Shown here: piece after piece, positions 1 to 44,596 of the stretch | Layout: each line of letters begins with the position of its first letter | How positions within the stretch are numbered: position 1 is the stretch's first letter | From: Ruminococcus sp. | GTDB taxonomy: Bacteria; Bacillota; Clostridia; Oscillospirales; Acutalibacteraceae | Reading direction: 5' to 3' | Length of the DNA stretch: 44,596 bases | Assembly: GCA_017405065.1 (NCBI GenBank) | Contig: JAFRBD010000159.1 | Span: forward strand, 1 to 44,596 | Notes under the pieces: generated by a model | What the model was told of the DNA's origin: nothing | Seen by the model: only the letters and a program-made list of their open reading frames with translations | The model's database searches: none | Position numbers and translations under genes: made by a program

Positions 1-1
1 C

Positions 2-166
2 GGCACCACCCAGAACGCGAACTCCAACGATATCACCGCCTCCGTCACCGGCATGATCCTCGTCGGCTTCGTCGCCGTGGCGTTCTGCACGCTCGGTGCG
101 ATCCTGCTCGGCTTCTACAACGAGAAGAAGATCATGAAGACGATCGAGAAGAAGAACGAAAAATAA
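2..166 (+). CDS. 3' end of a membrane protein, possibly a sugar symporter
   Basis: Only the last 54 codons of a gene that begins before the window are present, ending at TAA 164-166. The visible part has one long hydrophobic segment (residues about 15-38 of the fragment) followed by a short, lysine-rich cytoplasmic tail (FYNEKKIMKTIEKKNEK). This is how the last helix and tail of GPH/MFS-type sugar:cation symporters often look, and the next gene is an alpha-galactosidase, so a galactoside transporter is a reasonable inference. The fragment alone cannot prove the family. Codon use is GC-rich like the neighbours. Confidence 0.55.
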   Translation, partial: GTTQNANSNDITASVTGMILVGFVAVAFCTLGAILLGFYNEKKIMKTIEKKNEK

Positions 167-174
167 TATTAGCA

Positions 175-283
175 GTAGGGACGAGCATTGCTCGTCCGCT
201 TGAATGAGACGTTTCTCCCCTATCCGCGGCTTTCAATAACAAAAACGCCCATCATTCTGCGGATGACCAATGGTCATCCCTAC
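175..283. repeat. Inverted pair of GTAGGG hairpin repeats
   Basis: Two small palindromes face each other. One is GTAGG followed by a GGACGAGC/GCTCGTCC stem at 179-197. The other is a GGATGACC/GGTCATCC stem at 261-279 followed by CTAC. Outer ends GTAGGG and CCCTAC are complementary. The unit lies between the upstream stop codon and the alpha-galactosidase start and belongs to the same GTAGGG-ended repeat class seen near 2723, 16643 and 32687. Confidence 0.6.
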
Positions 284-340
284 ATTACGTTTTATCAGCA
301 ATTCAGCCTATACACCACAACCAAGCCAAGGATAATCACT

Positions 341-2689
341 ATGATCAAAAAACTAACCGGCGAACAGGACGGCTTCGTCCTGCTCACCGATAACACCTCC
401 TATATCATCGCGATCGCGCCCTCGGGCCATCCCGAGCACCTGTACTACGGCGCGAAGACCGATATCGACGCCTTTGACGAGCTGGAAGCCCTGCGGCAAA
501 AGCGCGAATTCGAGCCCGGCAACACGATCGTCTACTCCGAGGAGCATCCGACGACCGTCTTAGAGGACATGTGTCTCGAATGTTCCGGCACCGGTCACGG
601 CGATATCCGCGAGCCCTTTATCGAGCTCGTCCGCGCCGACGGCACGCGCACCACGGATTTTCTCTATCAGGGATGCGAGATCTCGGATATCAAGCCTGAG
701 ATCACCGGGCTGCCCGGCTCCTACGGCAAGGACGACAAGGTCGAGCACCTCTGCCTGTCGCTCGCGGACGGAGCGCTCACGCTGGAGCTGCACTACTGCG
801 TCTATCCCGCATGCGACGTCATCACGCGGTGGGCAAAGCTCGTCAACAACGACGAGGAAAGTATCGAACTCGAACGGCTGATGTCCACCCAGCTCGACCT
901 GCCCGACAGCGGATGGGCGGTCACCTCCTTCCACGGCGCGTGGGCGCGTGAAATGGAGAAAAGCACCGTCGCCGTACCGAGCGGCAAGTATGTCATCGAG
1001 AGCCGCGCGGGCTGCTCCTCCAACCGCTGCAATCCTTTCTTTATGCTCCACCGTCCCGCCGCCGTCGAGGACTACGGCGACGTCTACGGCTTCAACCTGA
1101 TCTACAGCGGCAACCACTACGCCGCCGTCGAGGTCAGCGCCTATGACAAGACCCGCGTCGTGCAGGGCGTGAATCCCGCGGGTTTTCGCTTTCTGCTCGA
1201 GCAAGGCGAGACCTTCCACACCCCCGAGGCGGTCATGACCTTTTCCCAAAAGGGCTTCGGCGGTCAGAGCCGCAATATGCACCGTTTCGTCAAAGAACAC
1301 ATCCTGCGCGGCGAATGGGCGGACAGGGAACGACCCGTCCTGCTCAATTCGTGGGAAGCGTCCTACTTCCATATCAGTGAGAGCAAGCTCGTTTCATTGG
1401 CAAAGGCGGGAAAAGAGCTCGGGATCGAGCTGTTCGTCATGGATGACGGATGGTTCGGAGAGAGAAGCGACGATACCCGCGCCCTGGGCGACTGGGAGCC
1501 TAACCCCAAGAAGCTCCCCGGCGGGCTCAAACGCCTGAGTAAGAAGATCACCGACCTCGGAATGGATTTCGGTCTTTGGGTCGAGCCGGAAATGGTCAAC
1601 GTCAACAGCCGCCTGTATGAACAGCATCCCGACTGGGCAATGGAGATCCCCGGCAGGCTCCACAGCGAGGGACGTCACCAGCGGATCCTCGATCTGTGCA
1701 ATCCCGACGTATGCAGCTTTCTGATCGACAAAATGACCGAGGTCTTTTCCTCCGGCGCTGTCTCTTATGTCAAATGGGACATGAACCGCATTTTTTCTGA
1801 TGTATACTCGCCCTATCTGACTGCCAAAAGACAGGGCGAGACCTCACACCGCTATATCCTCGGCTTATATAAGGTCATGGGGGCGCTCGTCAGGCGTTTT
1901 CCCCGCATCCTCTTTGAGGGCTGCGCCTCGGGCGGCAACCGCTTTGACCTCGGGATCCTGAGCTTTTTCCCGCAGATCTGGGCGAGCGACAACACCGACG
2001 CGCTGTGCCGCTCCCATATCCAGGAAAACTACAGCTACGGCTATCCCCACTGCTGTATCTCGGCGCATGTCTCCGGCTGTCCGAATCACCAGACCCTGCG
2101 CACCACGCCGCTGCAGTCGCGTTTCAATGTAGCGGCGTTCGGTATTTTAGGCTATGAGCTGGACGTCGGCGATATGTTCCGTTTCGAGAAAGAGCAGACC
2201 CGCCTGCAGATCACCCTTTACAAGGTATGGCGCGACGTATTGCAGTACGGCGAATTCTTTCGTATCCAATCGGGCAACGTGCATGAATGGCTCTGCGTCA
2301 GCGAGGACAAGACCCGCGCCGCGGGCATGCTCATGCAGGAGCTGGTGCAGCCGAACACCCAGTCGTTCCGCTTTTTCTGCAAGGGGCTGGATCCCGACCG
2401 CACCTACCGCTTTCACAACATCTCCGGCAGAGTCAACATCAAGCTGTTCGGCAGCCTGATCAATACCATGTCGCCCATCCACGTCCGTCAGGACAGGACT
2501 CTGCACAACCTGATCGCCCGCTTCTACAAGATGGGCGGCGAGGCGGAGGACTACACCGCGAAAGGCTCCGTGCTGATGAACACGGGCGTCGCCCTGCGTC
2601 AGCAGTTCTCCGGCACGGGCTACAACGAAAACGTCAGGCTCTTCCCGGACTTTGATTCACGGATGTACTTCGTCGAGGCGATCGATTAA
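341..2689 (+). CDS. Alpha-galactosidase, glycoside hydrolase family 36
   Basis: A 782-residue enzyme that removes terminal alpha-1,6-galactose from melibiose, raffinose-type oligosaccharides or galactomannan side chains. The GH36 signature is clear: KWDMNR with the expected nucleophile Asp at about residue 480, LFEGCASGGNRFD shortly after, and SDNTD with the expected acid/base Asp at about residue 550. A GH36 N-terminal beta-sandwich precedes the barrel and a beta-sandwich C-terminus follows. There is no signal peptide, so it is probably cytoplasmic and acts on imported oligosaccharides. I chose ATG 341 because AAGGA sits 8 nt upstream; a longer in-frame reading from 188 runs through a repeat and is unlikely. 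The upstream membrane protein may supply the substrate. Confidence 0.93.
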   Translation: MIKKLTGEQDGFVLLTDNTSYIIAIAPSGHPEHLYYGAKTDIDAFDELEALRQKREFEPGNTIVYSEEHPTTVLEDMCLECSGTGHGDIREPFIELVRADGTRTTDFLYQGCEISDIKPEITGLPGSYGKDDKVEHLCLSLADGALTLELHYCVYPACDVITRWAKLVNNDEESIELERLMSTQLDLPDSGWAVTSFHGAWAREMEKSTVAVPSGKYVIESRAGCSSNRCNPFFMLHRPAAVEDYGDVYGFNLIYSGNHYAAVEVSAYDKTRVVQGVNPAGFRFLLEQGETFHTPEAVMTFSQKGFGGQSRNMHRFVKEHILRGEWADRERPVLLNSWEASYFHISESKLVSLAKAGKELGIELFVMDDGWFGERSDDTRALGDWEPNPKKLPGGLKRLSKKITDLGMDFGLWVEPEMVNVNSRLYEQHPDWAMEIPGRLHSEGRHQRILDLCNPDVCSFLIDKMTEVFSSGAVSYVKWDMNRIFSDVYSPYLTAKRQGETSHRYILGLYKVMGALVRRFPRILFEGCASGGNRFDLGILSFFPQIWASDNTDALCRSHIQENYSYGYPHCCISAHVSGCPNHQTLRTTPLQSRFNVAAFGILGYELDVGDMFRFEKEQTRLQITLYKVWRDVLQYGEFFRIQSGNVHEWLCVSEDKTRAAGMLMQELVQPNTQSFRFFCKGLDPDRTYRFHNISGRVNIKLFGSLINTMSPIHVRQDRTLHNLIARFYKMGGEAEDYTAKGSVLMNTGVALRQQFSGTGYNENVRLFPDFDSRMYFVEAID

Positions 2690-2722
2690 CAGTGTTCAGA
2701 TACGACCTCACAGTCGAGATTT

Positions 2723-2990
2723 GTAGGGGAGGGGCTTGCTCCTCCCGGTGCTTTTCAGAATAATCAATTAAAAGCAATCATTTCCGTAGGGATGGTCATT
2801 GACCATCCCTACGAAAACGTGTGATTTGCTTCGCTTTAACGCTTAAGTTGTTGACATTCCCCCTGCGGGATCATATCAACCATCGTATAATAACAACAGC
2901 GGCACGGAATAATCCGTGCCGCTGTTGTTATAAACTCTGTATCATCAAACATTCTATGCAAGCCGCGGGAGGAGCAAGCCCCTCCCCTAC
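2723..2990. repeat. Repeat element with perfect 25-bp inverted ends
   Basis: The 25 bases at 2723-2747 are the exact reverse complement of 2966-2990 (ends GTAGGGGAGGGGC / GCCCCTCCCCTAC). Inside lie a near-perfect 29-bp palindrome at 2785-2813 (GTAGGGATGGTCA and its complement) and a long hairpin at 2891-2930. No coding sequence is visible in this gap between galA and trpS. The same 25-mer recurs singly near 16644 and 32687. Confidence 0.7.
2891..2930. terminator. Strong 18-bp hairpin downstream of trpS
   Basis: TAACAACAGCGGCACGGA (2891-2908) pairs perfectly with 2913-2930 across a 4-nt loop. It lies about 70 bp beyond the trpS stop (minus strand) and about 200 bp beyond the alpha-galactosidase stop, so it could end transcription from both sides. 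It lacks a strong U-tract, so the terminator role is inferred from position and stem strength. Confidence 0.5.
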
Positions 2991-2999
2991 ACAAATGAA

Positions 3000-4022
3000 T
3001 CAGTGCTTCGGCAGAACATAGCCGATCTTCTTCATCGCCTTTTCCACCGTACGGTGGCTGAAGCGCTGTACGAACTCGACGCTCTTCGTGTAACATTCCT
3101 CGATGTATTTCTTGTCCCTGACATACTCCTGATAACGCTTGCGGATCGGAGCCAGCTCCGCCACGACAGCTTCGCCGACGGCGGTCTTGAAATCGCCGTA
3201 GCCCTTGCCGTCAAAGTCGCGCTCGATCTGCTCATAGCTCAGACCCGTCACCGCGGAGTAAATGGACATCAGGTTGTTGATGCCGTCCTTGCCCTCGGCG
3301 TAGCGCACCTTCATTTCGCTGTCGGTGATCGCGCGCCTGAACTTCTTCATGATGACGCTGTCGTCGTCGGACAGCAGGATATAGCTGTTGGCGTTCTCGT
3401 CGCTCTTGCTCATCTTGGCGGTCGGATTCTGCAGACTCATCACGCGCGCGCCGTCCTTGGGGATAAAGCCCTCGGGGATCTTGAACACATTTCCGTAAAT
3501 GCCGTTGAAGCGGTTGGCGATATCGCGGGTCAGCTCCAGATGCTGCATCTGATCCGCGCCTACCGGCACCTTATCCGCCTGATACAGCAGGATATCGCCC
3601 GCCATCAGGCTGGGGTAGGTGAACAGACCGGCGTTGATGTTGTCGGCGTGCTTGGCGCTTTTATCCTTGAACTGGGTCATGCGGCTCAGCTCGCCGAACT
3701 GGGTGTAGCAGTCGAGGATCCAAGCCATCACCGCGTGATCGGGGTTGTGGCTCTGGATGAAGAAGGGCGCTTTATCGACGTCGATACCGCACGCCATGAT
3801 GGACGCGTACATATCGATGATGTTCTTGCGGAAGGTCGCCGGATCCTGCCGCACGGTGATCGTGTGCAGGTCGGCAAGCGCGTAAATACAGTTGAACTCC
3901 GGATTCTCCTGCATCCTGACCCAGTTCTTGACGGCGCCGAGGTAGTTGCCGAGGGTGATGTAGCCGCTGGGCTGGATCGCCGAGAATACGATTTGCTTCT
4001 TTTCAGGTGTCGTGTTTTCCAT
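3000..4022 (-). CDS. trpS: Tryptophanyl-tRNA synthetase
   Basis: Charges tRNA-Trp with tryptophan in the cytoplasm. The 340-residue length fits bacterial TrpRS. The class I signature is present: QPSGYITLGNYLGA at residues 17-30 is the HIGH-type loop (TLGN form), and KMSKS is at 203-207 within NPTAKMSKSDEN. Start ATG 4022 has AAGGAT 8 nt upstream. No T-box leader was found in the 160 bp upstream; that gap is filled by a heptamer-bounded repeat element instead, so the transcription signal may come from the upstream aminotransferase gene on the same strand. Confidence 0.96.
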   Translation of the reverse strand: MENTTPEKKQIVFSAIQPSGYITLGNYLGAVKNWVRMQENPEFNCIYALADLHTITVRQDPATFRKNIIDMYASIMACGIDVDKAPFFIQSHNPDHAVMAWILDCYTQFGELSRMTQFKDKSAKHADNINAGLFTYPSLMAGDILLYQADKVPVGADQMQHLELTRDIANRFNGIYGNVFKIPEGFIPKDGARVMSLQNPTAKMSKSDENANSYILLSDDDSVIMKKFRRAITDSEMKVRYAEGKDGINNLMSIYSAVTGLSYEQIERDFDGKGYGDFKTAVGEAVVAELAPIRKRYQEYVRDKKYIEECYTKSVEFVQRFSHRTVEKAMKKIGYVLPKH

Positions 4023-4042
4023 AGTATCAAATCCTTATCAAT

Positions 4043-4184
4043 TAGGAATTTGGAATGAGGAATGAGGAATTATGGGAAACGCGTGACCGCGTTTTGATTT
4101 GTATTACGTTTCATTCTCACATATCAATCGGGTGCGGGCGAAGTCCGCCATCGATTCCTAATTCCTAACTCCTAATTCCTCATT
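4043..4184. repeat. Heptamer-bounded intergenic element (copy 1)
   Basis: The left tract at 4045-4072 is four 7-nt units (GGAATTT GGAATGA GGAATGA in a row, then GGAATTA). The right tract at 4154-4181 is the inverted form (ATTCCTA ATTCCTA ACTCCTA ATTCCTC as consecutive units). Between them are a GGGAAA-hairpin-TTTTGATT module (4074-4100) and a GGGTGCGGGC..CCGCC stem near 4130-4150. The right edge directly abuts the stop codon of the aminotransferase gene. Confidence 0.7.
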
Positions 4185-5377
4185 TATTTTATCATTTCCT
4201 TCGCCAGCCTGCCGATCTCCTTGATCCCCTCTGTCAGATCCACGTCGGTCGGGGTGGAGAAGTTGATGCGGAAGCTGTGACACGGCAGATCGCTGTCGGT
4301 CAGGAAAGCGTTGCCGGGCACCACGCAGACCTTGCGCTCGGTCAGCTTTTTACAGAAGTCGAGCATATCGACGCTCTCGGGCAGGTCGCACCAGATGAAC
4401 AGACCGCCTTCGATCTTATGATAAGTAATACCGTTCGGCACGACATACTCGTCGAGCAGCTTCATGCACAGAGCGGCTTTTTCGCGGTAGAGGTCGCGCA
4501 GAAACGCCAGATGACCTTCAAAATCATACTTCGTCAAAAATTCATTGCAAAGCATCTGCGACCACATCGTCGTATGGACGTCCTGTCCCTGCTTGCAGAT
4601 GATCATTTTCGCCATCGCCGCCTTGGGCGCGCACATAAAGCCGACGCGGATGCCCGGGGAGATGACCTTGCTGAACGAGCCGGAGTAGATGACGATCCCC
4701 TCGGTATCTAAGCTCTTGATGGACGGCACATCCTCGCCGTAATAGCGCAGGTCGCCGTAGGGATTGTCCTCGATGATCAGGCAGTTGTGAGAAAGCGCAA
4801 GCTCATAGAGCTTCTTTCTCTTTTCAAGCGACATGGTCACGCCCGAGGGATTCTGGAAGTTCGGAATGGTGTAGATCATCTTGGCGTTGGGATTCTCGTC
4901 CAGCGCTTTTTCCAGCTCCTCCATATCCATGCCGTCATGCTCGACGGTCACGCCGACCAGCTTTGCGTTATAGCTGCGGAAGGTATTCAGCGAACCGATA
5001 AAGCTGGGCGCTTCACAGACCAGCACGTCGCCCTCGTTGAGGAAGGTCTTGCCTGCAAGATCCATGACCTGCTGCGCGCCGGATACGACGATCAGTTCAT
5101 CGTCATCCGTTCCGATATTGTGCTTTTCTTTGAGATAGGCTTTCAGCGTATCGCGCAGGGGCGTATACCCCTCGCTGACGCCGTACTGCAGCACGCCGAT
5201 GGGGTTCTCTCTGAGGATCCGCTCCGAGATCTCGCGGATCGCCTCGACCGGAAAAGCATCGGGTGCGGGATTGCCCGCCGACAGTGAGATCACATCGGGG
5301 TCGGAAGCGCTCTTTAAGATCTCGCGGATCGCGTTCGGCTTGAGCGCCAGTACCTTATTGGAAAAACGATAATCCAT
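4184..5377 (-). CDS. PLP-dependent aminotransferase (class I/II, LysN/AraT-like)
   Basis: A 397-residue fold-type I aminotransferase that moves an amino group between an amino acid and a 2-oxo acid using pyridoxal phosphate. Visible motifs are SAGNPAPDAFP near the N-terminus, IPNFQNPSG in the middle, EDNPYGDLRY, and SGSFSKVISPGIRVG, whose Lys is the expected PLP Schiff base. These match the 2-aminoadipate/aromatic aminotransferase group related to MocR C-terminal domains, but no HTH domain is present. The substrate cannot be told from sequence. A GTG at 5386 also opens the frame, but ATG 5377 is better placed relative to AAAGAG. A consensus promoter lies 130 bp upstream. Confidence 0.9.
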   Translation of the reverse strand: MDYRFSNKVLALKPNAIREILKSASDPDVISLSAGNPAPDAFPVEAIREISERILRENPIGVLQYGVSEGYTPLRDTLKAYLKEKHNIGTDDDELIVVSGAQQVMDLAGKTFLNEGDVLVCEAPSFIGSLNTFRSYNAKLVGVTVEHDGMDMEELEKALDENPNAKMIYTIPNFQNPSGVTMSLEKRKKLYELALSHNCLIIEDNPYGDLRYYGEDVPSIKSLDTEGIVIYSGSFSKVISPGIRVGFMCAPKAAMAKMIICKQGQDVHTTMWSQMLCNEFLTKYDFEGHLAFLRDLYREKAALCMKLLDEYVVPNGITYHKIEGGLFIWCDLPESVDMLDFCKKLTERKVCVVPGNAFLTDSDLPCHSFRINFSTPTDVDLTEGIKEIGRLAKEMIK

Positions 5378-5457
5378 TTCTATCACTCTTTCTGCTGATT
5401 ATTTCTGATTAATAATTCTAATCCTGATATTCTGATAGGATTCAAATTACAAACCTT

Positions 5458-5473
5458 TTCAAATGCATTTGAA
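5458..5473. promoter_or_regulatory. 16-bp perfect palindrome in the aminotransferase leader
   Basis: TTCAAATGCATTTGAA is a perfect palindrome between the promoter at 5515-5543 and the start codon. Partial copies of its half site (GATTCAAAT, TTGAATC, TTGAATAC) flank it on both sides. This suggests an operator for a dimeric repressor, possibly amino-acid responsive. No regulator gene is adjacent. Confidence 0.45.
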
Positions 5474-5514
5474 TCTTTTGAATACAGAATCGTTATCAAG
5501 CATGTACAGTAGAT

Positions 5515-5543
5515 ACTATAGCACAACTTGCGCGATTGTGCAA
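5515..5543 (-). promoter_or_regulatory. Promoter of the aminotransferase gene
   Basis: On the minus strand, TTGCAC (5543-5538), a 17-nt spacer and TATAGT (5520-5515) form a sigma-A type promoter. The predicted leader is about 130 nt and contains the palindrome at 5458-5473. Confidence 0.6.
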
Positions 5544-5576
5544 GAAAATTACGCAGAAATCGTCTCAGCGAAGCGG

Positions 5577-5676
5577 GATAACGGGATCATAGTCCCGTTA
5601 TCGTCAAAAAAGCCCGGGTTTTGACGGAAAAGCTATCAAAAAATCGCGAAAAAACTAATAAAAATCACGATTTTTT
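5577..5676. other. Two inverted repeats between divergent genes
   Basis: GATAACGGGA (5577-5586) pairs perfectly with TCCCGTTATC (5593-5602) over a 6-nt loop. A second AT-rich inverted repeat, AAAAAATCG ... CGATTTTTT, spans about 5638-5676. Both sit between the promoter of the minus-strand aminotransferase and that of the plus-strand DHHW gene. Their role is unknown. Confidence 0.4.
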
Positions 5677-5677
5677 A

Positions 5678-5706
5678 TTGTATCTATGCGGTTTTTGGTG
5701 TATAAT
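5678..5706 (+). promoter_or_regulatory. Promoter of the DHHW protein gene
   Basis: TTGTAT (5678-5683), a 17-nt spacer and a perfect TATAAT (5701-5706), followed 65 nt later by the start codon, with GGAGGAAA as ribosome binding site. Confidence 0.7.
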
Positions 5707-5770
5707 ATAATAGAATATAGGTACTTTTATCGGTTGCTTCGTTTGAAGCAAAGTCAGATCGGAGGAAAAC

Positions 5771-6907
5771 ATGAAAACACCTGACCGATTCCAAACGAGC
5801 CGGAAAGACGTCCGGTTCTCCCGACGCAGGGGGGTCACACTCCTGCTGTGTCTGCTGACGGCGGCAGTCATGGTGACCTGTACGCAGTGCAAAAGCTCGG
5901 TAGACAGTCAGAATACAGCAACTCAGGCGCCTGCCGACGACGTTATCGAGGTCTCGGCTACCGAAGCGCCCGCGTACGACCCGCTGCATTTTGAAAAGCC
6001 CGATATTCCCGACAACGGTGCGGACGGCTACATCTCCTCCGTCGATTCGGGCGTCTACATCTACGACCGTATGACGTTTGAGCTTTGCGGCGGCAGCGAT
6101 GAAGCTGCCGAGGATTACGCGGCGGCGATCTCCGACTTCAAGAAGAACGCGCCGGAATTCACCGTTTACAACATGGTCGTGCCGACGCACACCGAATTCG
6201 GACTGCCCGAAAGACTGGCGCAGGAGACCTACACCGCCTCCCAGTCCCAAAACATCCAAAAGGTCTATTCGAGCTACACCGAGGACGTCAAGCCCATCAA
6301 CTGCTACAACAAGCTGTGCGAACACATCAGCGAGTATCTCTACTTCAATACCGACCACCACTGGACAGGCCTCGCCGCCTACTACGCGTATCAGGCGTTC
6401 TGTGAACAGACGGGACAGACGCCGCTGCAGCTGAGCGATTGTACGGAAAATAAGAAAGAGGGCTTTACGGGCACCTTCTCCGACTGTGCGGACGATCTGA
6501 AGCCCGACACCGTCTACTACTGGACCTTCCCCTACGCGACTCACGCGATGCGTACGGAGGAAAGCGGTGCGGAGCCGTACGAAATGGATATCTACTACGA
6601 GTATATCGAGGACAGCTCCAGCCTGTACAGCACCTTTATCTGCGGCGACTCAGCGCTGTTCGTTATGTACAACGACGATAACAAGAACGGCAGGAAGATC
6701 GCCGTCGTCAAAGAGAGCTACGGCAACGCTTTCGTCCCCTACCTGACCTATAACTATGAAGAGGTCCATGTGATCGACTCCCGTTACTTCCAAGGCAGCG
6801 TCATAGACTATATGAAGGAAAACGGGATCAGCGAGATCATTTTTGTCAACAACACCATGTCGTCGAACAATCCGTTTATGGTAGACGGTATCCGAGAGAT
6901 CAGTTAG
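5771..6907 (+). CDS. Exported DHHW-motif protein (AlgJ/AlgX-like)
   Basis: A 378-residue protein with a basic N-terminus, one hydrophobic segment at about residues 21-36 (signal or anchor) and a Thr/Ala-rich linker. The hallmark YFNTDHHWTGLAAYYAYQAF has DHHW at residues 195-198. Near the C-terminus, VVKESYGNAFVPYL and VIDSRYF correspond to the SGNH-like second block of the family. DHHW proteins usually work with an MBOAT acyltransferase to acetylate or otherwise modify extracellular polymers; here the nearest MBOAT is 5 kb away with its own DHHW partner. GGAGG precedes ATG 5771. The Nudix gene follows after 14 nt, so they are probably co-transcribed. Confidence 0.75.
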   Translation: MKTPDRFQTSRKDVRFSRRRGVTLLLCLLTAAVMVTCTQCKSSVDSQNTATQAPADDVIEVSATEAPAYDPLHFEKPDIPDNGADGYISSVDSGVYIYDRMTFELCGGSDEAAEDYAAAISDFKKNAPEFTVYNMVVPTHTEFGLPERLAQETYTASQSQNIQKVYSSYTEDVKPINCYNKLCEHISEYLYFNTDHHWTGLAAYYAYQAFCEQTGQTPLQLSDCTENKKEGFTGTFSDCADDLKPDTVYYWTFPYATHAMRTEESGAEPYEMDIYYEYIEDSSSLYSTFICGDSALFVMYNDDNKNGRKIAVVKESYGNAFVPYLTYNYEEVHVIDSRYFQGSVIDYMKENGISEIIFVNNTMSSNNPFMVDGIREIS

Positions 6908-6921
6908 CAGGGGGTACCGGA

Positions 6922-7611
6922 ATGATAGGAAAGAGGGTAAAAGTCAACGTATACGGCATGCTGTCGGACGGATTGTATTCCGGCTACGCCAGCGCCGAGA
7001 ATTTTAAGAACAAAAGCGCCTATATCATCGCAAAGAAGCCTCCGCGCGATTTCATGTTCGGCGTCGTCATTGCGGTCGCGGCTATCAAGGGCGCAGGTGA
7101 AAAACCGATCGTTGCTCCCGAAGGCGAGATATACTATGAGCCTGCGATCCTCGAAAAGCTCAGCCGGCTGCGTAATGTTCAGGTGGAACATCTGAACTGT
7201 TTGTATGAAAAGAGCTGCGGCGCCATCGTCATCTATAAGAAAGGCGACCGCTGCAAGATCCTGCTGGTCAGGAACCACAACGGCAGGAATTACAGCTTCC
7301 CGAAAGGTCATGTCGAGCTGGGCGAGACCGAGGAAGAGACCGCGATCCGCGAAGTGAAGGAGGAGACCGGTCTTGATATCAGCATCATCCCGTCCTTCCG
7401 TGAGGTCGCGGATTACTGTCCGTTCGGCAAGATCCGCAAACGCGTCGTGTTCTTCATGGCGCAGACCATGAGCGATCAGGTACATATCCAGGAGGAAGAG
7501 ATCGACTCGTTTATCTGGGTCGACCTCGAGGAAGCGCATCACCGCTGCACCTACGACAACGATCTGCGCGTGATCCGCAAGGCAAGGGACAATATCGATA
7601 AGCTGCAGTAA
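6922..7611 (+). CDS. Nudix hydrolase with extra N-terminal domain
   Basis: A 229-residue protein whose second half (from about residue 95) is a Nudix domain. The box GHVELGETEEETAIREVKEE (residue 129 on) matches GX5EX7REUXEEXGU, so it should hydrolyse a nucleoside diphosphate linked to another group with Mg2+. The preceding KILLVRNHNGRNYSFPKG resembles Ap4A or NDP-sugar type Nudix proteins. The first ~85 residues form a separate domain. Its opening (MIGKRVKVNVYG) and its VIAVAAIKGAGEKPIVAPEG stretch recall a shortened soluble inorganic pyrophosphatase-like fold, a weak resemblance only. The gene lies 14 nt after the DHHW gene and ends before a perfect hairpin. Confidence 0.85.
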   Translation: MIGKRVKVNVYGMLSDGLYSGYASAENFKNKSAYIIAKKPPRDFMFGVVIAVAAIKGAGEKPIVAPEGEIYYEPAILEKLSRLRNVQVEHLNCLYEKSCGAIVIYKKGDRCKILLVRNHNGRNYSFPKGHVELGETEEETAIREVKEETGLDISIIPSFREVADYCPFGKIRKRVVFFMAQTMSDQVHIQEEEIDSFIWVDLEEAHHRCTYDNDLRVIRKARDNIDKLQ

Positions 7612-7670
7612 CGGCGATACCCAAGGATCGCATAGAGTGACTGCAGCAATCCCGATCGAAACCCATATCA

Positions 7671-7714
7671 AACGATCCGCGCGGTATGATAGCAATACCG
7701 CGCGGATCGTTTTA
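7671..7714 (+). terminator. Rho-independent terminator after the Nudix gene
   Basis: AACGATCCGCGCGGTAT (7671-7687) pairs perfectly with 7695-7711 over a 7-nt loop, followed by TTT. It is only about 25 nt before the galactanase start codon, so it could also act as an attenuator for that gene. Confidence 0.8.
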
Positions 7715-7737
7715 GGAACTATCTGAGGAGTTGTGAT

Positions 7738-9261
7738 ATGAAACAAGTTATCATCAGATTTTTGAGCCTTTGTACCGCAATGATAATGCTTTTCGGAAGC
7801 TGTCGCGCTTCAGCTGCCGAAACAAACGCGGTCAGCATTGCCCCTATCGATTTTCAGAATCCCGACTTTATCCGAGGGATGGACGTGTCTTCGGTCATCG
7901 CGCTGGAGCAATCCGGCGTGGTCTTCATAAATGAACAAGGCAGCAAGGAAGATATCTTTAAGATCCTCGCCGACAACGGCGTCAACTATATCCGCGTGCG
8001 CGTGTGGAACGATCCGTATAACGCGGACGGCTGCGGATACGGCGGCGGGAACAACGATGTACGTACCGCCGCTGAGATCGGAAAAAGAGCGGCAGGCTAT
8101 GGCATGAAGCTGCTGGTGGATTTCCATTACTCCGACTTCTGGGCGGATCCGGGCAAGCAAAAAGCGCCCAAGGCATGGATCGATTTGAGTATAGACGACA
8201 AATGCGCCGCCCTTTACGATTTCACCGCCGCTTCCCTGCGAACCATCCGCGACGCGGGCGCGATGATCGGCATGGTGCAGATCGGCAATGAAACCAATTT
8301 CGGCATCGCGGGCGAGAGCGATCGGAACAGCATGGCGCGGCTGTATCAAGCCGGCAGTCAGGCGGTACGCGCTTTTGATCCCGATGTATTTGTCGCGATC
8401 CACTATACCAATCCCGAAAACAGCTATATCAGAACCATGGCGGACTTTTTGCACGATTACAACGTCGATTACGACGTATTCGCGACCTCCTATTACCCCT
8501 GCTGGCACGGCAGTCTGAGCAACCTGACGGATACGCTCAATTACGCCGCGGCAAGCTACGGCAAATACGCGATGGTAGCCGAGACCTCTTACCCCTATAC
8601 ACTCGACGACAGCGACGGACACCCCAACACCGTCAGCGAACGGAACAACAATACCGGCGAGGATATGCTGTGGGATTTCTCACCGCAGGGTCAGGCGGAG
8701 GAGGTCAGAGCGGTCATGAACGCCGTCAACAGCGTCAACAACGGTATGGGTCTGGGCGTGTTTTACTGGGAAGGCGCGTGGATCACCGTCGGCGACGTCA
8801 CCGGTCTGTCCGGCAAGAAATACCAATCCCGCGTCGCGCTGAATCAGACGATATGGGAAAAATTCGGCTCCGGCTGGGCGGCGAGCTTCTGTGCCGGATA
8901 TGATCCGGACGACGGCGGCAAGTGGTACGGCGGCTCTGCTGTGGACAATCAGGCGTTCTTCGCGCCCGACGGTACGGCGCTGCCCTCGCTGCGGGTATTT
9001 GCGGATGTTCTGCCGGAGGGCTCGTATCGCCTCGGCGACGCCGACGGCAGCGGCGAGATTGACGTCATCGACGCGACCTGCATCGGGCGGTACTGCGCCA
9101 ATATGCCGACGGATATTCCGGAGGAGACCCTGCTGCACGGCGATGCAGACGGCGACGGGAGCCTGACGATCATCGACGCGACATGGATACAGCGGTATCT
9201 GGCTGATATGGAGGTCGGCTGCCCCATAGGCGTTTGGAAACAGGGCATTCTCAAAGGATAA
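7738..9261 (+). CDS. Secreted GH53 endo-beta-1,4-galactanase with type I dockerin
   Basis: A 507-residue secreted enzyme that cleaves beta-1,4-galactan side chains of pectin (type I arabinogalactan). The signal peptide is residues 1 to about 26 (ends ..SCRASA). The GH53 barrel starts at FIRGMDVSSV. IGNETNFG places the acid/base Glu at 185, and VAETSYPY places the nucleophile Glu at 282. Residues ~430-495 form a type I dockerin with two calcium loops (GDADGSGEIDVIDATCIGRY and GDADGDGSLTIIDATWIQRY), so it should bind a cohesin on a cellulosome-like scaffold. GAGGAG precedes ATG 7738. No separate promoter is visible between the hairpin and the start codon. Confidence 0.94.
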   Translation: MKQVIIRFLSLCTAMIMLFGSCRASAAETNAVSIAPIDFQNPDFIRGMDVSSVIALEQSGVVFINEQGSKEDIFKILADNGVNYIRVRVWNDPYNADGCGYGGGNNDVRTAAEIGKRAAGYGMKLLVDFHYSDFWADPGKQKAPKAWIDLSIDDKCAALYDFTAASLRTIRDAGAMIGMVQIGNETNFGIAGESDRNSMARLYQAGSQAVRAFDPDVFVAIHYTNPENSYIRTMADFLHDYNVDYDVFATSYYPCWHGSLSNLTDTLNYAAASYGKYAMVAETSYPYTLDDSDGHPNTVSERNNNTGEDMLWDFSPQGQAEEVRAVMNAVNSVNNGMGLGVFYWEGAWITVGDVTGLSGKKYQSRVALNQTIWEKFGSGWAASFCAGYDPDDGGKWYGGSAVDNQAFFAPDGTALPSLRVFADVLPEGSYRLGDADGSGEIDVIDATCIGRYCANMPTDIPEETLLHGDADGDGSLTIIDATWIQRYLADMEVGCPIGVWKQGILKG

Positions 9262-9312
9262 CATTCTATCATAATCATTCAAAATATTTCAAAAATAATT
9301 CTGTTTTTCCTG

Positions 9313-9341
9313 TTGACATCACACCCAAAAGCGTTTATAAT
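9313..9341 (+). promoter_or_regulatory. Consensus promoter of the BlaI-like gene
   Basis: Perfect TTGACA (9313-9318), a 17-nt spacer and perfect TATAAT (9336-9341), 88 nt before the start codon. The surrounding DNA is AT-rich. A repressor of its own gene would be expected to bind here, but no clear dyad was recognised. Confidence 0.85.
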
Positions 9342-9428
9342 ATACCAAAAATAAATATACATTTACTGCATTTTCTTTCAAATACCACGAACTACATATT
9401 CAAGAAACATCAAGAAAGAGGTCAATAA

Positions 9429-9803
9429 ATGCTGACTAAAAGTGAGAAACAGATCATGGACCTGCTGTGGAGCGTCAACGAACCGCTGTCGTGTACGGAG
9501 ATCGTAGAGATGTCCGGCGAAAAGACATGGAAGGACAGCTACGTCCATTCCCTGATCAAGTCCCTGATGAAGAAGGACATGGTGGAGATCGCCGCATTCG
9601 AGCTGATCTCCCGCAGCTACGCGCGTAAGTTCATGCCCAAACTGAACAAGGAACAGTACTGCCTGCGCGAATACTTGGCTGAGTCTCCGGAAAACAGCTT
9701 CCTGAAGCTGTTCACCGCTTACGCGGAAAACTATGACGACGCGGAAGAAATGAAGCAGATCGAGGCTGTTATCAAGCAATGGAAAAAATCGCATAACGCA
9801 TAA
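9429..9803 (+). CDS. BlaI/MecI/CopY family transcriptional repressor
   Basis: A 124-residue DNA-binding protein. The N-terminal winged helix (LTKSEKQIMDLLWSVNEPLS, then TEIVEMSG and YVHSLIKSLMKKDMVEI) is typical of BlaI/MecI/CopY repressors, which dimerise through a short C-terminal helical region (about residues 80-124 here). Classic members are inactivated by a BlaR1 protease or by copper. No BlaR1-like membrane protease and no beta-lactamase lies nearby, so this is an orphan regulator with an unknown signal. AAAGAGGT precedes the ATG and a terminator follows, so the gene is a single-gene unit. Confidence 0.8.
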   Translation: MLTKSEKQIMDLLWSVNEPLSCTEIVEMSGEKTWKDSYVHSLIKSLMKKDMVEIAAFELISRSYARKFMPKLNKEQYCLREYLAESPENSFLKLFTAYAENYDDAEEMKQIEAVIKQWKKSHNA

Positions 9804-9839
9804 TTTGTTTTTTGAGCACAACATAACAGATATACGAAA

Positions 9840-9867
9840 GGGAGGAGCGTTCGCTCCTCCCTTTTTT
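9840..9867 (+). terminator. Terminator of the BlaI-like gene
   Basis: GGGAGGAGCG (9840-9849) and CGCTCCTCCC (9852-9861) form a stem followed by six T. In sequence it resembles the GGGAGGAGC..GCTCCTCCC palindromic repeats scattered in the window, so the terminator may derive from one. Confidence 0.85.
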
Positions 9868-9916
9868 ATCGGTTACTATATTCGAACAATAACTGACCAC
9901 TATCCGCTAAAAACTA

Positions 9917-11056
9917 CTACTGCAGCCAGCCCAAATTGGTGTCCGTCGCGAGATTGTCGATGGAATACAGCACCAGCACGCGGTCGATCCCTTCATTTTT
10001 GATCAGCTCGCTGACGGGAGCGGTATAATAGCGCAGGTCGACCATGATGATCTCGCTGAAATGATCGGCGAGGAACGGTACCAGCGAATGGGCGAAGCTG
10101 TCCTTGACGACCAGCAGCTTTTCATCGGAGGTCGCCGCCGTATTTTTGATCACGGTATAGGGATGGTTGCCGTCGAGATAGATGGGGTATTTATCGTCCT
10201 CCTCGAGGTGATCGTAGAAGAACATGCCCTCCTGCTCGATCGTCTCGGCGCCGTCGGTGATGGTGACGGTGATCGGATCCTTTTCATCGTCCGCGTGACT
10301 GTCCCATACCTCGACGGTATCGGGAGCGGTCAGCCAGAAGCCGGAGGACGAATAGGTGGTGCCGTAGAAATCGGGATACGCGGTGATCTCGTAGGCGCTT
10401 TCAGGGTTGGCGGTGTAACCGAGCGAATCGGCGAGCGCGGTATAGGCGGTATAGGCGCCCTTCGCCGTCCAGTGGTGGTCGGTCTTATAATAGATCTGCT
10501 GTGCGCCGCTGTCATAGGTATCCCTGAACAGCTCGCGTACATCGACGAAATCCGCCGACGGCAGCGCCGTCTTCATCTCTTCAAATTCCGCGTCGTCCTT
10601 ATATTCCTTATGCACGGCGGGCAGGATATCGTCACAGACATAGCCGGTGGAAGGCGCGATCAGTACCGTGGGCTTCACGGGGGATTTTTCGGCAAACTCC
10701 TCTATGAATCCGATGTTGCGGGCAAGACCGCTCATATCCTCGGGATCGTTGACCAGATAGCCGTCCTGACACTTGTAGATCCCGTTAGAGCCGTTGTTGC
10801 CGACGGCATAGTTGTAATAGGCGGAGAGTCCCACCCAGAAGTTGCGCCCCGCGGTCTGGTCGGAGAGGAACTTTTCAAAGTCGTCGCCGAAATCGCCGGA
10901 CAAGAGGCGACTGAAGGAGAACTCGGGCGCCTGCTGGAGATAGCGCTTCTCGGAGGAGCTGTATTCTTTTTTCGGCAGGACAAGGAACAGTACCAGCATC
11001 GTGACGATGAAGGCGACAAAGATGATCGCCGGCAGGCACTTGTAGACCTTTTTCAT
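9917..11056 (-). CDS. DHHW-motif protein paired with the MBOAT acyltransferase
   Basis: A 379-residue membrane-anchored extracellular protein: basic MKKVYK start, one transmembrane helix at about 8-28, then a large outside domain. YYKTDHHWTAKGAYTAYTAL has DHHW at 193-196, and LLVVKDSFAHSLVPFLADHF is the second conserved block near the C-terminus. The family is related to AlgJ/AlgX SGNH-like O-acetyl transfer proteins and usually sits next to an MBOAT protein, exactly as here (MBOAT 140 bp upstream on the same strand). The pair probably acetylates a cell-surface polysaccharide. GGAGGAGC precedes the ATG. It shares architecture with the plus-strand DHHW protein at 5771 but is clearly diverged. 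Confidence 0.82.
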   Translation of the reverse strand: MKKVYKCLPAIIFVAFIVTMLVLFLVLPKKEYSSSEKRYLQQAPEFSFSRLLSGDFGDDFEKFLSDQTAGRNFWVGLSAYYNYAVGNNGSNGIYKCQDGYLVNDPEDMSGLARNIGFIEEFAEKSPVKPTVLIAPSTGYVCDDILPAVHKEYKDDAEFEEMKTALPSADFVDVRELFRDTYDSGAQQIYYKTDHHWTAKGAYTAYTALADSLGYTANPESAYEITAYPDFYGTTYSSSGFWLTAPDTVEVWDSHADDEKDPITVTITDGAETIEQEGMFFYDHLEEDDKYPIYLDGNHPYTVIKNTAATSDEKLLVVKDSFAHSLVPFLADHFSEIIMVDLRYYTAPVSELIKNEGIDRVLVLYSIDNLATDTNLGWLQ

Positions 11057-11080
11057 ATGCTCCTCCTTTCTGTTAATTAG

Positions 11081-11194
11081 GAATTGGGAGTTAGGAATTA
11101 GGAATTAATGGCGGGACACCCGCACCCGAATGAATAGGAATCCAAAATGCGCAAGCATTTCCCTTAATTCCTCATTCCTCATTTCTAATTCCTA
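11081..11194. repeat. Heptamer-bounded intergenic element (copy 2)
   Basis: Left units at 11081-11107 (GAATTGG GAGTTAG, then GAATTAG, GAATTA) and inverted right units at 11167-11194 (ATTCCTC ATTCCTC, then ATTTCTA, ATTCCTA). The interior holds AATGGCGGGACACCCGCACC and an ATGC..GCAT hairpin ending in TTTCCC, the reverse complement of the modules of copies 1 and 6. The right edge begins within 3 nt of the MBOAT stop codon. Confidence 0.7.
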
Positions 11195-11196
11195 AT

Positions 11197-12591
11197 TTAA
11201 AAACGGAAGTACAAAAACGGATTATAGCTCTGGGATACCAGCAGCGAGGTAGCGATACCCAATACCGTGCAGCAGAACAGCGCTTTGAGCAGCGGAGCCG
11301 CCTTGGTGTTCTCGATCTTACGGTAGAGGTTCGTCATCACGGGCGTGGAGGCAAACGCCGCTGCCAGCAGCATCGGCAGATAGGAAAGCGCCAGCGCGCC
11401 GGCGTCCGCGGTGATCACCGAGCCGCCGAAGCGGAACATCGAGGCAAAGAACGCGCCCATCTCGGAAAGATCGCTGAAGTAGAACAGCACCCATCCGAGG
11501 ATGATAAAGAACAGCGCGTAGATATGCTGTACCGCCGCGGGAGCTTTATCCAGCCATTTTTTCAGGATGAACTTTTCGAGCACCAGCAGCGCGCCGAAAT
11601 ACAGACCCCAGAAGATGAAGTTGAAGTCCGCGCCGTGCCAGAAGCCGGTCAGGAACCAGACGATCAAAAGGTTCAATATCTGCCGCGGAACGCCCTTGCG
11701 GTTACCGCCCAGCGGGATATAGACATACTCGCGGAACCATGTGCCGAGCGAGATATGCCAGCGGCGCCAGAACTCTGTGATGCTCTTGGAAATATAGGGA
11801 TAATTGAAGTTTTTCAGGAATTCAAAGCCGAACATGTTGCCCAGACCGCACGCCATGTCCGAATAGCCGGAAAAGTCGAAATAGATCTGGAAGGTGTAGG
11901 CGATGATGCCGACCCACGAGCCCAGCCAGCCCATCTCCCCCGTCGCACGGATGCTGTCCCACAAGGCGCCCATCTGGTTGGCGATCAGCACCTTTTTGGC
12001 AAGCCCTACGCAGAAGACGCACACGCCCTTGGTGAACTGGTCGAGCGTTTCGCGCCGGTGATCGAGCTGATAGGCGACGTCCTTATAGCGGACGATCGGG
12101 CCCGCGATCAGCTGCGGAAACAGCGAGACGTAGGTGCCGAAGGTGATGATGTTCTTCTGCACAGGCGCGTCGCCGCGATAGACGTCGATCGAGTAGGACA
12201 TCGTCTGGAAGGTGTAGAAGCTGATGCCGATGGGCAGGGGTATCTTCAGACTCGGGATGTTCAGGAACGGCAGATAGCTGAGCGTATCGGCGAGGAAGCC
12301 CGCGTACTTGAAGAAGCCCAAAAGACTGAGGTTGATGCAAACTGACAGAACGAGAAAGACCTTCGCCTTCTTCTTGTTCGTCTCGCGGTATTTGTTGATA
12401 AACCAGCCGCAGGTATAGTCCACGATGGTGGAGAAGATCATCAAGGTGACATATACCGGCTCGCCCCAGCCGTAGAAAACGAGGTTGACGAGAAAAAGCA
12501 GGAGGTTGCGCCAGCGGCGCGGGCATATGTAATAGAGTATCAGCACGATCGGCAGATACAGAAACAGGAATAGTAACGATGAGAATACCAT
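11197..12591 (-). CDS. MBOAT family O-acyltransferase (AlgI/DltB-like)
   Basis: A 464-residue integral membrane protein with about ten hydrophobic helices. Family marks are YISKSITEFWRRWHISLGTW, REYVYIPLGGNRKG and FLTGFWHGADFNFIFWGLYF, whose His is the conserved catalytic histidine. It moves an acyl group, usually acetate, across the membrane onto an extracellular acceptor such as a polysaccharide. The next gene in the same direction encodes a DHHW protein, the usual partner, so this is probably an acetylation module like AlgI-AlgJ rather than DltB (no dltA/C/D nearby). A GGAGG-type site precedes ATG 12591. Confidence 0.92.
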   Translation of the reverse strand: MVFSSLLFLFLYLPIVLILYYICPRRWRNLLLFLVNLVFYGWGEPVYVTLMIFSTIVDYTCGWFINKYRETNKKKAKVFLVLSVCINLSLLGFFKYAGFLADTLSYLPFLNIPSLKIPLPIGISFYTFQTMSYSIDVYRGDAPVQKNIITFGTYVSLFPQLIAGPIVRYKDVAYQLDHRRETLDQFTKGVCVFCVGLAKKVLIANQMGALWDSIRATGEMGWLGSWVGIIAYTFQIYFDFSGYSDMACGLGNMFGFEFLKNFNYPYISKSITEFWRRWHISLGTWFREYVYIPLGGNRKGVPRQILNLLIVWFLTGFWHGADFNFIFWGLYFGALLVLEKFILKKWLDKAPAAVQHIYALFFIILGWVLFYFSDLSEMGAFFASMFRFGGSVITADAGALALSYLPMLLAAAFASTPVMTNLYRKIENTKAAPLLKALFCCTVLGIATSLLVSQSYNPFLYFRF

Positions 12592-12617
12592 ATGCGAACC
12601 TCCTTTCGGATAAATTA

Positions 12618-13061
12618 GGAATTAGGAATTAGGAATGAGAAGTGTGGAATTATTTCGTTTCCTCATCGGTCATCTTTTCTCTGGTCGTTTTTGTGATTGA
12701 CGATAACAGTTTCTTGAGTTCTGAGCAATCTCTCGATATGGATTGATACTCCTGTTCACTCAGGAACGATGTTTCAAAAAGGATATCAAGCCAATACTGT
12801 GTTTCTGCACACTCTTTGAAAGCGACATACAGCTTGGATAAAAAGTCTTTCTCACTGATCGCACAACCGGACTCCGCAACATTAGCGCCAATGCTTGTAC
12901 CACAGCGTAACAGTTGTTTTGACATCACATATTCTTTTTTATCTTCTTTGATATATCGATATAGATTCACAATACGCACAGCAAATCTTTTACTTTTATC
13001 GTAAATCGTATTTTCACTCATGTGTGTACCTTAGGAATTAAGTAATTCCTAATTCCTCATT
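12618..13061 (-). mobile_element. Candidate IVP-encoding element bounded by inverted heptamer arrays
   Basis: The four-helix-bundle gene is enclosed by heptamer tracts in opposite orientation: GGAATTA GGAATTA, GGAATGA at 12618-12638 and their complements ATTCCTA, ATTCCTC at 13045-13058. A 14-bp stretch at 12618-12631 is the exact complement of 13043-13056. The right side also holds a perfect 10-bp hairpin (TTAGGAATTA / TAATTCCTAA, 13031-13052). The unit is about 445 bp and starts within a few bases of the zinc-ribbon gene's stop codon. It is the only coding member of the repeat family in the window. Mobility is inferred, not shown. Confidence 0.5.
12650..13021 (-). CDS. Four-helix-bundle protein (23S rRNA IVS-protein family)
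   Basis: A 123-residue, almost all-helical protein of the S23/IVP family (related to bAvd of diversity-generating retroelements). Family marks are KSKRFAVRIVNLYRYI in helix 1, LLRCGTSIGANVAESGCAIS with the GTSIGAN..E turn, DFLSKLYVAFKECAETQYWL in helix 3, and the closing SELKKLLSSITKTT. Members form basic pentameric barrels in known structures; their cellular role is unclear. Many lie inside intervening sequences of 23S rRNA genes, but here the gene is intergenic. Codon use is more AT-rich than the neighbours, consistent with transfer. It lies inside inverted heptamer arrays. Confidence 0.85.
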   Translation of the reverse strand: MSENTIYDKSKRFAVRIVNLYRYIKEDKKEYVMSKQLLRCGTSIGANVAESGCAISEKDFLSKLYVAFKECAETQYWLDILFETSFLSEQEYQSISRDCSELKKLLSSITKTTREKMTDEETK

Positions 13062-13512
13062 AAAATAAGATGTTCTTCTTAATGTCCGCGCCGCAGCGGG
13101 GGCAGTGGACGCTTTGTACGCCGGTGCGCTTTTTCAGCCTGAGCTGCGCCTTGCAGTAGGGACAGCGCAGGTAACGGTGGGTCTTGAAATCCCGCACCTT
13201 CATGTACTGGCGCTTGAAGAAATCCGCCACAGCCGTATAGATGCTGACAAAGCGGTTGTTTTCATACATGCGTTTCGTGATATTCTTGGATAAGGAGCGG
13301 AACACCGCCAGCGCGCCGATCAGCAGGATCACGATCGCGAGGATCGGACTGCGCACAAAGAGGTTGACGAAATAGAGAACCGCCGCGACGATCCAGATAA
13401 ACAGATTCAATTTATCGTGTCCGTAGCGGCCCTGCATAAACTGAGCCGCTTTATTCAGAAAATTACGCAAAAAATCACCGTAGCCATTATATTGGGTGGG
13501 CGCTGCCCACAT
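13060..13512 (-). CDS. Membrane protein with C-terminal zinc ribbon, function unknown
   Basis: Up to 150 residues. An amphipathic N-terminal part ends in MQGRYGHDKLN, followed by two adjacent hydrophobic stretches (about 38-55 and 58-72), a basic linker, and a zinc ribbon at the C-terminus (CPYCKAQLRL ... VHCPRCGAD, two CxxC pairs). Similar small two-helix zinc-ribbon proteins are common in Clostridia and have no known function. The ATG at 13512 has no ribosome binding site; a later start at about residue 16 (TTG, with GGTGA upstream) is possible. A TATAAT lies just inside the reading frame near 13486, which also hints at a later start. Confidence 0.6.
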   Translation of the reverse strand: MWAAPTQYNGYGDFLRNFLNKAAQFMQGRYGHDKLNLFIWIVAAVLYFVNLFVRSPILAIVILLIGALAVFRSLSKNITKRMYENNRFVSIYTAVADFFKRQYMKVRDFKTHRYLRCPYCKAQLRLKKRTGVQSVHCPRCGADIKKNILF

Positions 13513-13816
13513 CTGATTGTAAGCGGGAGGAGCAAGCCCCTCCCCCGCGTCATCGGTTGAGATTGCTTCGTCGACGGATAAAGCCGCCTGCTCGCAATCG
13601 CGTTTTTACTATGATTCACTTAACTTTCATATTACCATACGGCGCAGTGTTTTTCAAGAAAATAATTCCTTTTCGCTATTGAATATTACCGAATATCGAG
13701 GTATACTTTTATGCAGAATGACGAGGGCAAATGCGGCTTCCCTCCGCGAATATCGTTGACACGACCTCGAGGAGCAAGCCCCTACCCTACATTTTTTACC
13801 CAAAGAGTGATCGAAA
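13513..13816. other. Intergenic gap with two GGAGGAGCAAGCCCC repeats
   Basis: Between the divergent zinc-ribbon and ClC genes. One palindromic repeat is at 13523-13548 (GCGGGAGGAGC ... CCCC) and a diverged copy with a CCCTAC end at 13768-13790. The middle is AT-rich (about 13600-13715). No clear promoter pair, RNA or gene was found. The second repeat ends 26 nt before the ClC start codon. Confidence 0.6.
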
Positions 13817-15085
13817 ATGGAAAACTTGAAAGAAACCGCGAAGCATAACGCCTCGCGGGTCAGACAATACATCATATCCTTTTTCAAATGGACGCTGATC
13901 GCCCTTATCACGGGCGCGGTCGGCGGCGGGATCGGCGCGGCGTTCCGCTGGGCGATCACCTACGTCACCGATTTTCGGCTGCAAAATCCGTGGCTGTGCT
14001 ATCTGCTGCCTGCGGGCGGCGTGATGATCGCCTTTTTGTACCGCGTCACCAAGCTCAGCGGTCACGCAGACACCAACCTCATCATCAACTCGGTACGCAC
14101 CGATGAAAAGGTGCCGATCCTGCTCGCGCCGGTCATCTTCCTGTCCACCGTGATCACCCACCTGTTCGGCGGCTCGGCGGGACGAGAAGGCGCGGCGTTA
14201 CAATTAGGCGGCTGCATCGGCAGCTTTATCGGCAGGATCGTGCGGCTCGACGAAAAGGACATGCCCATCGCCCTGATGTGCGGCATGAGCGGACTGTTCT
14301 CGGCGCTGTTCGGCACGCCGCTGACCGCTACCGTCTTTGCGATGGAGGTCATCTCGGTCGGCGTCATCTATTACAGCGCCTTTCTGCCGTGCATCGTGGC
14401 GGCGCTGGCGGCTTTCGGCGTCACCAGCCTGTGCGGGCTTTCCCCCACCGCCTATACTCTGACGGTCGTCCCCGACCTGAATGTCCTGAGCATCCTGACG
14501 GTCGGCGTGATCGGCGTTGCGGCGGCGGTAATGAGCATTGTCTTTTGCGTTTCTCTGGAACAAACGCATAAATTTGCCGCAAAGTTTTTTCATAATGAAT
14601 ACCTGCGTACCGCTGTGGGCGGTACGGCGATCGCCCTGCTGACCCTTTTGATCGGCACGAGGTACAACGGTATCGGCGGCGAGGTGATCGCGGAAGCCAT
14701 CACCGAAGGCGGGGCGCTGCCCTATGACTTTATCCTCAAGATGCTGTTCACCGTCATCACGATCGGCTTCGGCTACAAGGGCGGCGAGATCATCCCCACC
14801 TTCTTTATCGGGGCGACGATGGGCGCGACGCTCGCGCCCCTCTTAGGACTGCCCGCCTCCTTCGGCGCGGCGATCGGACTGGTAGCGCTGTTCTGTGCGG
14901 TGGTCAACTGCCCCATCGCGTCGATCATCCTGTCGATCGAGCTGTTCGGCAGCCGCGGACTCATTTTCTTTGCGGTCGCGCTGTGCGTGAGTTACATGCT
15001 GTCGGGCTACTACAGCCTGTACTCGGGGCAGAAGATCATGTACAGCAAGAGAAGGGCAAGGTTCATCAATAAGCAGGCGAAATAA
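13817..15085 (+). CDS. ClC family anion channel/antiporter
   Basis: A 422-residue polytopic protein of the ClC fold with no CBS domains. The selectivity and gating block reads FGGSAGREGAALQLGG, with the external gating Glu at residue 124. The GREGP motif is changed to GREGA, and the N-terminal GSGIP is not recognisable. TATVFAMEV has a Glu at 177 at about the place of the internal proton Glu of exchangers. GGEIIPTFFIGATMGA is the family's GKxxGPxxxP-type late block. It probably moves Cl- or another small anion, perhaps with H+. Fluoride-type ClC also lack GREGP, but no fluoride riboswitch was found upstream. The gene is monocistronic with its own terminator. Confidence 0.9.
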   Translation: MENLKETAKHNASRVRQYIISFFKWTLIALITGAVGGGIGAAFRWAITYVTDFRLQNPWLCYLLPAGGVMIAFLYRVTKLSGHADTNLIINSVRTDEKVPILLAPVIFLSTVITHLFGGSAGREGAALQLGGCIGSFIGRIVRLDEKDMPIALMCGMSGLFSALFGTPLTATVFAMEVISVGVIYYSAFLPCIVAALAAFGVTSLCGLSPTAYTLTVVPDLNVLSILTVGVIGVAAAVMSIVFCVSLEQTHKFAAKFFHNEYLRTAVGGTAIALLTLLIGTRYNGIGGEVIAEAITEGGALPYDFILKMLFTVITIGFGYKGGEIIPTFFIGATMGATLAPLLGLPASFGAAIGLVALFCAVVNCPIASIILSIELFGSRGLIFFAVALCVSYMLSGYYSLYSGQKIMYSKRRARFINKQAK

Positions 15086-15093
15086 CACGAATC

Positions 15094-15131
15094 AAAAACT
15101 CCCTCTGTCGAAAGACAAAGGGAGTTTTTTT
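15094..15131. terminator. Bidirectional terminator between clc and mgtE
   Basis: AAAAACTCCCT..TGTC, GAAA loop, GACA..AGGGAGTTTTTTT. T-runs on both strands suit the two convergent genes. Confidence 0.88.
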
Positions 15132-15140
15132 ACTGTGCTG

Positions 15141-15187
15141 CGCCTCTTTGCGGGATTGCCGCGGCTCCTTCAGAGCCTCGCGATGAC
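15141..15187. repeat. Half copy of the GTCATTCCGAGG repeat
   Basis: GCCTCTTTGCGGGATTGCCG ... AGCCTCGCGATGAC matches the right half of the element at 37323-37449, but the left inverted end is missing. It lies between the terminator and the mgtE stop codon. Confidence 0.6.
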
Positions 15188-15203
15188 TATTTTGAATAAT
15201 ATA

Positions 15204-16583
15204 TCATATATGCAGGATCGCGGTCGCGATACGGAAATAGACGAACAAAGAGATCGCGTCGACGATGGTGGTGATGAACGGCGACGCCATCACGGCGGGG
15301 TCAAAGCCGATCTTTTTCGCGATCATCGGCAGGGTACAGCCGACCAGCTTCGCGATAAAGATGGTGACGACCATCGTCAGGCAGACGACCAGCGCGACCG
15401 GAACGGTGATACCGGTGTTGCCGAGGACGAGGCGGTCGAACAGCATGATCTTGGCGAAATTCGCCGCCGCGAGGGTCACGCCGCAGAGCAGCGAGACGCG
15501 CGCCTCTTTGAAGATGACCTTGAAGATATCCTTGAACTCGATCTCGCCCAGGGATAACGCACGGATGATGGTGACCGACGCCTGTGAGCCGGAGTTACCG
15601 CCGGTATCCATCAGCATCGGGATGAACGCGGACAGCACCAAAGAGCCCGCGAGCGCGTCCTCAAAGCCGGTGATGATCATGCCGGTGAAGGTGGCGGAGA
15701 TCATCAGGATCAGCAGCCACGGGATACGTGCAGCGTAGGTCTCGAACACGCCGATGCGGTCGTAGGGCTTCTCGGTGTTAGGCGTGATAGCCGCCATTTT
15801 CTGGATATCCTCGGTCGCCTCTTCTTCCATGACGTCGATCGCATCGTCGACCGTGACGATACCGACCAGACGGTTCTCGCCGTCGACAACGGGAAGCGCT
15901 AAAAAGTTGTACTTATTGAACATCTGGGCGACGACCTCCTGGTCGTCGAGGGTGTTGACGGAGATGACGTTGGTCTCCATGATATTTTCAACGACCTCGT
16001 CGTCTTCGCTGAGCAGCAGGGTCTTGATGGTAACGATGCCGATCAGGGTGGAATTGTCCGTCACGTAACAGGTGTAGATGGTCTCTTTGTCGATACCGGT
16101 GCGGCGGATGCGCTTGATCGCCTCTTCGGCGGTCATCTTGGGACGGAGGATAACGCACTCGGTCGTCATGATCGAGCCGGCGCTGTCCTCGGGATATTTT
16201 AAGATCTCGTTGATCTCTTTTCTTGTTTCGGGGTCAGCCTGACGAAGGATACGCTTGACCACATTCGCGGGCATTTCCTCGATCAGGTCGACCGCATCGT
16301 CGACATACAGCTCGTCGATGAGCTCCTTGAGCTCCGTGTCCGAAAAGCCGTGGATGAGCAGCTCCTGCGTATCCTCGTCCATCTCAACGAAGGTCTCGGC
16401 GGCTGTTTCTTTCGGCAGCAGACGGAACAGCAGCGCCGTCTTCTCACTTTGCAGATCCTCGAACACCGCCGCGATATCGACAGGGTTCATGGTGTTGAGG
16501 ATATCGCGCAGGGCGGCATATTTCTTGTTCTCGAGCAGGGTCTGGATGGTATCGAACAAGTCTACCGAGCTTTTTCTTTCCAT
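15204..16583 (-). CDS. mgtE: Magnesium transporter MgtE
   Basis: A 459-residue Mg2+ channel. In order: the MgtE N domain (residues ~1-130, superhelical, starts SVDLFDTIQTLL), two CBS domains (~135-255; ILKYPEDSAGSIMTTECVIL begins the first), a connecting helix (EEATEDIQKMAAI) and five membrane helices. LMDTGGNSGSQASVTIIRAL is the pore signature. Cytosolic Mg2+ binding to the N and CBS domains closes the pore. The start ATG 16583 has a strong AGGAGGTT site. The nearest clear minus-strand promoter is about 570 bp upstream, ahead of a structured region, so a long regulated leader is possible. No M-box pattern was recognised. Confidence 0.96.
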   Translation of the reverse strand: MERKSSVDLFDTIQTLLENKKYAALRDILNTMNPVDIAAVFEDLQSEKTALLFRLLPKETAAETFVEMDEDTQELLIHGFSDTELKELIDELYVDDAVDLIEEMPANVVKRILRQADPETRKEINEILKYPEDSAGSIMTTECVILRPKMTAEEAIKRIRRTGIDKETIYTCYVTDNSTLIGIVTIKTLLLSEDDEVVENIMETNVISVNTLDDQEVVAQMFNKYNFLALPVVDGENRLVGIVTVDDAIDVMEEEATEDIQKMAAITPNTEKPYDRIGVFETYAARIPWLLILMISATFTGMIITGFEDALAGSLVLSAFIPMLMDTGGNSGSQASVTIIRALSLGEIEFKDIFKVIFKEARVSLLCGVTLAAANFAKIMLFDRLVLGNTGITVPVALVVCLTMVVTIFIAKLVGCTLPMIAKKIGFDPAVMASPFITTIVDAISLFVYFRIATAILHI

Positions 16584-16642
16584 AAAAATAACCTCCTATC
16601 CGTTTAACAGTTGAGGCGGGCTTTGCCCACGCCCAATTGATA

Positions 16643-16668
16643 GCGGGAGGAGCAAGCCCCTCCCCTAC
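16643..16668. repeat. GCGGGAGGAGCAAGCCCC repeat
   Basis: Single copy of the palindromic GTAGGG-ended repeat, identical over 25 nt to the one ending the element at 2966-2990. It lies 60 bp upstream of the mgtE start and would form a hairpin in the leader. Confidence 0.65.
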
Positions 16669-16750
16669 TGTTATGAGGGAATTCGGGAGGCACTGTGAAA
16701 GGGTATGCGTCAATTTCACTGATCGTTGATGAAAAGCAAACTATGATCGA

Positions 16751-16866
16751 TGTCATTAAGTAAAGAAAAGGTATCTCGCTGACGCTCGGTCAGCTAATAC
16801 AATTCCTCAGTCGCCGCAAGGGCGACAGCTCCTTTTCCCAAAAGGAGCCTTCTTTACTTAATGACA
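16751..16866. repeat. 116-bp MITE-like repeat with TGTCATTAAGTAAAGAA ends
   Basis: TGTCATTAAGTAAAGAA at 16751-16767 is the exact inverted copy of the sequence ending at 16866. Inside are GGTATCTCGCTGACGCTCGG, ATACAATTCCTCA, a CGCC..GGCG hairpin and CTCCTTTTCCCAAAAGGAG. The inner part is shared with the element at 38398-38565. The non-coding sequence with perfect 17-bp inverted ends is typical of a miniature transposable element; no target-site duplication was identified. Confidence 0.65.
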
Positions 16867-16904
16867 TTGAACGCAGACATCAATAATCAGCAATCAGCTG
16901 ATAA

Positions 16905-17150
16905 AGCGGGAGTGAACGCCGTACGGCAGACCTCCGCTGGATTCGGTTCTTTGACGTCGTCGCCCTCCGGCAGTGCCGCTCGTACTTCCTGCGTCCATTT
17001 CCTCGCCTCTTTTCAAAATGAGATTCTCTGATCGGTTGAGATCGCCGTATTACAGCCTCCCTTTCCTCCGGGAGGCGCCGCGGACGCGCGTGTCCGACGA
17101 CGGGGGCTGCTGTACTCGCTGCGACGATCGGGTCTATCCGACAGTACTAT
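16905..17150 (-). ncRNA. Probable structured non-coding RNA (or long mgtE leader)
   Basis: About 245 nt, GC-rich and without a credible reading frame, directly downstream of a strong minus-strand promoter (17152-17180). It holds clear helices such as GCCTCCC..GGGAGGC near 17054-17075, GGAC..GTCC near 17082-17095 and GCCGTACGGC near 16919. Compact purine-rich linkers (GAGGAAATGGACGCAGGAAG, GTCAAAGAACCGAATCCAGC) look like conserved junctions. It does not match tmRNA, RNase P, SRP or 6S RNA as I know them. A clostridial family such as raiA RNA is a candidate I cannot verify. A clear 3' terminator was not found, so it may continue toward mgtE. Confidence 0.45.
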
Positions 17151-17151
17151 T

Positions 17152-17180
17152 ATTTTACTCTCCTGTCACAAATAAGTCAA
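17152..17180 (-). promoter_or_regulatory. Strong minus-strand promoter of the candidate RNA
   Basis: TTGACT (17180-17175), a 17-nt spacer and TAAAAT (17157-17152), read on the minus strand. The predicted start is near 17146. It is divergent from the promoter at 17215-17243. Confidence 0.75.
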
Positions 17181-17214
17181 TCCAAAACTGACACAAATTT
17201 ATATATTATTAGTA

Positions 17215-17243
17215 TTGATTTTCGGATAATGTTACTCTATAAT
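17215..17243 (+). promoter_or_regulatory. Promoter of the small membrane protein
   Basis: TTGATT (17215-17220), a 17-nt spacer and perfect TATAAT (17238-17243). The start codon is 52 nt downstream. Confidence 0.8.
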
Positions 17244-17294
17244 AATAGCACTGATCAGAAATCCTGCGCGCTTTCGCGCTTTACGGAGATAAAA

Positions 17295-17840
17295 ATGGAC
17301 GATAGATTTGAAAAAACACTCAAAGAGCTTATCCCCTATATCATCATCACCGGCGTCATCTTTATATTTTTGCCCTTGTTTATGGGCAAGGACGCGGGAT
17401 TTGCCACCTACTTTATCCAGCTGGGACTGTTCCCGCTGACGGCGATCGGCTGCGGTGCTTTCTATAAGATCAAAAAGCAAAGGAACAACATCTTTTTGTG
17501 CCTGATCGCGCCGATCTTCTACGCGCTCTCCGCTCTGCTGTACGGCATGTGGCGCGGCTCCTGGTACACGGTACTCATCTATATCGGCGCGTACTTTCTA
17601 TGCGGTTATCTGGGACTGCTCCTCGGCGATATCCTGCCGTTCGGCAAAAAAGGAGAATCCATCCGCAGCCTGATCAAGAAGCCCTCCAATCCGCCGCGCA
17701 GGGTGAACGTGGAGGAAGAGCCCGCCGCTCCCGACAGCTTTGTCGCGGAGGATCCCGACAAGGACGCCGATCTGGATACTTCGACCACCGAGGATGATAT
17801 CGAGGCGATCCTCAACAGCATCCATAATCGGAAACAGTGA
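17295..17840 (+). CDS. Four-helix membrane protein with acidic tail, unknown function
   Basis: 181 residues. Four hydrophobic helices cover about residues 12-30, 38-55, 64-85 and 90-112. A basic loop (PFGKKGESIRSLIKKPSNPP) follows, then a strongly acidic C-terminal tail (EEEPAAPDSFVAEDPDKDAD and TEDDIEAILNSI). I do not recognise a family; it resembles poorly described Clostridia membrane proteins. ATG 17295 is chosen because GGAGAT lies 5 nt upstream; an in-frame ATG at 17229 lies on the -10 box and is excluded. It has its own promoter and terminator. Confidence 0.7.
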   Translation: MDDRFEKTLKELIPYIIITGVIFIFLPLFMGKDAGFATYFIQLGLFPLTAIGCGAFYKIKKQRNNIFLCLIAPIFYALSALLYGMWRGSWYTVLIYIGAYFLCGYLGLLLGDILPFGKKGESIRSLIKKPSNPPRRVNVEEEPAAPDSFVAEDPDKDADLDTSTTEDDIEAILNSIHNRKQ

Positions 17841-17845
17841 TGAAC

Positions 17846-17894
17846 GCTCCCTTGCGTGGTGGCATGATATTGCCCGAAAGGGAGCTTTTTCTTT
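17846..17894 (+). terminator. Terminator of the small membrane protein gene
   Basis: GCTCCCTT ... AAGGGAGC with TTTTTCTTT after it. The stem starts 5 nt after the stop codon. Confidence 0.8.
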
Positions 17895-17914
17895 GGAAAA
17901 CTTTATCCGAAATA

Positions 17915-17944
17915 TTGACACCGTTCTTGCTAATCATATATAAT
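17915..17944 (+). promoter_or_regulatory. Promoter upstream of the PAP2 gene
   Basis: Perfect TTGACA (17915-17920), an 18-nt spacer and TATAAT (17939-17944). Transcription would start inside the heptamer array that follows. Confidence 0.75.
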
Positions 17945-17953
17945 ATATTCACA

Positions 17954-17995
17954 AACTAAGAACTTAGAAATAAGAAATAAGAACTATGAACTCAG
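17954..17995. repeat. Six-unit heptamer array, AACTAAG version
   Basis: Consecutive 7-nt units AACTAAG AACTTAG, AAATAAG AAATAAG, AACTATG AACTCAG. The period is exactly 7 and each unit keeps AA..(A/T).G. A small AGTAC..GTACT hairpin follows. No inverted partner tract was found before the next gene, so this is a lone tract in the leader of the PAP2 gene. Confidence 0.7.
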
Positions 17996-18087
17996 TACAA
18001 AGTACTAAGATCTGACTGTTAATTGAATCATAACCAACAAAAGATTCACAACCAACGGTTGCGAATGGAACGATAACGGAGCGAATC

Positions 18088-18630
18088 ATGTTTCAGAAAC
18101 TGCGACAGCTGGACAAGCGCGTCGTCGAGCGCATGTCCGTGATCCATCGCCCCGTGCTGGACAAGATCATGGTGCTGTTCACCTACGCAGGTACCGGCGC
18201 GTTCATCTGGTGGGTCGCTTTTGTGATCCCGATGCTGATCTCCCGCCGCTTCCGCGAAACCAGCGCGATCATGACCGCCGCACTGGGCGTCAATTACCTG
18301 CTCGGCGAGATCATCATCAAGAAGAGCGTGGGCAGAGACCGCCCGTCCGCACGGATCTCGGATGAAGATATGAAAATCAATAAGCCGAAGGACCATTCCT
18401 TCCCCTCCGGTCACAGCGCGTCCTCCTTCTGCGCCTTTACGGTCACGGCGTGGTGCTGTCCGTTCTGGATCTGGCTGCCGGCGCTGCTGCTGGCGGGCAC
18501 GATCGCGTTCTCGCGCATGTACCTGCGGGTGCATTACCTGACGGACGTCATAGGCGGCGTCGTTCTGGGGATACTGGACGGGACGCTGGTGACCTTTCTG
18601 TTCCGGCTGTTCGTATTCAAACAGCCTTAA
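18088..18630 (+). CDS. PAP2-family membrane phosphatase
   Basis: 180 residues, about five membrane helices. All three PAP2 active-site blocks are visible: KKSVGRDRPSA (KX6RP type), HSFPSGHSASS (PSGH) and SRMYLRVHYLTDVIGG (SRX5HX3D). The enzyme removes phosphate from a lipid phosphate such as phosphatidic acid, PGP or undecaprenyl pyrophosphate at the outer face of the membrane; which one cannot be told. GGAG lies 8-11 nt before ATG 18088. The gene stands alone with a terminator after it. Confidence 0.9.
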   Translation: MFQKLRQLDKRVVERMSVIHRPVLDKIMVLFTYAGTGAFIWWVAFVIPMLISRRFRETSAIMTAALGVNYLLGEIIIKKSVGRDRPSARISDEDMKINKPKDHSFPSGHSASSFCAFTVTAWCCPFWIWLPALLLAGTIAFSRMYLRVHYLTDVIGGVVLGILDGTLVTFLFRLFVFKQP

Positions 18631-18650
18631 TACGATTCTCAAAAAAAGAT

Positions 18651-18712
18651 AAATCATTCCGTTTCCATGACTTGATGACAATGGCGTTTTTGATGCGGAA
18701 TGATTTTTCTTT
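18651..18712 (+). terminator. Terminator of the PAP2 gene
   Basis: AAATCATTCCG (18651-18661) pairs with CGGAATGATTT (18696-18706), followed by TTTCTTTT; a small CCAT..ATGG stem sits inside the loop. Confidence 0.75.
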
Positions 18713-19010
18713 TGGTGAAGATAACAATTTCGTAACAATTGATTATTATTCTGTTTGACGATTGACAAGGTTATTATTACGCTTTGTATAATAACTTTTC
18801 TTTTTTTCATCAAAAGAAGATAGGATAATTCTGTTAAAAAAATTATGGAAAACTATGAAAACCGTAAAACTCTGTAAAAAATACGGTAAATTCACGATGG
18901 TTGATCTTGAGTTATCCTACTTATCCACAGAGTTATCAACATTTTTATTGAAAAATACGAATAATACAAATTGTATAATTTCTTAAAAATAATTATTTTT
19001 TGATAATAAA
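18713..19010. other. AT-rich segment with a cluster of DnaA boxes
   Basis: No gene is present here. The DNA is far more AT-rich than the rest of the window. A perfect DnaA box TTATCCACA is at 18921-18929, with near-boxes TTATCCTAC at 18912-18920 and TTATCAACA at 18933-18941. AT-rich stretches lie on both sides (18781-18860 and 18942-19010). A TTGACA (18762) and TATAAT (18787) also occur with a long 19-nt spacer. This is how part of a Gram-positive oriC looks, but dnaA, rpmH or dnaN are not adjacent. Confidence 0.55.
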
Positions 19011-19060
19011 CGGCATGCCTCCTCTCCTGAGATCATATACATCCTTAGGGGTGGATCATC

Positions 19061-19627
19061 ATGAGGGGTACCGTCAATAAGAGGAGAGTCGCGATATCGG
19101 AGGCGGCGGGGAGCATCGTGATCTACTGCGCCGCCGTCTTTCTGCATTTCGTTTACCCGCTCAGCGGCGGATCGGCGCTGAGTATCCTGTTCGGAGCGGT
19201 CAACGAAAGCGTATGGGAGCATACCAAGATCTTTTCAGCCGCCTATATCGGATGGTCGCTGCTGCAGCTGTGCTGGCTGTAGGTGCATTTCAGGCAGTAT
19301 GTCGCGGCAAAGTGCATCGGGCTGTATACGCTGATGGGGCTGATCATCGGCGTTTTTTACGCTTATACCGCCTTGACCGGACGCAACATCGTATGGGTGG
19401 ATATCCTGTCGTCCCTGCTGTCGGTGATACTGGTACAGGCGATGACGTATTTTGGGGAGACCGGCGACAACCGGCTGGAGGACTTTTTCGCGCCGGCGCT
19501 GATGCTGATCATGCTGTATTATCTGATGTTCTTTTCCTTCACGATCTATCCGCCGAAAGCGGCGCTTTTCCGCGATCCCGTCGGCGGCGGGTACGGGATC
19601 ACAGCGGGTATGGTCAAAGAGGGATAG
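19061..19627 (+). pseudogene. Membrane protein gene interrupted by an in-frame amber codon
   Basis: Frame 19061-19627 would encode 188 residues but has TAG at 19280-19282 (codon 74). The two halves read as one polytopic membrane protein: VAISEAAGSIVIYCAAVFLH, GAVNESVWEHTKIFSAAYIG, then QYVAAKCIGLYTLMGLIIGV, and further helices with FSFTIYPPKAALFRDP. It resembles the DUF6512-type family of small Clostridia membrane proteins with a WEHxK motif. The stop falls in a loop between helices. One base change would restore it. It is either a recent pseudogene, a sequencing error, or a readthrough gene. AGGGGTGG precedes the ATG. Confidence 0.7.
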
Positions 19628-20026
19628 GTTTTTCAGTCAATAATCTGCTTATTTTTCAAAGCAAAATTCGCTTTTTTTCTTGCTAAGAAGCATAGCCGCA
19701 TACTATATATGGTATACTGTAAAGGTATAAGCACGATTATGATGTGTGCCAACCGAGAACAAATCCGAACCCGGTTTTGACGGGCATATTTCCGCCCGCT
19801 CTTTGTTGAAATCCTCGCGAACCCGTCAGGGTTCGCTGTGGTTTTGCCGCGATCGGACGAAAATCTGCTCCGGCAAAACTCCGAAGGACTAAAAATGAGC
19901 AAGATTTCGTGCAAGTCTCGGTGCAGAAAGAGCAGGCAGGCCGGCGCCTGCCAAGATTGATAAGCCGAGAATTGCCGAAATATTGCCATTTGCAGCGAGT
20001 TTGGATTTATTCTCGGCTGGCTGGGT
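19628..20026. other. Structured intergenic region upstream of rlmB
   Basis: A 400-bp gap rich in inverted repeats: GCGAACCC/GGGTTCGC (19817-19836), TTTTGCCG/CGGCAAAA (19842-19878), GGCAGG..CCTGCC (about 19935-19952) and GCCGAGAAT/ATTCTCGGC (about 19963-20017), the last ending just before the rlmB start codon. A TATACT near 19718 may be a -10 box. It could be a structured leader that controls rlmB translation or another dispersed repeat. A minus-strand frame covering most of it has repeat-like composition and is not believed to be a gene. Confidence 0.4.
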
Positions 20027-20791
20027 ATGCCTATGAACAACGATAAACAACAACCGTATCAAAACGATGAGCTGCTGATCGGACGCAATCCCGTCGCCGA
20101 AGCGCTCAGCTCAGGGCGCTCCGTCATCAAAGTAATGATCGCCAAGGGCAGCGCCTCGGGCGCGGCGGTGGAGATCGCCGCCAAAGCGAAGAAGGCAGGG
20201 ATCCCCGTGCAGGAGGTCGAGCGCAAAAAGCTCGATTTCATGACCGGCGGCGCGGCGCATCAGGGCGTGGCGGCGCTGTGCGCGGTGAAGGAGTATTCCA
20301 CGGTAGAGGATATCCTCGCGCTGGCGGAAGAACGAGGGGAAGCGCCGTTCATCATCATCCTCGACGAGATCGAGGATCCGCACAACTTAGGCGCGATCAT
20401 CCGTTCGGCGGAATGTGCGGGCGCTCACGGCGTCATTATCAAAAAAAGACGTTCTGCGGGGCTGACCTATACCGCCTATAAGGCGTCCGCCGGCGCCCTC
20501 GAATACCTGCCGGTCGCGAGAGTGACCAACATCGCCGATACCGTGGACGAGCTGAAAGCCCGCAATATCTGGGTCTACGGCGCAGATATGAACGGCACCG
20601 ACTACCGGAAGACCGATTATTCGGGCGGGGTCGCGCTGGTCATCGGCAACGAGGGCAAGGGGATCTCAAGATTGGTCAGAGAAAAATGCGACGTTATCGT
20701 ATCCCTGCCGCTGAAAGGAAGGATCAACTCGCTGAACGCCTCGGTCGCCGCGGGGATACTGATGTATAAGGTCGCGGAGAGCAGAGAATAG
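20027..20791 (+). CDS. rlmB: 23S rRNA 2'-O-methyltransferase, TrmH/RlmB (SpoU) family
   Basis: 254 residues. A short SpoU substrate-binding domain (GRNPVAEALSSGRSVIKVMI) is followed by a trefoil-knot methyltransferase domain with all three SpoU motifs: IILDEIEDPHNLGAIIRSAE, VALVIGNEGKGISR and LPLKGRINSLNASVAAGILM. RlmB methylates the ribose of a 23S rRNA guanosine (G2251 in E. coli) using SAM. The rlmB symbol follows the usual annotation for this architecture; another SpoU target is possible. Two ATGs (20027, 20033) compete and neither has a strong Shine-Dalgarno. A hairpin closing right upstream could gate access. Confidence 0.88.
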   Translation: MPMNNDKQQPYQNDELLIGRNPVAEALSSGRSVIKVMIAKGSASGAAVEIAAKAKKAGIPVQEVERKKLDFMTGGAAHQGVAALCAVKEYSTVEDILALAEERGEAPFIIILDEIEDPHNLGAIIRSAECAGAHGVIIKKRRSAGLTYTAYKASAGALEYLPVARVTNIADTVDELKARNIWVYGADMNGTDYRKTDYSGGVALVIGNEGKGISRLVREKCDVIVSLPLKGRINSLNASVAAGILMYKVAESRE

Positions 20792-20816
20792 GAATCAAGC
20801 AACTGATAATACAAAC

Positions 20817-20906
20817 CTGCCGCAAGGCAGCCATCACTGATAACGCGCAAAGCGCACATCACATTACCGAAAAGCGGTAATTCATCACTGTCACGCAAGC
20901 GTGACA
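20817..20906. repeat. Array of four small hairpins spaced by CATCAC
   Basis: Hairpins CTGCC/GGCAG (20817-20830), GCGC/GCGC (20845-20855), TTACCG/CGGTAA (20864-20880) and TGTCACG/CGTGACA (20889-20906) follow each other. Each of the first three is followed at once by a CATCAC word. The stems differ completely while the spacer word is kept. The array ends 2 nt before the ribosome binding site of the next gene. Confidence 0.65.
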
Positions 20907-20924
20907 CGAAAGGAGATGAGAATC

Positions 20925-23636
20925 ATGAGCCTGTTCCGCAGAGATAAGGATCACAAAGACGCCAAGGACAAAACGAAAGAGATCAAGGCAAAGGCGGAAG
21001 AAGCCGAACCGCTCGCGGAAGAAGAGCCTTCCGACGAGGAGTATACCGATATCAGCGAAGCGGCTGCCGACTCATTTTCTCAGCCTCAGAACAATAAGAT
21101 GGAGGAGATCTACTCCACAAGAGATAAACACGTCAAGTTCCGCCGTCAGGAGCCGCTGGAGGAAGAAGCCGCCGCAAAGCGCAAGGAGGCGGCAAAGGAC
21201 GACCTGATCCGCGGCAAACTGGAATTCAGTTCCGTCGGCGATGAAGAAACGCCCGAGGTCAAGCTCGAAGCGGAGCTGGACCCGAACGCCGTTGTCTCTG
21301 ACGAGATCATCGAGGATGTTGTCGACGTCAAAAAGCTGAGAAACATCTATGTACAGGATATCGATGATATCGACGTCAGCCTCGACCCGATGGAAAGCGT
21401 CAAGGAATACGAAAAACAGGCGCAGGACAAGCAGCGCCGCGACGCGCGCGCCGAAAAGAAGAAGTCGGAAGAAGATCCGTATGTCCCCTCCGGCGATACC
21501 GTCGTCGCGAAGGTGCCGGTGTATCAGCACGAGGACAGCGTCGACAAGCTCTATCTCAAGGCGGGCCGCTTTACGGACGTCGTCGAGAGCGAATACGACG
21601 AATACCTGAAATCCACCGACCCCACTATCTCCAAAAACTATCACGCGACGAAACCGACGGTAAAGCCGCACCAGAGCCTGCTGTATACCCTCAGTCAGGT
21701 TGCCATGCGCCGCAAGGCGGAATCCGAGCAAAAGCAGAAGAGCAAGGAGATCATGCGCAACAACTTTGACGAGGAGCCTGTACAGCCGAAAGAAAAGAAA
21801 AAGAAGAAAAAGAAGCGTTCCCGCGTGGGAAAATTCTTCCGCGTCCTGTCGGCGGTGATCTCGTCGGGCTTCATTTCGCCCTCCGAGGACGAGCAGGAGC
21901 GCGCGATGGACTACGACTCCCGCGAGGATGAAAACTACATACTGGAACGTACCCGCGGCAACATCAAGCGGCAGACGATCCATCTGACGCTGTACATCGT
22001 GATCGGACTTGCGATCCTCGGTCTGGTGATCTGGGAACGCGCCGCCGGAGCGCAGGCTGTCGCCGCGAACGGCGCCGGAACGGCGTTCACCTACTGCGGG
22101 CTGAATTTCATCCTGACGCTCGCTTTGGGCATGGTCGCGCGGCATACGCTGATCGACGGCGTCAAGCCGCTGAAGCACTTCAAGTTCAACTGCAGCACCG
22201 TCCTCTCCCTCGCCTACGGCGCGTGTCTGCTGCAAAGTCTGGTCTCTTTGTTCACCTGCACTTCGTTTGTCGGCAGCGACCACCATCTGTACAGCTTTGT
22301 CGCCGCCTTCGGTCTGTCGCTGAATACGCTGGGCAGGCTGCTGATGGCGCTGAGGGTCAAGAGCAATCTCAAATTCATCAGCGACCGTTCTCCCGCCTAC
22401 GCGGCGAAAATATACGACGATGAGGAAACCGCGCGGCGCATGGTCAGCGGTACCACGACCTCCAAGGGAATGATCGCGTATCAGCACGTCACCCGTTTCC
22501 TCTCCGATTTCCTGAAAATATCGTACGCGCCCGATCCGAGCGAGGAGCTTTCGGGTAAGATGGCGCCGATCGCGGTGATCGCTTCGCTGTTCGTTACGAT
22601 CCTGTACGCGATCATCTTCAAGAGCGTGCAGGGCGCGGTATCCGCGCTGACGGTCATGCTGTGTATCAGCATCCCCTTCACCGGCATGCTTGCCGGCAAC
22701 CTGCCGCTGCTGATGTTCAGCCGCAGGATGCTCAAGGAAGGCGCGATGATCGCCGGCTACCCCTCGGTACGTCAGTTCTGTGACACCTCTGCGATCATGA
22801 TGGGCGCGAGCGACCTTTTCCCCGCAGGATGCGTCACCATCAAGGAGCTGCTCCCCCTGCAGGAATACAGGGTCAGCGAAGGGCTGCTGATGGCGGCGGC
22901 TGTACTGCGCGAGGGGGCGTCGCCCATCGCTCCCGCCTTTGACGAGCTGGTGATGGAAAACAACAACGTCCTGCCTGCGGTTGAGAGCGTGATGTTTGAA
23001 GATAAGAGCGGACTGGTCGGATGGATCAACGGCGAGCGCGTGCTGATCGGCAACATGAAGCTGATGAACCGCTATCACATCTCCATCCCGACCGATATGA
23101 TCGCCTCCAAGCGCAAGAACAAATCGCTGGAAACCTCGTACGTCGCGATCGCCGGACAGGCTGTTGCCGTACTGGGTCTGTCATATGAAGCGTCAAAGAT
23201 CACCAAGGAACAGATACAAAAAGCGGAACAAAACGGGCTGGCGCTGATCGTCAGCACGACAGACGTGAACGTCACCGCAGAGCTGATCGCCGACCGCTAT
23301 GAGGTATTTTACCGTTCGGTCAAGGTCACGGCGCCCGGTTACTCCAATGTGATCGACGAGGCGACCACCAAGGTTGAGGAAGCCTCGCGCGCCTATGTAG
23401 CCACACGCGGACGCATCGGCTCGCTGGCGCGCGCCATCGGCGGATGCATCGGCATCAAATCCAATATCAGCCTCGGTATCGTCGTCGGTATCTTCGGCAT
23501 GATACTGGGTATCCTGCTGAGCGCGACGCTGGCGCTGTACGCCTCGGTCGCAAGGCTTTCGATCGTGGAAGTGATGATCTATATCGGATTCTGGGTCGCG
23601 GCGACCGTTATCGCGGAGCTGATCAAAAGACCGTAA
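20925..23636 (+). CDS. P-type ATPase-like membrane pseudoenzyme with long charged N-terminus
   Basis: 903 residues. Residues 1 to ~335 are hydrophilic, acidic/lysine-rich and probably disordered, with a lysine run near 288. Paired membrane helices follow, and the C-terminal part has P-type ATPase layout: LGRLLMALRVKS after the helices, CISIPFTGMLAGNLPLLMFS where the metal-site helix and its CPC would be, DTSAIMMGASDLFPAGCVTI where DTVVFDKTGTLTEG is expected, then an N-domain-like SGLVGWINGERVLIGNMKLM and two closing helices. The phosphorylated Asp is gone (GASDL at 627-631), and no TGE or GDGxND is visible. It cannot be a normal ion pump. AAAGGAG 11 nt before ATG 20925 fixes the start. Confidence 0.7.
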   Translation: MSLFRRDKDHKDAKDKTKEIKAKAEEAEPLAEEEPSDEEYTDISEAAADSFSQPQNNKMEEIYSTRDKHVKFRRQEPLEEEAAAKRKEAAKDDLIRGKLEFSSVGDEETPEVKLEAELDPNAVVSDEIIEDVVDVKKLRNIYVQDIDDIDVSLDPMESVKEYEKQAQDKQRRDARAEKKKSEEDPYVPSGDTVVAKVPVYQHEDSVDKLYLKAGRFTDVVESEYDEYLKSTDPTISKNYHATKPTVKPHQSLLYTLSQVAMRRKAESEQKQKSKEIMRNNFDEEPVQPKEKKKKKKKRSRVGKFFRVLSAVISSGFISPSEDEQERAMDYDSREDENYILERTRGNIKRQTIHLTLYIVIGLAILGLVIWERAAGAQAVAANGAGTAFTYCGLNFILTLALGMVARHTLIDGVKPLKHFKFNCSTVLSLAYGACLLQSLVSLFTCTSFVGSDHHLYSFVAAFGLSLNTLGRLLMALRVKSNLKFISDRSPAYAAKIYDDEETARRMVSGTTTSKGMIAYQHVTRFLSDFLKISYAPDPSEELSGKMAPIAVIASLFVTILYAIIFKSVQGAVSALTVMLCISIPFTGMLAGNLPLLMFSRRMLKEGAMIAGYPSVRQFCDTSAIMMGASDLFPAGCVTIKELLPLQEYRVSEGLLMAAAVLREGASPIAPAFDELVMENNNVLPAVESVMFEDKSGLVGWINGERVLIGNMKLMNRYHISIPTDMIASKRKNKSLETSYVAIAGQAVAVLGLSYEASKITKEQIQKAEQNGLALIVSTTDVNVTAELIADRYEVFYRSVKVTAPGYSNVIDEATTKVEEASRAYVATRGRIGSLARAIGGCIGIKSNISLGIVVGIFGMILGILLSATLALYASVARLSIVEVMIYIGFWVAATVIAELIKRP

Positions 23637-23643
23637 ACGCAAG

Positions 23644-23791
23644 GGAACAGATAACAGATAACAGCTGCGGGAAATGCTTCGCATTTTAGATTCCTGTTAA
23701 ATCGGGAACAGCAGCTTTGCAGCCGAATAGATAAAACGGGCGCCGGCTTGCCCGCCCTTCGTTGTTCTCTATTCTCTTTTCTCTGTTCTCT
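23644..23791. repeat. Heptamer-bounded intergenic element, AGAACAG version
   Basis: Left units at 23644-23664 (GGAACAG ATAACAG, then ATAACAG). Inverted right units at 23764-23791 (GTTCTCT ATTCTCT, then TTTCTCT GTTCTCT). The interior starts with GGGAAATGCTTCGCATTTTA and GATTCCTG, close to the interior of the copy at 29891, and then GGGCGCCGGCTTGCCCGCCC, like the GCGGGC..GCCCGC stem of other copies. So the interior is shared although the terminal heptamer has a different sequence. Confidence 0.65.
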
Positions 23792-23810
23792 TAACAAAGG
23801 GGGTTATACT

Positions 23811-24461
23811 ATGTTGATTGCACCTTCATTATTATCTTGTGATTTTTCGAGATTCGGAGAAGAGATCAAGCGCGTCGATAAAGCGGGCGCGGACATCATA
23901 CATCTCGACGTCATGGACGGTCACTTCGTACCGAACCTGACCTTCGGCGCGCCGGTGATCAAAAAGCTGAGATCCGCCGCCGATAAACCCTTTGACGTAC
24001 ATCTGATGATCTCACAGCCTCACCGCTATATCGGCGACTTTGCCGACGCGGGCGCGGACATCATCTCCTTTCACACCGAATGTGACAGCGATATCGGCGA
24101 AACGCTGGCGCTGATCGAAAAGCGCGGCGTCAAGCCTGCTCTCGCGATCAAGCCGGGAACTCCGGCTCAGGTCGTCCTCCCCTATCTCGACAGACTGTAC
24201 ATGGTGCTGGTGATGACGGTGGAACCGGGCTTCGGCGGTCAGAGCTTTATGCCCGACATGATGGACAAGGTCGTTTTCTTGCGCAAAGAGATCGCAGAGC
24301 GCGGGCTGAATACACTGATCGAGGTGGACGGCGGCATCGCAAAAGACACCATCGCGACCGCCGCGAAAGCGGGCGTGGATATCTGTGTTGCAGGTACGGC
24401 GGTATTCGGCGCACCGGACGCAAAAACGGCGATCGAGGAACTCAGAGCGCTGTGCAAATAA
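23811..24461 (+). CDS. rpe: Ribulose-phosphate 3-epimerase
   Basis: 216 residues, a TIM-barrel enzyme that interconverts ribulose-5-phosphate and xylulose-5-phosphate in the pentose phosphate pathway. Family blocks are APSLLSCDFSRFGEEI, HLDVMDGHFVPNLTFGAPVI (first metal His and Asp), DVHLMISQPHRYI, VEPGFGGQSFMPDM and EVDGGIAKDTI (catalytic Asp). Start ATG 23811 has AAAGGGGG upstream; an earlier in-frame ATG lies inside the repeat element. A terminator follows. Confidence 0.96.
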   Translation: MLIAPSLLSCDFSRFGEEIKRVDKAGADIIHLDVMDGHFVPNLTFGAPVIKKLRSAADKPFDVHLMISQPHRYIGDFADAGADIISFHTECDSDIGETLALIEKRGVKPALAIKPGTPAQVVLPYLDRLYMVLVMTVEPGFGGQSFMPDMMDKVVFLRKEIAERGLNTLIEVDGGIAKDTIATAAKAGVDICVAGTAVFGAPDAKTAIEELRALCK

Positions 24462-24503
24462 TTGATCAATAATTATCATAATTCCGAATGAACGGGACAT
24501 AAT

Positions 24504-24535
24504 AAAAGCAGGAGCACAGGCTCCTGCTTCTTTTT
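24504..24535. terminator. Bidirectional terminator after rpe
   Basis: GCAGGAGC (24508-24515), ACAG loop, GCTCCTGC (24520-24527), with AAAA on one side and TTCTTTTT on the other. It serves rpe and the convergent lipoprotein gene. Confidence 0.88.
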
Positions 24536-24561
24536 ATCGTCAGTTTTGATCAAATATGATA

Positions 24562-25062
24562 TTATTCCTCGTCTTCGATCACATTCCCGTCGGCGTCGTA
24601 CTTGGTTCGGATCGTCGTGCCGTCCTCATCGCATTCGGTCACGATTACCATTATGACGTTGCCCTGCGCGTCTGTTTCGGTACGACGGGTCTCAAGTCCC
24701 TCTTCATCCCTCTCAAAGAGCACCTGAGCGGACACGTTGCCGTCGGCACCATAGCGGATCTCTTTGACGACGAAGCCGCTTTCGTCATACTCATAGCTGA
24801 CCGAGCCCTGCAGCTTGCCGAGAGAATCATAGGTATAATTGAGGGTAACGCGACCGTCCTCATCCTTTTCCTGTTTGATATAACCGGAAGCGCTGCCGTC
24901 GGCTGTCGTAGCGATAGGTGTGGCTCCCTCGGGAACCGTCACCGCGCTTGAAGCGCTTGAAGCGCCTGAAGCCGTTTTCTTTTCCTCCTTGCCGCAGCCG
25001 GTCATTGCGGCAGCCGACATCATCAGTATCAAAACCAAGAGTAACGCAATTATTCTTTTCAT
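24562..25062 (-). CDS. Secreted lipoprotein with YD-like repeats
   Basis: 166 residues. MKRIIALLLVLILMMSAAAM then TGCGKEEKK is a lipoprotein signal with the lipidated Cys at about residue 23 (the -3 residue is Met, slightly off the LxxC norm). A Ser/Ala linker follows, then short repeats of the YD/RHS type (GRVTLNYTYDSLGKLQGSVS, YEYDESGFVVKEIRYGADGN, and so on), ending in an acidic tail. Such repeats form small beta units and often bind sugars or wrap cargo, but this protein is far too short for a toxin shell. Function is unknown. ATG 25062 has AGGAGAGG upstream. Confidence 0.75.
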   Translation of the reverse strand: MKRIIALLLVLILMMSAAAMTGCGKEEKKTASGASSASSAVTVPEGATPIATTADGSASGYIKQEKDEDGRVTLNYTYDSLGKLQGSVSYEYDESGFVVKEIRYGADGNVSAQVLFERDEEGLETRRTETDAQGNVIMVIVTECDEDGTTIRTKYDADGNVIEDEE

Positions 25063-25192
25063 AAAACCTCTCCTTGTATTACATATCATCGGATAACTCC
25101 GGGGCGTCAATCATTACTTGCTATTATATCATATTTTATGATTTAGTCAACCGATTTAGTCAACTGATTCAGCCGAGATAAGGGAGGGCATT

Positions 25193-26308
25193 ATGAATAT
25201 TATCGCGAAAAAGAAAGAATGGTATCTGCGGTATCCGCCGGAGGGCCCTATGCGCAAGACCGCGCTGTGTCATATAACGGATGAACGTGACTTTTTGCCG
25301 GAGAACAGCAGTCTGTTTCATCCCGCCGCCGCGCAGACAGCCGCCGCGCTGAGCATGAGCGCCCCGGATGAAAAGCTGCTCAGAGAGAACCTGAGCGAGC
25401 TGGGTTATCAAGATATCGTCACACTCGCCTATCGGGACGCCTGCCGCGACAAGATCGGGATGTGTATCGGCAGCCGCGTCAGGGACGACCGTCTGCAGAT
25501 CGCCGTCGTCCTGCGCGGCACCTGCGGCGACGAATGGTACTCAAACTTCGACATCGGCTACTCGGCAGAACACAGCGGCTTTGCGAAAGCCGCCGATTTT
25601 GCCGAATTGAAGCTGGGCGACTATGTGTTCACCCGCGCGATCTGCGTCCATCCGGAATTCTTTATCACCGGCTACAGCCGCGGCGGCGCCGTTGCCAATA
25701 TCCTCGCGAAACGGCTGTGCGACCGCTACGGGCTGGACGCTGTGTGCGCCTACACTTTTGCGGCGCCCTCTACTACCATCAGCCGCCGCACCAACCGCTA
25801 CAGCAGTATCTTCAACCTTGTAAGGCAGGAGGATTTCTTCACCCGCGTGCCGCTGACCGGCTGGGGCTACACCAAATACGGCAGGAATATCTCGCTGTCC
25901 GATCACGGCGATATGACCCTGCGCTATCACGATCTGACCGGAGAGGATTATATCGGCTTCACCCGCCAGGTTTTGGTGGACAACTTCCTGTGCGCGCTGC
26001 ACAGACTCGCGCCGAACGTGCATGCCTACTATCGCCGTCAGCGGCAGGTCGGCGACCGTAAGCTGAGTATGTATGAATTCCTCAACTGCGTCGCGGACAT
26101 GCTGTCGCAGCATATGGACGAGGCGGTCGCGGACGTGTTCTTTTCGGCGATGTTCTCCGACTATGCGGATCTGATCAGCTTTCTGTCCAGCGGGGCGGAT
26201 CTGGGCGAGATCGTCGCTTCAACTGCCGCCGTGCCGAAGTGCAGCGTCGCGGACAGCCACAGCCCTGCCGCTTATATGGCGTCGCTGGAGCTCTTTCTCC
26301 CACAATAG
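25193..26308 (+). CDS. Lipase class 3-like alpha/beta hydrolase
   Basis: 371 residues. VVLRGTCGDEWYSNFDIG carries the oxyanion-side strand, and FITGYSRGGAVANILAKRL is the nucleophile elbow with Ser 162 (GYSRG). TFAAPSTT after it matches the fold of lipase class 3/DUF2974 proteins, with a likely Asp in VRQEDFFTRVPL and a His further on. No signal peptide, so intracellular. The substrate is unknown; it could be a lipid or ester. GGGAGG precedes ATG 25193. The last 90 bp overlap, on the opposite strand, the 3' end of the mecA-like gene. Confidence 0.8.
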   Translation: MNIIAKKKEWYLRYPPEGPMRKTALCHITDERDFLPENSSLFHPAAAQTAAALSMSAPDEKLLRENLSELGYQDIVTLAYRDACRDKIGMCIGSRVRDDRLQIAVVLRGTCGDEWYSNFDIGYSAEHSGFAKAADFAELKLGDYVFTRAICVHPEFFITGYSRGGAVANILAKRLCDRYGLDAVCAYTFAAPSTTISRRTNRYSSIFNLVRQEDFFTRVPLTGWGYTKYGRNISLSDHGDMTLRYHDLTGEDYIGFTRQVLVDNFLCALHRLAPNVHAYYRRQRQVGDRKLSMYEFLNCVADMLSQHMDEAVADVFFSAMFSDYADLISFLSSGADLGEIVASTAAVPKCSVADSHSPAAYMASLELFLPQ

Positions 26309-26800
26309 GGTCCCGTATTCCTTCACGTGCGCGATGGCGGTACTGCTCAACGGACAGCTCTCGGCGAATTCGATGATCTCCGCCGGCGCGGCGCCGCGGG
26401 AAAAGGAGGAAGGGATAAGGACAAAGCGATCCTTGTACCGATAAACGGAATAGCCCTCCTCATCGGGATGCAGACTGCGATAATCGAGCATCGCGTCGGC
26501 GTTGAAGAACACATACAGTTCCCCTCTGCGGGTACGCTTGATACGGTACTTCCTGCGGTATTTTGCCTTGCGGACGGAAATGATCAGCAGGCATCCGTCG
26601 GATGACGGCAAAGCTTCGATCAGATAGCTTTTTCCCGCATGATCCAGTCCGCAGGTCTTACCGACATGATACAGCAGTTTTTTCAGCCCGTTTTGCGGAC
26701 ATTTTGACGTTTCTTCGTCAAAACGGAGCGAATATGCATGCATATCCTCGGCGCAAAGCGACACCAGAATCGTTTCGTTGTCCAGTAACTCGATCGTCAT
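26219..26800 (-). CDS. mecA: MecA-type adaptor protein
   Basis: 193 residues. The N-terminal MTIELLDNETILVSLCAEDM and HAYSLRFDEETSK match the substrate-binding domain of MecA. The C-terminal part (YRYKDRFVLIPSSFSRGAAP, EFAESCPLSSTAIAHVKEYG) matches the ClpC-binding domain. MecA delivers proteins such as ComK to ClpCP for degradation; the target here is unknown. B. subtilis MecA is 218 residues, so this one is slightly short, and the charged linker between the domains is brief. GAGGTG precedes ATG 26800. The 3' end overlaps the convergent hydrolase gene by 90 bp. Confidence 0.85.
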   Translation of the reverse strand: MTIELLDNETILVSLCAEDMHAYSLRFDEETSKCPQNGLKKLLYHVGKTCGLDHAGKSYLIEALPSSDGCLLIISVRKAKYRRKYRIKRTRRGELYVFFNADAMLDYRSLHPDEEGYSVYRYKDRFVLIPSSFSRGAAPAEIIEFAESCPLSSTAIAHVKEYGTLLWEKELQRRHISGRAVAVRDAALRHGGS

Positions 26801-26932
26801 AAGTACACCTCAAATCTGTCTTTATGATAAAAGATAACCCGACCATAAACAAGTGAAGATTATTGGATGGAAAAGTTTCCCGAGGTATACTATGACATAT
26901 CAAAAAAAGAGTGCCTGATTTTCAAAAACACA

Positions 26933-26961
26933 TTGACACGCTTTGACGCATATTGTAAAAT
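26933..26961 (+). promoter_or_regulatory. Promoter of the GH13 gene
   Basis: Perfect TTGACA (26933-26938), a 17-nt spacer and TAAAAT (26956-26961). A half copy of the GTCATTCCGAGG repeat follows (about 27003-27050: CTCCTCTTTGTGGGATCGCC ... CCCTCGCAACGAC) before the start codon. Nothing else is visible in the 26801-27077 gap. Confidence 0.7.
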
Positions 26962-27077
26962 TTTGACAGAAGCCTTCGGTATACCCGCGACGAGAAAAGC
27001 GCTGCTCCTCTTTGTGGGATCGCCACGGGCTTTGCCCTCGCAACGACGGCGTATTACACTACATAGGAGTGAATCAC

Positions 27078-28637
27078 ATGAGTACAAGCTGGCTGAAGAA
27101 TACTGTTTTTTATGAGATCTATCCCCAGAGCTTTTACGACAGCAATTCCGACGGTATCGGCGATCTGCGCGGTATCGTCATCAAGCTCGATTACATCAAA
27201 AACTTAGGCTGCAACGCGATCTGGATCAACCCGATCTATGACTCGCCTTTCATGGATGCCGGCTATGACGTGCGCGATTATAAAAAGATCGCCGCGCGTT
27301 ACGGTACCATGGAGGATTTTGAACATCTGCTCGACGAGGCGCATAAGCGCGACATGAAGATCCTGCTCGATCTCGTACCCGGTCACACCAGCGACACGCA
27401 CGAGTGGTTTCAACAGGCGAAAACGGGCTTTCCGAGCGAATACGACAACCGCTACATCTTCACCAAATGCGTATGGGACGCGCCGACCGAGTACCGCATG
27501 ATGTGCGGTATCTGCGACCGCGACGGCAACTATATGGTCAACTATTTTTCTTCTCAGCCGGCGCTGAACTACGGCTTCTATGAGATCACCCATCCCGAAT
27601 GGCAGTTCTCGTGCGATTCGCCCGAGGCATGGGCGACCGTGGACGCGCTGAAGGACGTCATGCGCTTCTGGCTTGACAAGGGGATCGACGGGTTCCGCGT
27701 CGATATGGCGGATTCGCTGGTCAAGAACGACGACGACAAGGTCGCCACCGCGAAGATCTGGCGCAATATCCGCGAAATGATGGACAGCGACTATCCCGAC
27801 GCGGTGCTGGTCAGCGAATGGAGCAACCCGCTGCGCGCGATCGTCAACGCGGGCTTTCACGCGGACTTTTACCTCGACCACCCCGGCAACGGCTATCACG
27901 AGCTGTTCCGCAAAAGATCCGCTCCCGACGCCGATAACCTGAGCTTCTTTGCCGATCAGGCGCACGGCGATATCACGGCTTTTCTCGCAGACTATGTGCC
28001 CGCGTACCTTTGCTCGAAGGATCACGGCTACATCAGCTTCATCACCAATAACCACGACATGCCCCGCGCGACCTTCTATATGAGCGAGTGGATGGTGCAG
28101 CTTTCTCACGCGTTCATGATGACGATGCCGGGCGTGCCGTTCGTCTACTACGGCGACGAGATCGGCATGCGCTACCGCACCGACCTGATATCGAAAGAAG
28201 GCGGCTTTTCGCGCACCGGCTCACGTACGCCGATGCAGTGGAGCCACGAGAAGAATCTCGGCTTCTCGGACGCAGACGAGGATATGCTGTATCTGCCGCT
28301 CGACTACAGCGAGGGATACCCGACCGTCGAGGATCAGGAAGGCGTGGGCGGCAGCATCTATGAGAACATGAAATCGCTGATCGCGCTGAGAAAGGCGAAT
28401 CCGGAGCTTGCCAACGACAGCGAATTCGAGATCGTCTACGCGAAGGAAAAGGAATATCCGTTCGTTTACAAGAGAGGCAGCTTCACCGCCTTTATCAATC
28501 CGTCGGACGAGGATAAGACGATCGAATACGATACCGAGGGCGCGAAGGAATACTACTTCCTCGGCGGATATGAGATCAATGAAAGCAGCGTCGTGATCAG
28601 GAGCAGGAGCTTCCTCTTGCTCAGGCACGAAGCTTAA
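27078..28637 (+). CDS. GH13 alpha-glucosidase (oligo-1,6-glucosidase type)
   Basis: 519 residues, cytoplasmic (no signal peptide). The (beta/alpha)8 barrel starts WLKNTVFYEIYPQSFYDSNS. The catalytic residues are seen in GFRVDMAD (nucleophile Asp 209), LVSEWSNP (acid/base Glu 247) and TNNHDMPR (transition-state Asp 327). DLVPGHTSDTHEWFQQA is region I. The layout fits the oligo-1,6-glucosidase/trehalose-cleaving GH13 subfamilies that hydrolyse short alpha-glucans after uptake; exact specificity is open. GGAGTGA precedes ATG 27078; the longer frame from 27012 runs through a repeat. It has its own promoter and no transporter or regulator next to it. Confidence 0.9.
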   Translation: MSTSWLKNTVFYEIYPQSFYDSNSDGIGDLRGIVIKLDYIKNLGCNAIWINPIYDSPFMDAGYDVRDYKKIAARYGTMEDFEHLLDEAHKRDMKILLDLVPGHTSDTHEWFQQAKTGFPSEYDNRYIFTKCVWDAPTEYRMMCGICDRDGNYMVNYFSSQPALNYGFYEITHPEWQFSCDSPEAWATVDALKDVMRFWLDKGIDGFRVDMADSLVKNDDDKVATAKIWRNIREMMDSDYPDAVLVSEWSNPLRAIVNAGFHADFYLDHPGNGYHELFRKRSAPDADNLSFFADQAHGDITAFLADYVPAYLCSKDHGYISFITNNHDMPRATFYMSEWMVQLSHAFMMTMPGVPFVYYGDEIGMRYRTDLISKEGGFSRTGSRTPMQWSHEKNLGFSDADEDMLYLPLDYSEGYPTVEDQEGVGGSIYENMKSLIALRKANPELANDSEFEIVYAKEKEYPFVYKRGSFTAFINPSDEDKTIEYDTEGAKEYYFLGGYEINESSVVIRSRSFLLLRHEA

Positions 28638-28659
28638 AAAGGACACTGAGATTTTTCAC

Positions 28660-28688
28660 TTGAAGCGTCATTATTTCTATGATATAAT
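28660..28688 (+). promoter_or_regulatory. Promoter of the toxin-antitoxin operon
   Basis: TTGAAG (28660-28665), a 17-nt spacer and perfect TATAAT (28683-28688), 23 nt before the toxin start codon. Confidence 0.75.
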
Positions 28689-28711
28689 AGTATATATCAG
28701 GAGAAGCTGCT

Positions 28712-29038
28712 ATGGAAGTATTGACAATCGATATGATACGGGAATTATGTCAAAACAGTCGTGTGATATGGAGTACGCATGCTGTTGAACGGCTTCAGTT
28801 AAGAGGCGTCAAACGGAGCGATGTCCTGCACGCGATCACTGTCGGAAAAATCATAGAGCAATGCCCGGATGATCACCCCTATCCGTCGTGTTTGGTATTG
28901 GGGAACGATACGCAAGAGCAACTCCTGCATATCGTTTGCGGTTAAGACGGCAATGTCGTAAAAATCATCACCGCTTATCATCCTACTGAAGATACATTTG
29001 ACAAAACAGGTGAATTCAGAAAGGAGAAAACGTCATGA
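28712..29038 (+). pseudogene. DUF4258/MqsR-like toxin gene with a nonsense codon
   Basis: ATG 28712 (AGGAGA upstream) opens a frame that stops at TAA 28943-28945 after 77 residues. The same frame then continues without a break for 30 more codons to TGA 29036-29038, which overlaps the antitoxin ATG at 29035 by 4 nt. Before the stop is VIWSTHAVERLQLRGVKRSD, with SCLVLGNDTQEQLLHIVCG. After it is DGNVVKIITAYHPTEDTFDK, the expected C-terminal strand and tail of DUF4258 toxins (VVCGxDDxxxxIITAYxP). One base change would restore a 108-residue toxin. Family members are thought to be mRNA-cleaving. As read, the toxin lacks its last strand and is probably inactive. Confidence 0.85.
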
Positions 29039-29268
29039 AATGTATGGAATGTAACGGAACTTATATCGAAACCACCAGAACACATGTTGTTGATTTCAAG
29101 ACGTTTATTATTATCATCAGAAATGTCCCTTGTTTAGAATGTTCTCAATGCGGCGACGCTGTTTATACCGATGAAGTGGTCAAAACGCTTGACAGTATCA
29201 TCGATTCACTGAAAAGCTTCATGGGCGAGATCGCCGTGGTAGATTATTCTGACAACAAAGCAGCATAA
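29035..29268 (+). CDS. MqsA/YgiT-type zinc-finger antitoxin
   Basis: 77 residues. Two CxxC pairs (MKCMECNGTYIE and PCLECSQCGDAVYTDE) form the zinc finger of the YgiT/MqsA antitoxin family. A helical tail (VKTLDSIIDSLKSFMGEIAV) follows, but the HTH domain of full-length MqsA is absent. This short form usually pairs with a DUF4258 toxin. The ATG overlaps the end of the restored toxin frame (ATGA), and AAGGAG lies 8 nt upstream, so it was translationally coupled to the intact toxin. It is kept intact although the toxin is cut. Confidence 0.88.
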   Translation: MKCMECNGTYIETTRTHVVDFKTFIIIIRNVPCLECSQCGDAVYTDEVVKTLDSIIDSLKSFMGEIAVVDYSDNKAA

Positions 29269-29280
29269 AACACATGATAA

Positions 29281-29319
29281 AAGATAAGCGCTCCGTATCA
29301 GGAAGCGCTTATCTTTTTT
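29281..29319 (+). terminator. Terminator of the toxin-antitoxin operon
   Basis: AAGATAAGCGCT (29281-29292) pairs with AGCGCTTATCTT (29304-29315), followed by TTTT. It lies 13 nt after the antitoxin stop codon. Confidence 0.88.
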
Positions 29320-29332
29320 GGGAGGTATGAAT

Positions 29333-29890
29333 ATGAATCATTCAGGCACTGTCACGCTCGAAACCGAACGCCTGATCCTGCGGCGTTTCACGCCCGACGA
29401 CGCAGAGGATATGTACCGCAACTGGGCGGCGAGCGAAGAGGTCACGCGCTTCCTGACATGGGAGCCGTACAAAAGCATCGACGAAGTCAAAGGCTACATA
29501 CAATACTGTATCGATGAATATCAAAAGCCCGATAACTACAACTGGATCATCGAGTATAAGGAAGTCAAAGAGGTCATCGGAAGTATCAGCGTAATTCTGA
29601 TCCGCGAGGATATCGCCGCGTGTGAAGTCGGCTATTGTATGAGCGACCGCTTCTGGGGCAGGGGGATCATGCCCGAGGCTCTTTCGGAGGTGATTCGATT
29701 TCTGTTTGAAGAGGTCGGCATGAACCGCATCCAAGCGACCCACGACGCAAGGAATCCCAATTCGGGCAGAGTCATGGAAAAATGCGGTATGAAAGTTGAA
29801 GGCGTCATGCGGCAGGCAAGCAGGAATAATCAGGGGGTCTGTGATTCGGTTATGAGAGCGATATTGAAGGAAGAGAGCTTTTATAGTTAG
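29333..29890 (+). CDS. GNAT N-acetyltransferase (RimJ/RimL type)
   Basis: 185 residues. LETERLILRRFTPDDAEDMY is the RimJ/RimL-type start, VGYCMSDRFWGRGIMPEAL is motif A that binds acetyl-CoA, and THDARNPNSGRVMEKCGMKV is motif B. It transfers acetyl from acetyl-CoA to an amine on a protein or small molecule; the acceptor is unknown. GGGAGG is 7 nt before ATG 29333; ATG 29327 is too close to it. The stop codon TAG (29888-29890) lies within the first TTAG of the heptamer array. Confidence 0.88.
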   Translation: MNHSGTVTLETERLILRRFTPDDAEDMYRNWAASEEVTRFLTWEPYKSIDEVKGYIQYCIDEYQKPDNYNWIIEYKEVKEVIGSISVILIREDIAACEVGYCMSDRFWGRGIMPEALSEVIRFLFEEVGMNRIQATHDARNPNSGRVMEKCGMKVEGVMRQASRNNQGVCDSVMRAILKEESFYS

Positions 29891-30073
29891 GAATTAGGAA
29901 TGAGGAATGAGGAATTGTTGGAAATCCTTCGGATTTTTGATTCCTATATAAAACAGCAACGCTTGCAACCCACAAAAAAGAGTTGCAAGCGTTTTAATTT
30001 ATCTTTTATTATATAATTCAAAACGCATCAGCGTTTCCCGAAATTCCTAATTCCTAACTCCTAATTCCTCATT
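29891..30073. repeat. Heptamer-bounded intergenic element (copy 4) with internal terminator
   Basis: Left units GAATTAG GAATGAG, GAATGAG (29891-29911). Inverted right units ATTCCTA ATTCCTA, ACTCCTA, ATTCCTC (30043-30070). The interior has GGAAATCCTTCGGATTTTTG (from 29924), a terminator-like stem AACGCTTGCAAC/GTTGCAAGCGTT with TTT (29958-29995), and an inverted GGGAAACGCTGATGCGTTTT module at its right end. It fills the whole gap between two convergent genes and abuts both stop codons. Confidence 0.7.
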
Positions 30074-30075
30074 AA

Positions 30076-32400
30076 TTACGCGTTTTCCACCACCTTCATC
30101 GCGATGGCGGTGATGTCGTCGTCGTGGTCGTTCATGCGGCGCTTCTTCGCCTCCTCCACGATATGGGCGGCGAGCTGTTCGGCAGATCCTTCGCGCCAGC
30201 TCATGATCAGCTTTTCGATCCAGTCGGGCGAGCCGATCATCACGCCGTCCGAGACCATCACGATCCAGTCGTCCTTCGTCAACACCATGTCCTCCCTGAC
30301 AAAGCGGGCTTCGTTCAGGATGCCCAGCGGCAGGGAGGGCATTTCTTTTTGATAGAGCTTGCTGTTCTTCTTGATATAGGTCGTACAGGCGCCCGCCTTC
30401 ATCAGCTCCGCTTTACCGGTAAAGCAGTTGAAGTCGACGAGGTCGAGGGTGGCGAGGGATTCCTCCTCGCTCTTGATCATCAGCGAGGAATTCGTCACCG
30501 CTAAAGAGCAGTCGTAGCTCAGCCCCGCCTTGCAGAGCTTCGACATCAGGCTGACCGCCATATTCGCGTCCACCGCCGCTCTGCCGCCCGAGCCCATGCC
30601 GTCGGAGATCATGGCGACGGTGCTGCCCGCGCCGTTCTCAAAGTAATTCAGGCAGTCGCCGCACAGCTCGCCGTCGTCGCAGACATGCTGGGCGGAGCCG
30701 ATCTCGAGATCGAACAGCGGCAGCTCGCACATCACGACCCGCGCCCTGTCGCCCTCAAAGCTCAGCACGGGGCTTTTAAAATAACGACCGCAGGCGCGGC
30801 CGACCTCACGGCTGAGCTGTGATTGGGACAGCGCTGTCCGCCTGCCGATCGCGATCTCGATCTCGACCGTCATGCCGCCGAGCCTGCTTGTCCGACAGGA
30901 GCAGTCGACGACGGATAAGCCTGCGGCGGACAACGCCTCGATCACCCTCTCGGCGCAGTTCTCGTCATAGCCTTCAATAGCGGCGAATTCCTCGGACAGA
31001 TCATGCAGGATATCGCTCAGACCTGCGAACTGTCCCGCGACCACCGATCGCACGCCCGTGATCCTGCGGCGCGCGGACTCCATCGACAGATAATCGCGGT
31101 AGGCGCGGCTGACGCTGTGGGCGAGTTCGCCGGTCTTGCAGCAGCGCTTGAGGAAGTTGTCGGCGATATCCGTTTCTTTGACATAGCCGCGCTCTTTGAG
31201 GGTATCGGTCAGACGGTGGAAGTCGTCGAGCGTCATGCCGCGGTCCTTTTCCCAGCAGTATACGCGCAGCCCGCAGTTTTTGCAGGTATAATCGGCGGCG
31301 CGCTCATAGACCCAGTTCGCGTTTGGCTCATAGAGCCTTGAGAGCCTGTCCGACACCGCATTGACGCAGGAGCTGACGTTTTCGAGCGCCTTGGAACAAT
31401 GCTCAAGGCGCATGGTGACGCTGCGGCGGATCGCTTCCTCCCCCGCGTGCGACGCGTCGTCGCTGAAGATGGCGGTCATGAAATTTCCCGTTTCTTTCGG
31501 GATCAGCAGAAAGATCCCGGAGGCGACGCCGCATTCGATCGCCGTGGTCAGCACCATACCGCGGTCGGGCGCGGCAAAGGCAAACACCGTGCCGCAGATC
31601 AGCGCCGCGAACATCACGGCGACCTTACCCATCGGCGCTAAAAGTCCGCCGACCAGTCCCGTCAGGGAGTAGCCCGCCGCCAAAAACAGGAGCTTTGCGT
31701 CCGACAGAGCAAATACCGTACCTGTCGCGATGCCCGCGATGCTGCCGCCCTTGACCATTCCGTAACGCGCGAACATCAGGATCAGTAAAACAGCCAGTAT
31801 CCTGCCGACCGATACGGATCCGATCATCACCCGCGAAAGGGACAGCAGGAGAATACAGCCGGTCATCGACAGACAGGCAAGCTCCTGCTGTGAAAAGCCG
31901 GAAAGCGCGCGCTTTGACTCGAACAGCAGGGCGGTGCGGCTCATGAAGTAGGCTCCCGCCGCGGCGATCAGCGCTTCGATCACACATTCATATACCTCGG
32001 TCATCTCGCTCTGTGAGGAGAGGGTCAGGGCGATCCCCGTCGCAAATACGGGGATGAAGGCGACAGCGGGCGCGAACAGGCGGTGGTCGGAGACCTTTTT
32101 CAGCTCATTTAGCACCCAGCGGATCGCGCCGATGGACACGACCACGGCGATATAGCGAAAGGTCGACAGCGGCGACGAGAGCAGATAGCTCAGCGCCGCG
32201 CCGAGCATCCCCGCGGGCATATAGGCGAACGGCAGCGCCGCGACGATCGACGCGCCGAAAGGCGAAAGATCGCCGAGCGTCGCGCCGCGCGACACGATCC
32301 CTCCCGCGATAAAGCAGGAGATATGCAGCACGACCTCGCGCGCGATCCCGCGGCTTCTGACGCGCGAACGCGCGCTGTGCACAGCTTGTACAACAGACAT
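30076..32400 (-). CDS. spoIIE: Stage II sporulation protein E
   Basis: 774 residues (B. subtilis SpoIIE has 827). The N-terminal half has about ten membrane helices (residues ~25-310), a middle regulatory region contains two CxxC pairs, and the last ~210 residues are a PP2C phosphatase (AMISDGMGSGGRAAVDANMA, LPLGILNEARFVREDMVL, DDWIVMVSDGVMIGSPDW with the metal Asp). SpoIIE sits at the polar septum and dephosphorylates SpoIIAA, which frees sigma-F in the forespore. Its presence says the organism belongs to a spore-forming lineage. ATAAGGA precedes ATG 32400. The upstream promoter has an unusually long spacer. Confidence 0.95.
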   Translation of the reverse strand: MSVVQAVHSARSRVRSRGIAREVVLHISCFIAGGIVSRGATLGDLSPFGASIVAALPFAYMPAGMLGAALSYLLSSPLSTFRYIAVVVSIGAIRWVLNELKKVSDHRLFAPAVAFIPVFATGIALTLSSQSEMTEVYECVIEALIAAAGAYFMSRTALLFESKRALSGFSQQELACLSMTGCILLLSLSRVMIGSVSVGRILAVLLILMFARYGMVKGGSIAGIATGTVFALSDAKLLFLAAGYSLTGLVGGLLAPMGKVAVMFAALICGTVFAFAAPDRGMVLTTAIECGVASGIFLLIPKETGNFMTAIFSDDASHAGEEAIRRSVTMRLEHCSKALENVSSCVNAVSDRLSRLYEPNANWVYERAADYTCKNCGLRVYCWEKDRGMTLDDFHRLTDTLKERGYVKETDIADNFLKRCCKTGELAHSVSRAYRDYLSMESARRRITGVRSVVAGQFAGLSDILHDLSEEFAAIEGYDENCAERVIEALSAAGLSVVDCSCRTSRLGGMTVEIEIAIGRRTALSQSQLSREVGRACGRYFKSPVLSFEGDRARVVMCELPLFDLEIGSAQHVCDDGELCGDCLNYFENGAGSTVAMISDGMGSGGRAAVDANMAVSLMSKLCKAGLSYDCSLAVTNSSLMIKSEEESLATLDLVDFNCFTGKAELMKAGACTTYIKKNSKLYQKEMPSLPLGILNEARFVREDMVLTKDDWIVMVSDGVMIGSPDWIEKLIMSWREGSAEQLAAHIVEEAKKRRMNDHDDDITAIAMKVVENA

Positions 32401-32454
32401 GTTATCATTCCTTATATATTAATGACAAGCGGTGATTGCCGCTTTCTGCCCCTC

Positions 32455-32487
32455 ATTATAACGGATATGAACGCACGCGTTTGTCGG
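32455..32487 (-). promoter_or_regulatory. Possible long-spacer (Spo0A-type) spoIIE promoter
   Basis: Minus strand: TATAAT (32460-32455) with CCGACA 21 nt upstream (32487-32482), overlapping CGACAAA, which is partly like a Spo0A box. In B. subtilis, Spo0A-activated sigma-A promoters such as spoIIG and spoIIE have longer than normal spacers. The match is suggestive only. An AAGCGG/CCGCTT hairpin (32427-32444) lies in the leader. Confidence 0.4.
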
Positions 32488-32621
32488 GGTATGGATGGGA
32501 ATTACGGTAATGTTTTCGGATATCGGGGAAAGGAAAACAGGGAAATCGGAGGAATGGCAAAACGCCGTAGAGTTATATTTGAATTACCGATAAGCCGTAG
32601 AGAAAGATGGATTCAGAATAC

Positions 32622-32652
32622 AAAAAGAACCTCTCCGCTCGGAAAGGCTCTT
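32622..32652 (-). terminator. Terminator of the arg operon
   Basis: On the minus strand AAGAGCCTTTCCG pairs with CGGAGAGGTTCTT (two G-U pairs), followed by TTTT. It lies 67 nt after the argF stop and before the spoIIE promoter. Confidence 0.75.
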
Positions 32653-32686
32653 AATATGGCGGACTCTGTCCGCACTTGATTCTATT

Positions 32687-32711
32687 CGGGAGGAGCAAGC
32701 CCCTCCCCTAC
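32687..32711. repeat. CGGGAGGAGCAAGCCCC repeat after argF
   Basis: Identical over 25 nt to the repeats at 2966-2990 and 16644-16668. It sits between the argF stop codon and the operon terminator. Apart from this, the gap 32461-32718 holds only the terminator and the spoIIE promoter; no gene is seen. Confidence 0.7.
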
Positions 32712-32718
32712 TTTCATC

Positions 32719-33705
32719 CTAAGAAAGAGTCGCGGCGATGACCGCCTTGATGGTGTGCATACGGTTCTCCGCCTCGTCGAAGACGATGGAGCGCTCGCTC
32801 TCAAAGACCTCGTCGGTGACCTCCATGCAGTCGATGCCGAACTTGTCATGGATCTGCTTGCCGATGGTGGTGTTCAGGTCGTGGAAGGCGGGCAGACAGT
32901 GCATAAAGCGGCACTGTGAGCCGGCGTTATCCATCAAAGCGGCGTTCACCCGGTAGGGGGACAGGTCGCGGATGCGCTCCTCCCAGACCTCATCCGGTTC
33001 GCCCATACTGACCCATACGTCGGTATAGATCACGTCGGCGTTCTTGGTCGCCGTGATCGGATCCTCGATGAACTCGAGAACAGCGCCGGTATCGGCGGCG
33101 ATCGCCTGACACTCAGCGACCAGCTCCGCGTCAGGGAAATACTTCTTCGGTGCGCAGGCGACAAAGTGCATGCCCATCTTGGCACAGCCGACCATCAGGG
33201 AGTTGCCCATGTTGTAGCGCGCGTCGCCCATGTAAACGAGCTTTTTACCCTTCAGATCGCCGAAATGCTCGCGAACGGTGAGGAAGTCGGCGAGGATCTG
33301 GGTGGGGTGGAACTCGTTGGTGAGTCCGTTATAGACCGGCACGCCGGCGTATTTTGCGAGTTCTTCAACGATCGACTGACCGTAGCCGCGGTACTCGATC
33401 GCGTCGTACATCCTGCCCAGCACGCGGGCGGTGTCGGCGATGCTTTCCTTCTTGCCGATCTGGGAGCCCGAGGGGTCGAGATAGGTCGGGTGCATACCGA
33501 GGTCGGCGGCGGCGACCTCGAACGAACAGCGGGTGCGGGTCGATGTCTTTTCAAAGATCAGGGCGATGCTTTTGCCCTCGCACAAACGGTGGGGTATCCC
33601 CGCCTTTTTCTTTGCCTTCAGATCGGCGGCAAGGTCGAGCAAGCCCGCGATCTCGTCGGGGGTCAGGTCTAACAGTTTTAAGAAATGCTTGTTTTTCAGG
33701 TTCAT
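32719..33705 (-). CDS. argF: Ornithine carbamoyltransferase
   Basis: 328 residues. Makes citrulline from ornithine and carbamoyl phosphate, the sixth step of arginine synthesis. [18 protein letters not shown] binds carbamoyl phosphate, [13 protein letters not shown] is the HPxQ motif, and MHCLPAFHD carries the catalytic Cys (HCLP). [15 protein letters not shown] is also typical. A GTG at 33714 opens the frame, but ATG 33705 with AGAGGTG 6 nt upstream is preferred. It is the last gene of the arg cluster. Biosynthetic rather than catabolic use is inferred from that position. Confidence 0.96.
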
Positions 33706-33750
33706 GGGTTTCACCTCTGGTTCATTAACACGGTCTTGAACAAGGAACCA

Positions 33751-33781
33751 ATTCCTAATTCCTCATTCCTAATTCCTCATT
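33751..33781. repeat. Single heptamer tract between argD and argF
   Basis: Four units ATTCCTA ATTCCTC, ATTCCTA ATTCCTC followed by ATT. It starts 2 nt after the argD stop codon (minus-strand reading GAATGAGGAATTAGG). No partner tract; this is a lone end. Confidence 0.7.
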
Positions 33782-33782
33782 C

Positions 33783-34934
33783 TTATAGCGCGTCGATGAT
33801 GACGTCCACCGCTTTTTCGAGCTGTTCCTGCGGGATGTTCAGCGGGGGGAGCAATCTCAGCTTTTCCTTGGCGGAGAGGCAGAGAACGCCGTTTGCCATA
33901 CAGGCGGCGAGGACTTCGGCAACGGGCTTTTTCGTTGTAATACCGATCATCAGTCCCATACCGCTGACGGTGAAGCCTGCCTCTTCGATCCGCTCTTTGA
34001 CATACTGTCCCTTGGCGGCGACCTGTGCCAAGAACGCGTCATCCATACGATCCAGCACCGAAACAGCGGCGGCGGCGCAGACGGGATTGCCGCCGAAGGT
34101 GGAGCCGTGGTCGCCGTAACCGAGGACGGAGCTGACCTTTTCGCTCATTAAGGTCGCGCCCATCGGCAGACCTGCCGCGAGACCCTTCGCGGTAGACACC
34201 ACGTCGGGCTGCACGCCGAAATGCATATAGGAATAGAGCTTGCCGGTGCGTCCGTTGCCGGTCTGTACCTCGTCGATCATAAAGACGAGGTCGTTCTCTT
34301 TGCAGATGCGATCGACCGCCTTGACAAAGTCCGCGTCGAGGGTATTGACGCCGCCCTCGCCCTGTACCGTTTCGATCAGGATACCGGCGACCTTGTTTTC
34401 GGCGACGAGCCTTTGCAGTCCTTCCGTATCGTTCGCGTCCGCGTAGAGGAAGCCCTCGGTCAGCGGGAGAAAATCATGGTGAAAATGCTCCTGACCCGTC
34501 GCCGCGAGGGTGGTCAGCGTACGACCGTGGAAGCTCTTGTTGAGCGTGATGATGTTGTAATAGTCGGCGCCTTTATGAGAAGCTGCATATTTGCGCGCGA
34601 CCTTGACGGCGCACTCGTTCGCCTCCGCGCCGGAATTGCTGAAAAAAACCTTATCCATCCCCGTACGGGTACAGAGGATCTGAGCCAGCTCAGCGCAGGG
34701 AGCGGTGTAGTACAGGTTGGAGGTATGCTGTAAGGTCTTCGCCTGATCGGCGACAGCCTGCGCCCAGACGGGATCGGCATAGCCAAAGGCGTTGACGCCG
34801 ATACCGGAGGTCATGTCGATATATTCCCTGCCGTTTTCGTCATAGCAAAGACAGCCTTTTCCTTTGACGATGGCAAGGTCAAAGCGCTTGTAGGTATGCG
34901 CGATATATTGTTCATCTGTTTTCTTGATGTTCAT
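33783..34934 (-). CDS. argD: Acetylornithine aminotransferase
   Basis: 383 residues. A PLP-dependent class III aminotransferase that converts N-acetylglutamate semialdehyde to N-acetylornithine. YIDMTSGIGVNAFGYADP, FFSNSGAEANECAVKVAR (phosphate-binding turn), FMIDEVQTGNGRTGKL and DVVSTAKGLAAGLPMGATL (Schiff-base Lys) are all present. The frame also opens at ATG 34946, but ATG 34934 has GGAG 6 nt upstream and gives the usual length. It lies between argB and argF on the same strand. Confidence 0.95.
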   Translation of the reverse strand: MNIKKTDEQYIAHTYKRFDLAIVKGKGCLCYDENGREYIDMTSGIGVNAFGYADPVWAQAVADQAKTLQHTSNLYYTAPCAELAQILCTRTGMDKVFFSNSGAEANECAVKVARKYAASHKGADYYNIITLNKSFHGRTLTTLAATGQEHFHHDFLPLTEGFLYADANDTEGLQRLVAENKVAGILIETVQGEGGVNTLDADFVKAVDRICKENDLVFMIDEVQTGNGRTGKLYSYMHFGVQPDVVSTAKGLAAGLPMGATLMSEKVSSVLGYGDHGSTFGGNPVCAAAAVSVLDRMDDAFLAQVAAKGQYVKERIEEAGFTVSGMGLMIGITTKKPVAEVLAACMANGVLCLSAKEKLRLLPPLNIPQEQLEKAVDVIIDAL

Positions 34935-34964
34935 AGTATGCTCCATTAGCGTTTGATGCTATTT

Positions 34965-35045
34965 GTAGGGTACGGCGGTTCCCGACGTACCGTTAATGAA
35001 ACGTTTGAGATTAATCTGCGGTACGTCGCAAGCGCCGTACCCTAC
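34965..35045. repeat. GTAGGGTACGGCG inverted repeat between argB and argD
   Basis: GTAGGGTACGGCG (34965-34977) is the exact complement of CGCCGTACCCTAC (35033-35045). A second inner pair, CGACGTACCG / CGGTACGTCG, continues the stem. The loop region is AT-rich. In mRNA it forms one long hairpin between the two genes. Confidence 0.75.
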
Positions 35046-35060
35046 AATAAACGTTTCACG

Positions 35061-35930
35061 TTATTTCTCGTCCGCGAGCACCATGGTGCCGGCGCCTTCG
35101 TCGGTCATCAGCTCCATGAGGATGGAGTGCGGGACTCTGCCGTCCATGATGATGACCTTCTGGACGCCCTTGTAGATCGCCTCGATACAGCAGCCGACCT
35201 TCGGGATCATGCCGCCGGAGATGATACCGTCGCGGTAGAGCGTCTGCGCCTCGCTGACGGTGATCTGGGGGATCAGGCTGTTTTCATCGTCCTTATCCTT
35301 TAAGATGCCCGCGATATCGGTCATCATGATGAGTCTTTCGGCTTTGATCGCGCCGGCGATATACGCCGCGGCGGTGTCGCCGTTGATATTATAGGCGTTG
35401 CCCTCATCGTCGCAGCCGATGGTGGACACGACGGGGATATAGCCCTTTTCAAGCAGATCCATGATCGGTTCGGGGCGGATCTCGGTGATATTGCCGACGT
35501 AGCCGAGGCGGGGATCCTTCATCTCCGCTTCGATCAGCCTGCCGTCCATGCCGGAAATGCCCATCGCCTTGCCGCCCTTTGCCTCAAGCAGGTTGACCAG
35601 CGTCTTGTTGACCTTGCCGGACAGCACCATCTGGACGATCTCGATGGTCTCTTTATCCGTGACGCGCAGGCCGTCCACGAACTCGGGCTTTTTGCCGACG
35701 CGCTGCATGATCTCGTTGATGGCGGGGCCGCCTCCGTGCACCAGCACGACCTTGACGCCGATCAGCCATAAGAGGACGATATCCTGCATGACCTGCTCCT
35801 TGAGCTCTTCGTTGATCATGGCATTGCCGCCGTATTTGACGACGACGATCTTTCCGTTATATTTTTTGATATACGGCAGGGCGGCGCATAATACCTCCGC
35901 CCTGTCGGCGTTTGAAAAATTGTTGTTCAT
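35061..35930 (-). CDS. argB: Acetylglutamate kinase
   Basis: 289 residues. Phosphorylates N-acetylglutamate with ATP, the second step of the pathway. KIVVVKYGGNAMINEELKEQ holds the phosphate-binding Lys and Gly pair, VLVHGGGPAINEIMQRVG binds substrate, and GDTAAAYIAGAIKAERLIMM and SGGMIPKVGCCIEAI complete the amino-acid kinase fold. An N-terminal helix before KYNGKIVV (ADRAEVLCAALPYIKKYNG) is the extension found in arginine-sensitive hexameric enzymes, so feedback inhibition by arginine is likely. Confidence 0.96.
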   Translation of the reverse strand: MNNNFSNADRAEVLCAALPYIKKYNGKIVVVKYGGNAMINEELKEQVMQDIVLLWLIGVKVVLVHGGGPAINEIMQRVGKKPEFVDGLRVTDKETIEIVQMVLSGKVNKTLVNLLEAKGGKAMGISGMDGRLIEAEMKDPRLGYVGNITEIRPEPIMDLLEKGYIPVVSTIGCDDEGNAYNINGDTAAAYIAGAIKAERLIMMTDIAGILKDKDDENSLIPQITVSEAQTLYRDGIISGGMIPKVGCCIEAIYKGVQKVIIMDGRVPHSILMELMTDEGAGTMVLADEK

Positions 35931-35951
35931 ATGCTATTACCTCATATTGCA

Positions 35952-36075
35952 GTCATTCCGAGGAGGGTCAACGACCCGACGTGGGAATCCCACAAAAAGG
36001 GACTGATACTTTCTGTAACATCAAACGTTATGAATGACAAGGGGATTGCCACGCCCCTAAAGGGGCTCGCAATGA
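35952..36075. repeat. GTCATTCCGAGG-ended repeat (copy 1), argJ-argB gap
   Basis: Left end GTCATTCCGAGG, right end CTCGCAATGAC (10 of 11 inverted matches). The interior has GGTCAACGACC, GTGGGAATCCC and GCCCCTAAAGGGGC. It fills nearly all of the gap. Confidence 0.7.
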
Positions 36076-36083
36076 CATTTTTA

Positions 36084-37298
36084 TCAAGTCCGATAATCTC
36101 CGTTGATCTTGACATAATCGTAGGTCAGATCGCAGCCCCACGCGGTGGAGCTGAAATCACCGTCGTTGAGGGCGACCAAAATCTCGATCTCTTTTTCGAG
36201 CAGGATCTCTTTCGCCTTTTCCTCGCTGAATTCGACGCCCGCGCCGTTTTGGCAGACGAGGATCTCACCCTTGGCGCTTTGAAAGCTGACGTCGATCTTA
36301 TTCACGTCCACGTCCGCGCCGGAGTAGCCGATCGCGCACAGCACGCGTCCCCAGTTGGCGTCCGCGCCGAACATCGCCGCTTTCAACAGGCTGGAGCAGA
36401 TGACGGATTTCGCGACGGTTTTGGCGATATCGAGGGTCTTCGCGCCGCTGACCTTGCACTCCAGCAGCTTGGTCGCGCCCTCGCCGTCGCCCGCGATCAT
36501 GCGGCACAGTCCGACGGTCACGGTGTTGAGCGCCTGCATAAAGGCGGTGAAATCCTCGCCCTCAGCGGTGATCTCCGTGTTGCCCGCCAGACCGTTGGCG
36601 AGTACCGTCACCATATCGTTGGTGGAGGTGTCGCCGTCGATCGAGATCATGTTGAAGGTGTTCCGGATATCGCCCGACAGCGCCTTTTGGAGCATGGCGG
36701 GGGCGATCGCGCAGTCGGTAGTGATGAACACCAGCATAGTCGCCATGTTCGGATGGATCATGCCGCTGCCCTTGGCGATGCCGCCGATGCGGCAGGTTTT
36801 GCCGCCGCAGGTGAATTCCACGGCGACCTCCTTCGGGATGGTATCGGTGGTCATGATGCCTAAAGCCGCCTCATGGCTGCCGTCGGCGCTGAGCTTAGCT
36901 ACCAGCTCGTCCATGCCGCTTTTGATGGGATCGAGGCTGAGCGGCTGACCGATCACGCCGGTGGAGGCGACCACTACGTCATTTGCTGTAATGCCGGTCT
37001 TTTCCTCTACCAATGCCGACATTCCCTCGGCGATCCCGATACCGTCGGCGTTGCAGGTATTGGCGTTGCCGGAGTTGCAGATCACCGCCTGCGCCCTGCC
37101 GTCGGCGATATGCGCCTTGGTGACGGTCAGAGGAGCGCCCTTGACGAGGTTAGTGGTATAGACCGCCGCCGCCGAAGCGGGAACGTCGCTGACGATCAGC
37201 GAAAGGTCGTTTTTCGATGTATTTTTGCGGATGCCGCAGTGCACGCCGGACGCCTTGAAGCCCTGCGCCGCGGTCACGCCGCCGTTGATGAGTTTCAT
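36084..37298 (-). CDS. argJ: Bifunctional glutamate N-acetyltransferase (ornithine acetyltransferase)
   Basis: 404 residues. Moves the acetyl group from N-acetylornithine to glutamate, closing the acetyl cycle, and may also use acetyl-CoA. The Ntn-type self-cleavage site is in KGSGMIHPNMATMLVFITTD, where Thr of ATM becomes the new N-terminus and nucleophile. ICNSGNANTC and GDTSTNDMVTVLANG are also conserved. ATG 37298 is chosen because AAGGAAGG is 8 nt upstream; other ATGs at 37304 and 37322 are too near or too far. With no argA or argE seen, this enzyme probably also makes the first acetylglutamate. Confidence 0.96.
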   Translation of the reverse strand: MKLINGGVTAAQGFKASGVHCGIRKNTSKNDLSLIVSDVPASAAAVYTTNLVKGAPLTVTKAHIADGRAQAVICNSGNANTCNADGIGIAEGMSALVEEKTGITANDVVVASTGVIGQPLSLDPIKSGMDELVAKLSADGSHEAALGIMTTDTIPKEVAVEFTCGGKTCRIGGIAKGSGMIHPNMATMLVFITTDCAIAPAMLQKALSGDIRNTFNMISIDGDTSTNDMVTVLANGLAGNTEITAEGEDFTAFMQALNTVTVGLCRMIAGDGEGATKLLECKVSGAKTLDIAKTVAKSVICSSLLKAAMFGADANWGRVLCAIGYSGADVDVNKIDVSFQSAKGEILVCQNGAGVEFSEEKAKEILLEKEIEILVALNDGDFSSTAWGCDLTYDYVKINGDYRT

Positions 37299-37322
37299 AT
37301 TCATATTCCTTCCTTCATCCAT

Positions 37323-37449
37323 GTCATTCCGAGGAGCAGGCGAAACGCCTGCGACGTGGGAATCCCCTTGTTATTAATATTGTTTGGGAGGATATGTCCT
37401 GCTCCTCTTTGTGGGATTGCCGCGGCTCCTTTGGGAGCCTCGCAATGAC
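37323..37449. repeat. GTCATTCCGAGG-ended repeat (copy 2), argC-argJ gap
   Basis: Left GTCATTCCGAGGAGC, right CTCGCAATGAC. The interior has GCAGGCG..CGCCTGC, GTGGGAATCCC, CTCCTCTTTGTGGGATTGCC and GGCTCCTTTGGGAGCC. It is the best-preserved copy; the right end is 2 nt from the argC stop codon. Confidence 0.75.
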
Positions 37450-37451
37450 AA

Positions 37452-38372
37452 TTATAGTACCAGCCCTGCCGCTTCATCCAGACCGAGGCGGATGTTCATA
37501 TTCTGGATCGCCGCGCCGGAAGCGCCCTTGCCTAAATTATCGAAGCGCGAGACAAGGGTGATGCGCTCGTCGCTGCCGAACGCCGCTACGACCATGTCGT
37601 CGCGTCCGCTGAAAGCAGAAGCGCTGATGAAGCCGCCCTCGGTGCTGTCGTCATAGCGGATCAGACCGCTCTTGTAGTAATCCTGATAGGCTGTCTTGAT
37701 ATCGTCCAGGGTGCAGGAGATCATCTCACGCGTGAGTGTGACGCTGACCTCCATGCCGCTGTAGTAGGGCGCGACGATCGGGCTGAACACGGGTTCTTTA
37801 TCGAGTCCGCAGAGCTTCGCCATCTCGGGGAGGTGCTTATGCGCCTGACCTAAAGCGTAGATACGCGGCGCGTCCAGAAGCGGGCTTCTGTTTTCTTCCT
37901 CGTACTCCGCGATCATCTTCTTGCCGCCGCCGGAATAGCCGGTCAGCGAAAAACATGACAGCGTGCTGACCGCGCTGATAATTCCCAGTTCAACAAGCGG
38001 TCTGACAAGGGCGATAAAGCCGGAAGCGTGACAGCCGGGGTTGGCGATGCGGGTCGAGGATTTGATCTGCTCGCGCAGACCCGTCAGCTCGGGCATGCCG
38101 TAGATCCAGTCTTCGGCTACACGGTGGGCGGTCGAGGTGTCGATGACCACCGTGTCGGGATTCGTGATCAACGATACCGCTTCTTTCGCCGCCTGATCGG
38201 GCAGGCAGAGGAAGCTGATATCGCTTTTGTTGAGCATTTCGCGGCGCGCCGCGGTATCTTTCCTTGACTCCTCGGGTAAGATCAGGAGTTCAAGCTCTTT
38301 TCGGTCGGCGAGGCGCTCGCGGATCCGCAGACCCGTGGTGCCGGCGCTGCCGTCGATGAATATTTTGTACAT
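37452..38372 (-). CDS. argC: N-acetyl-gamma-glutamyl-phosphate reductase (type 2)
   Basis: 306 residues, the length of the shorter AGPR type 2. Reduces acetylglutamyl phosphate to the semialdehyde with NADPH. IFIDGSAGTTGLRIRERL is the NADP-binding turn, TRIANPGCHASGFIALVRPL has the active-site Cys, and SLTGYSGGGKKMI and AYALGQAHKHLPEM-like residues (IYALGQAHKHLPEM) carry the His. The frame runs open upstream to 38555 through a repeat, but ATG 38372 with GGAAGG 8 nt upstream is the natural start. Confidence 0.95.
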   Translation of the reverse strand: MYKIFIDGSAGTTGLRIRERLADRKELELLILPEESRKDTAARREMLNKSDISFLCLPDQAAKEAVSLITNPDTVVIDTSTAHRVAEDWIYGMPELTGLREQIKSSTRIANPGCHASGFIALVRPLVELGIISAVSTLSCFSLTGYSGGGKKMIAEYEEENRSPLLDAPRIYALGQAHKHLPEMAKLCGLDKEPVFSPIVAPYYSGMEVSVTLTREMISCTLDDIKTAYQDYYKSGLIRYDDSTEGGFISASAFSGRDDMVVAAFGSDERITLVSRFDNLGKGASGAAIQNMNIRLGLDEAAGLVL

Positions 38373-38397
38373 TTTCATTTCCTTCCGATTGGTACGT

Positions 38398-38565
38398 AAA
38401 GCCTTCCTTTGGGAAAGGAAGGTGTCACCCAAAGGGTGACGGATGAATTGTACTGAATCGTCCGAGCGCAGCGAGATACCCTTTTTATTCGGTTGGTCGC
38501 TTTGCTCCATTTGATACAATTCCTCACCCGCTCCCGCGGGAGCTCCCTTTACCAAAGGGAGCCTT
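38398..38565. repeat. GCCTTCCTTTGG-type repeat, argH-argC gap
   Basis: Left GCCTTCCTTTGGGAAAGGAA then TGTCACCCAAAGGGTGAC; right CCGCTCCCGCGGGAGC and CTCCCTTTACCAAAGGGAG. The ends AAGCC and GGCTT-type sequences are inverted. ATACAATTCCTCA and the CTCCCTTT..AAAGGGAG end are shared with the element at 16751. The right end abuts the argH stop codon. Confidence 0.7.
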
Positions 38566-39936
38566 TTATAATTTCTCTCTCACGAATCTGATCTGCTGTT
38601 CGATCGACTGTACGGAGGTGCCGCCGACGGAATTGCGCTTGTTCACGCAGATGTAGAGGTCGATGTCCTCATACAGATCCGCTTCAAAAAGATCGGAGTA
38701 TTCTTTGTATTTTTCAAGGGGTAAGGTCTCGAGCACCTGACCGTTTTCGATGCAATAGGCGACGATGGAGCCGGAGATCTTGTACGCGGTGCGGAAGGGC
38801 ATACCCTTCTTGGTCAAATAATCGGCGAGGTCGGTCGCGTTGATGAAGCCCTTCTGCGCCGCCTTCTTCATGTTCTCAGCCTTGACCTTCATGGTGGAGA
38901 TCATGCCGATAAAGACCGCCAGCGACATAGCGGCGGTATCGACCGCATCGAACACGCCTTCCTTATCCTCCTGCATATCCTTGTTGTACGCGAGCGGCAG
39001 ACCCTTGAGCATGGTCAAAGCGCCCATCAGGTCGCCGTAGACGCGTCCCGTCTTGCCGCGCACCAGCTCCGCCATATCGGAGTTCTTCTTCTGCGGCATG
39101 ATGGAGGAACCGGTGGTGTAGGCGTCGGAAAGCTCCACAAAGCCGAATTCCCAGCTCGACCAGAGGATGATCTCCTCGCTCAGTCGGGAGAGGTGGGTCA
39201 TCAAAAGCGCGATATCGGACAGCAGCTCCACGACGAAATCACGGTCGGAAACGCCGTCGAGCGAGTTCATCGCGATGCCGTCGAAGCCTAATTGCTCCGC
39301 TTCAAAGTAACGGTCGGTATCATAGGTAGTGCCTGCCAGGGCGCAGCAGCCGATCGGCGAGATGTTCATGCGGCGCTTGCAGTCCTGCATACGGTCAACG
39401 TCGCGCAAAAGCATCATGGCGTAGGCGAGCAGATGATGACCGAACATGATCGGCTGGGCTCGCTGTAAATGCGTATACCCGGGCATGATCGCCTCTTTAT
39501 GCTTCTCCGCCTGATCGGTGAGAGCGGCGATCAGGCGCTTGGTATCGACACAAAGCTCATCGACGCGGTTCATCAGATACATGCGGAGATCGAGGGCGAC
39601 CTGATCGTTGCGCGAGCGCGCGGTATGCAGCTTTTTGCCGACGTCGCCGACGCGGGAGGTCAGCACCTCCTCGACAAACATATGGATGTCCTCGGCGTTG
39701 GGGTCGATCTCCAGCCTGCCCGCGGTGATATCGTCGAGGATGCGTAAAAGCTCGTCGCAGATCGCGTCCGCCTCCCAGCGCTCGATGATGCCCTGCTTGG
39801 CGAGCATCTGGGCATGGGCGATAGAGCCCGTGATATCCTCCTTGTACATACGTGAATCAAAGCCGATGGAGCTGTTGAATTCATCCGCGATCTTACTGGT
39901 GTCTCCGGCGGTACGTCCCGCCCACATTTTAGCCAT
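38566..39936 (-). CDS. argH: Argininosuccinate lyase
   Basis: 456 residues. Splits argininosuccinate into arginine and fumarate, the last step. TARSRNDQVALDLRMYL, MPGYTHLQRAQPIMFGHHLL (catalytic His) and GSSIMPQKKNSDMAELVRGK (signature loop with catalytic Ser) are present, and the WAGRTAGDTSKIADEFNSSI start is typical. AAGGAAG precedes ATG 39936. It follows argG by 230 bp in the same direction, the gap being occupied by another palindromic repeat. Confidence 0.97.
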   Translation of the reverse strand: MAKMWAGRTAGDTSKIADEFNSSIGFDSRMYKEDITGSIAHAQMLAKQGIIERWEADAICDELLRILDDITAGRLEIDPNAEDIHMFVEEVLTSRVGDVGKKLHTARSRNDQVALDLRMYLMNRVDELCVDTKRLIAALTDQAEKHKEAIMPGYTHLQRAQPIMFGHHLLAYAMMLLRDVDRMQDCKRRMNISPIGCCALAGTTYDTDRYFEAEQLGFDGIAMNSLDGVSDRDFVVELLSDIALLMTHLSRLSEEIILWSSWEFGFVELSDAYTTGSSIMPQKKNSDMAELVRGKTGRVYGDLMGALTMLKGLPLAYNKDMQEDKEGVFDAVDTAAMSLAVFIGMISTMKVKAENMKKAAQKGFINATDLADYLTKKGMPFRTAYKISGSIVAYCIENGQVLETLPLEKYKEYSDLFEADLYEDIDLYICVNKRNSVGGTSVQSIEQQIRFVREKL

Positions 39937-39964
39937 AACAATACTTCCTTTATATACGCCGTGA

Positions 39965-40142
39965 GGGTCGGGGGTATGATAAACGCCCGACCCATGGTGA
40001 AAATCAAATCAATGCGAAAGCCTCCCTTTTCTATGGGAGGTGCCCCGAAGGGGCGGAGGGTTGTCGCTGCAAAACATCGCACGCTTATTATCATCAACCC
40101 CCAGTCGCCTTTGGCGACAGCCCCCTTAGGAAAGGGGACCTT
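39965..40142. repeat. Two palindromic units in the argG-argH gap
   Basis: A GGGTCGGG/CCCGACCC hairpin at 39965-39993, then a 125-bp repeat (40018-40142) with ends AAGCCTCCCTTTT and AAAGGGGACCTT, inner GCCCCGAAGGGGC and GTCGCCTTTGGCGAC hairpins, and CGGAGGGTTG/CAACCCCC pairing. It is the same general class as the repeats at 16751 and 38398. Confidence 0.65.
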
Positions 40143-40168
40143 AAGCTCTCTTCACTGACAACAATTAA

Positions 40169-41398
40169 TTATTTATTTTTCGCGTCCACGACCGCCTGAA
40201 CCTTGATCGGCAGACCGAAGAGGTTGATGAAGCCCGCGGAATCGGTCTGGTCGTAATCGGACTCGCCGAAGGTCGCGATCTCTTCGCTGTAGAGGCTGTA
40301 GGGGCTGTCGACGCCCGCCTTGATGATATTGCCCTTATAGAGCTTGAGCTTGACGTAGCCGGTGACCTTCTCCTGGGTCTTGTCGACGAAGGCGGAGAGC
40401 GCCTCGCGCAGGGGGGTGAACCACTGACCGTTGTAGACCAGCTCGGCGAAGGTGATGGATAATCTCTGCTTCTCGTGCATGGTCATCTTGTCGAGGCAGA
40501 TGGACTCGAGGGTCTCGTGCGCCTTGTAGAGGATGGTGCCGCCGGGGGTCTCATACACGCCGCGGCACTTCATGCCGACCAGACGGTTTTCGACGATATC
40601 CAGAAGACCGATACCGTTCTTGCCGCCCAGCTCGTTGAGCTTTAAGATGATGTTCTTCGCGGACATCTTCTCGCCGTCGAGGGCTACGGGAACACCCTTT
40701 TCAAATTCGAGGGTGACATAAGTCGGCTCGTCGGGCGCGTCGATCGGAGATACGCCCATCTCGAGGAAGCCGGGCTTCTCATAAGTCGGCTCGTTGTTGG
40801 TATCTTCGAGGTCGAGACCTTCATGGCTCAGGTGCCAGAGGTTCTTGTCCTTACTGTAGTTGGTCTCACGGTTGATCTTGAGGGGGATGTTGTGCGCCTC
40901 GGCGTACTCGATCTCCTCCTCACGGGACTTGATGTCCCAGATACGCCACGGAGCGATGATGGGCATATTGGGAGCGAAATGCTTGATCGCCAGCTCAAAA
41001 CGCACCTGATCGTTGCCCTTGCCGGTGCAGCCGTGGCAGATCGCGTCGGCGCCCTCCTTGAGAGCGACTTCGACCAGCCCCTTTGCGATGCAGGGACGCG
41101 CGGTGGAGGTACCCAGCAGGTAATCCTCATAGACGGCGCCCGCCTTCATGGTCGGGATGATGAAATCATCGACGTATTCCTCGGTCTGATCGAGGACATA
41201 GAGCTTGGACGCGCCGGTCTTGATCGCTTTTTCCTCTAAGCCCTCCAGCTCGTCAGCCTGTCCGACGTTGCCGGATACCGCGATGACCTCGCAGTTATTA
41301 TAGTTTTCCTTCAGCCACGGGATGATGATGGATGTGTCCAAACCGCCCGAATAAGCTAAAACGACTTTCTTGATATTTTCCTTGTTCAGTACTTTCAT
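40169..41398 (-). CDS. argG: Argininosuccinate synthase
   Basis: 409 residues. Joins citrulline and aspartate with [23 protein letters not shown] is the ATP pyrophosphatase loop, [20 protein letters not shown] and [16 protein letters not shown] bind substrate and ATP, and [20 protein letters not shown] and [11 protein letters not shown]-like residues ([17 protein letters not shown]) are typical. ATG 41398 has GGAGG 7 nt upstream; the frame extends to 41443 but overlaps the -10 region. It is the first gene of the arg cluster and has the only strong promoter seen for it. Confidence 0.97.
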
Positions 41399-41445
41399 GG
41401 TAATACCTCCGAATGAATATGCAATTTTTTTGAGTTTATGCATTA

Positions 41446-41473
41446 ATTATACACTATACTGCCTATTTGTCAA
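41446..41473 (-). promoter_or_regulatory. Promoter of the arg cluster
   Basis: Minus strand: perfect TTGACA (41473-41468), a 16-nt spacer and perfect TATAAT (41451-41446). The predicted leader is about 40 nt. Confidence 0.85.
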
Positions 41474-41479
41474 GGGATT

Positions 41480-41497
41480 TTTGCATATTATTGCAAA
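41480..41497. promoter_or_regulatory. Candidate ArgR operator
   Basis: TTTGCATATTATTGCAAA is an 18-bp inverted repeat (TTTGCA, 6-nt centre, TGCAAA) just upstream of the -35 box. Further TGCA-containing half sites lie at about 41418, 41437 and 41501. The 18-bp size and AT-rich centre fit ARG boxes of arginine repressors; no argR gene is in the window. Confidence 0.45.
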
Positions 41498-41613
41498 TCG
41501 ATGCATTTTCTGTCATCCCTGACAAAAACCAACTATTATTATAGCGGAGTTTTAGGCATTTATCAAGCCAAAGAATTATGGGAAAACGCGCATAAATATA
41601 GGTAGAATCACAA

Positions 41614-41800
41614 GAATGAGGAATGAGGAATTAGGAATGAGGAATTACGGGAAAGCCTGACGGCTTTTGAATTGTAATAAAGACATAAAAAAGTAACGCT
41701 TGCAGCTCTTTGACAGAGTTACAGGCGTAATCGCTTGAAAAACGTACTACAAATTGGGTGCGGGCAGCGCCCGCCATTCATTCCTAACTCCTTACTCCTC
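41614..41800. repeat. Heptamer-bounded intergenic element (copy 6)
   Basis: Left units GAATGAG GAATGAG, GAATTAG GAATGAG (41614-41641). Inverted right units ATTCCTA ACTCCTT, ACTCCTC (41780-41800). The interior has GGGAAAGCCTGACGGCTTTT (41649-41668), a GTAACGC..GCG stem and GGGTGCGGGCAGCGCCCGCC (41756-41775). The remaining bases of the 41498-41935 gap hold only the promoter at 41849; no gene is seen. Confidence 0.7.
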
Positions 41801-41848
41801 ACTAAACAGAGTGTTTCAACACTGTAACCGCTATCCCTTGTAGAATCG

Positions 41849-41878
41849 TTGACAAAAAGCACATAGATATGGTATCAT
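41849..41878 (+). promoter_or_regulatory. Promoter of the TagF-like gene
   Basis: Perfect TTGACA (41849-41854), an 18-nt spacer and TATCAT (41873-41878), 57 nt before the start codon. Confidence 0.65.
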
Positions 41879-41935
41879 AGATAGTTGAAAAAGAGCGTAT
41901 TACCGCTCATGTGAAAGAGTGAAAGGGGAAAGAAT

Positions 41936-44596
41936 ATGACTGTCTCCGTAATTGTTCCGTATATTGAAAGTTCAGACCTGATCCTGAAAACCGCCGACTC
42001 GCTGAAAAATCAGCATAAGGTGAATACTTCGCAGCTGCACCTTCTGGTCGCGGACGCCACACAGGAGCAGAGCGCAAAGGAAAAGCTCGCGTCCTTCGGC
42101 AGTGTCAGGATCGTTTCCGTGCCCGGCGCCAACGAGGCGGAAGCGTATAACGCCGCGCTGGAGGCGCTCGACAGCGACTGCGCGATCTTGGCGCGTCCGG
42201 GCGACGTCTTCGGCAGTCACTACTTCATGAACGCGCTCAAGGCGATGAATCTCAATAAGCCCTACGCCTTCGCGGCGCCGCAGCGCTTTTGCATCAATCC
42301 CGTTTACACCCGCTACAAATATATCAGCCGCACCAACGTCCCTGTCAAGCAGCAGAACGCGGTCGCGGATATCCGCGATTATCCGAACCTGCTGCAGATG
42401 GAGCCGGACGGCAACATCGTCAAGAGCGAGATCCTCAAGCAATATCCCGCCGACCCGACGCTGAAATTCGAATATTTCCACGACGTGATGCTCCGCCTGC
42501 AAAGCGATCATCCGACCTACTACGCGATGGGCGAGGCGAACTTCAACTCCTTTATGCCGCTGAGCGACGACTCGGCGTACTTCGTGCCCTCCAACCACAT
42601 CGAGTGGTACCGCGAGAGCGTCGAACGCTTTCTGCTGCCTTTGGCTGAGCGCTTCAAAAACGCCGACGGCTCCCTCCCCTATTACATCCAATTCTACCTG
42701 ATGTACGCGGTGTCGGCGCGATTCCTCGCCAACATGAACAACCGCAACAAGCGCAACATGAGCGCCGAGGAGCTGGACAGCTTTTTGGACGCCTGTAAAA
42801 AGGTACTCGACCTGCTGGACGACACGATCATCCTCAACGCGGGCAAATACAAGGCGCTGGGCTACAGCGAAGAAGCCGCCGAGATGTTCTATATGCTCAA
42901 GTACGATACGACTCTCTACGAAATGCCCCAGCACCTGAGCGAAGGCAACGAGGACGTCGCCCTCGACGTCAACGACGTAGTCATCGCGCGTATGCAGGGA
43001 CAAAGGGTCGGTCTGCACGTTCTCGATTACTGCGACGGAAAGATCCTGCTGGACGGCTCCTTCCGTCAGGTATTCAACCTGAACAAGATCGAGCTGTACG
43101 CCGTATGGAACGGCAAACGAATCGACCTTGTGGACAACGACCGCTATTCGCTGACCAAGTACTTCGGTATCAGCGCGTATAAAAAATTCACCTTCCGCCT
43201 TGATCTGCCGATCGACGACAGCCTTGCAAAGCAGAAGCTGAGCTTCTTCGCAAAATACAAGAATACCCGCGTGCCGCTGCAGTTCTCTTATCTGCACCAC
43301 TGGGCGAAGTTCTCAGCGTCCCCGTCGGGCGGCTACTGGCGCTTCAACAAATATATGGCGACCGTCGCCGATAACCGCGACCTGATCATCGAGCGCGCTT
43401 CAAAGAAAAAGACTTTGTCCCGCGAGCTGCACTACCTGCCGGGCGTATTCAGAGAGAGCAAACGCACCTTCATCACCCGCGTGCAGTACTGGCTGACCCG
43501 TCCGTTCTACAAGAACAAGCGCATCTGGCTGATGTACGACAAGCTGTACAAGGGCGGCGACAGCTGCGAATACCTGTACCGCTTCTGCAAGGACAAGAAG
43601 GACGGCGTGACCCGCTACTACATCATCGACAAGAACACCTCCGACTATAAGCAGATGAAAAAGGACGGCTTGCACCCCGTCAAGACAGGCTCCTTAAAGC
43701 ACAGGATGGCGTTCCTGAACGCGGACATCACCCTGATCACCAACTCCCAGACCTTCCCCTTCAACGGCTACAGTCTGGACAAGAGCCGCTTTATCCGCGA
43801 CCTGTGCAACTTCCCGACCATGTGCTTACAGCACGGATTATCGGTACAAAAGTGCGCGATGGCGCAGCAGCGCATCATCGACAACACGCGCATGTACTTC
43901 ATCGCCTCAAAGTATGAGGAAAAGAACCTGAACAACCACGCCTACAGCTACGCGGGCACCGACATCATCAAGATGACCGGTATCGGACGCTACGACGGGC
44001 TTGTGAGCAACGACCGGAAGCAGATCCTCATCACCCCGACATGGCGCATGTACAACGCGATGCCCGTGACCACCAGCGAGGGCGAACAGCGCTCGTATAA
44101 CCCCGACTTCAAGAATACGGTCTACTACCGCATCTATAACGACCTGATCAACGATCAGAAGCTCATCGAGACCGCCAAGCGCACCGGCTACAAGATCAAG
44201 TACCTGCTGCACCCGATCCTGTCGGCGCAGGTGGACGACTACACCCCCGACCCGTATGTGGAGGTCATCTCCTCGGTCGGCGACATGAGCTACGAGAAGA
44301 TCCTGACCGAATCCAGCCTGATGGTCACCGACTACTCCGGCGTACAGTTCGACTTTGCCTATATGAAAAAGCCGCTGGTGTACTTCCACCCGGACGAGCT
44401 GCCCGCGCACTATGACGACGGCGGATTCTTCTACGACACGATGGGCTTCGGCGAGATCTGCACCACCTTGCAGATGCTGGTAGACACCCTGTGCGAGTAC
44501 ATGGAGAACGGCTGCAAAATGAAGCCCGAGTACATCGCCAGAGTCGACGACTTCTATCACTATGACGACCACAACAACTGTCAAAGGATCTATGAC
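41936..44596 (+). CDS. CDP-glycerol glycerophosphotransferase/glycosyltransferase (TagF-like), 3' end missing
   Basis: 887 codons are present and the frame is still open at the window edge. Residues 1 to ~330 are a GT2-like N-terminal domain (MTVSVIVPYIESSDLILKTA, ILARPGDVFGSHYFM), a middle beta-rich part follows (~340-470), and from about 490 there is a CDP-glycerol glycerophosphotransferase domain (NKRIWLMYDKLYKGGDSCEY, MCLQHGLSVQ, ILITPTWRMYNAMPV, LTESSLMVTDYSGVQFDFAY, KPLVYFHPDELPAHY). The HG and the SDYSSV-like TDYSG motifs are family landmarks. Such enzymes polymerise teichoic-acid-like or phosphoglycerol-decorated surface polymers at the cytoplasmic face. AAAGGGGAAAG precedes ATG 41936. 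Confidence 0.88.
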   Translation, partial: MTVSVIVPYIESSDLILKTADSLKNQHKVNTSQLHLLVADATQEQSAKEKLASFGSVRIVSVPGANEAEAYNAALEALDSDCAILARPGDVFGSHYFMNALKAMNLNKPYAFAAPQRFCINPVYTRYKYISRTNVPVKQQNAVADIRDYPNLLQMEPDGNIVKSEILKQYPADPTLKFEYFHDVMLRLQSDHPTYYAMGEANFNSFMPLSDDSAYFVPSNHIEWYRESVERFLLPLAERFKNADGSLPYYIQFYLMYAVSARFLANMNNRNKRNMSAEELDSFLDACKKVLDLLDDTIILNAGKYKALGYSEEAAEMFYMLKYDTTLYEMPQHLSEGNEDVALDVNDVVIARMQGQRVGLHVLDYCDGKILLDGSFRQVFNLNKIELYAVWNGKRIDLVDNDRYSLTKYFGISAYKKFTFRLDLPIDDSLAKQKLSFFAKYKNTRVPLQFSYLHHWAKFSASPSGGYWRFNKYMATVADNRDLIIERASKKKTLSRELHYLPGVFRESKRTFITRVQYWLTRPFYKNKRIWLMYDKLYKGGDSCEYLYRFCKDKKDGVTRYYIIDKNTSDYKQMKKDGLHPVKTGSLKHRMAFLNADITLITNSQTFPFNGYSLDKSRFIRDLCNFPTMCLQHGLSVQKCAMAQQRIIDNTRMYFIASKYEEKNLNNHAYSYAGTDIIKMTGIGRYDGLVSNDRKQILITPTWRMYNAMPVTTSEGEQRSYNPDFKNTVYYRIYNDLINDQKLIETAKRTGYKIKYLLHPILSAQVDDYTPDPYVEVISSVGDMSYEKILTESSLMVTDYSGVQFDFAYMKKPLVYFHPDELPAHYDDGGFFYDTMGFGEICTTLQMLVDTLCEYMENGCKMKPEYIARVDDFYHYDDHNNCQRIYD

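Follow-up and report, generated by a model that had tools for sequence, protein, structure and literature searches.

The small gene at positions 12650 to 13021 of the window and the inverted heptamer arrays that enclose it are probably a selfish mobile element of about 0.45 kb, here called an IVP element, with IVP as its only gene and heptamer arrays as its ends. The window is the whole stretch of DNA analysed, 44,596 nucleotides, and constitutes an entire contig (C119) of a 2.52-Mb draft genome. The parts of the element are the following:

12613..13061, minus strand: the whole IVP element, inverted heptamer arms and IVP gene; present or absent at this site in relatives within the genus
12650..13021, minus strand: the IVP gene (23S_rRNA_IVP / four helix bundle protein), 123 amino acids; matches to PF05635, TIGR02436 and PDB 2rld
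13043..13061, minus strand: arm on the 5' side of the gene, with the heptamer AATTAGG/AATGAGG; shares 2 nt with the stop codon of the Zn-ribbon gene
12613..12636, minus strand: 3' arm relative to the gene, the same AATTAGG/AATGAGG heptamer, inverted
13031..13052, no strand assigned: 10-bp hairpin with a 2-nt loop, overlapping the 5' arm

The gene belongs to the 23S_rRNA_IVP family (PF05635 / TIGR02436), in agreement with an earlier note on this DNA that described a small AT-rich gene for a four-helix-bundle protein. It exceeds both curated cut-offs in the profile searches, with E 2.6e-28 and 98.8 bits against PF05635 (Pfam, cut-off 33.8) and E 8.5e-31 and 106.4 bits against TIGR02436 (NCBIfam, cut-off 24), and it matches PDB 2rld with E 1.1e-36. 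PF05635 is the only Pfam match, and NCBIfam adds two weaker subfamily models to TIGR02436. The GC content is 37.6% compared with 54.4% in the window. The oppositely oriented 7-nt tracts of the earlier note were located exactly, including a perfect 14-bp inverted match between 12618-12631 and 13043-13056. The 10-bp hairpin was also exact, but it overlaps the right arm instead of adjoining it. When the element is folded as RNA the arms form the outermost stem (z -1.97).

Period-7 runs with a score of at least 14 are found 11 times in the window compared with a mean of 0.0 in 20 first-order Markov simulations, and in the real window each of the remaining periods between 4 and 14 gives 0-2 runs. 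Chance or an assembly artefact as the source of the heptamer arms is rejected on the basis of these simulations together with the control windows, ORFs and positions described below.

The IVP gene is located between a Zn-ribbon-like gene (13060-13512, minus strand), for which profile matches are only weak, and an MBOAT gene (11197-12591, minus strand), and all three have the same orientation. No rRNA match was found anywhere in the window, and the element lies between protein genes and not inside a 23S rRNA gene. There is no transposase gene inside the element, which has a single ORF of the IVP family. It corresponds to the definition of an IVP gene between inverted arrays of one short unit. 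The host genome has three IVP genes. Two of them pass the paired-array test, and the third (L003) has, by eye, a clear 3' array and a weaker 5' array of a different heptamer. At 17954-18010 the window also has AACTAAG-type heptamers in tandem (8.1 copies, 76% matches), and no obvious partner arm goes with them.

The observation of an IVP gene between inverted 7-nt arrays is confirmed in other genomes. Period-7 runs (score at least 9) were found in 100 of 129 flanks of 65 IVP loci compared with 25 of 756 control windows taken within those loci, a count in which L031 and L037 are one gene included twice; identical genes are taken once in later counts. Runs of other periods from 4 to 13 occur in 0-4 of the 129 flanks, and the harmonic period 14 in 91. 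When 135 distinct IVP genes were compared (genes under 90 amino acids excluded, identity threshold 0.70), 88 had paired inverted arrays, with period 7 in 86, period 8 in one and period 10 in one. The same criterion was passed by 1 of 116 other ORFs in these loci, and random positions gave 0 of 381 with a slightly stricter criterion (identity 0.75, shorter flanks). The proposal in the earlier note that 7-nt tracts flank IVP genes more often than other genes is therefore borne out. The strict paired criterion was failed by 47 of the 135 genes, 22 of which were flagged by script as tag arrays, and some of the others have one arm or diverged arms by eye.

The named IVP records are distributed over Bacillota, Bacteroidota, Pseudomonadota, Elusimicrobiota, Cyanobacteriota, Spirochaetota, Chloroflexota and Candidatus Poribacteria. 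In seven of these eight phyla the script detected paired arms; the exception is Spirochaetota, whose single gene (L169) shows long arrays on inspection by eye. In Pseudomonadota, the phylum of the genome (G164) with the Alphaproteobacteria record L046, PF05635 matches were found in 62 of 398 sampled genomes. Paired arms are present in 21 of 47 Pseudomonadota IVP genes with the strict criterion and in 29 with a relaxed criterion for which the background is 3 of 381; 30 of the loci are the best-scoring matches, further loci were selected by us, and genes under 273 nt were excluded.

Several elements in the window have the same kind of arms but no gene. Beyond the IVP element there are four complete inverted pairs of the AATTAGG-type heptamer, one pair of another heptamer and one solo arm. 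Their cores were compared with R1, a model of two hairpins for which 8 of ten aligned armed cores were used, three of the eight from the window:

4040..4184, plus strand: non-coding relative with AATTAGG arms and a two-hairpin core at 4071-4153; fold z -3.58; R1 78.3 bits (R1 is partly built from this element)
11075..11197, minus strand: non-coding relative with AATTAGG arms and a short core; fold z -5.30; R1 62.1 bits (R1 is partly built from this element)
23646..23791, plus strand: non-coding relative whose core is of the same kind but whose heptamers are AACAGAT / GAGAACA; R1 68.2 bits (R1 is partly built from this element)
29887..30073, no strand assigned: non-coding relative between convergent genes, with a stop codon at each arm and, at each end, a hairpin of the first type; R1 29.8 bits
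41614..41803, plus strand: non-coding relative with AATGAGG arms; R1 48.9 bits
33750..33782, minus strand: solo heptamer arm, directly 3' of the stop codon of the gene at 33783-34946

The heptamer tracts thus bound several non-coding elements, as the earlier note had stated for this window, but AATTAGG is just one of many heptamers in the family. A search of the genome with R1 gave 48 places at E <= 1e-4 and 73 at E <= 0.01, some of them adjacent, as candidate non-coding relatives. The best 30 of the 73 places were examined for arms, heptamers and strand, with usable neighbours at 20. Paired period-7 arms were found by script in 25 of these 30. The arms are mostly of the AATTAGG type, and the same kind of core is also found with AACAGAT, GTGAACG or GGTTAAC-type arms. 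Three cores that are 94-99% identical stand at different sites, which is a sign of recent spread of the non-coding elements. In the Endomicrobium locus L048, several non-coding heptamer elements are found in a row beside an IVP element.

The shared arms support that the non-coding elements are related to the IVP element. A further link by hairpin remnants is weak: R1 matches in the IVP elements L001, L106 and L121 have E 0.01-0.05, and equally weak matches occur elsewhere in the window (e.g. 9777-9864, E 0.006), so that this link rests mainly on inspection by eye. The coding form, considered by the earlier note as the parent of the short derivatives, may be that parent. In 60 genomes of the genus, compared for a possible dependence of the cores on an IVP gene in the same genome, the core type was found in 14 of 42 IVP-positive and in 2 of 18 IVP-negative genomes. 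The latter two, both incomplete, have 11 and 15 non-coding cores, and 28 of the 42 IVP-positive genomes lack the core type.

In comparisons of occupied and empty sites, the gene together with its two arms acts as a single unit. The spacer between the MBOAT and Zn-ribbon genes is readable in 27 of 30 related loci, the other three lacking one flank. An IVP element with arms is present in 4 of the 27, and 6 have a gap of just 35-69 bp. The remaining spacers contain short non-coding heptamer elements, some with other heptamers, and other palindromic inserts; the insert in L072 is 1062 bp. Palindromic inserts without heptamer arrays were seen in this spacer in L069, L077 and L093. A gene for a cytosine methyltransferase is undivided in three Nostoc plasmids (L212-L214, 759-765 bp), whereas in L170, L172 and L217 an IVP element is located within that gene, the middle part of which is lost. 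At the junction of cas1 and cas2 the genes are 2 bp apart or overlap in L216 and L218, whereas in L176 and L215 an IVP element stands between them, in antisense to cas1 and cas2. Gene and arms are thus gained or lost jointly at all three sites, as expected from the comparison of empty and occupied sites suggested in the earlier note. No clean target-site duplication was read at the sites compared, where flanks between species are highly diverged.

These comparisons also bear on a reading without mobility, in which heptamer palindromes would be generated by replication slippage and hairpin-templated repair while IVP genes tolerate them or fall into them. Arm length differs on one side only in close pairs such as L004/L007 and L010/L100, and relatives have non-coding arrays of other heptamers at the same intergenic site, both of which speak for this reading. 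Against it stand the scarcity of paired arrays at other ORFs, a gene with arms inside a methyltransferase gene that is undivided in relatives and nearly identical non-coding cores at different sites. This explanation is disfavoured and considered very improbable.

In 71 of 86 period-7 elements, a sense ORF with 80 codons or more lies upstream and ends at most 150 nt before the 5' arm, or inside it. In these the 5' arm starts at a median of 2 nt past the stop codon, and in 49 of the 71 it starts at most 5 nt past the stop codon or includes it. Most arms start right at an upstream stop codon, where an insertion would do little harm. The IVP gene is in sense with both neighbours in 84 of 144 cases and antisense to both in 4, the rest being mixed or having a neighbour that was not called.

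Such a sense bias could point to an element acting at the RNA level, where the arms form a long RNA stem that is processed by a nuclease (RNase III or others) as in the intervening sequences (IVSs) of 23S rRNA, IVP binds RNA and insertion takes place through an RNA intermediate. The outermost stem formed by the arms in the folded window element is in line with this, and a passage in PMC4990558 describes termini of the Coxiella IVS that form a 28-bp stem cut by RNase III. However, the non-coding elements have no strand preference, with 10 of 20 having co-directional neighbours. They need no expression, and the bias of the IVP genes therefore looks like selection on coding copies and is most likely the retention of copies transcribed from the host, not RNA-directed insertion. 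RNA-directed insertion in the sense orientation is unsupported for the same reason. Pairing in full register also does not seem to be selected, since the order of unit variants is not mirrored between the arms (57 elements, mean percentile 0.52, p 0.42). An RNA-level element is regarded as unlikely.

The heptamer varies among IVP elements, with TTAGTGG, AGTAGTC, AATTGAA, AATGCGC, CAATTCG and TAGGCAG as examples, but the two arms of one element agree. The mean identity between the 5' arm and the reverse complement of its own 3' arm is 0.895 in 86 elements, compared with 0.599 for arms of other elements and 0.508 for the direct orientation. Because unit order is not mirrored, the two arms appear to share a vocabulary and not to be copies of each other. 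The lengths of the 5' and 3' arms are also only weakly correlated (rho 0.17, p 0.11). Arms as exact mutual copies, or strict selection for stem pairing, are not supported by unit order and lengths.

Heptamer similarity tracks IVP protein identity (Mantel r 0.38, p 0.001). There is also a second type of repeat, with a short constant tag and a small variable hairpin, for example with the tags AACTTCAT and AATATCACT. In these tag arrays the constant tag is 6-9 nt and the repeat units are about 20-25 nt, in place of heptamers, and an inverted tag is also present on the other side in 5 of 23 rows. The 135 rows were labelled by script as A (88), B (22) or none (25), and 18 of them were relabelled by eye before the tree was built: 14 became A, of which 11 had been none and 3 had been B, and 4 that had been none became B. 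With these labels the tag-array type comprises 23 of 135 rows and exactly one IVP clade (support 100/98), but class B is not one clade without the changes from B to A in L017, L053 and L169, where the "tags" are short tandem arrays. The tag-array genes are:

L107, L109, L113-L120, L122, L123, L125, L126, L128, L132, L134, L135, L023, L025, L026, L108, L181: tag-array IVP genes

Alphaproteobacteria rows group with Clostridia rows in the IVP tree, and related IVPs thus span phyla. The gene is under purifying selection, with a median dN/dS of 0.09 in the 40 of 90 pairs that had usable dS, the pairs being non-independent.

This co-evolution of gene and repeats supports that IVP recognises its own arms; for the model of the earlier note, in which IVP would act on the heptamer ends, the evidence is evolutionary. 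In the alternative, IVP is an accessory or passenger protein that only modulates the process, and an outside recombinase, such as a transposase of an IS or another kind, recognises and moves the arms. The lack of a known catalytic domain in IVP (Pfam, NCBIfam) is compatible with an outside enzyme. No partner gene was common to the annotated plasmid contexts read, a comparison that was not systematic, and restriction and methylase genes were frequent there. It is difficult to explain with a shared outside enzyme that one array type corresponds to one IVP clade and that heptamers follow IVP identity, and the same anatomy occurs in several phyla. IVP as an accessory protein is thus rather unlikely, even if somewhat easier to accept than an element acting through RNA. 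The accessory alternative and the preferred reading overlap in that both leave the chemistry to another enzyme.

In the preferred reading, a mobile element with IVP as its only gene, the IVP protein, whose solved relatives are pentameric, would bind the arms, perhaps with one subunit per heptamer, and might bring the two ends of the element together. The strands would be cut and joined by host enzymes, given that IVP has no catalytic domain of its own that is known, and the non-coding elements could be mobilised in trans. Coding copies would persist chiefly at sites where they are read in sense as part of a transcript from the host. Arm length has a median of 31 nt and lies between 28 and 35 nt in 58% of 172 arms, which corresponds to about five heptamer cores. 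The solved family structures 2rld and 2gsc have 5 chains each, and a Xanthomonas protein of the family is described as a homopentamer in a section of PMC4990558. Five heptamers per arm would match five IVP subunits, so far a numerical coincidence. In a single case, Nostoc L217, both arms are one heptamer shorter than in the close relatives L170/L172 (26 compared with 33 nt each).

The protein family of the window element is the same as in the 23S rRNA IVSs with an S23p/IVP ORF in Leptospira and Coxiella. These IVSs have the ORF in a loop of complementary ends and are labelled selfish elements in the part of PMC4990558 that deals with them; in the same part, Coxiella is described as having terminal inverted repeats and tandem heptameric repeats 5' of the S23p gene, the number of which varies by strain. 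Complementary ends around the IVP ORF are also present in the window element. The earlier note regarded the element as distinct from the IVSs, a separation that the arms do not support. One IVP gene in the Pseudomonadota sample (L274) lies inside a 23S rRNA gene (RF02541, 1278.6 bits), and L275 has the same flanks. By eye, the arms of L274 are inverted heptamers of the TCAGGAA/TCAGGGA type, the same kind of arm, although they pass only the relaxed criterion in the script. L274 was the only locus with rRNA among 40 loci of the sample that were searched with Rfam. Differences do exist: known IVSs are defined by their insertion in rRNA, whereas the elements described here are located just past stop codons, within operons or within a protein gene, and they vary in heptamer and have many-copy non-coding relatives.

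Other systems share parts of this structure. REPIN/RAYT systems have one or a few coding genes and many short non-coding palindromic relatives per genome, and RAYT is an HUH Y1 transposase. The likeness lies in few coding genes with many short non-coding relatives in one genome. In contrast, IVP elements end in tandem heptamer arrays and IVP matches PF05635/TIGR02436; no HUH Y1 transposase domain was found in the window IVP, for which Pfam gives PF05635 only. MITEs are likewise short non-coding elements with inverted repeats in many copies, but no parent transposase was found here, and the ends are tandem arrays that vary among elements around a like core. Avd, the accessory protein of diversity-generating retroelements, has a fold homologous to IVP according to an excerpt of PMC10053308. 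No reverse transcriptase was annotated beside IVP in the plasmid loci read.

Intergenic 7-nt arrays like the arms described here are found as GGGAATC in Xanthomonas, GGGGA(C/T)T in Nostoc, STRRs in cyanobacteria and TAACTGA in Beggiatoaceae. For GGGAATC, an extract of PMC4692102 gives 70 and 75 inverted convergent pairs in two genomes. Arrays of three perfect GGGAATC units are present in 3 of the 398 sampled Pseudomonadota genomes. An IVP match was found in 2 of these 3 compared with 62 of 398 overall, and both IVP genes, one of them degraded, have inverted arms of GGGAATC or the GGGATTC type. A connection of the TAACTGA and STRR arrays to IVP is a lead only. Among the matches listed for the open-access literature, represented by partial texts, no link between heptameric repeats outside rRNA and an IVP gene was found; the passages of PMC4679880, PMC6749651, PMC11270868, PMC10910872, PMC4748335, PMC2670836, PMC4853749, PMC3936711, PMC10053308 and PMC4692102 do not tie such repeats to IVP. 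A search of the open-access literature for TIGR02436 found no paper.

Because the IVS of L274 and the Xanthomonas-like GGGAATC repeats share the anatomy of IVP elements, the 23S IVSs seem to represent one instance of a more extensive family of mobile elements. The IVSs were already known and already called selfish, and IVP elements would thus extend a known kind in which the 23S IVS is the special case. It is possible, as a tentative generalisation, that IVP elements constitute a widespread class of mobile elements in bacteria, without their own recombinase, in which a pentamer reads about five heptamers at each end in a lineage-specific heptamer code and moves the element itself and its non-coding copies. 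Its members would be the 23S IVSs, those IVP genes that are classed as CRISPR-associated, and the so far unexplained heptameric repeats known from Xanthomonas and from cyanobacteria. In cas loci, 18 IVP genes are reported in the section of PMC3936711 that concerns them. In this view these genes would be insertions and not immune functions, and IVP elements would be a simple explanation for their being counted there. Such a reading would give a home to a protein family of unknown function described in the 1990s, place the 23S IVSs, so far seen as oddities, in one niche of a larger mobile family and explain abundant heptameric repeats that have been reported without a cause. It also raises a directly testable question, whether the IVP pentamer reads its own heptamer arms.

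Genes for a DNA methylase or for restriction are often found beside the IVP genes on the plasmids read (L166, L167, L170, L174 and L178). In the Monoglobus pectinilyticus plasmid (L166), an IVP element at 1430-1897 separates hsdS from hsdR in a type I restriction system; its IVP gene is split into two ORFs, and the annotation lists no gene there. Recurrent positions are also seen in the Pseudomonadota sample. The elements in L241, L242 and L278 are next to what we take to be a nuoD-like gene, a recurrent operon position, those in L261 and L262 are between genes that are presumably accB- and accC-like, and those in L226 and L232 are near genes assumed to be sugar-nucleotide genes.
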